Below, in pieces: positions 1 to 64,000 of a stretch of 64,000 nucleotides of DNA (position 1 is the first letter of the stretch; every line of letters begins with the position of its first letter). Both the position numbers and the translations under genes were made by a program. The stretch comes from Bolinopsis microptera (lineage: Eukaryota; Ctenophora; Tentaculata; Lobata; Bolinopsidae), in the NCBI RefSeq assembly GCF_026151205.1, contig NC_087073.1:3150501-3214500 (forward strand), read 5' to 3'. Under the pieces are notes generated by a model. The model ran no database searches. It was given only the letters and a program-made list of their open reading frames with translations, and was not told the origin of the DNA.

Positions 1-550
1 CCAGTCTCGCTATCAGACATGACAACCACCACCTCCTTCCCCGTCATAGTAGGAACTGTGGTGGAAGTGAACTGTAGACCGGGACACACTCTCACTGGAG
101 ACAATGCTATAACTTGTATCAGGGACCTTTCGTATACTATCGGTGATCTCCCAAGTTGCGCTATAGGTTTGATGATCTTTGAATGTACAACTTTTCATTT
201 TCACTGTAGTAACATAAGTACAAAGAAAGCTCAGCAGTTAAATTATCGTTTACTACAACAAATACTGTCCAGACTCCAGTCAGTCGATTATGTATATTGA
301 TGCATGTTGTCACACTTTTGTCACTCTGCTGTTTTCACAAACTTGAACTATTTAGATCACTGCACCGGGATGATGACAGAGAACCACCTCTCGACTGAAG
401 CAACATTTCCTATCCCTTACGGAACTGCTATCACACTAGCCTGTGATCCTCAGTACTTGCTGATGGGTAGTAGAGTGATAACATGTGAGAAAGGGATCGT
501 ATTCTCTCACCAGTACTCAAGACCCAAGTGTCTCGACCAAGAGGATCCAG
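1..550 (+). CDS. Sushi (CCP) domain protein, 3' part
   Basis: Two exons are visible. The first runs from the window edge to 166, where a GT donor follows; the second is 356-550, with acceptor TTTAG before it and donor GTAAGA after it. Reading phase is 1 at both joins. Each exon carries a sushi-like module: cysteines in VNCRPGH, AITC and LPSC in the first, and HCTG, LACD, VITCEKG and RPKC in the second. Sushi modules are extracellular adhesion or complement-type domains of about 60 residues with four cysteines. The start lies outside the window. A good acceptor at 823-831 (TATCTTCACAG) followed by GAC GTG TAG in phase would end the protein at 839; another reading through an acceptor near 789 also stops soon after. 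The ending is therefore uncertain. The gene converges on the myosin gene. Confidence 0.72.
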
Positions 551-1148
551 GTAAGAACTCTTTTACTTGAGTTTTACTTGAGTTTTACTTAATTCTGTTC
601 AACAATTATAACTCACTTCAATTTGAAAAGCGCACAAGGTTGACTAAAAGGATTCATACTAAATATGTGCTGTTTCATTCGTTAGTTCACTAAGCCCTAA
701 GGCAGGTGTTGCTGTACAATGCATGTACAGATGTATGTTGTTGTACGTGGATGCATGTATGTAATTATTAACTAACTGTTCCACTGTCAGCAGCTATATC
801 CTGTCATATCTTATATCCTATATCTTCACAGACGTGTAGATAAAGGATATTCTTAAACTAGTTCTGTATCGTACATGTGTGATACCTTCACAACATAATG
901 AGCATACAAAATGTCATTAATTGTTCAAGGTAAGTAATGTCATATATTCTGTTAGAAGGTTTAATGTCAGGTTTATTGCAGTTTCAAAATTTACTAACCT
1001 ACATGTTAAGTTGCTAACCTCCTTGTTAATTTGATAATATCCTTACCAACAGATATGTTTAAACTTCATCAGGAATATCAAATGATATAAAGAAAATTCA
1101 AAAATCACAAGTAATAATATCACCAAAGTGCATCTTCCTAAAACGTAC
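551..1148. other. Intergenic or 3' UTR stretch between convergent genes
   Basis: No coding exon is convincing on either strand apart from the possible tiny last exon of the sushi gene at 832-839. The stretch is AT-rich. The 3' ends of the sushi gene (+) and perhaps of the myosin gene (-) would have to lie here if the two genes do not overlap. Confidence 0.5.
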
Positions 1149-1279
1149 CTGCAGTTTTCGCTCCAGCTGTTTGACAGATTGCTTGACAGCATCCCCCGCG
1201 AACAAAGCTTCAGTTTCAAAACTCTTCTTAGCAGATTCCAGATCTGCTGTGGCTTGTATGTACTTCTGCTTCCAGAACT
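1149..1279 (-). CDS. MYO18A: Myosin-XVIII exon 27, last visible (coiled coil)
   Basis: Encodes FWKQKYIQATADLESAKKSF and KQSVKQLERKLQ, matching the 'WRLKYERAVREVDFTKKRL...RQLERRL' segment. It ends at a consensus donor CAG|GTACGT, so more exons are expected, but none is visible to the left. Confidence 0.9.
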
Positions 1280-4200
1280 CTGGGATAAATATCACGGTAA
1301 GCGAAGACAATAATCTGCAGATAGAGCACGAGAATGAATTTGATATTTTTATAACATTTTATAAATTTCCATTTTTGTACAATTTCATTCATATTGTGTA
1401 TTTTAATATCTTATATTATGTCCAGTGTAGCAACAATAATATTTTCTAATAAACTCACGAGCAGTGTTCTCCTGCTCGTCATCCTCCGACCCGAGTCCGG
1501 AACTCGGAGCCAGGGACTCGTTACTCCGGATATGGGTCGTCTTCGTCTCCTCTATCTCGAGTCTCAACTTCTCGTTATCTCGTAGTAACGTCTCGTACTT
1601 CTCCTGATAGAAGTAGATACGTGTTAGTCCGATAGATGCATGCTTAGTAAAGTCGTTCAACTGCATGACCTTAAAAATAAAGTTTAGTCATCCGCTTGAA
1701 ACTGTATTTCCAAGATAACAAACGGATTTATTAATAACATTTATTTGCTACGAACTTTGAATTCAGCGAGGCTGTTCTCATGAGTTCTCCTGTCCACCAA
1801 CTCGGTCTGGTACATATTAGCCGCCTGAGAGACACAATACATTACTTAAATATTAACAACCAGACAGATTCACTAACAATAATCATAACAATGATCAGTA
1901 CAATGATAATTGGCGGAGTAAATACAGTGTTGTCAGGTGAAGTTGGCGATTACTCGTACGTCAAACTACAACCTCTCCTCAATGCTTGTTTAGATTGCAA
2001 CAATGAAGCAAGCTCTATTATAGGCGCCATTTCACAATACTCTGATCGTAAGTCTGTTTGTTGTGTTTGACTGCTAATGTGAGCGGTTTCAACATATCCA
2101 CACAACAAGTTTACAGATATAAACGGGGATTTACACACAGAAAAACAGATAAACGTGATTAACCATGTGTTAACGACCTATTGTTATCATCACTTAGCAA
2201 TCTGCCGTTTAAAACAAAATTCAACATCTGTAACAACATAGCAAATCTTAAGTATGAACAACCACCAAATGTTGACTGATCCACAATAATAACATTAACT
2301 GTAATTCAGGGAAACAAACTAGTAAATAAAACTAAAAGTTCATATTATATGTAGTGCGGTATTGCATTGTTTACTAAGTTACTAACGTGACATAAACAAT
2401 AAAAGAGATGATTCAAATAAAACGCTACCAGTTAGGACTGCCGGTGACCTCATAATTTACTACTACTATACTTAATACGTACTACATATTTCCTAATACT
2501 TATTGAACTTTTCAACAAAAATTGAACGTCAGCGGCCCTACCCCAATCGCCTATTAAATCTAATCTCCTCCCAATTAGTATAGTATAGCGCCGGAATAAG
2601 AATAGAAAATGTGTAGAACATTTGTCGGACTGGATGTTAACTAGTATTAACTAGTATGTTAACTATACTAATGTTAAAAGACACTAATCTACATGTTGAC
2701 ACGGCATTAGGTAATCTATATATAATTAAGTACTCTAATAATAAGTACTCGAACTTGACGTTCACAAGTTGAAGCAGGTGATAGACTGTAATCGGTCTGT
2801 GTTTCGTCAACAAATTTTGTAGTTTTGTTTAAGTTTTCCGTGTTTTCAACTACAAAGTACAAAGCAAGGAAAAAGTGAGCTACACAATTAAACATACAAC
2901 GCGACAAACACTACAAACAAAAAGGAAGGTCCGAGAAAACGAGAAAGTGCACAGTAAATCGCACAGAAGTTTCGAGAAAATATAAAAACCAACCTGGGCG
3001 CTGTTTTCCCGCTCCTCCTGAAGGTGGACCTCCAAATCTTCTGTTTTAGCGGTGAGTTGAGCGTTCTGTTCCGTCAGAGAGTTAGTCTCCTCCTCCAACT
3101 TAGATACCTTGGTTCGTAACACAACTAACTCTTGCTGTGGAAGAGACGCAGGCTCAGTGAACAATGAACAGTAATCAGTGTTATTTATAGAAATTCTTTA
3201 AAGCTAAACCACTATTAAAACATTGCTTGGCGTGAAAATTTTAACTTAACTATTTTCTAGAACAGAGTTAGTGATATTGAATGTCAGTAAAGGCTGCCAC
3301 TAAAGTTATTTTCTACTGAATTAAGAATATCTGTAGCCGGCAACTGTCAAAATGCATAAATAATTTCGACTCAATAAATAAAAATAATAAAAGCTCAGGT
3401 AACAGTGTAACACATGGTCCTATGACTAAAATACACTGCCTCAACTCTCAAACGAACAAAAAGACATGAAATGTATAAAGTGACGGTGGAAGAGGTATAA
3501 TTAATCGCTGTAAGTATTAAAAGGGTCGTGACCAAGGGCAACAGCCACAGATCCCAGTAAATGCTCTTCACAATAAATTAATCGAATGACTTTTTACGGG
3601 ATTATACGCTGCTTGATGCTTACACACAGTACATGTGTGGTGAGGGGTAGGGTTTTAAAATGACACATCTCACTGTCGTGGGGCCTTGTCAGACCCATCA
3701 GGACGCAGACAGGGTTTAAACATGTTGGATCTTCTGGTAATAGCAAAAGAAAAGGTGGAGCTAGACGTTTTGTAAACCTACCTCTTTACGCTCGATATCT
3801 TTAGCTGAGTGCACCTTGATGAGAGGCTTGACCCGAGTAAACAGCTTCCACCAACCCCAGGATTGGAGCTCAGCGTGGATCAGGGCATTCCTCTGTATGA
3901 CCGATACTGCACTGTGTTTCATCTGAAATAGGGGTGTTATTATCAGAGTTATTGTGGGGTAGATGGTGTTATAGACATGAAAACAGTGGAAATGTGGAAT
4001 AACGCTTTCAACAAGTTCGAACCAGTGAAATGAAGATATAAGTGACCAATGAAATAGTGACAACACTGTATCAATACTATCAGTATCATAGCCTCCACCA
4101 TAACCACTGACTCACAATGTCCGCAGATTCAGTCTGGGTAACGAAGGGAGTTTTCCTGCGAGTTGGTATGCTAGACTTATTGGCAGAGGATGGTCCTCCC

Positions 4201-7200
4201 CTTTTAGCCTGCAGCCTCTTCTTCATATCTATATTCCAATACGAATAATCAAAAGACCAGTAAACTTTGTGTATAGCTCACAACAGAGCAAGAGAAATAA
4301 GGGTTTCAGACAAACGACAAACGACTAAAGACAAACGACAAAAGACAACAGTTTCAAGACGGCTCATGACCCGACTGGGACCCACTTCAAGAGATGCCCA
4401 CAACAGCTGCTCACAATTTCAATGCCCCTGGAAAGGCAAATATATAGAAAGTGTACACATATAATATGAAATGAATTGAGTTGATACTGGATCAGTTGGG
4501 CTAGTAAAGCTAGGCACATGTAAACTCAATAGACTATTGTTATGACGGGTTCTGGGCGGGACATGTTTACTATAACTAGTGATATAAACTCATCGTTACT
4601 AATTGACATGTTCTATTGTGCAAGTGCTATTTCAATAGCATTTGTGGTAATTGGTAATGCACAAAGCACTTTTAATTACATTGCTTCATAATTGGTTCTG
4701 ATAAATACAGGAAAACAATAAGAGGCAAGCTGCCAGAATGAGAACAAGTGCGGTAGTGAACGTGCAGGTGCCATCTGAGTGCAACTGTGTTTCAGTCAAA
4801 TAGCACATCAAGATCAAAGTGGAACTGGAAAGTTAATTAATGCACCAGAAGATTGAATGTGGATCAAGTAAGCAGCGGGTAACACCTGCATCATCCCCGC
4901 TCACACATACAGAGTTAAAAAATGTAATTCAATAGTTTCGGTCATTAATGGAACCTCTGGAAAATTGATTTAATGTCCTACACTCCCGTATATTTAGAAT
5001 GTTTTAACGCATCACAAGTTCCAAACGTGGCAGAGGATTCAATTACGACGCCAATTCATTTTAACCAATTTGTTTAACTACTAGTCTATATCAAATCAAG
5101 GGATTTAATTGACAATTAAACCGCTTTTGTGGTCAAATAACTGATACAAAATAACCACATTACAAATGGGAGGGCGGAATAACGAGGAGGGATGGCAACG
5201 AGAGGATAAAGAAATAGTACGTGCCAGGGAGATAAAAGATGCGTCTGGGACCATCTGTGAAAGACTACAACATGATCGTTTCATAGCATTGGTAGGTTCT
5301 ATAAGGTATAACCAGCAAACATTTCGTTCCATCGACAGGCATAACCATCTAGAGCAAGCTAAAAATGGCTATCTAGAATGGCGAGTAAGGGTTCATTTAA
5401 ATTGTACGTCAGAAGCGCCATTTTGATAAACTTGAAATAATCACATTATTGGGGACAAATGATGGCTTGAAATCGGGTAATTTTTTACATTTTCGGGAGG
5501 GAAATTGCTACGAGGATAGCCGACAAGAGGATACCTAAAATGCTTTGAATATATATAATAAGTTGAATGGGGAATTCAGGATGTAAGGGGTTAACAAGAT
5601 GTACGTAATGGGGAACGTAAACAACTTGACATAAGCTGAAAAGTATGTGAACTAATTGTAATGGGGAAAGTAAACAACTTGACATAAGCTGAAAAGTATG
5701 TGAACTAATTGTAAAACCCACTAACCATGAGACCGTCTACTCTCTTCCGAGCTATAGCTCCTCTACACACACTCTGGAGAGCTATAACGAAGTTGTTGAG
5801 CTTCTGTTCCTTCTCCAGCTGCAAGTCTGCCAGCACTCCCGGCTTGAAGAAGACCTGGAGAGAGAGGGTTACTGGGTTAGTGGGTGGGTCAGATCATCAT
5901 CTTGTGGTGGAAACAATTAGAGATACTTAGAGATCTACTGGTGGGAGGTTAGATCATCTTTATTAACGTGTTCTTTATTACATAATACTTGTAGTAGTCA
6001 AATGTAAATATCGTTAGTAAGTTTATTATCATGAGCACAGTCATTATCATAGAGTGCAGTTTTTAAATATTTATGCAGTGAAGATCGTCTGAACCAGCTG
6101 CATTGTGGTATGACGTCATAAAATAGGGCCTGCCATCCACCTGACCCACGTACTGCATAAAGTATAACCACCAGGTCTTTAGCTTTAAAATTGAATTGGC
6201 TAAACACTTGCATTTTCATTAACCCATAATTCGTCTAATTCGAAAATGTACTAGAAAAATGGTTTTTGTCTGTATTTTGCAGGGTGGAATAAATAAAGGG
6301 ACCGTTCAAAAATAACGAATAAGGAGATAATTACATATTTAAGACCCCCCTCCAACCTCTCAGCAAGTTTACACATAGCTATTGTGTGGAAATAACATTT
6401 GCGTCAGCATTTCGGCCAATTTCGAAAACCCCCTCCCTCCTAAAATATCTGAACCCGAGTGGAATGGCAAAAAATAACGTAAGCTGGTATGAGTTGAATG
6501 ACTGAAACTTACCTTGCTAATGCCTGTTCGGTATCTCGAGTCGTCTAGTTCACAATCCTCCAAGATTGTAATAACAGCCTGAAACAACAACAACAAATTT
6601 AAAACATTACCAACTGAGACAGATATCAAAAGACAAAATATGTGAGAGTTGAATTGTCTTTAGTCTGTCGATTGTACAATGTACATGGTCAGTGTACTAA
6701 ATACTGATGTGCTAGTGTAACTACTAGTGTTACATACTCACTTTCTTTAGGTCTGTCACTATATTGTCATGAACTGTGTACCGTTTCATATTGTAAACCT
6801 GAGGTGTACGCACACTCATTTATCTTCATGTAATCGTCAGTCAGTCAAGGAAACATATCGTAATCATACAATTATAATATCGACCATCGCGTCACTAGTG
6901 TGTGAATGCAAAAATTTGCAATTAAACTGACCTCTCGCTCGTCGAAGACAGAATCTCCGCCGTCAGCGTCAGCGCCTTCAAACGGCGTTAACCTGAGCAC
7001 TTCAAATTGCCGCCGAAAATCTGCGAAACTCAGACAGTCCGGATATCCTGTTTAACAATAAGTTAGAACGAGAAAAACAAGTTGTGAAGGTGACAACTCG
7101 GCAACTGAACCTTAAGTAGGTAATCACATTTCACCGTTGGAATGCTGAACGTCACTGGTTTAACTAGTGCGAACAATATATAAATGTCTCGACACAGTTT

Positions 7201-10200
7201 GACTAGAACATCTTACCTTCTCTATAAAGTCGGATGAATTGTAAGATTCCTGTGCTCCTTAGCTGGGATCGCACGTGCACAATCTCCATCACTGCTTCGT
7301 TTTGCCGGTGAGAGGACCGCGGGGTTACACAGTGTATAAAGTGAGGGTTTGTACGTTTCAGTGTGTCGAACACATAGTCCTGAGTAAAACGTGTTACACT
7401 GAAAAGTAGTTCGGACCCGCCATGTGTTTATTAGTAAAACAATTACTACTGTCCACGGAATTTCGTACTTCATTAGCACTAGGTCAGGAAATTCAGGGTC
7501 ATACTTTATACTTACCAACTGGAATTTGTAGTTGAGACATCTGTTCTGGGGTTTGATACTATTAGAGGACAGAAGACTGTGGCCCTTCCTAGAGTTAGCT
7601 TGTCGCATGAAGGTTGACGTGCCGTCAGCTAATGCTTTGGGAGTAGGGCTTCCTTTGGTGATAGTGCTAGCTCCTTTCCCTTGGAACAGTTGTATAACTG
7701 GCTGTCTGAAAAAAGAACGCAGGAAATTAGATTTAATTACGTGGAATACAAAATTAATAAATTTAAAGTTATGGAGGGGAATTGGACGTGTCACCCATCA
7801 CCTTGTAAACTCCGCACCAGAATTAAGTGAAATGTAATAAGTTTACTGGTAACTTGTTATTCAAAACTAAGATTTATAATAGTTGTCGCCATTCAATTCT
7901 ATTGATGATGATGAGAGAAATTGTCATGTGGCGACGCGATGTTTAATTTATCAAAAGAATTGAAGCTAAGGTGCCACACGCGCGCGCGACGCGCATACTA
8001 AAGCACTACTGCAAGCTACACTATTGAATCAGTAAGCAGACTTTGCGCCTTCCAAAAAGTAACCGAGTAGAATATGACCGATGACTTCTCACAGGCAGCT
8101 CCGCAAAAGTCAGAAATGCGGCAATCAACAGCATTAAGGAATGATACCCTAGTGTCAACAGCAACAATGCAGTAGAATCTCCGAGATTCGAGAATTTTCC
8201 AGTTTCTACAAAAATGTATTGAACTGATAAGAGGTCTAATTGAGACGTGAGTCTCGCAAACACAGCAGTCGTTAAAAAACTCGCATACTTCACACCCTTT
8301 TTAAAACCACGAACAGTAAACTGCAGTGTCTAACAGCTCCATACCTGGTGGATTCCTGCACGATAGTTTTAGCAAATCTGGCCGCAGATGTATCCCTAGC
8401 TTGCTGCAACCAGCCAGTACAGTCGTACTCAACGTTTATCAGGTGGTTGCAGTGAGACAGGACGAACTTGCTGGGACCTGACTGGTGCAGGAGTCTGTAG
8501 CCACGGCCTCCTGAAACACAAGGAAATATCTTTTAAAAGTCTACTTCTTAGTGAGGAGTAAGCCTAGTTCGTGCGTCACTACAAGAAGGGATTGACCGGT
8601 AAATGTAATATTCAGAAGACCGTACTTTAACGTTGCACTACACTAGCAGTGCATACTTTGTATCCCACACTGACAAGAGAGATATTACTGATAATATTTT
8701 AACTTTCCCAAACCAACTACCTGAGTCTAGATGTCAAACATATGACTGTACATACTATAATATTATACGTATTCACATGGTCAAGACACATAGCTAATAA
8801 CACACATGTATTGATTCTCTCTCAGTCGTCCAAGAAACATGTTTCTACAGAAAATACTGTGCCGACAGAAAAACATGCCTACTTGGCACAACCCCACAGG
8901 TCACTTATATTGAGTCAGTGATGGTCACAATTTAGGACGTCAGTTACAGTAGTCCTGAGTCACAAAGCCCAACAATCTGATCCGTAGTAAGACAGTTAAC
9001 AACTAGTACACTGCGTGCTACAGTTAAATATTTTAGTCGATTATTTCATCGCTATAATACAATCCTGATGCATGTCAATACTTTGTAAGATGCTGTGTTA
9101 ACCAGAGTGTGATCAGCACGATAAAGGACCTGGTTACGTCACTATCCTACACCTGGTTACGTCACTATCCTACACCTGGTTACGTCACTATCCTACACCT
9201 GGTTACGTCACTATCCTACACCTGGTTACGTCACTATCCTACACCTGGTTACGTCACTATCCTACACCTGGTTACGTCACTATCCTACACCTGGTTACGT
9301 CACTATCCTACACCTGGTTACGTCACTATCCTACACCTGGTTACGTCACTATCCTACACCTGGTTACGTCACTATCCTACACCTGGTTACGTCACTATCC
9401 TACACCTGGTTACGTCACTATCCTACACCTGGTTACGTCACTATCATACGCTACACCTGGTTACGTCACTATCCTACACCTGGTTACGTCCTACATCACA
9501 GTGAATATAAGCGTGAGAAGCTGTACTCAGTTACCAGAACATATTGTATTAACTTGTATCTTTTTATACATGTATTAATAATGTTGCACTCTTCTACTCG
9601 CCTAAATCTGGCAAGCACAAGTTTCACACAGATAACTCATTATAGTATTATGCTAATGACTAAATTTGTTTTACCTTAAATAATGGCAAGGTTTACCGTT
9701 TACCGATCAATTTGCCACATATTCACAATGTCATTATGTAGCCTGGTGTATCAATATTCAATATAGCAATATTCAATACTTTTAAAATAATGCTCAAATA
9801 TCATCGGGGAGGTTGTGATGATCTAAATATAATAACATGTCACAAAATACTGGGCCACTTTTAAAACATCAAAGAACCCCACAAATCCCACCTACCAGCA
9901 TCAGAGTGGTGCATGAGGACGCGCTCCAAGAACGTAATATCAGTAGCCCCCGGAAACATGGACTCTTCATCCAGTATCCAGTAGAGACCTTTAGTGTCGG
10001 TCGCTTCGTCGCTGCGTCCCTGTGAGTGCATGTCCAGGATGTCTAAAACAGGTTTGGGAGAGGCCGGCAGGTCAGTGTAGTTCATCTTTATCTCCTCCTG
10101 TGGGCGGGAAATTATTTTAAATCTATGAATTATTTAATCAATTCCATGTAAAATACTGTGAGATTCAAATATTTCTATTCAATGTGTGTCGAAAAGTCTC

Positions 10201-13200
10201 TTTCTGTTAATGCACCATAGCACCATCCATAGCGTTGTAAACATATTTATAAAAGTTAAAAATAGAACGGCCCCTGATAATTTGTTATGAAAGTATGTGA
10301 CGCAAACAACACTTTTACTGAAAGTTACAGTTCGAATGTGATTAGAACATTTTGCAGTTCCCAAAGCTTGAGTTTAATATTCCCAACTTAAATAAGATTA
10401 CAATTTCAGCCAGACAGTATCTGGTATTTAGTGTAAGATATTTAAGGAATGCTATAACAAGCGTCGAACACATTTCCAACACAGCAATAGTGGAGTATCA
10501 AAGAACCGCACCATTTAATCCTCATTAAGCGTGCATATCACATAACTCCTCAACTGAAGCTGTATAAAGGAATCACGTCAATCACAACGAGTTATTAGAC
10601 ATTTGAGAGCATTCCACATACTATTACACATATTCCACATACTATTACATACACATAACCTGGGAAGACTACACGCGAATACCACTGGAAATATTCCCCG
10701 ATAATGTGTTGTTGATAGGTCTATATTAGCTACCCCGACCAGCATGAGCAGTGTGGTGATAACGGTATGCAAGGAACGCCCTTATCAGTACTCGTGAAAT
10801 GTAAACAAGTTGACACTTGTAAAACAGCCTTCAATCATGATACAGGACTGAAATTAGGTGACATAATCACGGCAGCAGTCGGCACGGGCTGACGTCAGCC
10901 ATATTGGACATTGGTATACAAGTAGACATATTGCATTTTAGGTTCCTCGCATGTGATACCGATATAGGGCATTCATATCATTTTTAACATGTTTCTATCA
11001 AATCATTCAAATGCAGCTGACATCGTCTGATATAAGGAATAATCATCAGTCCGTACATCAGCACAACGTTTTTGAGAGATATCTAATGGAAATATTAATA
11101 TTACAATCATTCGGCTTTAAGGAGGGCGGGGGTCCAGCCTGAATTCGGCTTTAAGGGGGCCGGGGGCCGGGGTCCAGCCTGAATTCGGCTTTAAAGTTTA
11201 AGGGGGCCGGGGTCCAGCCTGAATTCGGCTTTAAAGTTTAAGGGGGCCGGGGGTCCAGCCTGAATTCGGCTTTAAGGGGACCGGAGGGTCCTTTAAGTTA
11301 AGACAAGTTTACTCGTTTATCCAAATAGCTTCATAGTTAATCTACAAGCTTAATGCTTAAAGTTATTTCCAGACGTTTCTCTGAATGGCGATAATTTAAA
11401 TTTTACAAGACATTTTCCAGAAGATTTGTTTATTTTCAGCTGTGCATAAATGTAATAACAAGAACAATCTCTGTCGGAAAGACAGGAAAGCGTTTGTGTC
11501 AAAGTAAGAAAGTGTAAGATTTACTTTAGGTGTAAATAGTTTGGCTCCTAGCGCTGGTACACAGAACCCCTCCTAGCGCTGTTATGTATATTGTGGTCAC
11601 TGCAAACCTGTTTAAAACAATAAATAGTGCGCGGTACTGTAGTTCTATTGTCTAAAAGATCCCCACTACACTGATGTATTATGTTACTCTGTTAATTGTT
11701 ATAATATTATGTTACAATTAAACATAATACACAGGACACTATACATTGTGTATTGTATAGCTGTAGTGTGTAAAGCTGTATAATATGGACCTTATCTATT
11801 TTGATATACAGTACTGTGTGCGAGCGTATCATGTTTTTTATTTATTGAAATCCCGGATAAAAATAATTTATACGTAGCGTCGATATTCATATGCATACTA
11901 TTCATATTATGTATACATAATGCAGACTAGATGGTTGTTAGATGAATATTTAATTTTCGTTCTATTCAAATACTTGAAATATTTCCTATGCCAGAGTACC
12001 TACGGGTAATAACTACTTGTGTCCATACCGTACTCACATATAACTTCATACCGTAAGATTTCTACGACATAATATGTCAAAAACTCCAAACTTCATTCAT
12101 TTTGTACGGAAAACCGTGTCACACGCCTTTAAAAGTCTTCCATATTTTAGGCTTTGAAAGTATTGAAGTAGAGAATTTGAAAAATGTAGCTCGTCGGGTT
12201 ACAAGTTACACATTGCGACTGGTCAGAGCTTCCGAATAACAGGCTCGAAACAAAATATTTCCTCTGAGATAATTGATTTGTCCGGTAGTGCGCGTTTAAT
12301 CGGAATGACTAGGTAAATTATTCGGCATAATTCCGAGATACGCACATAATGCACATAATTAGATGCGTATAAAGAGTAAAGAGCGACTATAATCCTGTAA
12401 TCTGGATCTCGTCTAAACAAAAGCGTACTGTGTACAGTATAATTAGATAATCACTCAATCAATTAGTCTGCCTTTGTAAGCCGGTTAGAGCTGAGCGTGG
12501 ACAAAGCTTTCAAATGTGTCAGCCAAAGTTTATCTGATTTGTAGAAACCATCATAATTCTGTGGGATGAGATGAAGCAAGTCCAAGTTTATCTGATTTGT
12601 AGAAACCATCATAATTCTGTGGGATGAGATGAAGCAAGTCCAAGTTTATCTGATTTGTAGAAACCATCATAATTCTGTGGTCCAAGTTTATCTGATTTGT
12701 AGAAACCATCATAATTCTGTGGGATGAGATGAAGCAAGTCCAAGTTTATCTGATTTGTAGAAACCATCATAATTTTGTGTGAATGAGATGAAGCAAGTCA
12801 AAGTTCAGAAGACTGGTCCTGGTAATCTTAGTCATAATTTATGGCCTCTTCTTTTTAAACAATTAAATGAAATTCCCCTGATGCGGATCAACAATTTACA
12901 AGGAATCTAGAGTAAGGATATTAATACTGCACACATTTGATTTACTGAATCGAAAGTTAATTAATTTTTTCAGTCCCATGGACTGGTTTTTATTTTTGAC
13001 AATGATGATATTCATTATATATAACCTGTAATACTATTCTGTATATATCTAATTTCGTTTTCCAAAAAAAAATTTACTGAAGGAGTTGATGAAGGAGTTG
13101 ATGCAAAAGTTCCAATGATTTAGAATTTAACTCTTTCGAATCGAAAGTCAACTAATTTTTTCAGTCCCATGGACTGGGATTTATTTTTGCAATGATGATT

Positions 13201-16200
13201 TTCATAATATATAACCTGTAATACTATTCTGTATATATCTAATTTCGTTTTCCAAAAAAAAATTAAAGCCCTTTTTAAAGGGCTCTGCTAGTAAACAGGA
13301 GCCGCCAGTATTATCAACACCGGATAACCAGAACTAAGCACCGAAACTGGACGCTGCTTCTTTTAATTAATTTAAAAGAAGCTCATGGTTACACGATAAG
13401 CTGGTAACCATGGAAACTTTTTTTGTAATCCAAAGCCAAGGTTTAATTCCGTTTCAGGAGACTTTCATACACTTATTAAGATACTTCAGAATTGATCGTA
13501 TTTAAGCTGGAAACTAGACGAATACATGGCCAGTGACTCTTCAGAGTTCACTGGGGGCTATCGTCCATCAACTCATCAAGAATTTACCAGTAAAATTAGT
13601 TCCAGTACAGAAAAATAATTTGAAAAATGTAACCAACCTGCTCATACAAATCCAGCACTTTGTTGAAAGTCTCATGCTGGAAGAAGGCCTGCAGTCTCTC
13701 GGAGGCGTAGTTCATGAGGAGGTGCTGCAAGGTGGCGGGGCGGGCGGGGTTCTGGAACCCCGGCATGTCTGTCAGGACCAGGGAGTAGGGTGACCTGCCC
13801 GGACCTGCCAGTGCTCTGGGAAGGAGGGGAGGTTACTGGACAGGATGTAAATTATAATAAATTAGATCCTATCTCGGTACGTAATATTCAGATGTACACG
13901 AGTTATACCTGGTTTAATTAACTTGTACTAGTAACATGATGCTCTGTGAGCCTGGGGAAGAAACAGTGCCGGAACATTAAATAGTGCCGGAAAACTACAC
14001 AGTGCCGGAACATTAAATAGTGCCGGAAAACTACACAGTGCCAGAACAGTGCCGGAACAGTACACTAATATCAGTGGTAGGTTCCCCGGAATTCCAAGTT
14101 GAATATTTACCGATTAATTAGGGTATTTACAGCGCTGAACACGAGTTCGTAGAGAGACATGGCCAGGTCCTCAATGGCGTTCTGCAGCAACTTGGCGGGA
14201 TCCGCGTCAGAGGAGAGGGGCAGAGTTGATATCAGCTGAAAAATTAGGTATTTTAGGAAACGTCACACCTACATGAAGATGATGTGACGTTACACCAAGT
14301 TGGATGATGTCACAATGAATTAGAATTAGAATCTTAGATCATACAATTCAATTACTGTGTCAGATTGTAGTATTAATGTCGATTGCGCTTCATTGCTCAT
14401 TGCTCATTGTTCATTGTTCATAATTTCCAATTCGAGGCAAACACAGTCTGACTCCAGGTATTTTAGTTTGGGATGACGTAATGTTTAGAAATGTGAGCGT
14501 GAGTGTGTCATAAAGGATTGTACTCCACACATATATAATATTCGCGGAATTTGAGTGTTTGAAGGATGTAAACTGTTGACTATCCCGGGTGTTTATAAGG
14601 TTACCGGGCATTATATTGGAGAAAACGTGTTTATAAGGTTTATAAAATTGCTGGACTTGGAAAAAAACGTGACTATAAGGGTGGGAATGTTGGGTGAAGT
14701 AGTTCAGTATTTAAGAGCTGTCGCAAAATATGAACATTCCAAACATTTGCAGTTGTATTGAGAGACCAGTGTTGGCGTACTTATTTATTGGAAGTGTTAA
14801 AACTTGAACAAATGATACATCGGCACTGCACAGTGGGGCTCCATGCTGACATTTAGCCTAAAAACGAGTTTTCCTAATGTTTTAGATTGTTGTAAATTCT
14901 GATAGAGAATAAATAACCGGATTCAATGCTTTTTAAATTAGCTCAATATCTCGGTTGGGTCAAAATTTACAACCATTTGAAAAGCGCGCCTGAAAATAAC
15001 CTGCCTGCACATGCCCAGAAACTCAATTTCACTGCCATTTTTGAGTCAGGCTGAGGTTCCTTTTGTTTTCAATGTTTTTCAACTTTTGATTGATTGAACA
15101 TGGATATAAGCATTCTTAGTACTGTTTAAGAAGAAAAAACCATGATTTCGGTCAATTTTGGATTTTTGGTAGCTAAAATTAGAATATTTTTCAAAAATAG
15201 GCCTTAAAATTTCATTCGCTGACCACAAATGGGTGGTAAAGTTATAAATGGCCCCATATGGCCCGGGTTTCATTATGTTTTCTATGTTTTCCCATAATTT
15301 TTCTAGCAGAACCCAGAAGATTTGGCTTCGGAACGCTTCGGAAAAAAAATTATGACCCATTTTTGGTACGAGCCTGAGGTGAAAAATCGCGTCAAAATAG
15401 CGCGAAAAATGAAAACTGATAGATTAAAAACTGATTTTTTCATTTATTTCATAGCTTTTTGGTGCACACTTCGATATTTTATGCTAATACCAGCAAAGTT
15501 CAATTGGAATAAGCAATATTTGGATGGAAAAATAGTGCATATGAGCCAAAAATAGCCAAAATCTGGCAATTTGAGCTCGGAAAATCCAGGGGCAACTCTG
15601 ATTTCATAGGATTTTTCTTATGTTTTTGTCATATTGCATAGTTTTTATGGTTCTCCTTTCTGAAATACCCTTAAGCAATCACATCAGCATGATTGATGAC
15701 CATTTCCATACGAAAAAGCAGAAAAATGGGACAGAAACCGCTTAAAATTCGATGAAATCTTAAAACTGCTAGTCAAAAAAGATGCTTTTTGTGTGACAGA
15801 AAGTGCCAAATTTTCGAAAAAATTGATTTTTTGCCCAAAAAAGTAGTGAAAGTTGTCCAATTTCACTGAAATAAGTCATAATTGACGATTTAATCCAAAT
15901 TGACACCACCAAGATGTGGCCAGAGGCATAAAAGGGAAAAAAAACCAAATGTCAGCATGCCCTTTACGCGAGCCCCACTGTGCACTGATCTCATAATGCA
16001 AACAGAGACAGGATTTAATATGTTGATCATCACTACCAATTACGTTTTAAGTTATCATCAAACTTTTTCAATTTTCATGCTTTCCCATAGGAATTAATCA
16101 GCTAGACAATAAAAGTCTAAAGTCACAGTTTAGCAGACTCTGGAAACTAGCTCGTCTTAAGAGTAGCAGTGTGTCACACAATCAGACATTGTGATGTGGG

Positions 16201-19200
16201 TCACTTAATCAGACATTGTGATGTGGGTCACTCAATCAGACATTGTGATGCGGGTCACACAATCAGACATTGTGATGCGGGCCACACCATCAGACATTGT
16301 GATGCGGGCCACACCATCAGACATTGTGATGTGGGTCACTCAATCAGACATTGTGATGTGGGTCACTTAATCAGACATAGTGATGTGGGTCACTTAATCA
16401 GACATTGTGATGTGGGTCACTCAATCAGACATTGTGATGCGGGTCACACAATCAGACATTGTGATGCGGGCCACACCATCAGACATTGTGATGCGGGCCA
16501 CACCATCAGACATTGTGATGTGGGTCACTCAATCAGACATTGTGATGTGGGTCACTTAATCAGACATTGTGATGCGGGTCACTCAATCAGACATTGTGAT
16601 GTGGGTCACTCAATCAGACATTGTGATGTGGGTCACTTAATCAGACATTGTGATGTGTGTCACACAATCAGACATTGTGATGTGTGTTACAGAATCAGAC
16701 ATTGTGATGTGGGTCAAACAATCACACATTGTGATGTGGGTCACACCATCAGAAATTGTGATGCGGGTCACGCAATCACACATTGTGATGTGGGTCACAC
16801 CATCAGACATTGTGATGCGGGTCACACAATCACACATTGTGATTTGGGTCACACAATCAGACATTGTGATGTGTGTCACACAATCAGACATTGTGATGCG
16901 GGTCACTCAGTCAGACATTGTGATGCGGGTCACACAATCAGACATTGTGATGTGGGTCACTCAATCAGACATTGTGATGTGTGTCACACAATCAGACATT
17001 GTGATGTGTGTCACACAATCAGACATTGTGATGTGGGTCACTCAATCAGACATTGTGATGTGGGTCACACAATCAGACATTGTGATGCGGGTCACACAAT
17101 CACACATTGTGATGCGGGTCACACAATCACACATTGTGATGTGGGTCACACCATCAGAAATTGTGATGCGGGTCACGCAATCACACATTGTGATGTGGGT
17201 CACACCATCAGACATTGTGATGCGGGTCACACAATCACACATTGTGATGTGGGTCACACAATCAGACATTGTGCTGTGGGTCAAACAATCAGACATTGTG
17301 ATGTGCATGTTGGTCACACAATCAGACATTGTGATGTGGGTCGAACAATCACACATTGTGATGTGGGTCACACAATCAGACATTGTGATGCGGGTCACAC
17401 AATCACACATTGTGATGTGGGTCACACAATCACACATTGTGATGTGTGATTGAGTTAAAAGAGACGTCCTGCACGACAGTGACCTTCAGTGGTCTAATTG
17501 CATGTTATTGACATAATTGGGTGTACACACTGCTGTACAATGTATGTTAGATACTGCTTACACTGATTTGATTTCTAAGAAATGTCTCTTTGATTTTGCT
17601 GGATCTGTATTGAAAAAGGTGGGAACTGGGAAGTAAAATGTAAAAGAGTCCCGCTGGGCGCTGATTTATTGGTGGAATTTGAGAAAATCACGGGCAAACT
17701 ACCCGCTAATTCCAAACTACCCGCTAATTCCAAACTACCCGCTAATTTCTCACCAGACAGAGGTGATTTACCCGGGGTCTGACTGCTCAAAGTGAACCCA
17801 GCAGCTGTATTCCTGGATTCTGCTTCCATAATACATCTTTCGGGAACTGTCACACCTTTCCTGTTTACAGAATAACGCCAGTAACATCTACAGCTGACAT
17901 GTCACGCCGTGCAGTGTATATATTCTTATTGTGACACAGTAACAGTAATGTTATGTAGTAATGTGTATTTGGTAGCCACCATGTAGCGTGTTAACGTTGA
18001 AGTGGCTAATGTTACAATCTGATGAGATACTCCATTAATTTCATATCAACATTATATCGTGTTGCAAGAGCAAAACAGTAATGTATTCGTCCAGTAAATC
18101 CATCAATGATGCTCTGTAACAGGTATAATAGTGATGTGTAGTGTGTAACAGTTCTATCGATCAGAGCTCTTTATATTGATAATGCTGGTAGTATCCAGAA
18201 ATATCTATCACTGATTTTACCATTAATCGTCCGTGACTTTTAAATGACTTACAAGGCTACCCGTATATCGAATTTGTGTGATACAGGCCTTGTGTAAGTC
18301 TAGTGTAGGACCTCAAATAAGCATGTAATTCGATTCATTCATGAAAGCGTGCACGAATGTAGGAACGTGCATATGCACGTACAATATATCACACATGACG
18401 GTAATCAAACATAAAGCAAAGTGCTCAGGAATTTTTATTGTTTTATACCAACAGCTTATTGAAGAATATATTGAATAAATTCTCCTCAACATTTCAGAAA
18501 ATTCCTGCACAAATATTTTACATAGATATTACATTCTTTATCGGCGGATTTATAGAATGAACTCATATTTTATTAGATTATTAACTAGTTAACTTAATTC
18601 AGCAACATGTCAGTTACTCCTCTAGTGGTTCGGTAGTAACACTTCCTTCAAGCATATGAAGAACTCCAAATCTAACTTAGTTCCAATGTCTCAGACGCTC
18701 AGGTCCCACAATATTTGGGTACTAGAATCACGTACAGAACTTAGTACCTGATCCCCCCGTCTTGGTACACACAATTGGCTACAAGACCTACAAATATCAT
18801 CACCACATAGCATTTACATGTCCACCTTTAACAAGGGAGTCAGTCATTGGCCAACCCCAAACAATGCTAATTAATGGTTATTCTGAGTACTATATCACAC
18901 AGTATTAAGGCCACAGGGGGGGTCGAGGCCTCAAAAAATGCAAAAAAAACATTATGCTTTGAATCAATATATATTTTTGTGGTGGATACTTTGCCACCAC
19001 TCATTTGTCTGTAGCTATTTTACTTTTTTTTATAAATGAGGTTAACCAATTCTCATTTAACCTCATTTTTTTGATAAATCGATAATGGAGGGCAGAAATA
19101 TTGATGCCATTACAACTGAAAACTACGATAAGCTTTGTTTTTATTGTTTTTGTGTTATTTCAGCAGTTAAACTTTGAAAAATATACAAATAAAGGCAAAA

Positions 19201-22200
19201 TTCTCAAAAATCACATAACATAAAAAACAGTTTTTTGCCTCTCCTGAAAACCTCGAATTTTTGACTTCAAAATCTATCTTCTCCTAGAGTTTTTATCCAT
19301 TTCACCTCAAATTTGGAACTTATGTTCCTGACATAAATTTAAAAGTTTGTTATGTAACGATTGTTGTAATTTTGCTCCTAACTCTTTTTATGAGGTTAAC
19401 CATTTTAAATTTTGTAACCCGCACTCATGGTTAACCTCATATCTCAGCTTTGGAGCAAGATATCATAAATCGTTACATAACAAAAACTCAAAATACCTTG
19501 AAGAACATTGTTGCCAAGTTACAAGGTTCTAAGTCATAAACTGAAAAAGAAGATAGATTTTGAACACGATTTCATTTAAAGTTTTCATTTACAATAGAAT
19601 TACAGGTAAACCTCAAAATTCAACGCGCGATATCTTCAAATAGGAAACTTTGTTTTCGGTAAGGACAAAAGCATTTGAAAATTTAGATCGAGCTCTACAA
19701 CATATCTCAAAATCTCAAAATCGACCTCGGACCCCCCCCTGTGGCCTTAATATTGGACGTTACCCAACGTCATGGACGTGCACTTTATCACCGTGAGTAT
19801 CACTTCAGTGTTCAATGTAAGGAATGTGTGACGTAGTCATACTTAGCCCAAAAGCGCAAATTTATAGGAATGTGATCTTCTACAACTTGATACAAGTAGG
19901 AAGGGTGGGACACTGACTTGATACATACACACGGTATATTGGTATCAGTCTCTCAGTGATCGTCCTCCCGATTAAGAGATATGATCTAATGAAGAACCAG
20001 CAGGGTAACAAGTGTCACCTCATTCTATCAATCTGATCTTATCTAGGTAGGTACACGTATTTACTGGGACTTGCTATTTGGAGAACTGTCTTGCTATTTG
20101 GAGAACCGTCACAATGTCCATAATGCAGGGACACAATTGGAGTCGTTTCTTCACTCGTTATGACCTACTACTCTGCAATCCCCAGCACCTTCTTTTTGCA
20201 AGGTCGCCACACCCTAGAGGAGGACAAAGCATTTACATGAATGAATGACTTGTAATGTTGTCACCCCTGCTCATATCATTGTGAAATACCAACGCGCTGT
20301 GTATTGTGTCTTTACGCATGATATCACAATTCTATATCACTGTTGGAGCTGTTGGACTGTGTCTTACCTTTGTCCCAAACTACCCAAATAGTAGCCAGAT
20401 TTGTGTTTTTTTGGTGGACTCCAAATTTTGAAGAAAGGTTGGCGATTTAAAACTTTTAAAAATCCTACTGACTACAATTCAATCTTACGTTCGGATGCAA
20501 ATGATCATTTTCATGGACTAGTACTGGTAACAAGGTATATTTTCTTACATCCACTTAACAAAGTAGTAATATTTCCTGATAATAGAAGTACACAACACAA
20601 ACCTGTCGTTCCAGAGCCTCGTATTTAATGCCGAGTACGTTAGCAGCGATCTGAGCAGCGGTAGGGTTCGCGAATCTGGCTCCCATCCCGTTAGCGTCTG
20701 ATTGGGATAAATTCTATATAACCAACCATCTCAGCATAAAGATAGGAAAATCAAATCCAAAACACTTGCATATAAATGGAGATATTGGACAGTCCCGAAT
20801 GATTGACATTTGACATCGTTTGTTTTTTGCTGAATGAACTCGCACAATTACCTCTCACCAAATGAAATGAACATTTTAACAAAACATTCCAATTATTTCC
20901 GGCAAATACTCACGAGCAACAGCTCCAGTTTTTCCCAAATGTATGATGGCGGATAACAGGGTCAGCAGCCCCTTCACCTCTGGAATGCTCACACCTCCCA
21001 GGAATTTAAACGCCTCCAGCGTTTTAGCGTAGTTTTCAGCCGCTTGTTTTCTTTGGCCGTGCTGAGTGTAATATTCGGGTAAACTACTTATATATAAAGT
21101 AGTGTAATACTCGTATATTTGTAAACTACTTATATAAAGTAGTTATGTAAAGTAGATCATAGATTATAATATATAATTCAGATTAATTATAATTATTTGT
21201 CAATTGTGTTGAAGAGCCGATTTGAGAAGTTTGTCACCATGAAAATTATACGTAAGGGTTAAAATTTGTCTATCAAAATAGTTCTAACATCAACGAATCA
21301 ACAATTTGAGCACATCCCGTGAATGACCTAACAGTCTCACAGTTAAAGAGAGACCCCCAACACTCTGCAATGTTTCAACTGTTATCGGAATGCTAGAGTA
21401 CAGGTGACTAGGCTAGTTAAACGTTCTATTCGCCTACACAGAATACTGAACACCAAGCTGGAACACTGATCACGCAAGGAACACCAAGCTGGAACACTGA
21501 TCACGCAAGGAACACCAAGCTGGAACACTGATCACGCAAGGAACACCAAGCTGGAACACTGATCACGCAAGGAACACCAAGCTGGAACACTGATCACGCA
21601 AGGAACACCAAGCTGGAACACTGATCACGCAAGGAACACCAAGCTGGAACACTGATCACGCAAGGAACACCAAGCTGGAACACTGATCACGCAAGGAACA
21701 CCAAGCTGGAACACTGATCACGCAAGGAACACCAAGCTGGAACACTGATCACGCAAGGAACACCAAGCTGGAACACTGATCACGCAAGGAACACCAAGCT
21801 GGAACAACGATCACGCAAGGAACACCAAGCTTGAACACTGATCACGCAAGGAACAGAAAAAAAATAAATTTCTCAACATTATATTTCTCAACATTATAAT
21901 TCAGTGCTTAAACATTTTAACTTGTATATAATGTTCATTGTTCATTAATTATTCATTAGATCCCAATAACTGTGTACATCTTAATCTTTTCTATTGTTCT
22001 ATTCTATTCCACATATTTTATTTGTCTGATAAGTCAGATATTCCGTGACCAGAGAACTCTTTTAATCTGTGTAACGTGCTAATTTCAACGTTCCGATGCC
22101 GCAGTGTCGCAGAGAGGCAGGAAAAGTGCGTTCGTTAATTGGAACGGAATAGGATTCCTACTTTGTTTATTAGTACTACTCAGTATGTCGGAATTTACAA

Positions 22201-25200
22201 ATAGCCTAAATTTAATTAGGATCAACAGATCCTAAATCTAGAATTGGTCACATTCAAATTTTAAAGTTGACTGTTAAAGAATAATATTACACTTGTTTGT
22301 CTCTTGAGACAGGTGAAGAAGTTTCAATTAAAATGAGGTACCGGAACCAAAAGAAATTATAGAACAAGAACACAAAGTCAGTTTTCAAAAAACGTCACTT
22401 TCAGCGACTGAACTTGACTGCCATTCGGTACAGTTGACAGTAAGTGTCTCACCTCACAGTTGACAGTAAGTGTCTCACCTCAATTAGAGGAGGAAGAAAA
22501 TCGTTGTTCTCCGTAGCTCTGGATCCGAGCTGGAGTTCCCTCCGCAAGCTATCGTCACTGCCCTCAATCATCTGGTAGAATATGTGGTACCCTAACTCAC
22601 CCTCACCACAGTTCACTACTCTGAACCTGTCCAGTAGGCACGTCTGAAGAGAGGAGAGGGTTACAATTCATCATTATAGGTTTGACATGTGCGTGATTTA
22701 CATAAACTCTGACGTGAGCTGCTTTTTTATTTCATCTAAATATTCGACACATATTTCTGATATATATATACGGCTTTGCGATATAATACACATACACGGT
22801 CCTTTCATTGAAAGATTGGACTAATGCCAAAAACGTCAACTCATACGACGTGATGCACGTCATACTTTATTACTTTATAAGTATCCCGAATACTGATTGT
22901 ATCCTTATAGTAACACTGATGTTCTAGAACAGCCAGCCGCGGGATTAGCTCAGTGCTGGTCGCAGACAGCTAAACTTTAAAAGATATTGACAGTTTTTCA
23001 AAGAAAAGCTCTAGTAAACAGTTAGTTTAGTTAGCAGGTATAGTTGAAAACTTCAGTACGTGACTCTTGGTATTAGATTTTACGTTCGACTACGGGCACG
23101 CGAGATGATAATGCAATTTCAACTGCACTTTTTAATTTGTTCAGCTTTCATTCGAGCCGATATGTTTAACAACAAAATACAGTATACAGTACCTAAAATA
23201 ACTCCCGTTCTAGCACGCAACTAGAACCTCCTAAACTGTAAGAGACTCACAGCTCCGGAGGGAGGATATCACGAAGATATCTCGCTCCGGAGATTTGATT
23301 GTAATGTTCAGTGTAAGTTCTCAGAGCGTAAGAGGATACACCCACACACATATCAGCTCAGTGTTTACACTGTCCTATTATCACAGGTTCTGTTCTCATC
23401 AAATTATGGTAATTACGCTAAAAGTCTCCACTCATTGCTGGTGTGCTGTAGCTGCAGCTTTATCCTGTTATACCCGTTTGAGGGGTCACGAACACCAAGT
23501 GTCGGAGTGAAACGCATCAAATATTTAAATGTTTACTCTGCCAAGCCCTCTTTAAGGGGAGATACACCAAAAACGTTTTTGCTCCGAACATCGATTTTAT
23601 TTTAAATTATGGTTAAATAGACAAAAAGAATAAGATTGCACACCTTCAAAATTTTCTAAAAATATTCCCTCATCGAGAAAAAAAATATTTTTCTTTTTCG
23701 AAAATTTTTAAAATTTGGAGAAGTCTACCACTGTAATACCGATAGTTCAGCTATTTCAAAAGTTTTTTGGCTGATTTTTTTACTGAACATTACTTACACT
23801 CCGTACAAGACAACCCTTTAAAGTATTATATAATCGAACAATAAATGACCAAGTTACAGACCGAACAAGGTAAAAAAAGAAAAATTGGGATTTTTGCCTA
23901 CAACCAAAGTTGTACATTTTACCACTCGGCCAGGTCATCAGATATCGCTTCAAAAATTCTTGTGAGTGTAGCTGATGATCATATCAAACTTTTTGGAACA
24001 GGATTTCTCTCAGTTTTGAGTTTTAAGGTATGAAATGTGGCCTCAAACGAGGCATATGTTCATCCAGATACGCCTCTACAGGATATATCAAATGCCCTCC
24101 CCCTCCCCCTTGTATATTGCCAAATATATACAGAACATCAGTACCGGGGAAACCCCACAAGACCGTGTTGTAATAATAACAGCGTGTAGGAGGATTGGGG
24201 GGTACACTGAGAGACCTGCCAGAGAGAACCTACATTACCAGGACTCGGGCACATGTTATTATTATTATAGGTCGGTCAATCAGCATTATTGGGTTGTGTC
24301 ACGTAACCGATAACAATGATCCAACATTTGTAATGCTGACTGATTACCCCCCCCCCCCCCAAACATTTGTAATGCTCACTGATTACCCCCGCCCCCCCCC
24401 CCTCCCAACATTTGTAATACTCACTGATTACTCCCCCCCCCCCCCCAAACATTTGTAATGCTCACTGATTACCCCCTCCCCCCCCCTCCCAACATTTGTA
24501 ATGCTCACTGATTACCCCCCCCCCCCCCCCCCAACATTTGTAATACTCACTGATTACCCCCTCCCCCCCTCCCAACATTTGTAATACTCACTGATTACCC
24601 CCTCCCCCCCCTCCCAACATTTGTAATGCTCACTGATTACCCCCCCCCCCAACATTTGTAATACTCACTGATTACCCCCCCCCCCAACATTTGTAATACT
24701 CACTGATTACCCCCCCCCCCAAACATTTGTAATGCTCACTGATTACCCCCCAACATTAGTAATGCTCACTGATTACCCCCTCCCCCCCCCCTCCCAACAT
24801 TTGTAATGCTCACTGATTACCCCCCCCCCCAACATTTGTAATACTCACTGATTACCCCCTCCCCCCCTCCCAACATTTGTAATACTCACTGATTACCCCC
24901 TCCCCTCCCCTCCCAACATTTGTAATGCTCACTGATTACCCCCCCCAACATTTGTAATACTCACTGATTACCCCCTCCCCCCCCCCCCCCCAACATTTGT
25001 AATACTCACTGATTACCCCCTCCCCCCCCCCCAAACATTTGTAATGCTCACTGATTACCCCCCAACATTAGTAATGCTCACTGATTACCACCTCCCCCCC
25101 CCTCCCAACATTTGTAATGCTCACTGATTACCCCCCCCCCCCCCCCCCAACATTTGTAATACTCACTGATTACCCCCTCCCCCCCCAACATTTGTAATAC

Positions 25201-28200
25201 TCACTGATTACCCCCTCCCCCCCCCCCCCTCCCAACATTTGTAATGCTGACTGATTACCCCCCCCCCCCCCAACATTTGTAATACTCACTGATTACCCCC
25301 TCCCCCCCCAACATTTGTAATACTCACTGATTACCCCCTCCCCCCAACATTTGTAATACTCACTGATTACCCCCTCCCCCCCCCCCAACATTTGTAATAC
25401 TCACTGATTACCCCCCCCCAACATTTGTAATATTTACTGATTACCCCCTCCCCCCCCCCCCCCCCCTGAACATTTTTAATACTCACTGATTACTTCTGTA
25501 AGGTAAAATATACGCACACTGCACAGTAGTCACTTCTGTACGGTAAAGTTTCATAGAGCTATTCTGGTAGAACGCAGCTTACTACCCTACTATAATTAAC
25601 ACCCTGTTTCGCACACAACTACCGGACGCAAACAAAGTGTGCAGCGCCAAATCCCTAACCACACAAAGTACTCACGGTAACCATGGTAACTCACGTAAGT
25701 TTGTGCGCCCGTCAGAGTGCCCTGAGCGGTAAAGTTGAGAGTTATAAGACTGGTAAAGCGGGTACTATGTGTGTTACTCTCGCTCAGACAACAACCAAAG
25801 GAGTCCAGGAGCGCCAGGGCTGCTGTGAACTTCTCCGAGGGTAACCCGCCTTTTGGGTTACAGTGAACCTGAGAGGAGATTAGGGATGTTATATTATTAT
25901 CAGCAGCACTAATAAGAGAAGAAACCGTACAAACAGTAGAACAAACAACAGTGTGCCCTTCACAGAGTTCTCTGATATGGAGGTGATTTGTTATAGTACT
26001 ATGTTTACAGTACACTTCACAGTACACTTCACAAATAAAAAGAAGGCTCTCCTACCTGAGCGTAATAGTGGACGATGTAGTGAAGGCTCTCCTACCTGAG
26101 CGTAATAGTGGACGATGTAGTGAAGGCTCTCCTACCTGAGCGTAATAGTGGACGATGTAGTGAAGGCTCTCCTACCTGAGCGTAATAGTGGACGATGTAG
26201 TGAAGGCTCTCCTACCTGAGCGTAATAGTGGACGATGTAGTGAAGGCTCTCCTACCTGAGCGTAATAGTGGACGATGTAGTGAAGGCTCTCCTACCTGAG
26301 CGTAATAGTGGACGATGTAGTGAAGGCTCTCCTACCTGAGCGTAATAGTGGACGATGTAGTGAAGGCTCTCCTACCTGAGCGTAATAGTGGACGATGTAG
26401 TGAAGGCTCTCCTACCTGAGCGTAATAGTGGACGATGTAGTGAAGGCTCTCCTACCTGAGCGTAATAGTGGACGATGTAGTGAAGGCTCTCCTACCTGAG
26501 CGTAATAGTGGACGATGTAGTGAAGGCTCTCCTACCTGAGCGTAATAGTGGACGATGTAGTGAAGGCTCTCCTACCTGAGCGTAATAGTGGACGATGTAG
26601 TGAAGGCTCTCCTACCTGAGCGTAATAGTGGACGATGTAGTGAAGGCTCTCCTACCTGAGCGTAATAGTGGACGATGTAGTGAAGGCTCTCCTACCTGAG
26701 CGTAATAGTGGACGATGTAGTGAAGGCTCTCCTACCTGAGCGTAATAGTGGACGATGTAGTGAAGGCTCTCCTACCTGAGCGTAATAGTGGACGATGTAG
26801 TGAAGGCTCTCCTACCTGAGCGTAATAGTGGACGATGTAGTGAAGGCTCTCCTACCTGAGCGTAATAGTGGACGATGTAGTGAAGGCTCTCCTACCTGAG
26901 CGTAATAGTGGACGATGTAGTGAAGGGCGGTGGATTTGCCGCTACCAGTGGGGCCACACAACACGATACTCTGCTCAGTGTGGGTAGCCAACATCTTGAG
27001 GTGGGCCTGTTTAGCCGTCTTGTAGAGGTGGGGCGGCATCTTGTTGTAGTGCATGTTCCGGAACATTGACATCACCTGCAGAGGAGGGTATTAATACTAG
27101 TGGGGAGGTGATTAGATTTAGAGTTTGTTTTGACACGTGTCAGGATGAACCTGTAAAATGGTTGGCACGTGTTGTATAAACAGGAGTTAAATCCTGAGAC
27201 AGAAGTTTTGGAGAGAATTATTATAGATTCTAATTTCTAAGGGTCTAAAAATAGGGCGGGAAGGTGTTGAAAGTTAGCAATACGCTTCTTATTATCAGAT
27301 AAAAGGCGGATGAGAGAGAAGGGCAATAACACGTGCAAAGTACAATAACACGTGCAAAGTACACGAACTTCACGTAGTGACCAGTAATCCAGTATGAGTT
27401 ATAATAGTAATTTTATGAAGGCGTTCGGTCGTTTAATTAGGAGCTTTGAACCAATCGCTTGATCAAAAGCGTTCACCTTCTCTCTGTTTTAATATTTAGC
27501 TATTGGACTACTATATTGAATTATACCGCGGTCAGTAAGGTTCCGTTTTTACAAATAAACAGCGTACACACACACACTAACAATTACATTAGCACCAAGT
27601 TGTATGCGGTTTGCCTTACAGTTTCAACTGAGCATGTGTAGCCTTGCACAAATTGGGGAGCTTAATAATTAGTGATTACACAAACTTCTCTTTCAAGGAG
27701 TTGAAATACCGGGCGTGTAAGCAGAACTATGTGTGCTTATAGCCAGTCAGTTAGTTAGTTTGTTATCTCACACAGCACTATTACATCAACACGTTCAGAT
27801 TTTCTTTAGTTTGTTACATAATTTCAGATGGTGTAATCGGAGTTACTACGGCGTAATATATTATATTACATATTAGTATAAGCTAATAACATTTTTGCCA
27901 CACTCATGAAAAACAGCAGATTAATCAGCTGTGCAGATGAAGGTGTAAGGTTGCACGGTGGGGACACAATAAGATAATATTTCAAATAATATGCTCCAGT
28001 ATAGACAGTGTTCCAATTTGAAATGTCGCTAGATTTATCTTATTACATTGTGTTTACTCTGTTTAGCGTTTATCAGTTGAAGACTTCGATCGACTTTGAC
28101 GATCTGATATTTATAATACTAATAGATGCATAAACTGAAGAGTAAGCAGCCCTTTTTATAAAGGGCTTCTTACTCCCTAGTAAAGTATCTATATAAGCCT

Positions 28201-31089
28201 CAACAAGCACGACACAAAGTTAACGGGCCCGTACATTTGACAACTCAACCAATTTTACCTTGACAAAAACAGATGTACACGTGACAGTCTCGACATGCAA
28301 TAAAGTGACTTTACCTTTGTATTGTAGACACTGAGTTTCCTGGAAGGGTTGACGAGCAGAAGGATGTTGGCTGCTTGGGTGTGGATGAGGTTGCTCCCAA
28401 ACCTCTGCCGTAGGGTGTGAAGAACACAACTCTCGTTTAAGTGGAGTAGAGAGGCTAGGTTCTCTGCTCTGTCATATTTCGGAGGGTTCGCCTGAAAGAT
28501 TAGGACGTGTGTTGGAATGACCACCAACTGATGAACCCAACATTAAAGCTTGTGTCTCGCCGTCAGTGATCGACAGAGTCCGAGTCCTCAGCCTCGGTTG
28601 AAAAAATAAAACCTCGGTTCTCCTCGGCCTCGGTTAAATTACAATATGCCTTCCTCGACCTCGGTCGCAAATCCTGCCCTCGGTCGATCACTGCTCGCCG
28701 TAACGAGAAATATTCCAAACAGATAAAATCACCGTCACCACATTCCAACAAATAGTGTGCACTGACCGGTTCAGTATCGTATTCGTCAACCTCGATCATC
28801 CTCTGACCATTATCCAGTCTGAGCAGCACAGTACTGCTGGAGGTGTTGGTTACTGCAGTGGAGGGGAGGATGGTGCCGGCTTGGATACCGTCAGCGTGCA
28901 CATACCACACTCTTCTGGAATGTTGCCATGGTTCCTCCTGCATCTCGCTCTGGTGACGTGACAGTGTTACCTTCTCATACTATTGTATTGTAATACAATT
29001 CTCATACTAAACACTTGATAATAGTGATCTGTAACTAATTCTTTCTTACTGCGTGTTTTTTGTGCTGTATAAAAACGCAGTGTTTCTTCTATTTAACACT
29101 ATGTACAATATTGTAACTAATATTATGTTCCATGAGATGTAGTATTTGTTACGAGCTAAAAACAAGCAATTTGACGGATCACTTACATAGTTTGTCTAGA
29201 CGTTAATAACTTAAAATATAGAAAGGTTTTCAGTTCCAGCAACGCTACAGTTAACTTTGTAATTCTGATATATTAAATTACAAGCTATTCGACTCCATTT
29301 TAGCACAAAGTAATCAGCTTTCCTAAAAACAAGGCATGAAATGCACGCAACGCCCTACAAGGCAATGAGAAATGTATCATCAAGCTAGCATGCTGGAACG
29401 TGACAGCCTATCAAACAATACTATACCACTATATAAGTATACATCAGCCGTAGCTATGTAGTAGGCACGTGATTACATTCCAAAGCGGTGGTAAAAACAA
29501 AAGATGCTTCACTTGTCACATCATTCACAAACCCTAAAGCTACTGACTGAAGAGAGAGACATGGTGCTGTTGGACATGATGGAGTCGCGCTGCTCCGGCG
29601 TGATCCGCGAGTTGATTTCAGCCATCTCTGGGAGACCTTGTACCACTAGTGTCAACTCCGATCCTCCCAGCTGAAATTATAGTCACGTGATAGTAGCTGT
29701 GTGTATTGCTGTATATTATTTCAATTTTAGTGGGTAGAAGCAACTCACTATTGTACAACTTCGAACTCCCATAACTCTAAGAAAATCGAAATTTTTCCGG
29801 GAATAAGTCCTACAAACTAACTGATCAATTTCGGAACTAGAACTCTATAATCTATATATTACGTAATAATCGTTTATACTGTTGACATTTTGCACTATGA
29901 AGAGAAAGTGAATGAGAAACCACATTATTTGTACTAGATGTGAAGAGAACAATGCTATAAATAAAATATGCTGAAGCTTGTAAAGCCTTCATTTTAGATA
30001 CATAACTTTTCAAATACTGTCAACACTGTTACATGAAGAATGTAAAAAAAGTGTCGAAATACTATTAGTTAGAACAGAATAACAGATGAAACTTGATCAT
30101 AATACTGACGGTCACTTACCTCGAACAGCTCGTAGATCCTATCATTTGTTGCACCCTCCACATTTTCCCCGTTGACCTCAATAAGTCGATCTTGGGGGTA
30201 CAAGCCGGGGCCCTCCACAAAATGCTTGTCACCACCTCTTAGTAAACTAATACCAAACTTTCCTGAAAATAAGTTATTTGTGTGAGATTGAGTTTAAGAA
30301 ATAAATTTTACTTATGGTATGTGTTATCAGGCTCCACATTTCTTGATTTTTATAGCACACCTTAAATTAGCGAAGAATTAGAAATTAAATAAAAACGTTT
30401 TGGTAACCATAGTATTATACAAATTTAAATGAGTTTAAATGAATGTTAATTGTAATCAAGTTCAATTGTGATGCCAATCTTCGGGTGATCAATTGATATA
30501 ATTATAAATGTTCTGTTACTGAGTAATCATAGTTAACTGCATCACTTTTCGTATTGACCAGGATGGGACACTTTAAAGAACGTACCATCTTGATTACGGG
30601 AGAGTTTTACAGCTCTTAATTTGGGAGAGTTAGTTATATCAGCAGGATTGAGACTTATCATGCTGCTCCCGGCTGAACTAGCCTCGTCTAAATCATTTGG
30701 GGAGGTGTGTTGTCCATCCAATCCAACTCTTGCTGAAATTGACATCTGTTAATAAGAGGAAGTTCATATATTATGACAGCAGGTCTATTATACATATAAT
30801 GAAGTGACACTTGCACCACAAATGTTATATATCTAAAAGAAGGCTACACTTCTTTACCCTTCTTTAAGATATATATAACAGTACTGAAATGTAAAGGTCT
30901 GTACAGCGAGAACACCCTATTATCGAGTGCAAATATTGCGCATGGATTCACAGAAGTTTCTGAAATGTAACCTGGGTATGGAGGAGGACGGTCAGCACTG
31001 TTAAGAGTGGGAGGGGGAGCTACCTCAGCTACACTCTTCTTCTTTTTCTTGCGAAAGCTTATAAACATGTTGCCCAAAGGTTTTGACAT
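1149..31089 (-). CDS. MYO18A: Unconventional myosin-XVIII (MYO18A-like), 5' end to coiled coil
   Basis: The gene reads right to left. Exons, 5' to 3': 31089-30972, 30732-30586, 30262-30120, 29670-29533, 28949-28767, 28491-28315, 27078-26896, 25868-25695, 22643-22479, 21061-20914, 20697-20603, 14235-14111, 13815-13638, 10097-9896, 8510-8345, 7705-7516, 7379-7217, 7047-6932, 6798-6742, 6578-6513, 5854-5726, (4228-4116 uncertain), 3922-3782, 3134-2994, 1824-1756, 1603-1459, 1279-1149. All reading phases agree apart from the uncertain exon, giving about 1230 residues. The order is basic N-terminus, PDZ, SH3-like, myosin motor, IQ, WWKLF hinge and coiled coil, which is the hallmark of class XVIII myosin. 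These are actin-binding scaffold myosins with weak or no ATPase, linked to Golgi and actomyosin organisation. Vertebrate coiled coils are several hundred residues longer, so the 3' end is missing here. Confidence 0.93.
1459..1603 (-). CDS. MYO18A: Myosin-XVIII exon 26 (coiled coil, acidic break)
   Basis: Encodes EKYETLLRDNEKLRLEIEET and then a break rich in Ser and acidic residues (SSGLGSEDDEQEN). The vertebrate tail has an acidic break at the same place. Donor GCTC|GTGAGT, phase 1. Confidence 0.86.
1756..1824 (-). CDS. MYO18A: Myosin-XVIII exon 25 (coiled coil)
   Basis: A 69-bp exon encoding AANMYQTELVDRRTHENSLA, then EFK. Acceptor CTCTCAG; the donor is a weak GTTCGT. It fits the vertebrate '[20 protein letters not shown]' position. 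Confidence 0.8.
2994..3134 (-). CDS. MYO18A: Myosin-XVIII exon 24 (coiled coil)
   Basis: Encodes a heptad-repeat segment (VVLRTKVSKLEEETNSLTEQ, LEVHLQEER), the proximal tail coiled coil used for dimerisation. Acceptor TTCCACAG, donor CAG|GTTGGT. Confidence 0.9.
3782..3922 (-). CDS. MYO18A: Myosin-XVIII exon 23 (second IQ, WWKLF hinge)
   Basis: Encodes VSVIQRNALIHAELQSWGWW and KLFTRVKPLIKVH, the class XVIII lever-to-tail junction 'WPWWKLFTxVxPLI'. Acceptor ATTTCAG, donor GAG|GTAGGT, phase 0. Confidence 0.94.
4116..4228 (-). CDS. MYO18A: Possible myosin-XVIII cassette exon or alternative start
   Basis: Encodes MKKRLQAKRGGPSS, then a basic Ser/Thr-rich stretch (KSSIPTRRKTPF), ending ESADI|GTGAGT. 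The donor is good. The acceptor at 4230-4229 (GAATATAG) does not match the phase of the best donor of exon 21, while exon 21 joins exon 23 directly in phase. It may be a cassette exon, an alternative first exon (it has its own ATG at 4226), or not coding. Confidence 0.45.
5606..5711. repeat. Two-copy 53-bp tandem duplication
   Basis: Two adjacent 53-bp units (5606-5658 and 5659-5711), differing at one base (gggaacg against gggaaag), lie just downstream of exon 21 in its intron. Confidence 0.9.
5726..5854 (-). CDS. MYO18A: Myosin-XVIII exon 21 (end of motor, IQ motif)
   Basis: Encodes VFFKPGVLADLQLEKEQKL, the conserved end of the motor, and then LQSVCRGAIARKRVDG, an IQ-type light-chain site. 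Donor ATG|GTTAGT. An alternative donor eight bases upstream (G|GTCTCA) would fit the phase of the uncertain exon 4228-4116. Confidence 0.9.
6513..6578 (-). CDS. MYO18A: Myosin-XVIII exon 20 (short converter exon)
   Basis: A 66-bp exon encoding AVITILEDCELDDSRYRTG, then ISK, matching 'LLxxLDLExxxxxxGxSxV'. Acceptor TTTCAG, donor AAG|GTAAGT. Confidence 0.88.
6742..6798 (-). CDS. MYO18A: Myosin-XVIII exon 19 (short converter exon)
   Basis: A 57-bp exon encoding VYNMKRYTVHDNIVTDLKK, matching the 'RNYIVxDERxAVEELL' segment. Acceptor ACCTCAG, donor AAA|GTGAGT. Confidence 0.82.
6932..7047 (-). CDS. MYO18A: Myosin-XVIII exon 18 (converter)
   Basis: Encodes GYPDCLSFADFRRQFEVLRL, the converter motif 'GYP....F.EFRRRF.VL', followed by an acidic loop. 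Acceptor AAACAG, donor GAG|GTCAGT. Confidence 0.93.
7217..7379 (-). CDS. MYO18A: Myosin-XVIII exon 17 (HFIHCV, converter start)
   Basis: Encodes LKRTNPHFIHCVTPR and VRSQLRSTGILQFIRLYREG, the conserved 'HFVxCxxPN' and 'QLRxxGxLxxxRxxRxGYP' motifs. The phase-0 acceptor is TTTTACTCAG|GAC at 7384-7380. Confidence 0.93.
7516..7705 (-). CDS. MYO18A: Myosin-XVIII exon 16 (loop 2 region)
   Basis: Encodes a serine- and lysine-rich surface loop (KGASTITKGSPTPKALADG, RKGHSLLSSN) ending in LNYKFQL, at the place of the actin-binding loop. Donor TTG|GTAAGT. Confidence 0.85.
8345..8510 (-). CDS. MYO18A: Myosin-XVIII exon 15 (actin-binding region)
   Basis: Encodes KFVLSHCNHLINVEYDCTGW and LQQARDTSAARFAKTIVQ, equivalent to the 'F.I.H..G.V.Y...GWL' stretch. 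Acceptor GTTTCAG, donor AG|GTATGG, phase 2. Confidence 0.92.
9128..9494. repeat. 23-bp minisatellite, about 16 copies
   Basis: The unit is CCTGGTTACGTCACTATCC plus TACA. It is nearly perfect, with one variant unit near 9446. Because 23 is not a multiple of three, the array reads as a false 131-codon ORF with a 23-residue peptide repeat. It lies in the intron between exons 14 and 15. Confidence 0.95.
9896..10097 (-). CDS. MYO18A: Myosin-XVIII exon 14 (lower 50K)
   Basis: Encodes GLYWILDEESMFPGATDITF, the 'GLL.LLDEE...P.ATD..F' segment of myosin motors. Acceptor CCCACAG, donor GCTG|GTAGGT, phase 1. Confidence 0.93.
11106..11290. repeat. GC-rich tandem repeat, about 4 irregular copies
   Basis: Units of about 50 bp built from TTCGGCTTTAAGGGGGCCGG and GGTCCAGCCTGAA. 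Unit lengths vary through partial duplication. Intronic. Confidence 0.85.
12523..12805. repeat. 58-bp tandem repeat, about 5 copies
   Basis: The unit begins AAGTTTATCTGATTTGTAG and ends GATGAGATGAAGCAAG. One unit lacks its last part. Intronic. Confidence 0.9.
12946..13262. repeat. Direct duplication of about 125 bp
   Basis: 12946-13073 and 13136-13262 share the same sequence from a GAATCGAAAGT start, through TTTCAGTCCCATGGACTGG, to a run of nine A. A few substitutions and short indels separate them. Confidence 0.85.
13638..13815 (-). CDS. MYO18A: Myosin-XVIII exon 13 (switch II, relay helix)
   Basis: Encodes LVLTDMPGFQNPARP, the class XVIII form of switch II (DTPGFQNP in vertebrates, DIxGFE in active myosins), then the relay helix LLMNYASERLQAFFQHETF. 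GC-rich for this window. Donor CAG|GTTGGT. Confidence 0.95.
13970..14065. repeat. Short GTGCCGGAA-based tandem repeat
   Basis: Alternating units of CAGTGCCGGAACATTAAATA and GTGCCGGAAAACTACA, in the intron between exons 12 and 13. Confidence 0.75.
14111..14235 (-). CDS. MYO18A: Myosin-XVIII exon 12 (motor, helix before switch II)
   Basis: Encodes AIEDLAMSLYELVFSAVNTL, the relay-side helix 'LYxxLFxxLVxxxN'. Acceptor TTTTTCAG, donor CG|GTAAAT, phase 2. A short extra exon in the preceding 6.4-kb intron cannot be excluded. Confidence 0.88.
14828..15983. mobile_element. Non-autonomous DNA transposon, 1.16 kb, inverted ends
   Basis: The left end GCACAGTGGGGCT (14828-14840) is matched in inverse by AGCCCCACTGTGC (15971-15983), and CATGCTGACATTT just inside the left end recurs inverted as AAATGTCAGCATG near the right end. 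There is no transposase ORF. Target-site duplication is unclear because the flanks are themselves palindromic. It lies in the 6.4-kb intron of the myosin gene. Confidence 0.75.
16169..17449. repeat. 27-bp minisatellite, about 47 copies
   Basis: The unit is CAGACATTGTGATGTGGGTC plus ACACAAT, with recurring variants (GATGCGGGTC, CACTTAATCA, ATCACACATT) that form blocks. Since 27 is a multiple of three, long ORFs appear in several frames on both strands (for example 426 codons on +, repeat IRHCDVGHT). These are most likely not genes. Confidence 0.95.
18905..19750. mobile_element. TTAA-flanked inverted-repeat element, 846 bp
   Basis: The ends are TTAAGGCCACAGGGGGG (18905 on) and CCCCCCTGTGGCCTTAA (to 19750), an inverted pair with TTAA at each outer edge, as in piggyBac-type target sites. 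There is no transposase. The interior has several copies of GAGGTTAACCA-like sequence. Same myosin intron as the 14.8-kb element. Confidence 0.75.
20603..20697 (-). CDS. MYO18A: Myosin-XVIII exon 11 (motor)
   Basis: Encodes ARFANPTAAQIAANVLGIKY, the helix after the loop of the upper 50K region. Acceptor CAATCAG, donor CAG|GTTTGT. A 6.4-kb intron follows. Confidence 0.88.
20914..21061 (-). CDS. MYO18A: Myosin-XVIII exon 10 (motor)
   Basis: Encodes AENYAKTLEAFKFLGGV and LLTLLSAIIHLGKTGAVA, the helix pair 'AM.VLGI...ILAAIYHLG' of MYO18A. Donor GCTC|GTGAGT, phase 1. Confidence 0.92.
21448..21850. repeat. 31-bp minisatellite, 13 copies
   Basis: 403 bp equals 13 units of 31 bp beginning GAACACCAAGCTGGAACACT and ending CACGCAAG. 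Only the last units show substitutions. It is intronic, between exons 9 and 10. Confidence 0.95.
22431..22482 (-). repeat. 26-bp duplication of the exon 9 splice donor
   Basis: On the minus strand, GAGGTGAGACACTTACTGTC plus AACTGT occurs twice in a row. The first copy spans the real exon 9 donor (after 22479); the second puts an identical GAG|GTGAGA 26 bases downstream. Confidence 0.9.
22479..22643 (-). CDS. MYO18A: Myosin-XVIII exon 9 (motor)
   Basis: Encodes TCLLDRFRVV and LGYHIFYQMIEGSDD, the usual 'LLEKxRV...FHIFYxLLxG' segment of myosin motors. Donor GAG|GTGAGA. A 26-bp tandem duplication copies this donor a second time in the intron. Confidence 0.93.
24322..25492. repeat. C-run minisatellite, about 30 units
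   Basis: Each unit is AACATTTGTAATRCTCACTG plus ATTACC, followed by a C-rich run of about 7-25 bases, sometimes broken by T. Run length differs from unit to unit. The minus strand, which is the myosin transcript strand, carries the matching G runs. Intron between exons 8 and 9. Confidence 0.95.
25695..25868 (-). CDS. MYO18A: Myosin-XVIII exon 8 (switch I region)
   Basis: Encodes FTAALALLDSFGCCLSES and THSTRFTSLITLNF, at the place of switch I. The consensus NxNSSRFG is reduced to NTHSTRFT, as in other class XVIII myosins with a weakened ATPase. Donor TAC|GTGAGT. Confidence 0.93.
26041..26920 (-). repeat. 40-bp minisatellite made of a splice donor, 22 copies
   Basis: 880 bp equals 22 units of 40 bp, read here as identical apart from the first two bases of the leftmost unit. 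On the minus strand each unit is the last 25 bases of myosin exon 7 (CTACATCGTCCACTATTACG CTCAG) plus the first 15 of the intron (GTAGGAGAGCCTTCA). The array abuts the coding part of exon 7 without a break. Confidence 0.98.
26896..27078 (-). CDS. MYO18A: Myosin-XVIII exon 7 (P-loop)
   Basis: Encodes the nucleotide-binding P-loop as GPTGSGKST (about residues 343-351), in place of the GESGAGKT of conventional myosins. The exon ends ...YYAQ|GTAGGA. Its last 25 bases and the donor form the repeat unit of the 22-copy array next to it. Confidence 0.94.
28315..28491 (-). CDS. MYO18A: Myosin-XVIII exon 6 (motor N-terminal part)
   Basis: Encodes ENLASLLHLNESCVLHTLRQ, the characteristic myosin segment before the P-loop, then the strand up to VYNTK. 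Acceptor CTTTCAG, donor AAG|GTAAAG, phase 0 at both ends. Confidence 0.95.
28564..28693. mobile_element. hAT-type MITE, 130 bp
   Basis: Ends CAGTGATCGAC and GTCGATCACTG form a terminal inverted repeat, flanked by a perfect 8-bp direct repeat CTCGCCGT (28556-28563 and 28694-28701). An 8-bp target duplication and a CAG start are typical of hAT. The interior is rich in CCTCGG. It lies in the intron after myosin exon 5. Confidence 0.9.
28767..28949 (-). CDS. MYO18A: Myosin-XVIII exon 5 (SH3-like subdomain)
   Basis: Encodes RRVWYVHADGIQAGT and VEVDEYD-type residues (MIEVDEYDTEP), equivalent to the SH3-like start of the MYO18A motor. Donor CCG|GTCAGT. The stretch that follows the donor is intronic and contains a MITE. 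Confidence 0.88.
29533..29670 (-). CDS. MYO18A: Myosin-XVIII exon 4 (end of PDZ, linker)
   Basis: Encodes the last PDZ strand (SELTLVVQGLPEM) and a serine-rich linker. Acceptor TTTCAG. Donor GTTTGT at 29532-29531, chosen because it keeps phase 0. Confidence 0.8.
30120..30262 (-). CDS. MYO18A: Myosin-XVIII exon 3 (PDZ core)
   Basis: Encodes the PDZ carboxylate-binding loop and core: KFGISLLRGG, GLYPQDRLIEVNG and DRIYELFE. PDZ domains bind C-terminal peptides. Clean acceptor TTTTCAG and donor GTAAGT. Confidence 0.92.
30586..30732 (-). CDS. MYO18A: Myosin-XVIII exon 2 (linker, start of PDZ)
   Basis: Acceptor ATTTCAG|CA is the one that matches phase 1 from exon 1; the in-frame ATG at 30745 lies upstream of it. 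Encodes a serine-rich linker and the first PDZ strand (LRAVKLSRNQDG). Donor GATG|GTACGT. Confidence 0.82.
30972..31089 (-). CDS. MYO18A: Myosin-XVIII exon 1 (start codon)
   Basis: Begins with ATG at 31089. It encodes a short N-terminus with a run of five lysines (FRKKKKKSV) and then a proline-rich stretch (APPPTLN, RPPPYPG). A basic N-terminus before the PDZ domain is also found in long MYO18A isoforms. Donor CAG|GTTACA, phase 1. Confidence 0.82.
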
Positions 31090-31899
31090 TCACCACTTCA
31101 ACTTCCTATCATTGTAACTGGCTAAGGATATCGTTATAATTTGTTACAATAGTCAATTAATAAAAGTTTACAATTTCTATTTTCAAGACCTTTAAAAACA
31201 TCATTGCAATCAATACAACAGCATGATATACTATTAACTATTAGAGGTAGAACCATTTAAAAACAAGCTAGTACGGTGTGTAACAAATTTAAAATATGGA
31301 AAATTTGAATTCAAATAAGTTCTATTTGAAATCATCCATAATATTAATAGGCTAAAAACGAAATGACAATAAAAGTACAAAACATCTCAAACCCAACTGG
31401 AGACTTATAGAATGGAATTGTATTATAATTCCGTTTTATAAGTCCAAATGAGCTCTCTTATAAATTTAATAACTGACGTGTATCTGATTGGAAATGTTGG
31501 CTGTTATATAATTTAACTAGAATGTTGCCGTGGGTCATAAGGAGTCCTACAGTTGCAGTTTAGAATACTGAACATTCAGGTACAGAGTATCCCCAAAATA
31601 TTTACTTTTGTTTAGACTTTAACAAGTGTTATGATGCTCTGAAATTTTGTTAAAAATTTCAAGTCAAAACTTCACCAAGAACCTGTTTATTTAGCTCATT
31701 CATTTTTCTTCCAGAATTCTAGTGGAATATATGGAGCTGCTGCTAAGCACAGTTTACAGTTTGAAATTTATGCATGTTCTGAATTAGAAACCTATTTGAT
31801 TCCCAAAATTTCAAGGCCCTAACTCATTCAAGAGTCTGGTGACAATCATGTGATCAACCCGACAACAGCTGTGGGATTTAGTCATCTTGTGGGATTTAT
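31090..31899. other. Upstream region of the myosin gene
   Basis: AT-rich. No coding exon or clear repeat is seen. It should contain the promoter of the myosin gene, but no TATA box can be picked with confidence. Confidence 0.4.
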
Positions 31900-33640
31900 T
31901 AATTGGTTGATCACCTCATAAACTTGTTAGTTTATTTATTTAACAATCTTATGACCTTCTATAAAATAGTGAATCGCATAATTCCAGTTTCGCTCCCTAC
32001 TTATTATATAGTCCTATGCCGTCCAGAGGGCACCCGATACACTAGGCACAATGCTCAAATAATTGATAGGTTGGATACTTCAGGACCGTCCAAAGAATCA
32101 ACATACTTGAAGGCCAATAAAGTTCTTGATTTCGTATGCAAATTCATGAGAAGTAATCTCTTACATATAAATATGTCTAAATGCTGCTACATACATTTTC
32201 TACCTGCATTCCATTATTGAGACGTTTTAAATATTTGATTTAAGAGGTTTTTTTATACGACTGGTTCACAGTGTGAACAGATTCCAGATTTATATATTTT
32301 TTAAGTGATATTTAATAAATGATTAAAAGAACCAATTTTAAAGTTGCCATAGTAAAGCCTTTAGGTCCAAAAATATACCCATTATGCTCAGTTAAAAACA
32401 ACTCTAAATCAGTAGGCTGTCACTCTATTAATGCACCACACCGCTTCCTCCACTGCACTAAAAGTTATACAATAAATTCTACAATCCTAATTTTGTATCG
32501 TGATGGAGACCGGTGTCCATACAAAACATTTACTAGGTTGCTGTTTGGTGTGAGCAATAGCGAACAGCACGCACACCCCTTTGCCCCGTCAACCTATATC
32601 TAATCTATTTAAAGAGTGACAACCATACTACACATTGAATTAGGATTCCTTTAAATATCAAATTGATTTATTGTAAACTTGTTTACTCTGTAATAAATGG
32701 CATAAAATTGAATTTTTGTTTAACTGAATTTTTGTTTAACTGATACGAATCTGATGAAACCTACGCCAGGGTTAGACCGTATGCCAATGAATATGACAAA
32801 TCACAAGGAATATTTATAAATGTACACAAAATTGTCAAGGTTAGCAACACCAAATTTCTTGGTGTAGTAATTGATGAAAAACTTAGCTGGGGCCCACATA
32901 TAGAATATCTAAGAAAAAAAATTAGATCCACTACAGGAGCACTTAACAGGATTAAACATTCAGTTCCAGGGGAACACTACCAAAAAATATACTCTGCATT
33001 ATTGGAATCACATCTTGCTTACGGAATAAGTGTTTGGGGCTCGATAAGCTGTTCATAACTCAGAAACGTTGTATAAGAATCCTTTTTGGAGACCTAAATG
33101 CATACCTCGACAAACATGCCACTTGTGCACGAGCCAGACCTTATAGTTTATACAAAACAGAGGTTAGGAGCTGCTTTTTTTGAAAAAGAGCACACCAAGC
33201 CCATTTTTAATCGACTAAAATTGCTTACTGTTCAAAACTTGTACAAATACCACAGTATATCTGAGATATTTCGAATTATGAAATTTCGCACTCCATACTC
33301 GTTGTATTGTACTATAGACTCATCAAAACGTGATACAATCAATGTCATAATCCTCCCAAGAAAAACCAACACGTTTCTTTATATAGCCTCCAAATTGTGG
33401 AATAGCATACATAAACGGATTCTAAATGAGAATGGGGAAATCCTCACTACTTCTGTATCTTTGGTTAAATTACGCTGTAAAAGTATCATCCTGGGATCCC
33501 AATCCATCAACAATAATAACACCTGGACTTACCACAACTTTCACATCGCCCCTCACTCAGTCACAGACCAAACCAGTTCATCACTCACTCACCAAATTGC
33601 CGACCCAATATCTATTGAAGTGGCGAAAATTTTCTAGACA
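31900..33640 (+). pseudogene. Decayed LINE reverse-transcriptase fragment
   Basis: Pieces in order match the C-terminal half of a LINE reverse transcriptase: ANKVLDFVCKFMRSNLLHIN (around 32110-32170), KFLGVVIDEKLSWGPHIEYL (around 32850), IYSALLESHLAYGISVWG (around 33030), then LLTVQNLYKYH and FLYIASKLWNSIHKR (33215-33420). Frameshifts and a stop near 33056 break it, and about 500 bp of unrelated sequence (32220-32740) interrupts it. The clade looks CR1/jockey-like, but this is not certain. Confidence 0.8.
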
Positions 33641-33775
33641 AATGACATATCGATATTATTGCTGCAGCAGATACAAATACCAACATTATTATATTCCCAA
33701 ACGTTTGAACCATTAAATTAACTAGGAAATTCAATCCTCAACTTAACTTTTACTGTTTTAAACTGATATGATGAT

Positions 33776-34064
33776 CAGTGGCGTAACGTTGCCTGTTGGC
33801 GCCCCCCTGCCGAAAAAAAGCGCCCCCTGTTGGCGCCCCCTCCCCTTTTGGTGCCCCTCCCTAAAATTGAACAAATTAGGTGATTTGAAAGAATACGCCG
33901 GTAAAATCTCTAAAAAAGTGTGTATCTAAAGCAAAACGCGCAGTTTTGCTAGTACTTTAGTTAAGTTTTCGAAATTGTCCCACATTCAAACGACGATTTG
34001 GCGCCCCCCTAAGACGGTGCCCCCCTGCACAGCGGGGTCAGCAGTGCCTTTCGTTACGCCACTG
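33776..34064. mobile_element. hAT-type MITE, 289 bp
   Basis: Ends CAGTGGCGTAACG and CGTTACGCCACTG, flanked by an 8-bp direct repeat ATGATGAT (33768-33775 and 34065-34072). The interior has repeated GGCGCCCCC motifs and no ORF. Confidence 0.9.
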
Positions 34065-34194
34065 ATGATGATATTAACTTAACTTATTATTTTTTAACAT
34101 ACTCCTTCTTAGTGTGGTGACTTGGGGTCCATAAATATAACAATACAAGCTGATAAACCAAAAAGAACAACTGGGGTAGATAGGTTGACGGATG

Positions 34195-34300
34195 TTACTC
34201 GTCTAAATTTCTTCGAAGTAGCGCGCGCCGCTTTCTTCTCGAAATGGCCCGACGGCACGAGCTACGAAGTAGCGCGCGCCGGGCCAGATCATTAACAATG
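34195..34300. repeat. GC-rich repeat with GAAGTAGCGCGCGCCG twice
   Basis: GAAGTAGCGCGCGCCG occurs twice in 80 bp, inside otherwise AT-rich DNA. A related core (GTAGCGCGCG) appears in inverse at about 42090-42100. Confidence 0.7.
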
Positions 34301-34584
34301 GTCAAGTAGATAGGTAGCCCTGGTGGGTGCGTAAACTTTACGGTCTGCTCTCTCCAAGATCAGCCTGCTTCTCCATTTTACCGTGAAGCCTAATTTCTAG
34401 TTTTTATAAATACAATGCAAGTGCAGGTTTACTAATCTTAATCTACTTAACAAGTCAATAACTCAAGACACCATACCCGTAGTAATAGAAGAACTTTAAA
34501 GTTTTTCAAATTGTTGCTATAATTGATTTAAATAAAAATTTGTTGTTTTCTTGAAATATGTTGTTAATTTCTTGAGTACCACTG

Positions 34585-34690
34585 CAAACGGGCTCTAGAT
34601 AAAGCAAATTCTTGTATCACGTCGTGACCCCCACGGTCGTTTCACTCGTGCGCGGCGGATCACACAACGTATGACAAGCAAATTCGGGGT
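34585..34690. repeat. Left copy of a dispersed inverted repeat
   Basis: Contains TTGTATCACGTCGTGACCCC, ACGGTCGTTTCACT and CAACGTATGACA. The same series is found in reverse orientation at about 42120-42230. Confidence 0.75.
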
Positions 34691-35076
34691 TTTATCTAAA
34701 ATTGTAAAACATGGCAATAAAAGAAAATTTAATGAAAGCTACCATGAATACTTTTGATGTGACTATATAAAAATACTATTAATTACTCCTGGCTAGGCAG
34801 AGCTGAGAGCTAGTTATGCAAGTTTCTAAAAATTATATTAGCGTGCATACACCATGCATGAGTGTAGGTGTTGATTTACGATGTCAATCCTTCGCAGCTC
34901 GGTGAGGCACAGTGGTGCATCTCGCCGATCTACCGAAGGTTGCGAGAAGCATTATTTGATGCGAGAAGCATTATTTGATGCGCGCGCAACCCAGTAGTGC
35001 ATCGCGCTACAAGTGTAGGTGGGACCTTTTATCACAAATCGATTGCAATTGCATGTTATAACTTGATTGACGATGT

Positions 35077-35130
35077 CAATCCGTCGAGATCGTTGCTCTG
35101 CGAAGCAGAGCAACGATCGTCGACGGATTG
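35077..35130. repeat. Strong 54-bp hairpin
   Basis: The arms CAATCCGTCGAGATCGTTGC + TCTGC and their reverse complement are 25-26 bp long with a single bulged base and a GAA loop. Such a structure could extrude as a cruciform or fold as RNA. Function unknown. Confidence 0.85.
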
Positions 35131-36640
35131 AGATAAATACTCTCATCACGCGCATTGTGATGCGCGTCTTTTCAAATTGATGACGATTTGTACTTTCTTT
35201 ACACAAAATGGTCATCTAGCACGTGTAAAAGAGCCGCGCATGGCCAGCTGGGAGCGTTAAAATTGAAAATTTCTCGATCCTCCTTCCATCTAGACAACAT
35301 TTTAATGAAGGTCACGTAGTCGTCCATTTAAGGAAAGCTGTTATTTTAAGTTCACCTTGCGGATCAAAAGGGTATTAGATGGAGTGGAGTGCAGTCCTGT
35401 CGAATTGAATCATTGCACATATTGCATTTAGACACGAAGGAAAACACGCTATGTTAGATTTGAATTCTTCGTTAATAAATTAAGTGCTTATACAACATTT
35501 CAGAATTACAAACTTTCAAGCAAAATTCACAATAATAATAACCTATTAACTAGAACGTAAAAAAGTTTAAAGAATTTAAGCAATCAAAATCAAAATCTGG
35601 GTATAACTCCACTCGGTAAAAAGCAGTTGTATATGGAACAATCTTAATGCAGTAAAATATAATAAACACTTAAAAGCATATTATCATCTCTTCCAAATAC
35701 CTGCTTTATTTACAGTTATATTATACAAAATATAATTATATTACGATCAAATCCATGAAATAATACAGCCAGAAAGTGCAGATTTAAAAATTGTTAAAAT
35801 TATCATACACTGTGTGAAATAAATAAAAGGTCTAAAAATTGACAAAACCATTTAATTTCTATTCTATTGAATCCCCAAAAGTTTGTTTTAAATTTTGAAC
35901 AAAATCTTGTTGTCTATAAATAACTTTTTGTTTTTACGAATAGTAATTTTTAATTATACAATTGCCACATTTTCATTGCCACACAGACGTACAGTGTACA
36001 CGTTGCTCCGATCCCATTTGAAACCTCCTTGAAGTTACGGATGTAGGAATCAGGATTATCAGGCACATGTAGTCTGCTCATATTCCAACTGTGAACTGAA
36101 AAAGAAGTTATTAACCTATTGGATTAAAGATCAAAATTACAAGAACCACCGCAATTTTTGTTTAATATAAATTATCACTGAAATGCATTTAATTTAAATT
36201 TTCAAAATTCTTATCATATCAATTCCCATATCAGACGTTTTCAATTGTGATCATCAGATCCTAGTAATAAGACGGCAGGTAACGCATTATAAATTAGTAA
36301 CTCACAGCAAAATTAATCAGGAAATATTCTCTGCCATGACACGAACTGTTGATTTTCGTTTGTCCCTGGAAAATTGTTTATGATAATTTCAGCAAATATA
36401 TTAGCTTAAATATTAGCAGCTATCTACAATATATATTATTGCTGTAAGCAATTTTTACAGAGCAGATCGTAGATTAAAGAAACTGACTTATAGAACATGA
36501 TAAAAACATAAAAACTAACAAGTATACAATGTATTCTCTGTACTATTCTACCGTGATTGTACGATCGTCTGAACTTGAAAAGTAATTATTATCATGTGAA
36601 CCTACCTATTGGTTAAGCCTATTGAGAGGTTTAGAAGTGC
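35131..36640. other. AT-rich stretch without features
   Basis: No ORF of note, repeat array or recognisable element is seen. Confidence 0.5.
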
Positions 36641-36644
36641 AGGG

Positions 36645-37030
36645 CATCTTCACGCAATTTGCGGACCACCTCCTTGACTGTACCAGTCTATTATCGAGTT
36701 AGAGTTTTCTGCACTGTATCCAGGAGTAGGGGGCTTGTCTGGAACGGTGTCTAGGAAGTTTCCAAGAGATGTCTTGAAGCTTGTCAAAGTCCTTTGAGTA
36801 TTGACAATTTTGGGGAGAACATTCCAGATTCTTCCAGCTCTCACAGCAAATGAGTGATCGTAGCGTGCAGCAGCAGCTGATACTTTTTTGTGAGAGAAGG
36901 GAGTATAACTTTAACTCCCAGTCTAGCATTCTCTCTGAACTGTACATCTAGGTCATTTGACATATAGCCGAAGCATAGGCAAGTCAACTTGTTTTCCTCT
37001 GTGTAGAATGCAGTTTTTGTAACCATCCTA
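36645..37030 (-). pseudogene. LINE C-terminal relic
   Basis: In overlapping frames the minus strand reads LGVKVILPSL, then VRAGRIWNVLPKIVNTQRTL and VPDKPPTPGY, ending IIDWYSQGGG. This is the usual C-terminus of invertebrate LINE reverse transcriptases ('VRA..WN.LP..V.....L..FK..L'). Frameshifts break it. Confidence 0.7.
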
Positions 37031-37139
37031 TATAGAAAAGATGTTTTATTGATAAGACATAAACATATATTTATTTAAGGAGACGAACACTAAATCACAA
37101 TTTTAGAAATTAATTAGAGAAAATAAATTCTACAGCACA

Positions 37140-37950
37140 TCTATAGTCTAGCAGATGCTGAGATATTACAGCATGATCTCAACTGTGTCGTTGAGTGGGC
37201 AAAATGAAACAACATGGCACTTCGTGAGGATAAATTGGAGCTACTTGTCCATAAACATTGTCCTCAAATCACCTTGCTAGACCACCCATTTGCCATCCTA
37301 ACCCAAGTCTCAGATGACAACACGTTATACCCTTAACCCTCCCGAGGGGTACGGGTGATGCAGATGGTTTCAGCTGACATATCTTAGAGTCCCCACGTTA
37401 CCACCCTTACCATTATTATAGCCGAACGTGCTCGTAAAGTTTCTGCCTGGGTTCCGAGTTCGTTTAAAACGATGAACTGAGTCACTATGCTGACCCTTTA
37501 CTAATCTCTCATCACGAGTGCCTACGTCCAACAACTGGAAGGTATTCACTATTCAGCGCACGTTCACAACGAGAATAGAATATGGCCTGCAGCATCTAAA
37601 CTAATGGCAGAGAAGGCCTTAAATTTGATATTATTGCAACGGAGGGGAGAAAGATATACCATCATCCACATGTGGAAAGTGCTGCACGGCAAGTGCCCAA
37701 ATGATGTCAACATCCAGTTCTCCGAGACACTCCGAAATGGCCAAAAGGCATTTATTCCCAAGGCATTTATTCCTACTACACTACAAAAGGCATTTATTCC
37801 TACTACACTCTGAAGAAATGTATAATATTTAGCAGTCAGCGCAACCAAACGCGCTACGACAATTCGTTTGCAGCCCCACCGTACCAAACATGCATACTAT
37901 CGAAAATCCCCTGCACTTTAAAGAAATGCTTACAACAATCGAGAAATAAT
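37140..37950 (+). pseudogene. LINE reverse-transcriptase relic
   Basis: The piece RRGERYTIIHMWKVLHGKCP with NDVNIQF (37630-37720) matches the 'R.RY.I..MWK.L.G..PN' segment near the LINE C-terminus. Upstream, out-of-frame pieces look like the preceding thumb region. A 27-bp local repeat (AAGGCATTTATTCCTACTAC) lies at 37745-37810. Several stops and frameshifts. Confidence 0.65.
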
Positions 37951-40900
37951 TCCCGGACGAGCCCCCAGTGGCACAGCTGTAGAAATGGAAACTTGTTACT
38001 GGATTGAGCGGAATTAAGGCAGCAACCTCGGTGTCCGGGTGGTCAGTGACTCCGATGACGGATGATGGAAGATTCTATGAAGCACACTAAAGTAAACAAG
38101 GTAAGTTAATATGTGAATTATCAATACGATACAGTACGTGTAGCGTATAAATTAAGGATGTCAACCAGTGTAGTGTGTAACGGGTATTTAAACCATATAA
38201 GGAGCGCGATTTTGTGCAGTCCCCTCATAGTTATGTCACGTGATATCGGCGCCCCGCCCACGTGACTTCTCAAAAAGTATGTCTAGGTGATAGGAAGTCT
38301 AATAAACATTCCAGTCTAACACACGCGGTCACTGCGGTGTATTGAACAACAATGTATTAGTATACTAAAAACCCCGTCAAGCAATTAACGCAGAGATATA
38401 ACAGTCAGTGTATCAAAATATACACTCTGCGATTTTATAGAGTCACAGAGTGTAGTCGAGTTTGCAATTCATGGGATCATGTTCAAAATTTCATTAGGTC
38501 ATTTCAAACCAAAATAATCTAGGTAAAAGAGCGATTATACAGTGCTCTAAGGGCCGATACTTTAATTTGGGACTAGATGGCTGAAAGTGTGGCGCAAGGC
38601 ATTCAGATTTCAGGTGCTTTGAAAACTTACATTCTCGCTTGCTGAAGTAGCTACTAGCTAATAGTACTACTAGAAAGTGGTAGTCCCTCATTGCACAATG
38701 CACATACACTTACAGTGAACAGAAGCGAAATTATTGAACTTGAGTTAATAATTAATCTTAAAAGAGAAGGATGGGCAGGCAGATGATTTAGAAGTCAATT
38801 ACCTGATTGATAATGCTATGAAAGAGCAAATTTTAGCCGAAGTAGAGTACGAATGATGCTATAATGTTATTGCAATTTGCGGCTCATGGTCGATAAGCAG
38901 GTGTGAGGTCCTGGGGCACATAACCTGAGCTTAAAATATGAGGCACAAGGTTCTGTGACGAGACAAGGTGAATCAGAAGTTTTACTCCACGTTCAACACT
39001 GGTTTGAGATGTCTCGCTAACAGTATAAACTATGATAAAAAATACTGCGTGTAGCTAAAATAACCGATTTCTGCCAATCGCAATATCTCTACAAATAAGC
39101 ATTAAGGCATATCATGATTTTAAGTCTTATTTAAATATGGTCTTTGCGGAAATTTTCCAACATCGGAGAAGTTTCTACGACCTTCCTAGCTCGAGATGTC
39201 CCGTAATTTGGGCTGCGATGAGCCTAAAACCTGTTATTCGTGAATATCTTAAAACCTTAGCACTTGAGACCTTAATATATTGCTTCATGACTTGTATAAA
39301 ATCGAGACTATTGCAGTTATTTTAAATTAAAATACAATTCTTTAAGACATTCAGAAGCCGAGATAAAAAGATACCAAATTCAAAATTGGCACCTGAGGGA
39401 AATTATTAAGAAATTTCGCCCTGCAGGACTGGGAATTGCGATGCAAATTGGGGTTCTAGATGATTTTGGTTTGGAATGAGCTGATGTGGACACATTGTGG
39501 ACACACTCCACTACAAACTGCTACTTGAGTAACACAGACTAACGCTTAACACGGAATTTTCTCCTCCAATCCAGTCAAGTTTTTCAATATTCAACCAAAC
39601 CAATCGTTGCCATGACTATTTGAAGTGCAGCACAGCAGCGCTTCAAGGTTGCATTTCAGATATGCAAACTACATAGTAAGATATAGTGGCCTGTTATAGG
39701 GAATTACTGAAACATATCAATGATGCGGTTGTTATGGATAAGTATTGCATAATATATCTGTTAAACATCTTCATTCTTCATTGTGTGTGAATTATAGACA
39801 ATTTAATTCGTTTTAACCTTAGTATCATTATCATGCATTTATGTGGGAACTTTTAGTCATAGATTTTATAAGGATAATCATGTACTTCAAACCATACCAG
39901 ATTCTAATCTTTGCCGTACTAGTGCTATCTAAGATTAAGTTTAATTCGATAGTTTTAAACGAAAATAATACACACTCAGGTCCAAGTCGAGTTAGGAGGT
40001 GTTATGTCCTGTTATGCTTATAAATATAATTAGCCATCAAAAACAACACAACGTCTTCATTATTATTAATTTTTTCAACAGAGCTTGCGTTCCTCGCTCA
40101 TTTTTTGCTCAGACAGCGAATTGACTTGATAGGATTGTACGCGAGATGAAATGTTAATCGAGAAATTAGTAACATTAGTAAGTATTTTAAATTAAGCAGA
40201 AGAATTAATATCAGGTGATCTGTTGAATATTGACATCCAAATGTTAAGTTCTAAATATAATGTAAGGTTACAAAGGTGGAGACAAAATACAAAGCAGGTC
40301 ATAACGATCAAAGAGTTTGGAGCATAGTTTCGGAAATTATTTAAGTCAAAGTTACACAATTGATTGTGCTGAGGATTTACAATTTCTGTTTAGTACCTTA
40401 TCAAAGCAGAGCCAGTGGTAATACTGACGGAGAAGAAGATCATGGACAAAGTCAATAAAATCTAGAGAAGATTTCAGCAGGATAATAACAAGAAAAAACT
40501 GCGGGTTACTATAAAGTTATAGCAAATTTTTGATCGATTATTGTATCAAACCATGTATTCGAATCAAATCGGTTCTCACCTTTTTGCTAACTGCTGCTGT
40601 ACAGAGTCAAAATCTACAGAATAACGAAAAAAATGTACAGAACAGGGCCGTTAGAATTGTGATTAGTCTGTTAAAAGTGGCAAACAGTCCTTCGACAGAA
40701 TGTTTCCCCTACAGTTGAGAATGTGAATTTATCTTAATTGAAAGTAAACATATATAAACTAGAAAGAAAGTTGTAAATATTACTAGACTTTACATTCGAC
40801 TGACCGACAGTTATCCAGCTAGAAAAAGTAAAATCTCTCTTTGCGATTACAAACATCTGGCATAAAAACAGCATAAGAACGAAAAACCGAGCTAAGAAAG

Positions 40901-42060
40901 CAAGCATGGATCTCTAGAGCAAGCGTGAAAAACAACATCAAAATGGAACTATTTCTGTCCTATCCGATCAAGGACCCACAACCTAGTAAATTAATTCAAC
41001 TAGTAGGCCTAATATAGCAATTGTTCAATTCCTTTTTAAAACGATTTTCATTAAAATGGTCTTAATCACTATTTTTACTACTTTATTATATTAAAATAAT
41101 TATTTGAAAACTACTCCAGTCAACAAAAATGTATCAACTTGCATACAACATAAATAAATAGGAATTTAAATTTGTTGCTACCCTATAGGTACCAAGACAA
41201 TTTTGTAATATCCAACGCGAAATAATGTCGACGATATCCACCACGGTTGTAAAATTAAGTTACAAATACGCATGTTTAAACTCATTCTTAGCTAAAGTTT
41301 AACAAATCAAACCCAAAAATTTTTCTTTAAATTTATATGAATATTTGATACTAGCATTTAACTATATTTTACATACTAATTATAATAAATTGGATGTAAT
41401 TTATCTAATTTAAAACGATGCAACAGTGATATGCCAAGTAAATCGGCGCGCGGCGCAGCAAATCGTCCATATTGGATTTACAACCAAATTTTGGTTGTAG
41501 AAAAAGTAATTATTCCCTCCCTTCGATGCGAAGCAAGAATGCTAGTTCGCGCGGCGCGTCGAAGCGGCGATCGAAGTCCTCCAAGTTATAACCTACTACT
41601 ATAAAAACTACTGTCAACAATAAGGCGCGCGCGCGGCACCGATGCTTCACAATTCATTTAATCAACCTATTACACATTGAACATATTGTATTGTTACTGA
41701 GCGGTGCGGCGCTCAGTCTGTCATTTTTATTCCGTCGAATTGCTTAAACATGACAATGCGTGCGATGCGTCCAGCGTCGCGTCGAACAGATCACATTAAA
41801 ATTTTACAATTAGCATAAACTTAAGGGTATACAAATGACTTTCGGCCGTTTTAGAAATATGAGGTGGCCGTGGGTCATTAAAATGTACGTGTAAAATATT
41901 AGTAACAAATATATTTATTAGTCAAAACCACTTTATTTGAATTTGAGCCTAGCCATGCTGTTTCCACATTCCACAATGTATGTTATGGAAAATATGTAAT
42001 AATTCATTGTTTCACATAGCCATGTACGTGTATACGCGTACTGCCTGACGCGCTTGTTTC
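37951..42060. other. AT-rich gene-poor stretch
   Basis: No gene is supported. A possible LINE scrap (LQNNEKNVQNRAVRIVISL, around 40610-40670) is the only coding-like trace. GC-rich islets with CGCGCG runs occur at about 41440-41460, 41520-41570 and 41620-41640. Confidence 0.45.
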
Positions 42061-42069
42061 ACAAGTAGA

Positions 42070-42235
42070 ATATATCCTTTGCCGCCTTCGGCGGTCGCGC
42101 GCTACTGCAAGCGAAAGGGCTCTGGTTAGAGCAAATTCATTGTCATACGTTGTATGACCCGCCGCCTACGAGTGCGCGGCTCCCCTGTAGTGAAACGACC
42201 GTGGGGTCACGACGTGATACAAATTATTCATGCAT
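42070..42235. repeat. Right copy of the dispersed inverted repeat, with hairpin
   Basis: Contains CCGCCTTCGGCGG (a short perfect hairpin), CGCGCGCTAC, GTCATACGTTGTATGAC, then AGTGAAACGACCGT and GGGGTCACGACGTGATACAA. The last elements are the reverse complement of the copy at 34585-34690. Confidence 0.75.
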
Positions 42236-42620
42236 GTATTATCATGCATAACAAAACATATTTTGTTAATTACTGAATTGAACACCGACGACGCTTTACT
42301 AATCATTTGTCGATGTCTTGGTCACCTTTGAGATTTCTGTTAAATGATAATCCACCAATTTTAATTTGTTTCATGAAAAATAATAATCTTAATCATGTAT
42401 AAATTGTTTTAATTGTTGCATGGGCTTCACTTAGACGGTTTAGAGTTAAAACTATTAAAACCATTTTTTAAATGAAATAATTGTGCCTTTCATTAATTTC
42501 TTGCTAGGTAAAAATTGAAATATTTTAAAAAATATTCCCATTTTTACATACCAAGAAAATAGACCTTTATAACAAGTATCCTCTTCAAAATCCAAGCTCT
42601 CTACCCAAATCAGTCACAAC

Positions 42621-43130
42621 ATGAGGGAAGAATTTGTGGATACCTGGAAATCTGCCAAGGCATCCTCACCTAAATTAGAATTCTACAATCAAATTAAACA
42701 TGATTTTGAACCAGAAACATACTTAGGAGTGGTTAAGATCCCCGATGCTCGGAAAAGCTTAACAAGGTTTCGTATTAGCTGCCACAATCTTTACATTGAG
42801 AGGGGCCGTTACGAAACCCCCCTAGTACCAAGAGAACATCGATGGTGCACTTTTTGCTTTTTCAGCAAGGGGCTTAAGCCTATTGAGGACGAAATTCATG
42901 TTCTAACTGACTGTTTACTCTACTCCTCAATTAGAGAAAAATTTAACTTCCATCCCAAAAATATTACTGACCTAGCCGGTTTGCTATCCGATAAAACACT
43001 AGACCCTACAAAATTTACTGCCACAGCAAGAGCAATCCATTCAATTCTCTCTGTGAACGAAAATTTTACAGCCTACTATAAGAGCCCAGATTTCCACTCA
43101 AATACTGGCCAATGCATAATGCTATAGGAC
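42621..43130 (+). pseudogene. LINE C-terminal fragment with zinc-knuckle-like motif
   Basis: The 168-codon reading frame contains TRFRISCHNLYIERGRYETP, then RWCTFCFF and EDEIHVLTDC. This CxxC...H....C arrangement is the C-terminal tail module of many LINE reverse transcriptases ('RxxxHxLxIExGR...CxxC...E.E.HxLxxC'). The reverse-transcriptase part is absent, so this is a 5'-truncated copy. An AATAAA at 43241-43246 and a (TATCCTTG)n tail follow, fitting a LINE 3' end. Confidence 0.75.
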
Positions 43131-43256
43131 CTCAAAAATAGTATTATATTAAACATTTCTATTTTATCCCTACACATCTGTAAATAACTAGAATTGTGTA
43201 ACCTTAAATTATTTCAGAATTATAACTATTGTGAATTCAATAAAATAATTATCACT

Positions 43257-43300
43257 TTTGTATCCTTGTATCCTTGTATCCTTGTATCCTTGTATCCTTG
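43257..43300. repeat. (TATCCTTG)n microsatellite, about 5 copies
   Basis: Five 8-bp units directly after the LINE 3' end; probably its tail repeat. Confidence 0.9.
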
Positions 43301-43514
43301 AGGGATATCCGATAAGAATTGCTGGTTATCGGAGATCACTGCATCTTTGCCAATCTGATGCAGAACTACGAACACAGAGACAACCCTCTGTGCCATTATT
43401 TGATAGGCCCACGTGAATTTAGTGTTCCGGGAAAAGAAGAATTGGCCACTGAATGTATGATACAATAAATGAAATCAAGTGATGGAATTAGCAAAGCACA
43501 ATCATAAATCATGA

Positions 43515-43990
43515 TTGATTCGGTCCAGTTCTCATCACCTTAGAATTGAAAGGGGGAGATATGACAAAACTCCAATTGATGAAAGGACCTGCAACTATTG
43601 CGAGCTTAACACCAACCAGCTATTCATCGAGGACGAGAATCATATGCTCCATTTCTGCCCCCTAGGGAGAGGTCCTAGGGACAAATTTCAAAATCTCAGT
43701 GGAAAACTACTCAACAATGTTGGTAATGGTAGCTTCAATCTTGCCTCCACGTTCATGTCGCAGTCTGATTGCAAGGATACTCCCAGTGATGAGGACGTAA
43801 GTTTGATCAAACTCTCAACCAGCACCATTAACAAGATCTACAGACTAACCCTCAACTTCAAAGACAGTCTGAAAGCAGATAACTAGTTTCCTTTCTCAGT
43901 TTTCTATTTTTGTATTCTTTCTTCTTTTTTCCTCTCCTCCCTTCTTCCTCCTAGCTTTGAATCTGTGATGGATGTGATGGAAGGCTTGCG
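43515..43990 (+). pseudogene. Second LINE C-terminal fragment
   Basis: The frame from 43515 to 43886 contains SSSHHLRIERGRYDKTPIDE, RTCNYCEL and EDENHMLHFC, the same CxxC...H...C tail module as the copy just upstream but clearly diverged from it. A T-rich stretch (43890-43960) follows the stop at 43884-43886 and looks like LINE 3' UTR. 5'-truncated. Confidence 0.75.
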
Positions 43991-44998
43991 TTCACTTTTA
44001 TCCCTACATGGGCTCCCGGCCGTGCGTCCATGTGGGAGCTGTGGGTCCTTCCGAGTGATAGGGTTACAGTGACTGCTAGTAGAGAAAATATGAAGGTTCC
44101 ACCAGTAGACATAAGTATCGAAAGCAGGGCATTGGCTTGACCTCTGAGGCGGGGTATCCGTGAGGACCCTGGTCGTAATCAGCTCTGCACTGTTTCAGTG
44201 TATCCTGATGCCTGAAATCTCGGACACTGCCTACGTACGGAGTAGACAGCCACGGATGATTTTGTCTGTGAGCTTTTCATCACTTCCTGACATGAGCCAG
44301 ACCTCAGCTGGATCCTTCCTTTTCCTTTTTCTTTACTTCCCGTTCAGTCTACCTCTTCATCATCAGTTTGAGTTGCTTCGCCTTGCATTCGAACTTTGCC
44401 TCCACAGTTCACCACGGCACCTCTTTTGGATGCCTCCTACCAGGCAACACTAGCTCTCAGACACTGGCTAACTTACCACGCACGGTTTAGTATCTGTGTC
44501 TTTTCTGTGGCCGTGTATTCCGTTTTATGCCACCCTCTCTGCCGTTCTCGCGCTTGCGCTCACCCACTCCTCAGTGGGCTGTTCATTTGACAGAGTTACT
44601 GGCTGGCACTCCCATCATCTTCTCACTCACCATCACTGCCCAATCAAATTTATGCAATCAAAATCACTATACACCCATAATCAATGATTATATGATTATT
44701 AATCATATGATCAAAACGCAAAGCTTTGAAATATACTTTTTTCTGTTTGAGATTTGAATAACGTTACTGTAATGTTCCAAATTATATTTTAAATGTTCAA
44801 AAATGTTCAATGAGCAATAAATCTCATCTGTTCAGAATGCATAACAGTCTGACTATAATGATTTGCAGCCACTGTGCAACCATATTGGTATAATATCCTA
44901 TTAATCATTTTTACTGACTTGTTGACTTAGGTAGTTTTTTCTGGTGTTGATGACCTGAAAGACCAGTACATGAAGATCTAACTTCCTTCACTTGAGTC
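43991..44998. other. LINE 3' flank and upstream region of ADPGK
   Basis: 43991-44640 is unusually CT- and GC-rich with several short ORFs, none recognisable; it may be more retrotransposon-derived sequence. 44640-44998 is AT-rich and should hold the glucokinase promoter, but no clear element is seen. Confidence 0.4.
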
Positions 44999-47564
<2,566 letters not shown>

Positions 47565-47770
47565 TAATTATAATCTTAATTGATCTGATCTTAATTTGAT
47601 AATGATTATACTGATTAGATATATTAGGTAATTTGAATCTTTGAAGAATCTCAAAACACAATATGGGCCATGTTGTTGCTTGATTACTGCTGTGGACTCC
47701 ATATTTGAATGTGTTTCATATTTAAGATTGAAATGAAATTAAGGGTATTAATTTTTTTCATACAAGTTAA

Positions 47771-47776
47771 AATAAA
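47771..47776 (+). promoter_or_regulatory. Poly(A) signal of ADPGK
   Basis: AATAAA about 207 bases after the stop codon, in AT-rich 3' UTR. Confidence 0.65.
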
Positions 47777-48566
47777 GTCTTCATGTTATGAATCCTGAAA
47801 AAAATGAATTTGTTGCTTTGGTCTCTGCGGTATTTTTATTTCTAAATTTCAAGCAAAGATGTTATGAAATCCCTGCCATTTTCAGTAATCAAGTTATCGT
47901 GACCCTGATAAATTATACAACCACTGGCCTTATTGTTTAATTTCTGATTTCGTAATTAATTTTATTGTTGGGCTTTGTAAAGAGCAGCATGTTTGTTTTT
48001 TTAAATGATTGAATTCTACATCAGATTTTTAGGGGCTGGCTCAAAATTTATTTTCGATTATAGACTTTATTGTGTACATGGTTTATTTCTTTAAAGATTT
48101 TTACCAAAACTGTTGAGACCAATTATTGGACTAATCACGATTTTATGAAAACGATATTTTCCCAGCACCCTATTATCTTAAAGATTGAATACTGATGTTC
48201 TGGAAATTCATAATCAAAACAATAAATATTTTGTTTAGAAATGTTTGGAAATCATGTGATCACTGTTACCAGCCGATATATTAGATAGGTTATATAAACT
48301 TGTTGAAAGGACGAAACTAAAATGTTTAGAAATAACGGCCAAACTCTTTTCCAATTCACTTTTATAATAAACAGTGCAGACTTGGCAGGTAAAGGAAATG
48401 TCTTCTATTTATATAAAAATAACACAATGTGGCAGAATACACAACCACATTAAAATTACGAGAATGATATAAACAGCACCATGCTAAGATATGGTTTTAT
48501 GAAGAGACCCTTAAATTATAGAGTTCTCCGTATCTAAATAGGAAAAAATGCTGAATTCTGAAATAC
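47777..48566. other. Intergenic region between convergent genes
   Basis: AT-rich, without ORFs. It holds the 3' ends of ADPGK (+) and of the first receptor gene (-). Confidence 0.5.
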
Positions 48567-49919
48567 TCAAACATACCCCATTCGGTATATCCCCTCTATA
48601 CGACCACCTCTATTGACAGTCATCAGCCTAGTATCCAGTCTATCATATATAGGCTCAGCTTCATCTCTATTTCCCAAAGTGGCCCCATTGTTTCCCGACA
48701 CACCAGGTGGATATGCTACTGAGTCAAGTAACTGCAGTAAATCATCCAATGATTGGTAAAGAAGAAGTGTTTCATGATTCTCGCAATCTGGGGGGAGTGG
48801 GGGCATCTCTCCTTGAAAAACTGGGCTTGTAGCCTGTTCTAGTGTTCTAGCTTCCTCTTGTTCTAGCTTCCTTTTGTTTGTCAGCCACAGTACCACGCAG
48901 GTGGAGATTACTAGAGTAACTAAAACTGCGCATACCACAAAGAATATGATGTAAGCGATGTGTTCTTGAGAGTTTCTGGTCTTGTTCTCTCCAACACCCT
49001 CTTCAGTGCTAGCACTGTATGGGAGGTTAAACGCTGGTATCATTATATTTCGTTTTGTTGTTTTGTTTCTTCCTGTCGTGACCTTGCAAGTGTAGAATAT
49101 TGATCTGTTGGTCTCGGTGATGTTTGTTAGCGTGGACGATTGATGAAGCTTGAGTCTTTCTCGCCGGTTTTCATTTTGCTCCTCTGTGCCACTTACAAGC
49201 ACTTGATTGTCCTTAAACCACAAGAGTTCAGCTATTTCATCAATACTTCCACCCTGACAAGTGAGGTTTGTACCTTGTCGTTTGAGAGAAACCGCAGGTT
49301 CAACACAAGGGCAGAGCCGGATTGTCAAGTCACCCTCACAGTGTTCCGTCTTCAGAGATCTTATGACAGTATTGTTGTTCACTGGTAGTCCTCTCACCAT
49401 TCTCTGAGCCAGGTTACGTGTTGCAGTGTTCAACTTTTTAGCATAATTCAATGTCTCTTCTCTAATGATTCCATTATTGTCCTGATCATATATCAATACT
49501 TTGAGAAACGTTTCATTTGTCTTCGGTATGAGTTGAGTTTCAAATTGTTCTGTGTCTTTGAAGTTACCTTTAATTCTGAAATCATCCGTTATGTCCACTG
49601 GAAATTCCGCTCCATTTACAACACCGGTAAGTAAGCTGATAATGCCAATAGAATTCTGCGATATTAGCCATCTTATTTTCAAGTTGGTGGCACCATTCCA
49701 TGTTTTGGCTGCAAATGTAACACTGCAATTGGATGTGGAGCCTCTGAAGCTGACTAGCCTGGTGTAAGTCTGGTTCGAGTCTGTAACAGGATCAAAATAC
49801 TGGTACTGGTCAGCTAGATCTAGGTTTGTTACGTTGTAGCAATTGTCAATGTTGCAAAGATCTGTGAATCCTTCTGAGAGAATCCCAACAATCGCCAGAA
49901 AACTAACCAAGGTTCTCAT
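48567..49919 (-). CDS. Intronless Ig-domain type I receptor, member 1
   Basis: A single uninterrupted frame of 450 codons from the ATG at 49919. This start is chosen because MRTLVSF aligns with the MRFLCC start of the two paralogues; an in-frame ATG at 49934 is possible. Parts: signal peptide (1-20); CNIDNCYNVT motif heading a module of about 180 residues of unknown fold; Ig-like domain (about 205-290) with Cys221, Trp234 and FYTC278; membrane span 321-346; cytoplasmic tail of about 100 residues. The tail has YQSL, YDRLDTRLMTVNRGG (Tyr425) and YRMGYV. Many N-x-S/T sites mark the ectodomain as extracellular. YxxL motifs suggest phosphotyrosine signalling through SH2 proteins, by analogy. It is far diverged from members 2 and 3. 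No named family was recognised. It lies head to head with the THOC1-like gene. Confidence 0.85.
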   Translation of the reverse strand: MRTLVSFLAIVGILSEGFTDLCNIDNCYNVTNLDLADQYQYFDPVTDSNQTYTRLVSFRGSTSNCSVTFAAKTWNGATNLKIRWLISQNSIGIISLLTGVVNGAEFPVDITDDFRIKGNFKDTEQFETQLIPKTNETFLKVLIYDQDNNGIIREETLNYAKKLNTATRNLAQRMVRGLPVNNNTVIRSLKTEHCEGDLTIRLCPCVEPAVSLKRQGTNLTCQGGSIDEIAELLWFKDNQVLVSGTEEQNENRRERLKLHQSSTLTNITETNRSIFYTCKVTTGRNKTTKRNIMIPAFNLPYSASTEEGVGENKTRNSQEHIAYIIFFVVCAVLVTLVISTCVVLWLTNKRKLEQEEARTLEQATSPVFQGEMPPLPPDCENHETLLLYQSLDDLLQLLDSVAYPPGVSGNNGATLGNRDEAEPIYDRLDTRLMTVNRGGRIEGIYRMGYV

Positions 49920-50965
49920 ATAATTATAGAACATTACATAATTCAAAGTTCATCTTTTCTATCCTGGAGTTCGTTCGAGAGCCATTTTGTAGGTTTGCTT
50001 CGTATCTCAAGTGTTGTGAATTAATCTGTAAATCGTTCCTTCATTTTGAACTGGGTAGTTGTAATCTCATGAGCTATTAATTAATCTGATACATATTATA
50101 TTTAATTAATTCTTACTGACAAGCTCGAATATATAAATAATAGGTCATAACTTTGAAGAGAACCAATAGAAAAGGTATCTTGTAAAATCTGCTAGAAGGC
50201 CATGAAAAACAATGCAAACACTAGACACGTTCTCTGACAAGTAACTTTGAGAGCAGCTCTACACAAAGAGTAATGTTCAAAAAGGAGTAGTGCACTAAAA
50301 GAAGTGCACGTATTACATGACATCGTGTGCATTGAATCTCATTAACATTCAAGACTAAAAAGGACTAAGGATAATGCATTGACAACGGCCTAGTCATCAT
50401 CATATCACAAATTCTAAGAGGTACTGATCTTCAAGTAGTCTCTAAAAGTCTGAACTACACTCCTCTAATCGTTCCTATGTTCTGTGCAGGTGTACTTACT
50501 GCTATTCTATTCCATGTGAAAAGATGAGAGTTACTGGAAGAAAGAAGCTTAACATTACTTATTGTCTTTGGTGCTCTCTATCGTATGAATAATTCAGGTT
50601 TCTTCTTGAAGCTCCTCTAATCGACGAGATTCTTTCCTAGAATGGCGGGAGCCGCTTCTTTATCTGGAACCGTGAGCGTATTCATGAAAAACAAAATTAC
50701 CAACTACATTTTGTGAACTTTTAAGATACGGCAACGTCGATTAAATAAATAAATATTGGCCACTTGGACTGAGCATAAGTAAAGTGTACTCATACTGTTC
50801 TCGACTCTAATTGTGCAGCAGATACATCGGGAATCGGCCAAATTTTTAATTTGTTTAATAATCAGTTTTGTCAACAAAGTAAAAGTTCTGAAAGGATTTA
50901 TCCAAATTTTTCTAACAAAGATAATTTATTTGTTAAATAAAAGTTCAAGTTTTCTAACCTGCACA
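49920..50965. promoter_or_regulatory. Divergent intergenic region (receptor 1 / THOC1-like)
   Basis: About 1 kb between two gene starts pointing away from each other; both promoters should lie here. On the minus strand a TATTTATATATT stretch (about 50129-50140), some 210 bases before the receptor ATG, could be a TATA box, which fits the TATA boxes of the paralogues. Confidence 0.45.
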
Positions 50966-51771
50966 ATGCACCAAGGTATGGCTGGGTTCAGAGTTCTATG
51001 CGACAAGTACGTGACAGCACTCTCCAGTAACGTAGGAACTGTCGGTGAAGTTGCTGCTCTTTTAGAACACACTACTGGTTCTGATCAGGAGAAGAAGACT
51101 TGTCTAGATGTTGCTTTCAGGAAAGCGCTGCTCAACAAGGTGGGACATTGTTTGTTTACAACTGATTGACTGTAGGACTCGCTGTGAGTTAAGGACATTA
51201 TTATTTAATTGGAGAAAATTCCATCACTGACTTTCGCTTGAAACTAAGTGTATGCTTAATACTAAAGTAATAAACCGACGTTTGAAAAAAAACTTAATCA
51301 CGTAACTAGGAATAACGTTTTCTGTATTATTTTAAAACACTCGTTAACTTATGTAAACAACGCAGTTAGTATATTACTTGCTGCTAGACATGTTTACAGT
51401 GATGAAAATTGCTCCAAATCTGAACATTTCTTATGACGCTAACAATTCCAAATTCATAACGGTCCGGTGCGTAAGCTTTAATAACGCGCAGATAGTCTCT
51501 ACACTATCTTTCAAATATGAAGTAGTTAGCGCCTAGCTCGATTGGGTTCGTTTTCATGTAGATATACAATAATAATACTTATCAGTTTGAATTAACTTAA
51601 ATTAATAACTTATTTTTATCAGGTGGTGGCAACTGACCAGGTCGTTAGAGGTTACATTGAGTTATCATTTGAGTCGGCTCAAGCAGGCTACTGCTCCACC
51701 AGTACTCCCTACTACGTTCTAGCTGATGTGTTTGATTGTCTCACTTTGGATCGGTGCCAAGAAATATTCAG
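50966..51771 (+). CDS. THOC1: THOC1-like gene, first two exons only
   Basis: Exon 1 (50966-51139) encodes FRVLCDKYVTALSS and KTCLDVAFRKALL; exon 2 (51623-51771) encodes QAGYCSTSTPYYVLADVFDC and LDRCQEIF. Together they match the N-terminus of THO complex subunit 1 (the 'DQAFR...ICTASTPFVLLGDVLDCLPLDQC..IF' region), a nuclear mRNA export factor. Acceptor TTTTTATCAG, donors AAG|GTGGGA and AG|GTGCGT. No later exon (vertebrate THOC1 has over 650 residues) was found downstream in the window, so the rest is either beyond a very long intron or lost. Confidence 0.75.
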
Positions 51772-52372
51772 GTGCGTTAGTTTTTAGAAGAATGAATTTC
51801 AATCATTGACAAAGTGAAACAAATTAATTTAAAAAATGAACATCTTATAAGAGAAAAATGCTTAAAATAGCAGAAATAACAAAACAAATAAAGTTATAAA
51901 TATCAAATATTGAATCATTTTGCCATAAAAAATTATTAAGTGATTAAATTACTGTTGTATAAGCACCGGACGATGATTAACCTTTTCGATCACGGCATAC
52001 TCAAAAATATAGTCAAAAATAAAACATAGTTAAATAATATAACATTGTCAAACATGACATAGGTCAAAAACATCGTTTGGGTAATGGTAACTACGTTTAG
52101 AGGTAAAACAAAGCTTAAGTATAGTGGTTGGATCAAGTCTAAGTAGCTGATGTAATATCGGCTGCACGACTTCCAGGCCCCCTCTATTATTAGGGGTCAG
52201 ATCATATGACGTATAATTAGTGATGTGACGTATAATTAGTGATGTGATCCACCAACTACGATTTACAGAACATGTGAACTCTACCCTACATCTAGCCCAG
52301 TTTTACCCCTTACTTTTGATTTAAATTAACAAGTCAATACACATTTTTCGTAGGATAATTAATCAAATTTAT
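51772..52372. other. AT-rich intron or intergenic stretch
   Basis: No exon continuing THOC1 is visible. A 20-bp unit GATGTGACGTATAATTAGT is repeated about twice near 52205-52250. Confidence 0.4.
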
Positions 52373-52506
52373 TGAATACTGAATACTGAATACTGAATAC
52401 TGAATACTGAATACTGAATACTGAATACTGAATACTGAATACTGAATACTGAATACTGAATACTGAATACTGAATACTGAATACTGAATACTGAATACTG
52501 AATACT
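52373..52506. repeat. (TGAATAC)n, about 19 copies
   Basis: A perfect 7-bp tandem repeat. Because 7 is not a multiple of three it gives overlapping false ORFs on the minus strand with a seven-residue repeat (FSIQYSV). Confidence 0.95.
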
Positions 52507-53289
52507 TTTAAAACGTAAAAGAAATAGATAAAAACTGGACAAAGATAAGTTATCACTAATATCCAAACTTAAACTTGTTCAATTAATAGTTAATAATAGG
52601 TGACACTGATATTCGAACCCTGTTCTCTACACCTTTATACACCATACATAAAAAAGGCAAAAGTGTAGTGTAAAAAAGTGTAGTGTAAAATAGCCTTAAA
52701 AAGCCTAAAAAAGTGTAAATAGTGAAATGTTTTACTCACCAAAGGTATGTTTTACCCCTGTTTTGCCTTTGGAAATGTACTATGTGAAGACTGATGTGAA
52801 AATAATAGGGAAAAAAAGAAGATTTTGAGAAGATAATTTGGTTTTAAAGTGTAATTGAAGGTGTAAAAAAGTGTCATTTAGTGTACCCCTTTTTACTACA
52901 CTTTTAAATATTAATTATTGAATATTAATTTTCAAATATTAATTCAAATTCAAATATTATTTCAAATTCAAATATTAATTTTCAAATAACAGTAATACAA
53001 AAGTCAACGCATGCTAATGCAAATGAACTTAATTATTTCTCCTAGTTTCTGTATTTTTTGAATACTAAAAAAACTAGCATCAACTTTGCTTCATTCAAAA
53101 TGTGCAAAAATTTCTCCTCAAAATTTCTTCTATCTATTCTGTGAAGCTGTGAAGCATCACGAGTGAAAATCAGCATCTGACCGTTTTGTCTTTTTTCCCC
53201 AATTTTATCACAGCGGTGACAATAATTCAAGATATTTCAGCCATAATTTGTTGAGACTAGTAAAGCTAGCTGGCACCCAGGTATCTTCT

Positions 53290-54837
53290 CTAAAGCTTGA
53301 GAGTCTGCATCTCGTAGAGTCCCTCCTCCGGATCAGGAGAGAAGTTGTGTCCCATGGTGTTGGAGGAGTCAGGAACTGGAGGAGCACTGCTAGTAGGAGG
53401 CCTAATAACCCTGTTAGGTGGTGCCCCCATGGTGCTGGGTCCTGCCTCACCAGGTCTGTAGGTACCCCAGCGGTCCGGATCCCCTCTGTTGACTGTCATC
53501 CGATTAGGATCCAGTTTGTTGTATATGTTATCTTCATCATCACGTTGCTTGCCTGGCCTTGCCACTTGTGCGTAAACAGGCACGTTATCATCTTCATACG
53601 ACCCGGGTTCTCTCGAATCCAACGCATTTAGTAACCCCTCCAAATCATGGTAGTTACTCTCTATTTCTAGCTCAGGCTCACTGTCCGGCAGAACCACTGG
53701 AATTATTGGCTGCTCTTCACTGGAGACATCTGAAGTTGGCTCAACTGCATCATTCACTAAAGGTTTAGGATCCGCGTTACAATATCGTCTGACCAACGTT
53801 AGAATGCCAACACAGATCAAGGTAATGACCGCCAATCCTCCTACAATCACAAGGATTATGATCGTTAGGAAAGCTTGTGAACCGTCTTCTTTATCTTTAA
53901 CGGCATCTTCTTTACCATCAGTTGGGTTCTCTTCTTGAGCAAGTGCGGGTATCCTTTTAGTGCGTGTAGCATTAATTTCACTGTCTGATGTTAATGATAC
54001 TGTGCACGTGTAATTACCTGATTCTTTTCTAGAGGTCACGTTGTGTAACATCGACATTTTCATCAAATCTCCAATAGAAGATGTCTCTGTTCTGTTATCC
54101 TGGACAGGGTTACCATTCTCTGTCCACGTTATAGCCATATTCTCATTCCCTTCTATACTCACTGCACTGCATTTCAGAACACTAGTTTCATTGTTCCATT
54201 CTAGTTCTGTTATCACTGGTTCAGAACATGGACACAATGACAACGTAAGTTTATCTCCGCACCCTGTAGCTGATAAGTTTCTGGTTATTTCCTCTGCAAG
54301 CAATTTGCTCCCTTTTCCTTGTAATAACCTTTTCGATGGCTCCACAAAGTGCGTAAGGAACTCGTCTTTGGATTGCAACTTCACATAATTAGACTCCCTT
54401 TTCTCATAATTGTCCGTATAATAATAAGCAAACACGGTATCTTCCAAACGAAACTGTATTCCTATAGTCATCACTGCATCATATGATGATATTAGGTCAG
54501 TTATTGTCGAATTGACCAGAGTTGATGGTTTGACATCCTGGTGAGGAGTATGTGTCAGCAGCAATTTCGCCTGCATTTTCACAAATTCCATCCGGAAATT
54601 GGTGGCATCGTTTTCTCTATTTGAGGTGCACTTCAATGAAAGACTGCAATTTTCTTCTACGAGTCCATTCAGAACCACCGTGTTGACCGTTTTAAGATCA
54701 AAACTTTCTATTGCACCCAGTTCAAAACCTACCGATCCAAGTTCACTCGATGAAATGTTATAACAGTTCTTGAGATTGCAAAAGGCAAAAATGTTAACTG
54801 GAGCTGCCAGCAGAACAACACAACAAAGAAATCTCAT
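53290..54837 (-). CDS. Intronless Ig-domain type I receptor, member 2
   Basis: A single frame of 515 codons from the ATG at 54837 (the frame is open further upstream but without ATG). Signal peptide (MRFLCC... to about 18), CNLKNCYNIS motif, an N-terminal module of about 185 residues, Ig-like domain with Cys223, Trp238 and GNYTC278, membrane span 322-349, and a tail of about 165 residues. Tail tyrosines lie in YHDL, VYAQV (422), IYNKLDPNRMTVNRG (439), TYRPG and the terminal LYEMQTL (508). YAQV and YNKL are 13 residues apart, close to an ITAM-like pair but not canonical. A proline-rich stretch (PPTSSAPPVP) precedes the last tyrosine. Nearly identical to member 3 outside one patch (157-164). 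The function, signalling or adhesion receptor, is inferred. Confidence 0.88.
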   Translation of the reverse strand: MRFLCCVVLLAAPVNIFAFCNLKNCYNISSSELGSVGFELGAIESFDLKTVNTVVLNGLVEENCSLSLKCTSNRENDATNFRMEFVKMQAKLLLTHTPHQDVKPSTLVNSTITDLISSYDAVMTIGIQFRLEDTVFAYYYTDNYEKRESNYVKLQSKDEFLTHFVEPSKRLLQGKGSKLLAEEITRNLSATGCGDKLTLSLCPCSEPVITELEWNNETSVLKCSAVSIEGNENMAITWTENGNPVQDNRTETSSIGDLMKMSMLHNVTSRKESGNYTCTVSLTSDSEINATRTKRIPALAQEENPTDGKEDAVKDKEDGSQAFLTIIILVIVGGLAVITLICVGILTLVRRYCNADPKPLVNDAVEPTSDVSSEEQPIIPVVLPDSEPELEIESNYHDLEGLLNALDSREPGSYEDDNVPVYAQVARPGKQRDDEDNIYNKLDPNRMTVNRGDPDRWGTYRPGEAGPSTMGAPPNRVIRPPTSSAPPVPDSSNTMGHNFSPDPEEGLYEMQTLKL

Positions 54838-55018
54838 TGCTAGTGAACAGCGAAGTGCTAAATTTATCACCTAAATGTCGTGATCAAGTCGACTGCCAAA
54901 AATGTTATTTTAATTCTTGTAGCTGTTTTTAGAGTCAGATGTTGACTTTCTTCTCATTACAACATCTTCCCATAGTGTATCTGAATTAAATGTATTATTG
55001 TGTCATCATTATGTAATG

Positions 55019-55030
55019 TTTTATAAATAG
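55019..55030 (-). promoter_or_regulatory. TATA box of receptor member 2
   Basis: CTATTTATAAAA on the minus strand, about 180 bases before the ATG. The same sequence stands before member 3. A hAT-type element begins only 10 bases upstream. Confidence 0.6.
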
Positions 55031-55039
55031 ACTAGAAAG

Positions 55040-56317
55040 CAGGGGTGTAGGAATGATTTTCTTCATGAGGGGGCCAAAATCTTAGAGTTTTTCAAATTTA
55101 GCACGCGCTTTGGCCACAGCCTGAAAACGTGTAAAAGGCCTAGCTGAGCAATTTGGCAATAGAGATCTATTTCAAACACAGTTTCAAGAATGATTAAAAT
55201 AATACGATTTTAAATGCATATTAATTATTAGGGCCTGCAAGCAGCTCTTGCGAAATAAGTGTAGTTCGAAAAAGGGGTGCATATTGCATTCTCTGGAAAA
55301 GAATTTCAGGAAATTTGCTTCCAGAATTGAAATCTAGCAATGTGAAATGATAAATCCAGAAAGATTTTGTTGTGCCCATTTAATTAAGGGTCAAAGGAAA
55401 TGTCCTGCAAATTTTGAAAAATATTCTTACAGTTATAGGTCTCACTCTCAAAGAGGGTACAACATGCAAGGAAGGAGAAACTGGAACAATTCTTGGAAAA
55501 TTTGTTTTAAGGAACGAATTCTAGCAATGAGGTAATGTAAATTTGGACTACAAGGGGCAAACTGTGTCTTACTAATTTACTCCCACGGCATAAAAAAGTA
55601 ATCAGTAATGTTATCTGAATTTTATACTCGCTAGGCTTCTGAACTTCTGATGAATCCAGACATGTAATATGTTTTGTTTTAAAGACCCGAGGGCCACTGT
55701 GTCCTGCTAATTTACTCCCACGGCATAAAAGAGTAATCAGTAATGTTATCTGAATTTTATAATCGCTAGGCTTCTGAACTTCTGATGAATCCTGACATGT
55801 AATATGTTTTGTTTTAAAGACCTTTAATTCACACACCAAAACTTTAAATTTTATCAAATTACAAATGTCCTAATATATACATTATACGTCTCTTATTAAG
55901 TTAAAAAGTCAGGGGTGCAGCCGTTGTACTTCAATTAAAATAATTGATCACGCCGGATCACGATGTTATTTTATCAAAATCAGCTACCCGTTTAATATCA
56001 GAATATGTAATATAAATTAACAGATTTCTGGTTCATTGAAAGATTCTGGTATTGAAAATACTGAACACGGCATAGAAGAGTAACCAGCAATGTTATCTGA
56101 ATTTTATAATCGCTAGGTTCCTGAACTTCTGATGAATCCTGACATGTAATATCGGAATATGTAATATAAATTATCAGATTTCATGTTCATGCCAGCTCAC
56201 AGCTGGATTGTATCCTGCTAATTTACTTGAAAAAGTTGGCCCCTTTTCGCCCCTTTTCCAGATTTTATGGGGGGGGCGGTCGCCCCCCCCCCTGCCCCCA
56301 CTCTTCCTACACCCCTG
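55040..56317. mobile_element. Non-autonomous hAT-type element, 1278 bp
   Basis: Ends CAGGGGTGTAGGAA and TTCCTACACCCCTG, flanked by an 8-bp direct repeat CTAGAAAG (55032-55039 and 56318-56325). No transposase frame. The interior has three copies of a block of about 90-105 bp (55582-55686, 55717-55821, 56066-56156) beginning near CACGGCATA and containing CTTCTGAACTTCTGATGAAT. It is absent from copy B of the duplication. Confidence 0.93.
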
Positions 56318-57024
56318 CTAGAAAGCCCGTGGTCACAAGAAGAGGGCTAATAATATTCTTTGGTAGTCAGTTTTTATAGCATCAACAAATATCCGTCACA
56401 ACCAAAGATATAACAGCCGATTAAAATGTAGCTTGCACTGAACATAACGTAATTACCACAAATCCGATCAAAATGTCACTCGCAAATCTTTGGACGTGCA
56501 CGTGCGCTTTTGAATACCGATGGCGTTACCATGGTTACTATGCAACTTTATATTTCTCATATAATTTGCACGTGGGCGGTCGTACAGACAGCAGAAATAA
56601 TTCTTTGAATTATAGTATAGAATATTTATTTACTTTACTGAAATAATTTATGAACGATCACAATAGTTTCTATTTTTATTAGAGTAGATGATTTTTTCTC
56701 ATTAATGCATAATCCTTCATGATGTAGTCGAATTAAATGTATCATTATGTAATTTAAAAAAAGAAATGTGTATGTATTTTACTGAACTAAATTACGAACG
56801 ATTGCAATATTTTCTGTGGTATATGGTCAACACAATACTTATGATCCGCAATCGTATATTTAACAAATATCTATCATATAATCAGAACATCGAGCTCATA
56901 GTATGTATCGAATATAAATATACAAGTACATCGGATCCCTACAATTTAAATAAGGATAATAATAAAACTAAGCTATGAGGAACAAGAAAGAAATCTACTA
57001 CTTCAATATAGAAAGTACTTCTAT

Positions 57025-57417
57025 GGGGGGGGGGGGGGGGGGGGGGGGGCCAATGACTACTTTTGGGGACTTGGGGAATTACGTCAACGATTTTACCCCG
57101 AGTCCCCATGATTTTTAGTCCCCATTAGTCCCCAAAAGTCTCCATTAGTCCCCATTTAGATGATTTTTAGTCCCCATTAGTCCCCAAAAGTCTCCATTAG
57201 TCCCCATTTAGATTTATCCTACTCTTATCTTGGACAAAACATCTCGATCGTATCGTTATTAAACTAACTTGAAAACCATAAATAACTGTCAAAAATTCTG
57301 GGGACTTATGGGGACAAATGGTGAATTACGTCAACGAGTTGACCTCTAGTCCCCATGATTTTTAGTCCCCATTAGTCCCCAAAAGTCTCCATTGGTAGTC
57401 ATTGGCCCCCCCCCCCC
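57025..57417. mobile_element. Poly-G-ended MITE, 393 bp
   Basis: Begins with 25 G then CCAATGACTAC; ends GTAGTCATTGG then 12 C, a terminal inverted repeat. It is flanked by the 8-bp direct repeat ACTTCTAT (57017-57024 and 57418-57425). The paralogous empty site with a single ACTTCTAT is at 63724-63731. The interior repeats TTAGTCCCCATTAGTCCCC. No ORF. Confidence 0.95.
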
Positions 57418-58031
57418 ACTTCTATTCAAACAAAAGTACCCGAACCGCATAGCCCATAGGCCATGGTTCAAAGTAAGGGAAGCCTCAAGGGCTGGAAGGA
57501 GTGTACTAATTCGTTTTAGGTTCAGATTCCCTCTTAACTAACTCTCCCCCTATGCAGGGTGGGCCTTAGGGTTTGATTTAATTGTTATGGTATTGTAAAC
57601 TTAGAAATTCATGCAACTTCTAGGGTTTATATCGCTACATGAACGGTTACCTGCAATAACAGCAATTACGTAAAATAAAATCATAACTGTTTATCACTGT
57701 GTTCCCTAAACTTCTGGTGAAGACTGAAGTGTAGTTTAAAATGTACACAACTGTGTTTATCCGGCGACTGTAACCGACTAGTAAGGCTCCACAGTATTAT
57801 ACATTTTTCACATGCCTTCTCATGCGATATTGTTACTTATTGTCTATTGATCTGGTAAGAATATCCTCGCGCTCACTTGGAATGTATAATGTTCTGAATG
57901 GCTATACAAGCTACAATACATCATAACGAGCGGCAAACTAAAAGTCGAAAACAACATAGAGTAGTCAGTAGATCACTATAATAGATGACTAATGGCCATG
58001 TATATTGAACAGTACACTACAATTATATATA

Positions 58032-60602
58032 CAGGGTGGCCCAGAAGTAACTGCCCTCACGCAACCATTTAATAACTCACGTAATTCTTCTTAGAATTGA
58101 ACAGAAATTTCAGAGATTATAGATATGGGTCAAACTTAGATTTCCTGAAAGTTTCGTCAAATTTAATTAATTATAGTGGGCCCATTGGAATAAATTTTAA
58201 ATATGACTAGGAATCCAGTTTGGGAAGAAAAAAAGGCTATATATTTTTTGGCCGCTTCGCGGCCGACTGGTCACTGGTCAGCTCTTGACCGAGGTCAATA
58301 TTAGTTTGAAATGGTTAGCGTATCCATTAGAATAATTACCGGATGAATATGCAATTGTAAATTTTGAAATTAAATAAAAAATTTCTGAGAATTCTTTGAT
58401 TTATTTGAAACGCAAGGAAATATTTTTTTTAAGCAGTAGATAGTGAAAGCATGGTGTGAAACGCATATTTCACACCATGTTAACGAATGGAACACCAAGT
58501 TTAACCTAATAGCAGTACTTTGAACGATTAGTTACTCTAAAAGTGGCTTCGACCTTGTGCTGTTACTTCTGGCGTGACTTTGGATCTGAAGCTTGCTTCT
58601 GCCAGGTTATAAACAATCTTTGACAATATACAATGATATGATTCGGACTTAAAGCGGGATAGGGATGTGTAATGAAGGGGGTTATCTGGCGTAGATCGGA
58701 TTTAGTTTCGACATAGTAGTAGTATAGTGTGACATAGTAATTGACTAGACTACAATTCCTCTTAGGGAAAGTATACAACTCTGAAACCAAATAGTGAGTA
58801 TTATTGAAATGCGGAAGCGAGCAAATCAAAAATACAATTTTAAAGTACTGTTTCACACTTGCACTGTACTCTAGATGATCTAGGATGTGAAGCTTGCTTA
58901 AGCCTAGAACACACGAGTTAATATGGCTAGAGAGGGATTGTTTACATGAATTCACAATCCTATCCTGGAAATTAAGCCGTAATAAAATAAGAGGATTCAT
59001 AGATTGTCGATTGTTTAAGCTTAACTCGATATTTTAGCGTATCAGTGCTGAAATTTTGCATGACTATTTCACATGACTATTTTACATGACTATTTTTTCA
59101 TATTCCGGGAATATTGAGGAAGCAGGAATGGATGACGCGCGTTTTCAGCGCGTTTTTTGGTGTCTGAATGCGCAAAAAATAGTCAAGCAATCTTATAGCT
59201 GTAAGAAATAGTCATGGAATCTAGGAATGCGCTCGATTCGAACTTCGAGTCGATAAAGATGAAGAAAATGAAGTTGAGGAAGGAAATGTATTAGAGCTGT
59301 TGGCTAGAGTAGGCCCCTTACTTCTATGGAGCTCTCTGGCCAATTGCTCTGGCAATGCTCTCCATGGGGCCATGTAATATCACATGATCTGATATCATGC
59401 CAAATTAGACTCTAAACTATAAAGTATAATAAAAATGGAACTGTTTGAGAAAGTTTTACAAGGAAAGTTTTTATTTCGCTTGATACATCTCAAACGCAAG
59501 GAAATATTTTTAAACAAATTATAAATATAAATTTTTCCAATAATTGCAATGCATGCCGATTAATGCACTAATGTTTAAAAATCTACGTCAAGTTGCAAAT
59601 TTGCTCAAACATCTAAATCAATACCTCTTCATGGTACTACAGCTGGCGAGAGGGCTCAATGATAAGTGGCTTTCAAATAGGTCAAAAGTGGAGTTATATA
59701 AAGAAAATGAAAGCATTCAACATTAAAACTATCGCTTATAACATATTATAAAGTTATAATAAGCAGGAGTTAGCCTCAATCTTACCTCTCAAATGAATAC
59801 AGGTTAGGCAGAAACAATTTGAAATTGAAGGGCTAGTCCGAAGAAGCAGTTGAACAAGAAATGCAATGAACAAAACCTTGATAGTTAGCCTTATTTTACC
59901 CTCCATCAAAAGACAGAAAGGGTAGGTGGTGTCTACCATCGACCTAAAGTATCCATATAATGTATACCAGGGCAAAGGATAGTTTAAAGGACGTTATTGC
60001 TCGAATGTAACATCGCGTTAGCCCTGAGAGCGACCAATTTTAATGTAATTTTAAATTAATGTGAATATTTTTTCCACAAGAATCTTTTTTTACCGGTTAA
60101 ATATCAACAAATTTTGACTAGGTGTTAAATTCCTGGACGCCTGACTATTTGCCACTGGGATAGTGGGTGTGGCACGCAACTCCCTCTTTTTCACTATTGT
60201 CACTATAAAGTGAGAACGCTTTCAACTAGGAACTTCTAGACACATTTGGCTTGATAATTGAAGTGCTTTCCCAAAATTTCAAGTTGGTTTAAATATACAA
60301 TTTAACCGAGTTATGACCCTTTTAAGATCTTGCAGATACGTGATCCAGCACTTAATCAGTGATATCTTCACTCAATCAATACGCTGATTGGTTGAGACTG
60401 CTTATAGGACAGCAACCGAAGCGCTATAACGCAAATTTCTTCGGTTTTAGGGAACGTCACTATCAGTATTCACTCAAAGTGATCAGATCGTCATCCACCA
60501 ACATGCTCATTACCGCCTAGTGAGTCTCACTGTTGCTCGCTAGCGAATAGCTACCGATAAGATTACTGATTGCATGTGGTCAGTTACTTTTGGACCACCC
60601 TG
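58032..60602. mobile_element. TA-flanked inverted-repeat element, 2.57 kb
   Basis: The left end CAGGGTGGCCCAGAAGTAAC and right end GTTACTTTTGGACCACCCTG are an inverted pair (about 17 of 20 matching), each with TA at the outer edge as in Tc1/mariner-type insertions. No transposase was recognised; a 145-codon minus-strand frame (59000-58563) shows no known motif. Inner structure includes a GGTGTGAAACGCATATTTCACACC palindrome (58453-58476) and repeats of ATGACTATTTTAC-like sequence near 59060-59100. Confidence 0.78.
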
Positions 60603-61059
60603 TACATCATTGACCACTACAAAGTAGTAAGTACAAACAAGGTTACAAGAGCAGCTGTAGCTGTATACAAGTTATACGAAATGGGAGCCTCTTTTACTGA
60701 CCATCATTACTGCAACATTGGTGTAACGTCACTACTCAATTTCAAATTTAGGATCATTTAAAATATATTATATGCTATTTGGCTTATTGATAGTATATAC
60801 TTAACTTGTTTGAGCGCTTTAATTATATACGTTGACAATCAGTGTTTGTGACGAGTGAGTCTAATTTACTAATCACTTAATATCGTGGATTCAAAATCGG
60901 TTGGATCCTCGCTCTAACAGTTTATCAGTATTTTGTTGTTTGGATGATCTTCTACAGAATATGATTCATCATGAGGTTGAAAAGATTCTAACTTTGAGTA
61001 GTCACGTGAGTAATCCGATATTTTAACAGGAACTAAATTGTCTATTTTTCAGTTACGTA
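60603..61059. other. Short stretch between transposon and duplication B
   Basis: No gene seen; AT-rich. Confidence 0.4.
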
Positions 61060-61685
61060 GATGTGAAAATAATAGGGGAAAAAAAGAAGATTTTGAGAAG
61101 ATAATTTGGTTTTAAAGTGTAATTGAAGGTGTAAAAAAGTGTCATTTAGTGTACCCCTTTTACTACACTTTTTAATATTAATTATCGAATATTAATTTTC
61201 AAATATTAATTCAAATTCAAATATTAATTCAAATTCAAATATTAATTTTCAAATAACAGTAATACAAAAGTGCTAATGCAAATGAACTTAATTATTTCTC
61301 CTAGTTTCTGTATTTTTTGAATACTAAAAAAACTAGCATCAACTTTGCTTCATTCAAAATGTGCAAAAATTTCTCCTCAAAATTTCTTCTATCTATTCTG
61401 TGAAGCATCACGCTTGAAAAATAACCCTGCAGAATCAGCATCTGACCGTTTTGTCTTTTTTCCCCAATTTTATCACAACAGTGACAATAAAGCAATAATT
61501 CGAGATATTGCAGCCATAATTTGTTGAGACTAGTAAAGCTAGCTGGCACCCAGGTATCTTCTGTGAGCTTGAGAGTCTGCATCTCGTAGAGTCCCTCCTC
61601 CGGATCAGGAGAGAAGTTGTGTCCCATGGTGTTGGAGGAGTCAGGAACTGGAGGAGCACTGCTAGTAGGAGGCCTAATAACCCTG

Positions 61686-63116
61686 TTAGGTGGTGCCCCC
61701 ATGCCCCATGGTGCTGGGTCCTGCCTCACCAGGTCTGTAGGTACCCCAGCGGTCCGGATCTTCTCTGTTGACTGTCATCCGATTAGGATCCAGTTTGTTG
61801 TATATGTTGTCCTTGTCATCAAGTTGCTTGCCTGACCGTGTCACTTGTGCGTAAACAGGCACGTTATCATCTTCATAACACCCGGGTTCTCTCGAATCCA
61901 CCGCATTTAGTAACCCCTCCAAATCATGGTAGTTACTCTCGATTTCTAGCTCAGGCTCACTGTCTGGCAGAACCACTGGAATTATTGGCTGCTCTTCACT
62001 GGAGACATCTGAAGTTGGCTCAACTGCATCATTCACTAAAGGTTTAGGATCCCCGTTACAATATCGTCTGACCAACGTTAGAATGCCAACACAGATCGAG
62101 GTAATGACCGCCAATCCTCCTACAATTACAAGGATTATGATCGTTAGGAAAGCTTGTGAACCGTCTTCTTTATCTTTAACGGCATCTTCCTTACCATCAG
62201 TTGGGTTCTCTTCTGTAGCTAGTGCGGGTATCCTTTTAGTGCGTGTAACATTAATTTCACTGTTTGATGTTAATGATACTGTGCACGTGTAATTACCTGA
62301 TTCTTTTCTAGAGGTCACGTTGTGTAACATCGACGTTTTCATCAAATCTCCAATAGAAGATGTGTCTGTTCTGTTATCCTGGACAGGGTTACCATTCTCT
62401 GTCCACGTTATAGCCATATTCTCATTCTCTTCTATACTCACTGCACTGCAATTCAGAACACTAGTTTCATTGTTCCATTCTAGTTCTGTTATCACTGGTT
62501 CAGAACATGGACACAATGACAACGTAAGTTTATCTCCGCACCCTGTAGCTGATAATTCTCTGGTTATTTCCTCTGCAAGCAATTTGCTCCCTTTTCCTTC
62601 TAACAACCTTTTCGATGGCTCCACATATATCCGACGGAAATCGTCGTCGGATTGCAACTTCACATAATAAGACTCCCTTTTCTCATAGTTATCCGTATAA
62701 TAATAAGCAAACACGGTATCTTCCAAACGAAACTGTATTCCTATAGTCATCACTGCATCATATGATGATATTAGGTCTGTGATTGTTGAATTGACCAGAG
62801 TTGATGGTTTGACATCCTGGTGAGGAGTATGTGTCAGCAGCAATTTCGCCTGCATTTTCACAAATTCCATCCGGAAATTGGTGACATCGTTTTTTCTATT
62901 TGAGGTGCACTTCAATGAAAGACTGCAATTTTCTTCTACGAGTCCATTTAGAACCAACGTGTTGACCGTTTTAAGATCAAAACTCTCTATTGCACCCAGT
63001 TCAAAACCATCCGATCCAAGTTCACTGGATGAAATGTTATAACAGTTCTTGAGATTGCAAAAGGCAAAAATGTTAACTGGAGCTGCCAGCAGATCAACAC
63101 AACAAAGAAATCTCAT
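61686..63116 (-). CDS. Intronless Ig-domain type I receptor, member 3 (C-terminally frameshifted)
   Basis: A single frame of 476 codons from the ATG at 63116, with the same layout as member 2: signal peptide, CNLKNCYNIS motif, Ig-like domain ending GNYTC, membrane span 322-349, and tail with VYAQV and IYNKLDPNRMTVNR. A 7-bp tandem duplication CCCCATG (61697-61703 and 61704-61710) shifts the frame, so the protein ends STMGHGGTT and loses about 45 residues, including the proline-rich part and the last LYEMQTL motif. That part is still intact in another frame, but its old stop codon is altered too. The N-terminal residues up to the shift remain open, so the gene may still work as a shorter-tailed receptor. 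Confidence 0.85.
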   Translation of the reverse strand: MRFLCCVDLLAAPVNIFAFCNLKNCYNISSSELGSDGFELGAIESFDLKTVNTLVLNGLVEENCSLSLKCTSNRKNDVTNFRMEFVKMQAKLLLTHTPHQDVKPSTLVNSTITDLISSYDAVMTIGIQFRLEDTVFAYYYTDNYEKRESYYVKLQSDDDFRRIYVEPSKRLLEGKGSKLLAEEITRELSATGCGDKLTLSLCPCSEPVITELEWNNETSVLNCSAVSIEENENMAITWTENGNPVQDNRTDTSSIGDLMKTSMLHNVTSRKESGNYTCTVSLTSNSEINVTRTKRIPALATEENPTDGKEDAVKDKEDGSQAFLTIIILVIVGGLAVITSICVGILTLVRRYCNGDPKPLVNDAVEPTSDVSSEEQPIIPVVLPDSEPELEIESNYHDLEGLLNAVDSREPGCYEDDNVPVYAQVTRSGKQLDDKDNIYNKLDPNRMTVNREDPDRWGTYRPGEAGPSTMGHGGTT

Positions 63117-63307
63117 TGCTAGTGAACAGCGAACAGCGAAGTGCTAAATCACCTAAATGTCGTGATCCATTTGAGTGCCAAAAGTGTTATTTTAATCCTT
63201 GTAGCTGTTTTTAGAGTACGATTTTGACTTTCTTCTCATTACAGCATCTTCCCATAGTGTATACTGTATCTGAATTAAATGTAGCATTGTGTCATCATTA
63301 TGTAATG

Positions 63308-63318
63308 TTTTATAAATA
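63308..63318 (-). promoter_or_regulatory. TATA box of receptor member 3
   Basis: TATTTATAAAA on the minus strand about 190 bases before the ATG, at the same place as in member 2. Confidence 0.58.
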
Positions 63319-63482
63319 AATATTTATTTAATTTACTGAAATAATTTACGAACGATCACATTCACAATAGTTTCTGTGGTATATGGTCAACATAATGCCT
63401 ATGATTGATTCGTAATATTCGTATATTTAACTAATATTTGGTCTATCTGCTATCATAAAATCAGAATATTTAAGATAAAATA

Positions 63483-63548
63483 GCATAAAATGGAGAATTA
63501 CCCAAGGGTTTTTCCATTTTTTCCATAGAAAAATTCTCCATTTTATGC
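63483..63548. mobile_element. 66-bp palindromic insertion
   Basis: GCATAAAATGGAGAATT at the left and AATTCTCCATTTTATGC at the right form 17-bp arms around a T-rich centre. It is absent from the matching part of copy A, so it is an insertion, probably a tiny MITE. Confidence 0.7.
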
Positions 63549-64000
63549 CGTTTAAAAACTTAAAAATTGAACAAATATCTATCATAGAATCAGAACATCG
63601 AGCTCATAATATGTATCTAATATAAAAATACAAGCACATATTTGGATCCCTACAATTTAAATAAAGATAATAATAAAACTAAACTATGAGGAACAAGAAA
63701 TCTACTACTTCAATATAGAAAGTACTTCTATTCTAACAAAAGTTACCCGAACCGCACAGGATTGGTTCAAAGTAAGGGAAGCCTCGAGGGTTGGAAGGAG
63801 TGTACAATGATAAACCGTTTTAGGTTCAGATTCCCGCTATGCAGGGCGGGCCTAGTAGGGTTTGATTTAATTATTATGGTATTGTAAACTTAGAAATCTG
63901 AAATTCATGCAACTTCTAGGGTTAATTTCGCTACATGAACGGTTACCGGCAATATAACGGTTACCAGCAATTACGTAAAATCAGATCATAACTGTTTATC

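Follow-up and report, generated by a model that had tools for sequence, protein, structure and literature searches.

Minisatellites spanning exon-intron boundaries in the ctenophore Bolinopsis microptera: 22 tandem splice donors in a myosin gene and related arrays elsewhere in the genome

The window analyzed here, a stretch of 64,000 nucleotides from Bolinopsis microptera, carries a myosin gene on its minus strand, and three of its exons are listed in Table 1 together with the other features described below. When these exons are joined through the first donor of the P-loop exon they form a single open reading frame, which matches Myosin_head positions 54-213 in Pfam with 108.8 bits (cut-off 33.3), in agreement with an earlier note on this DNA that had called the gene a myosin. 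With human MYO18A as the query, tblastn hit a series of exons that follow one another in the expected order along the minus strand of the gene. The gene may therefore provisionally be called myosin-XVIII-like, a class name that comes from MYO18A as the one myosin class used as query. Duplicated donors were seen at two of the 12 motor, neck and tail exons placed in the window, where the 12 include one exon at 3161 without a significant match. One is the P-loop exon and the other is the third exon in Table 1, whose donor ATTGAG/GTGAGACACTTACTGTCAACTGT (the slash marks the splice junction here and below) is followed by a second copy in a 26 bp x2 repeat.

The P-loop exon, read on the minus strand from 27075 to 26896, ends in VMSMFRNMHYNKMPPHLYKTAKQAHLKMLATHTEQSIVLCGPTGSGKSTALHYIVHYYAQ/GTAGGA and contains the first unit of a minisatellite that continues into the intron. 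TRF run on the window returned 26042-26926 with a period of 40, 22.1 copies and a match of 100%, and a direct count on the minus strand gave 22 exact units and 22 occurrences of CAGGTAGGA, plus a 5-bp overhang CCTTC. The splice signal CAG/GTAGGA is present in 22/22 units. It is clear from these counts that the earlier note was right in describing a minisatellite whose unit joins the end of an exon to its donor, with 22 identical donors in tandem, and its view that the array is recent or homogenized fits the 22 perfect copies. Its division of the unit into 25 exonic and 15 intronic bases is valid, yet the register is arbitrary, a division into 26 exonic and 14 intronic bases being equivalent. 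The tract has CCTTC both at its exonic start and at its intronic finish, and because these bases are common to both ends the repeated tract holds 31 exonic bases of the P-loop exon. Used together as a query, array and exon found a single matching place in the genome (264,652,675 bases, or 264.7 Mb, in 232 contigs). Counted from donor 22 instead of donor 1, the intron would be 187 nt long.

Table 1 Exons, intron and splice-site arrays of the myosin gene in the window, and two array loci elsewhere in the genome.
Feature	Position	Strand	Description
Myosin P-loop exon (GPTGSGKST)	26896..27075	-	acceptor CTCTGCAG/GTG; first donor GCTCAG/GTAGGA
Donor-spanning minisatellite	26042..26926	-	22 perfect 40-bp units + 5 bp; CAG/GTAGGA in each
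Intron, donor 1 to next acceptor	25869..26895	-	1027 nt; array = 854 nt
Next myosin exon (EKFTAALALLDSFG...)	25695..25868	-	acceptor CTCTCAG/GTT; donor CAAACTTAC/GTGAGT
Third myosin exon (TCLLDRFRV...PPLIE)	22479..22643	-	donor ATTGAG/GTGAGA
Second duplicated donor, same myosin gene	22430..22482	-	26 bp x2 across GAG/GTGAGACAC
L009, acceptor-spanning array	contig C8 near 7268823-7269127		37 bp x10; unit ends TTTCAG/GT, contains GTAAGT
L087/L088, GNL2/NOG2 exon	contig C1 ~1104498-1111165		8 tandem acceptors before, ~164 tandem donor units after

Of the 22 donors, donor 1 alone leads into the next exon in frame. Use of donor 2 or donor 3 would add 40 or 80 nt and shift the frame, and donors 4-22 take in a stop at +82..84, 27 codons past donor 1, which agrees with the earlier claims that the first donor alone leaves the protein intact and that the later ones meet a stop about 84 bases on. 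Since the 22 donors are identical, strength cannot choose between them, and position or context must. Of the note's suggestions, the evidence favors the one in which the first donor wins every time: judging from the integrity of the protein, donor 1 is probably the one used for productive mRNA.

Two other arrays in the window, both with donor-like words, were considered as boundary arrays and set aside. One, at 9128-9490 (23-bp x15.6, with CCAG/GTGTAGG on the minus strand), is internal to a myosin intron and lies apart from the exon ends that were found. The other is a long array at 24321-25460, in which units of ~41 bp alternate with C-rich spacers and the minus strand carries GTGAGTATT words; it is located in the intron that follows the second myosin exon and touches no exon end. 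The window also holds long open frames on the minus strand at 48567-49949, 53290-54870 and 61301-63143, which by eye look like membrane proteins bearing tyrosine motifs and immunoglobulin-like domains; the second and third frames are close paralogues. Open frames at 32744-33637 resemble, again by eye, a decayed retroelement reverse transcriptase.

Arrays elsewhere in the genome were located by triples of exact donor words. Compared with the reversed words, forward triples numbered 381 vs 0 for CAGGTAAGT, 105 vs 7 for CAGGTGAGT, 828 vs 26 for CAGGTAAG, 1188 vs 2 for AAGGTAAG and 458 vs 19 for CAGGTAGG. The word AAGCTAAG, in which the GT is destroyed, scores high too (408 vs 5), and the claim that tandem arrays are enriched in donor words was therefore dropped. 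The listed places of AAGCTAAG come from two arrays, which tells us that raw triple counts follow a few huge arrays, and all AAGGTAAG places among the matches listed fall in the GNL2 array described below. As a single word, CAGGTAAGT occurs 2463 times genome-wide vs 1212 for its reverse. The acceptor word TTTTCAGG gave 183 vs 86, a weaker contrast than that of the donor words.

Twenty loci from the donor-word search were fetched and judged by eye from their flanks and open frames, and eight of them were run against Pfam. At two of the 20, a family match above cut-off crosses the donor junction. The homeobox gene L012 has a 35 bp x21.5 donor array between ..QIQVQ and VWFQNRR.., and splicing from the first donor restores the homeodomain over model positions 1-57 (81.3 bits); the array makes up 719 nt of the 771-nt intron. 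In the FAF1-like gene L023 a 41 bp x15 donor array accounts for 575 nt of an intron of 801 nt, and the FAF1 match across the junction reaches 111.9 bits. One further locus of the 20, L009, has its array at the acceptor side, directly 5' of exons matching TAF2 (53.9 bits, cut-off 27).

At 9/20 loci (L005, L006, L007, L011, L013, L014, L019, L020 and L022; eight independent ones, L019 and L020 being paralogues) an exon-like open frame was seen by eye to reach the first donor. Those sent to Pfam, which were all nine except L006, L013, L014 and L020, gave no family above cut-off, the scores below it including WD40 for L007 (17.6 bits) and NCD3G for L022 (18.9 bits). No coding exon was recognized by eye at 8/20 loci (L008, L010, L015, L016, L017, L018, L021 and L024). 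Little weight can be put on an open frame by itself as a sign of an exon, because L021 and L024 have such frames too (42 and 51 codons). The paralogues L019 and L020 are identical at 216/217 positions of the exon stretch and at 290/300 positions of the intron after the array, while their arrays measure 446 and 481 bp, about one unit apart. Thus the array has outlasted the gene duplication, changing by about a whole unit.

The strongest case surrounds an exon of GNL2/NOG2. Its donor array, found via the word AAGGTAAG, consists of 38-bp units over 6236 bp, or ~164 units by span; both ends of the array were fetched and its middle is known from the listed word places. When the flanking exons are joined, an unbroken alignment to human GNL2 runs across the junction DMMCK/GVV with 85.7 bits. 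In Pfam GNL2 gave only MMR_HSR1 at 17.4 bits, under the cut-off of 21.9, and in NCBIfam it had no match. The eight acceptor copies that precede the exon have units of 41-43 bp, and the full exon is opened by the last acceptor only, the other 7/8 meeting a stop after 16-30 codons. An intact GNL2 product would thus need the last acceptor and the first donor, and these two are the copies in contact with the real exon. The donor is not kept in every unit, as 58 AAGGTAAGG words were counted in the 62.3 units at the far end of the array (L088).

The acceptor word TTTTCAGG gave 18 arrays among the matches listed, of which 17 were fetched and one low-complexity array was left out. Five of the 17 (L071, L074, L077, L079 and L083) adjoin, by eye, a coding-looking open frame. 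None of these five frames scored above cut-off in Pfam; L077 reached 25.4 bits for WD40 (cut-off 27), and the other four gave no family. A 26-bp acceptor array is present in two copies that are related to each other, one at L074 (contig C3 near 15876906) and one at L075 (contig C4 near 3080041). The copy at L074 adjoins a frame reading RTNCVDCLDRTNTAQF, without a Pfam match, which we take to be Sac-phosphatase-like, and the copy at L075 looks decayed.

Boundary arrays thus occur at both the donor side (myosin, L012, L023, GNL2) and the acceptor side (L009, GNL2), and they form a recurrent class in the Bolinopsis genome, beyond the single case described in the earlier note. The class is sporadic, since 70 exons of other myosin genes (70 of 73 myosin-head matches, the remaining three lying inside the window), with repeats near their ends judged by eye, showed no clear array of exon end plus donor and one possible array, L030.

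Apart from the arrays, 32 places in the genome match the ligand-binding family of glutamate receptors. Many of these matches sit in one long open frame each, so that the family would seem to be large and poor in introns. The ligand-binding stretch of L067 shares 69/87 identities with the solved ML032222a receptor (143 bits; 4zdm 92, next 55), and that of L069 gave 120, 83 and 56 bits in the same order. A whole-length query with the receptor L064 returned other glutamate receptors for all of the best 60 chains, and one with L069 returned kainate receptors first and then short ML032222a chains (256 residues). ML032222a comes from Mnemiopsis leidyi, and 4zdm is a protein of Pleurobrachia bachei. 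The ligand-binding stretches therefore mark the genome as very probably that of a ctenophore, perhaps a lobate one, while the whole-length queries gave no pointer to ctenophores.

The conservation of the downstream donors was examined in 11 donor arrays by setting the variation in columns -3 to +6 against that found when this set of columns is placed at random round the unit; this column test, and an earlier one on another set, left out the paralogue L020 and the invariant myosin array. In this test, which has low power and is biased towards conserved donors by the picking of arrays through exact donor words, 12/99 donor columns were polymorphic vs 15.4 expected (P 0.22). For GT alone the numbers were 2/22 vs 3.4 (P 0.30) and for AGGTRA 6/66 vs 10.3 (P 0.095), the latter leaning towards conservation. 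The other set of 11 arrays, which lacked L088 and included the acceptor array L009 instead, gave 10/99 vs 14.0 (P 0.16), and 5/66 vs 9.3 (P 0.083) for AGGTRA. The 37 copies counted in L022 comprised 24 with GTGAG, 8 with GTTAG and 5 in which the GT is lost. The downstream donors are thus without detectable conservation. Nor are the unit lengths tuned to the reading frame, as only 2/13 donor units (27 and 39 bp) and 0/5 homology-supported ones (40, 26, 35, 41 and 38 bp) are divisible by 3.

The array is probably a minisatellite of the exon-intron boundary (a "mirage") in a myosin-XVIII-like gene, tolerated since the copy that touches the exon makes productive mRNA. A short segment comprising the exon end, the donor and the intron start would have been duplicated, perhaps by slippage between flanking CCTTC repeats, which are a likely starting point because the tract begins and ends with CCTTC; the segment would then have grown to 22 copies. 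For productive mRNA the spliceosome would pick the first donor beside the real exon, and the 21 others would leave as intron. Because the outermost copy would be the one used, with the last copy used in the mirror image at acceptors, boundary duplications of any length would be nearly neutral, and the arrays could expand and contract like other minisatellites and might come to fill most of an intron. Splicing work on duplicated donors often finds that, of two strong copies, the intron-proximal one wins. For the myosin gene this would mean mRNA that is mostly non-productive, and it counts against the first-donor reading; the gene might also have low expression and simply put up with the array. 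As a driver of expansion, DNA hairpins were considered and rejected, since four unit pairs, myosin included, do not fold notably better than shuffles (z 0.63, 0.06, -1.47 and 1.11).

Other explanations give the array a function. The earlier note had offered a donor decoy or a switch to non-productive mRNA, and in a regulated form of the latter the downstream donors would be used in some tissues, the frameshifted or stop-containing mRNA would be destroyed, and array length would set myosin output. That donors 2-22 are all non-productive and that the 22 identical donors each have 7/9 matches to CAGGTAAGT would suit such a switch, but a like arrangement is found in unrelated genes with unrelated units, the donor columns vary about as often as the others, 5/37 copies of L022 have no GT, and few donor units are multiples of 3, so neither the decoy nor the switch finds support and we regard the regulated switch as quite improbable. 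It appears very unlikely, too, that the donors serve as a reservoir that recruits U1 snRNP and so blocks early polyadenylation or reinforces exon definition. The ~164 units of the GNL2 array, in sense orientation and still with 58 AAGGTAAGG words in the far-end 62.3 units, could be read in this way, but the acceptor-side arrays of L009 and GNL2 would be left unexplained, and here again the lack of detectable conservation in the donor columns speaks against a function.

An assembly artefact, in which a few true copies were expanded by the assembler, would account for the identity of all 22 units, and one amphioxus mirage was aberrantly assembled in a draft genome, according to the accessible part of PMC3087553. 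Against this, other arrays of the genome have internal variants, two paralogues (L019/L020) have kept the same array, and a single place was found for the myosin array, all of which make an artefact very unlikely. A more far-reaching reading, which we consider rather unlikely, is that a process linked to transcription or splicing favors tandem amplification at splice junctions, and that a strict outermost-copy rule holds even with ~164 donor units. Such a rule, with the first donor and the last acceptor used, would be expected if exon definition decides before donors pair across the intron.

Returning to the tolerated boundary minisatellite, its closest relatives are the mirages of lancelets, which are described in the accessible parts of PMC3087553 for Adh3 and the globins BflGb6 and BflGb9, and in those of PMC3902484 for troponin C and, as imperfect repeats, PGBD5. 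Both sources, as far as accessible, report that mirages duplicate splice sites without disturbing splicing, with units of 10-72 bp in Adh3, 150-160 bp in the globins and 60 and 108 bp in PGBD5, and PMC3087553 gives 6 and 3 units for two BflGb6 haplotypes. Like these, the Bolinopsis arrays span the exon-intron boundary, at 5' and 3' boundaries, in units that carry splice signals, and by their sequence they have the structural features of mirages. They differ from the lancelet cases, as known from these parts of the papers, in belonging to a ctenophore, in reaching ~164 units, in their unit lengths of 26-43 bp (homology-supported arrays) and in flanking one exon on both sides.

In the human gene IFI6 (6-16, G1P3) several donors are provided by a minisatellite located where an exon ends (Turri et al. 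1995, via the accessible part of PMC4526556); two downstream repeat units serve as donors there, giving three mRNA species and different isoforms (same source). In the myosin array 0/21 downstream donors are in frame, each breaking the frame or adding a stop. The downstream donors of IFI6, in contrast, reportedly give alternative proteins in frame. For human segmental duplications, the accessible text of PMC2812944 describes 27 cases in which introns were modified by tandem repeats lying on exon-intron boundaries. These resemble the present arrays in having minisatellite units (~30 bp on average), copy number that varies at boundaries and altered introns, but they lie between recent paralogues, average ~4 repeats and are seen by the authors in connection with alternative splicing and with new introns. 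In the Rogers model, as cited in the accessible part of PMC3087553, introns are gained by tandem duplication of AG/GT sites; here, too, a tandem duplication bearing AG/GT turns exon into intron sequence, with the difference that an existing intron is lengthened. An earthworm metallothionein minisatellite is intronic (PMC12783039, accessible part). The accessible portions of the open-licence literature on amphioxus mirages and on boundary or ctenophore repeats, including PMC8527503 on the Hormiphora genome, mention no ctenophore mirage or boundary minisatellite.

A literature search on competing identical splice sites gave nothing direct. The choice between identical splice sites is usually studied with engineered duplications. 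In the arrays described here the number of donor units ranges from 2 to ~164, with as many as 8 acceptors, and the genes concerned (myosin, homeobox, FAF1-like and GNL2) are conserved. They thus form a natural, graded set of tests of splice-site choice, in which the positional rule could be measured directly. This kind of array has already been named in amphioxus, and its occurrence in a ctenophore adds to a known class; what surprises is how many near-identical sites there are, that a single exon has arrays on either side, and that the host is a ctenophore, from a phylum distant from lancelets and humans, in both of which boundary minisatellites had been described before. For annotation pipelines the arrays mean that dozens of equal donors can trail one exon. 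For the genome itself they show a route by which introns are lengthened, and they might also create introns.
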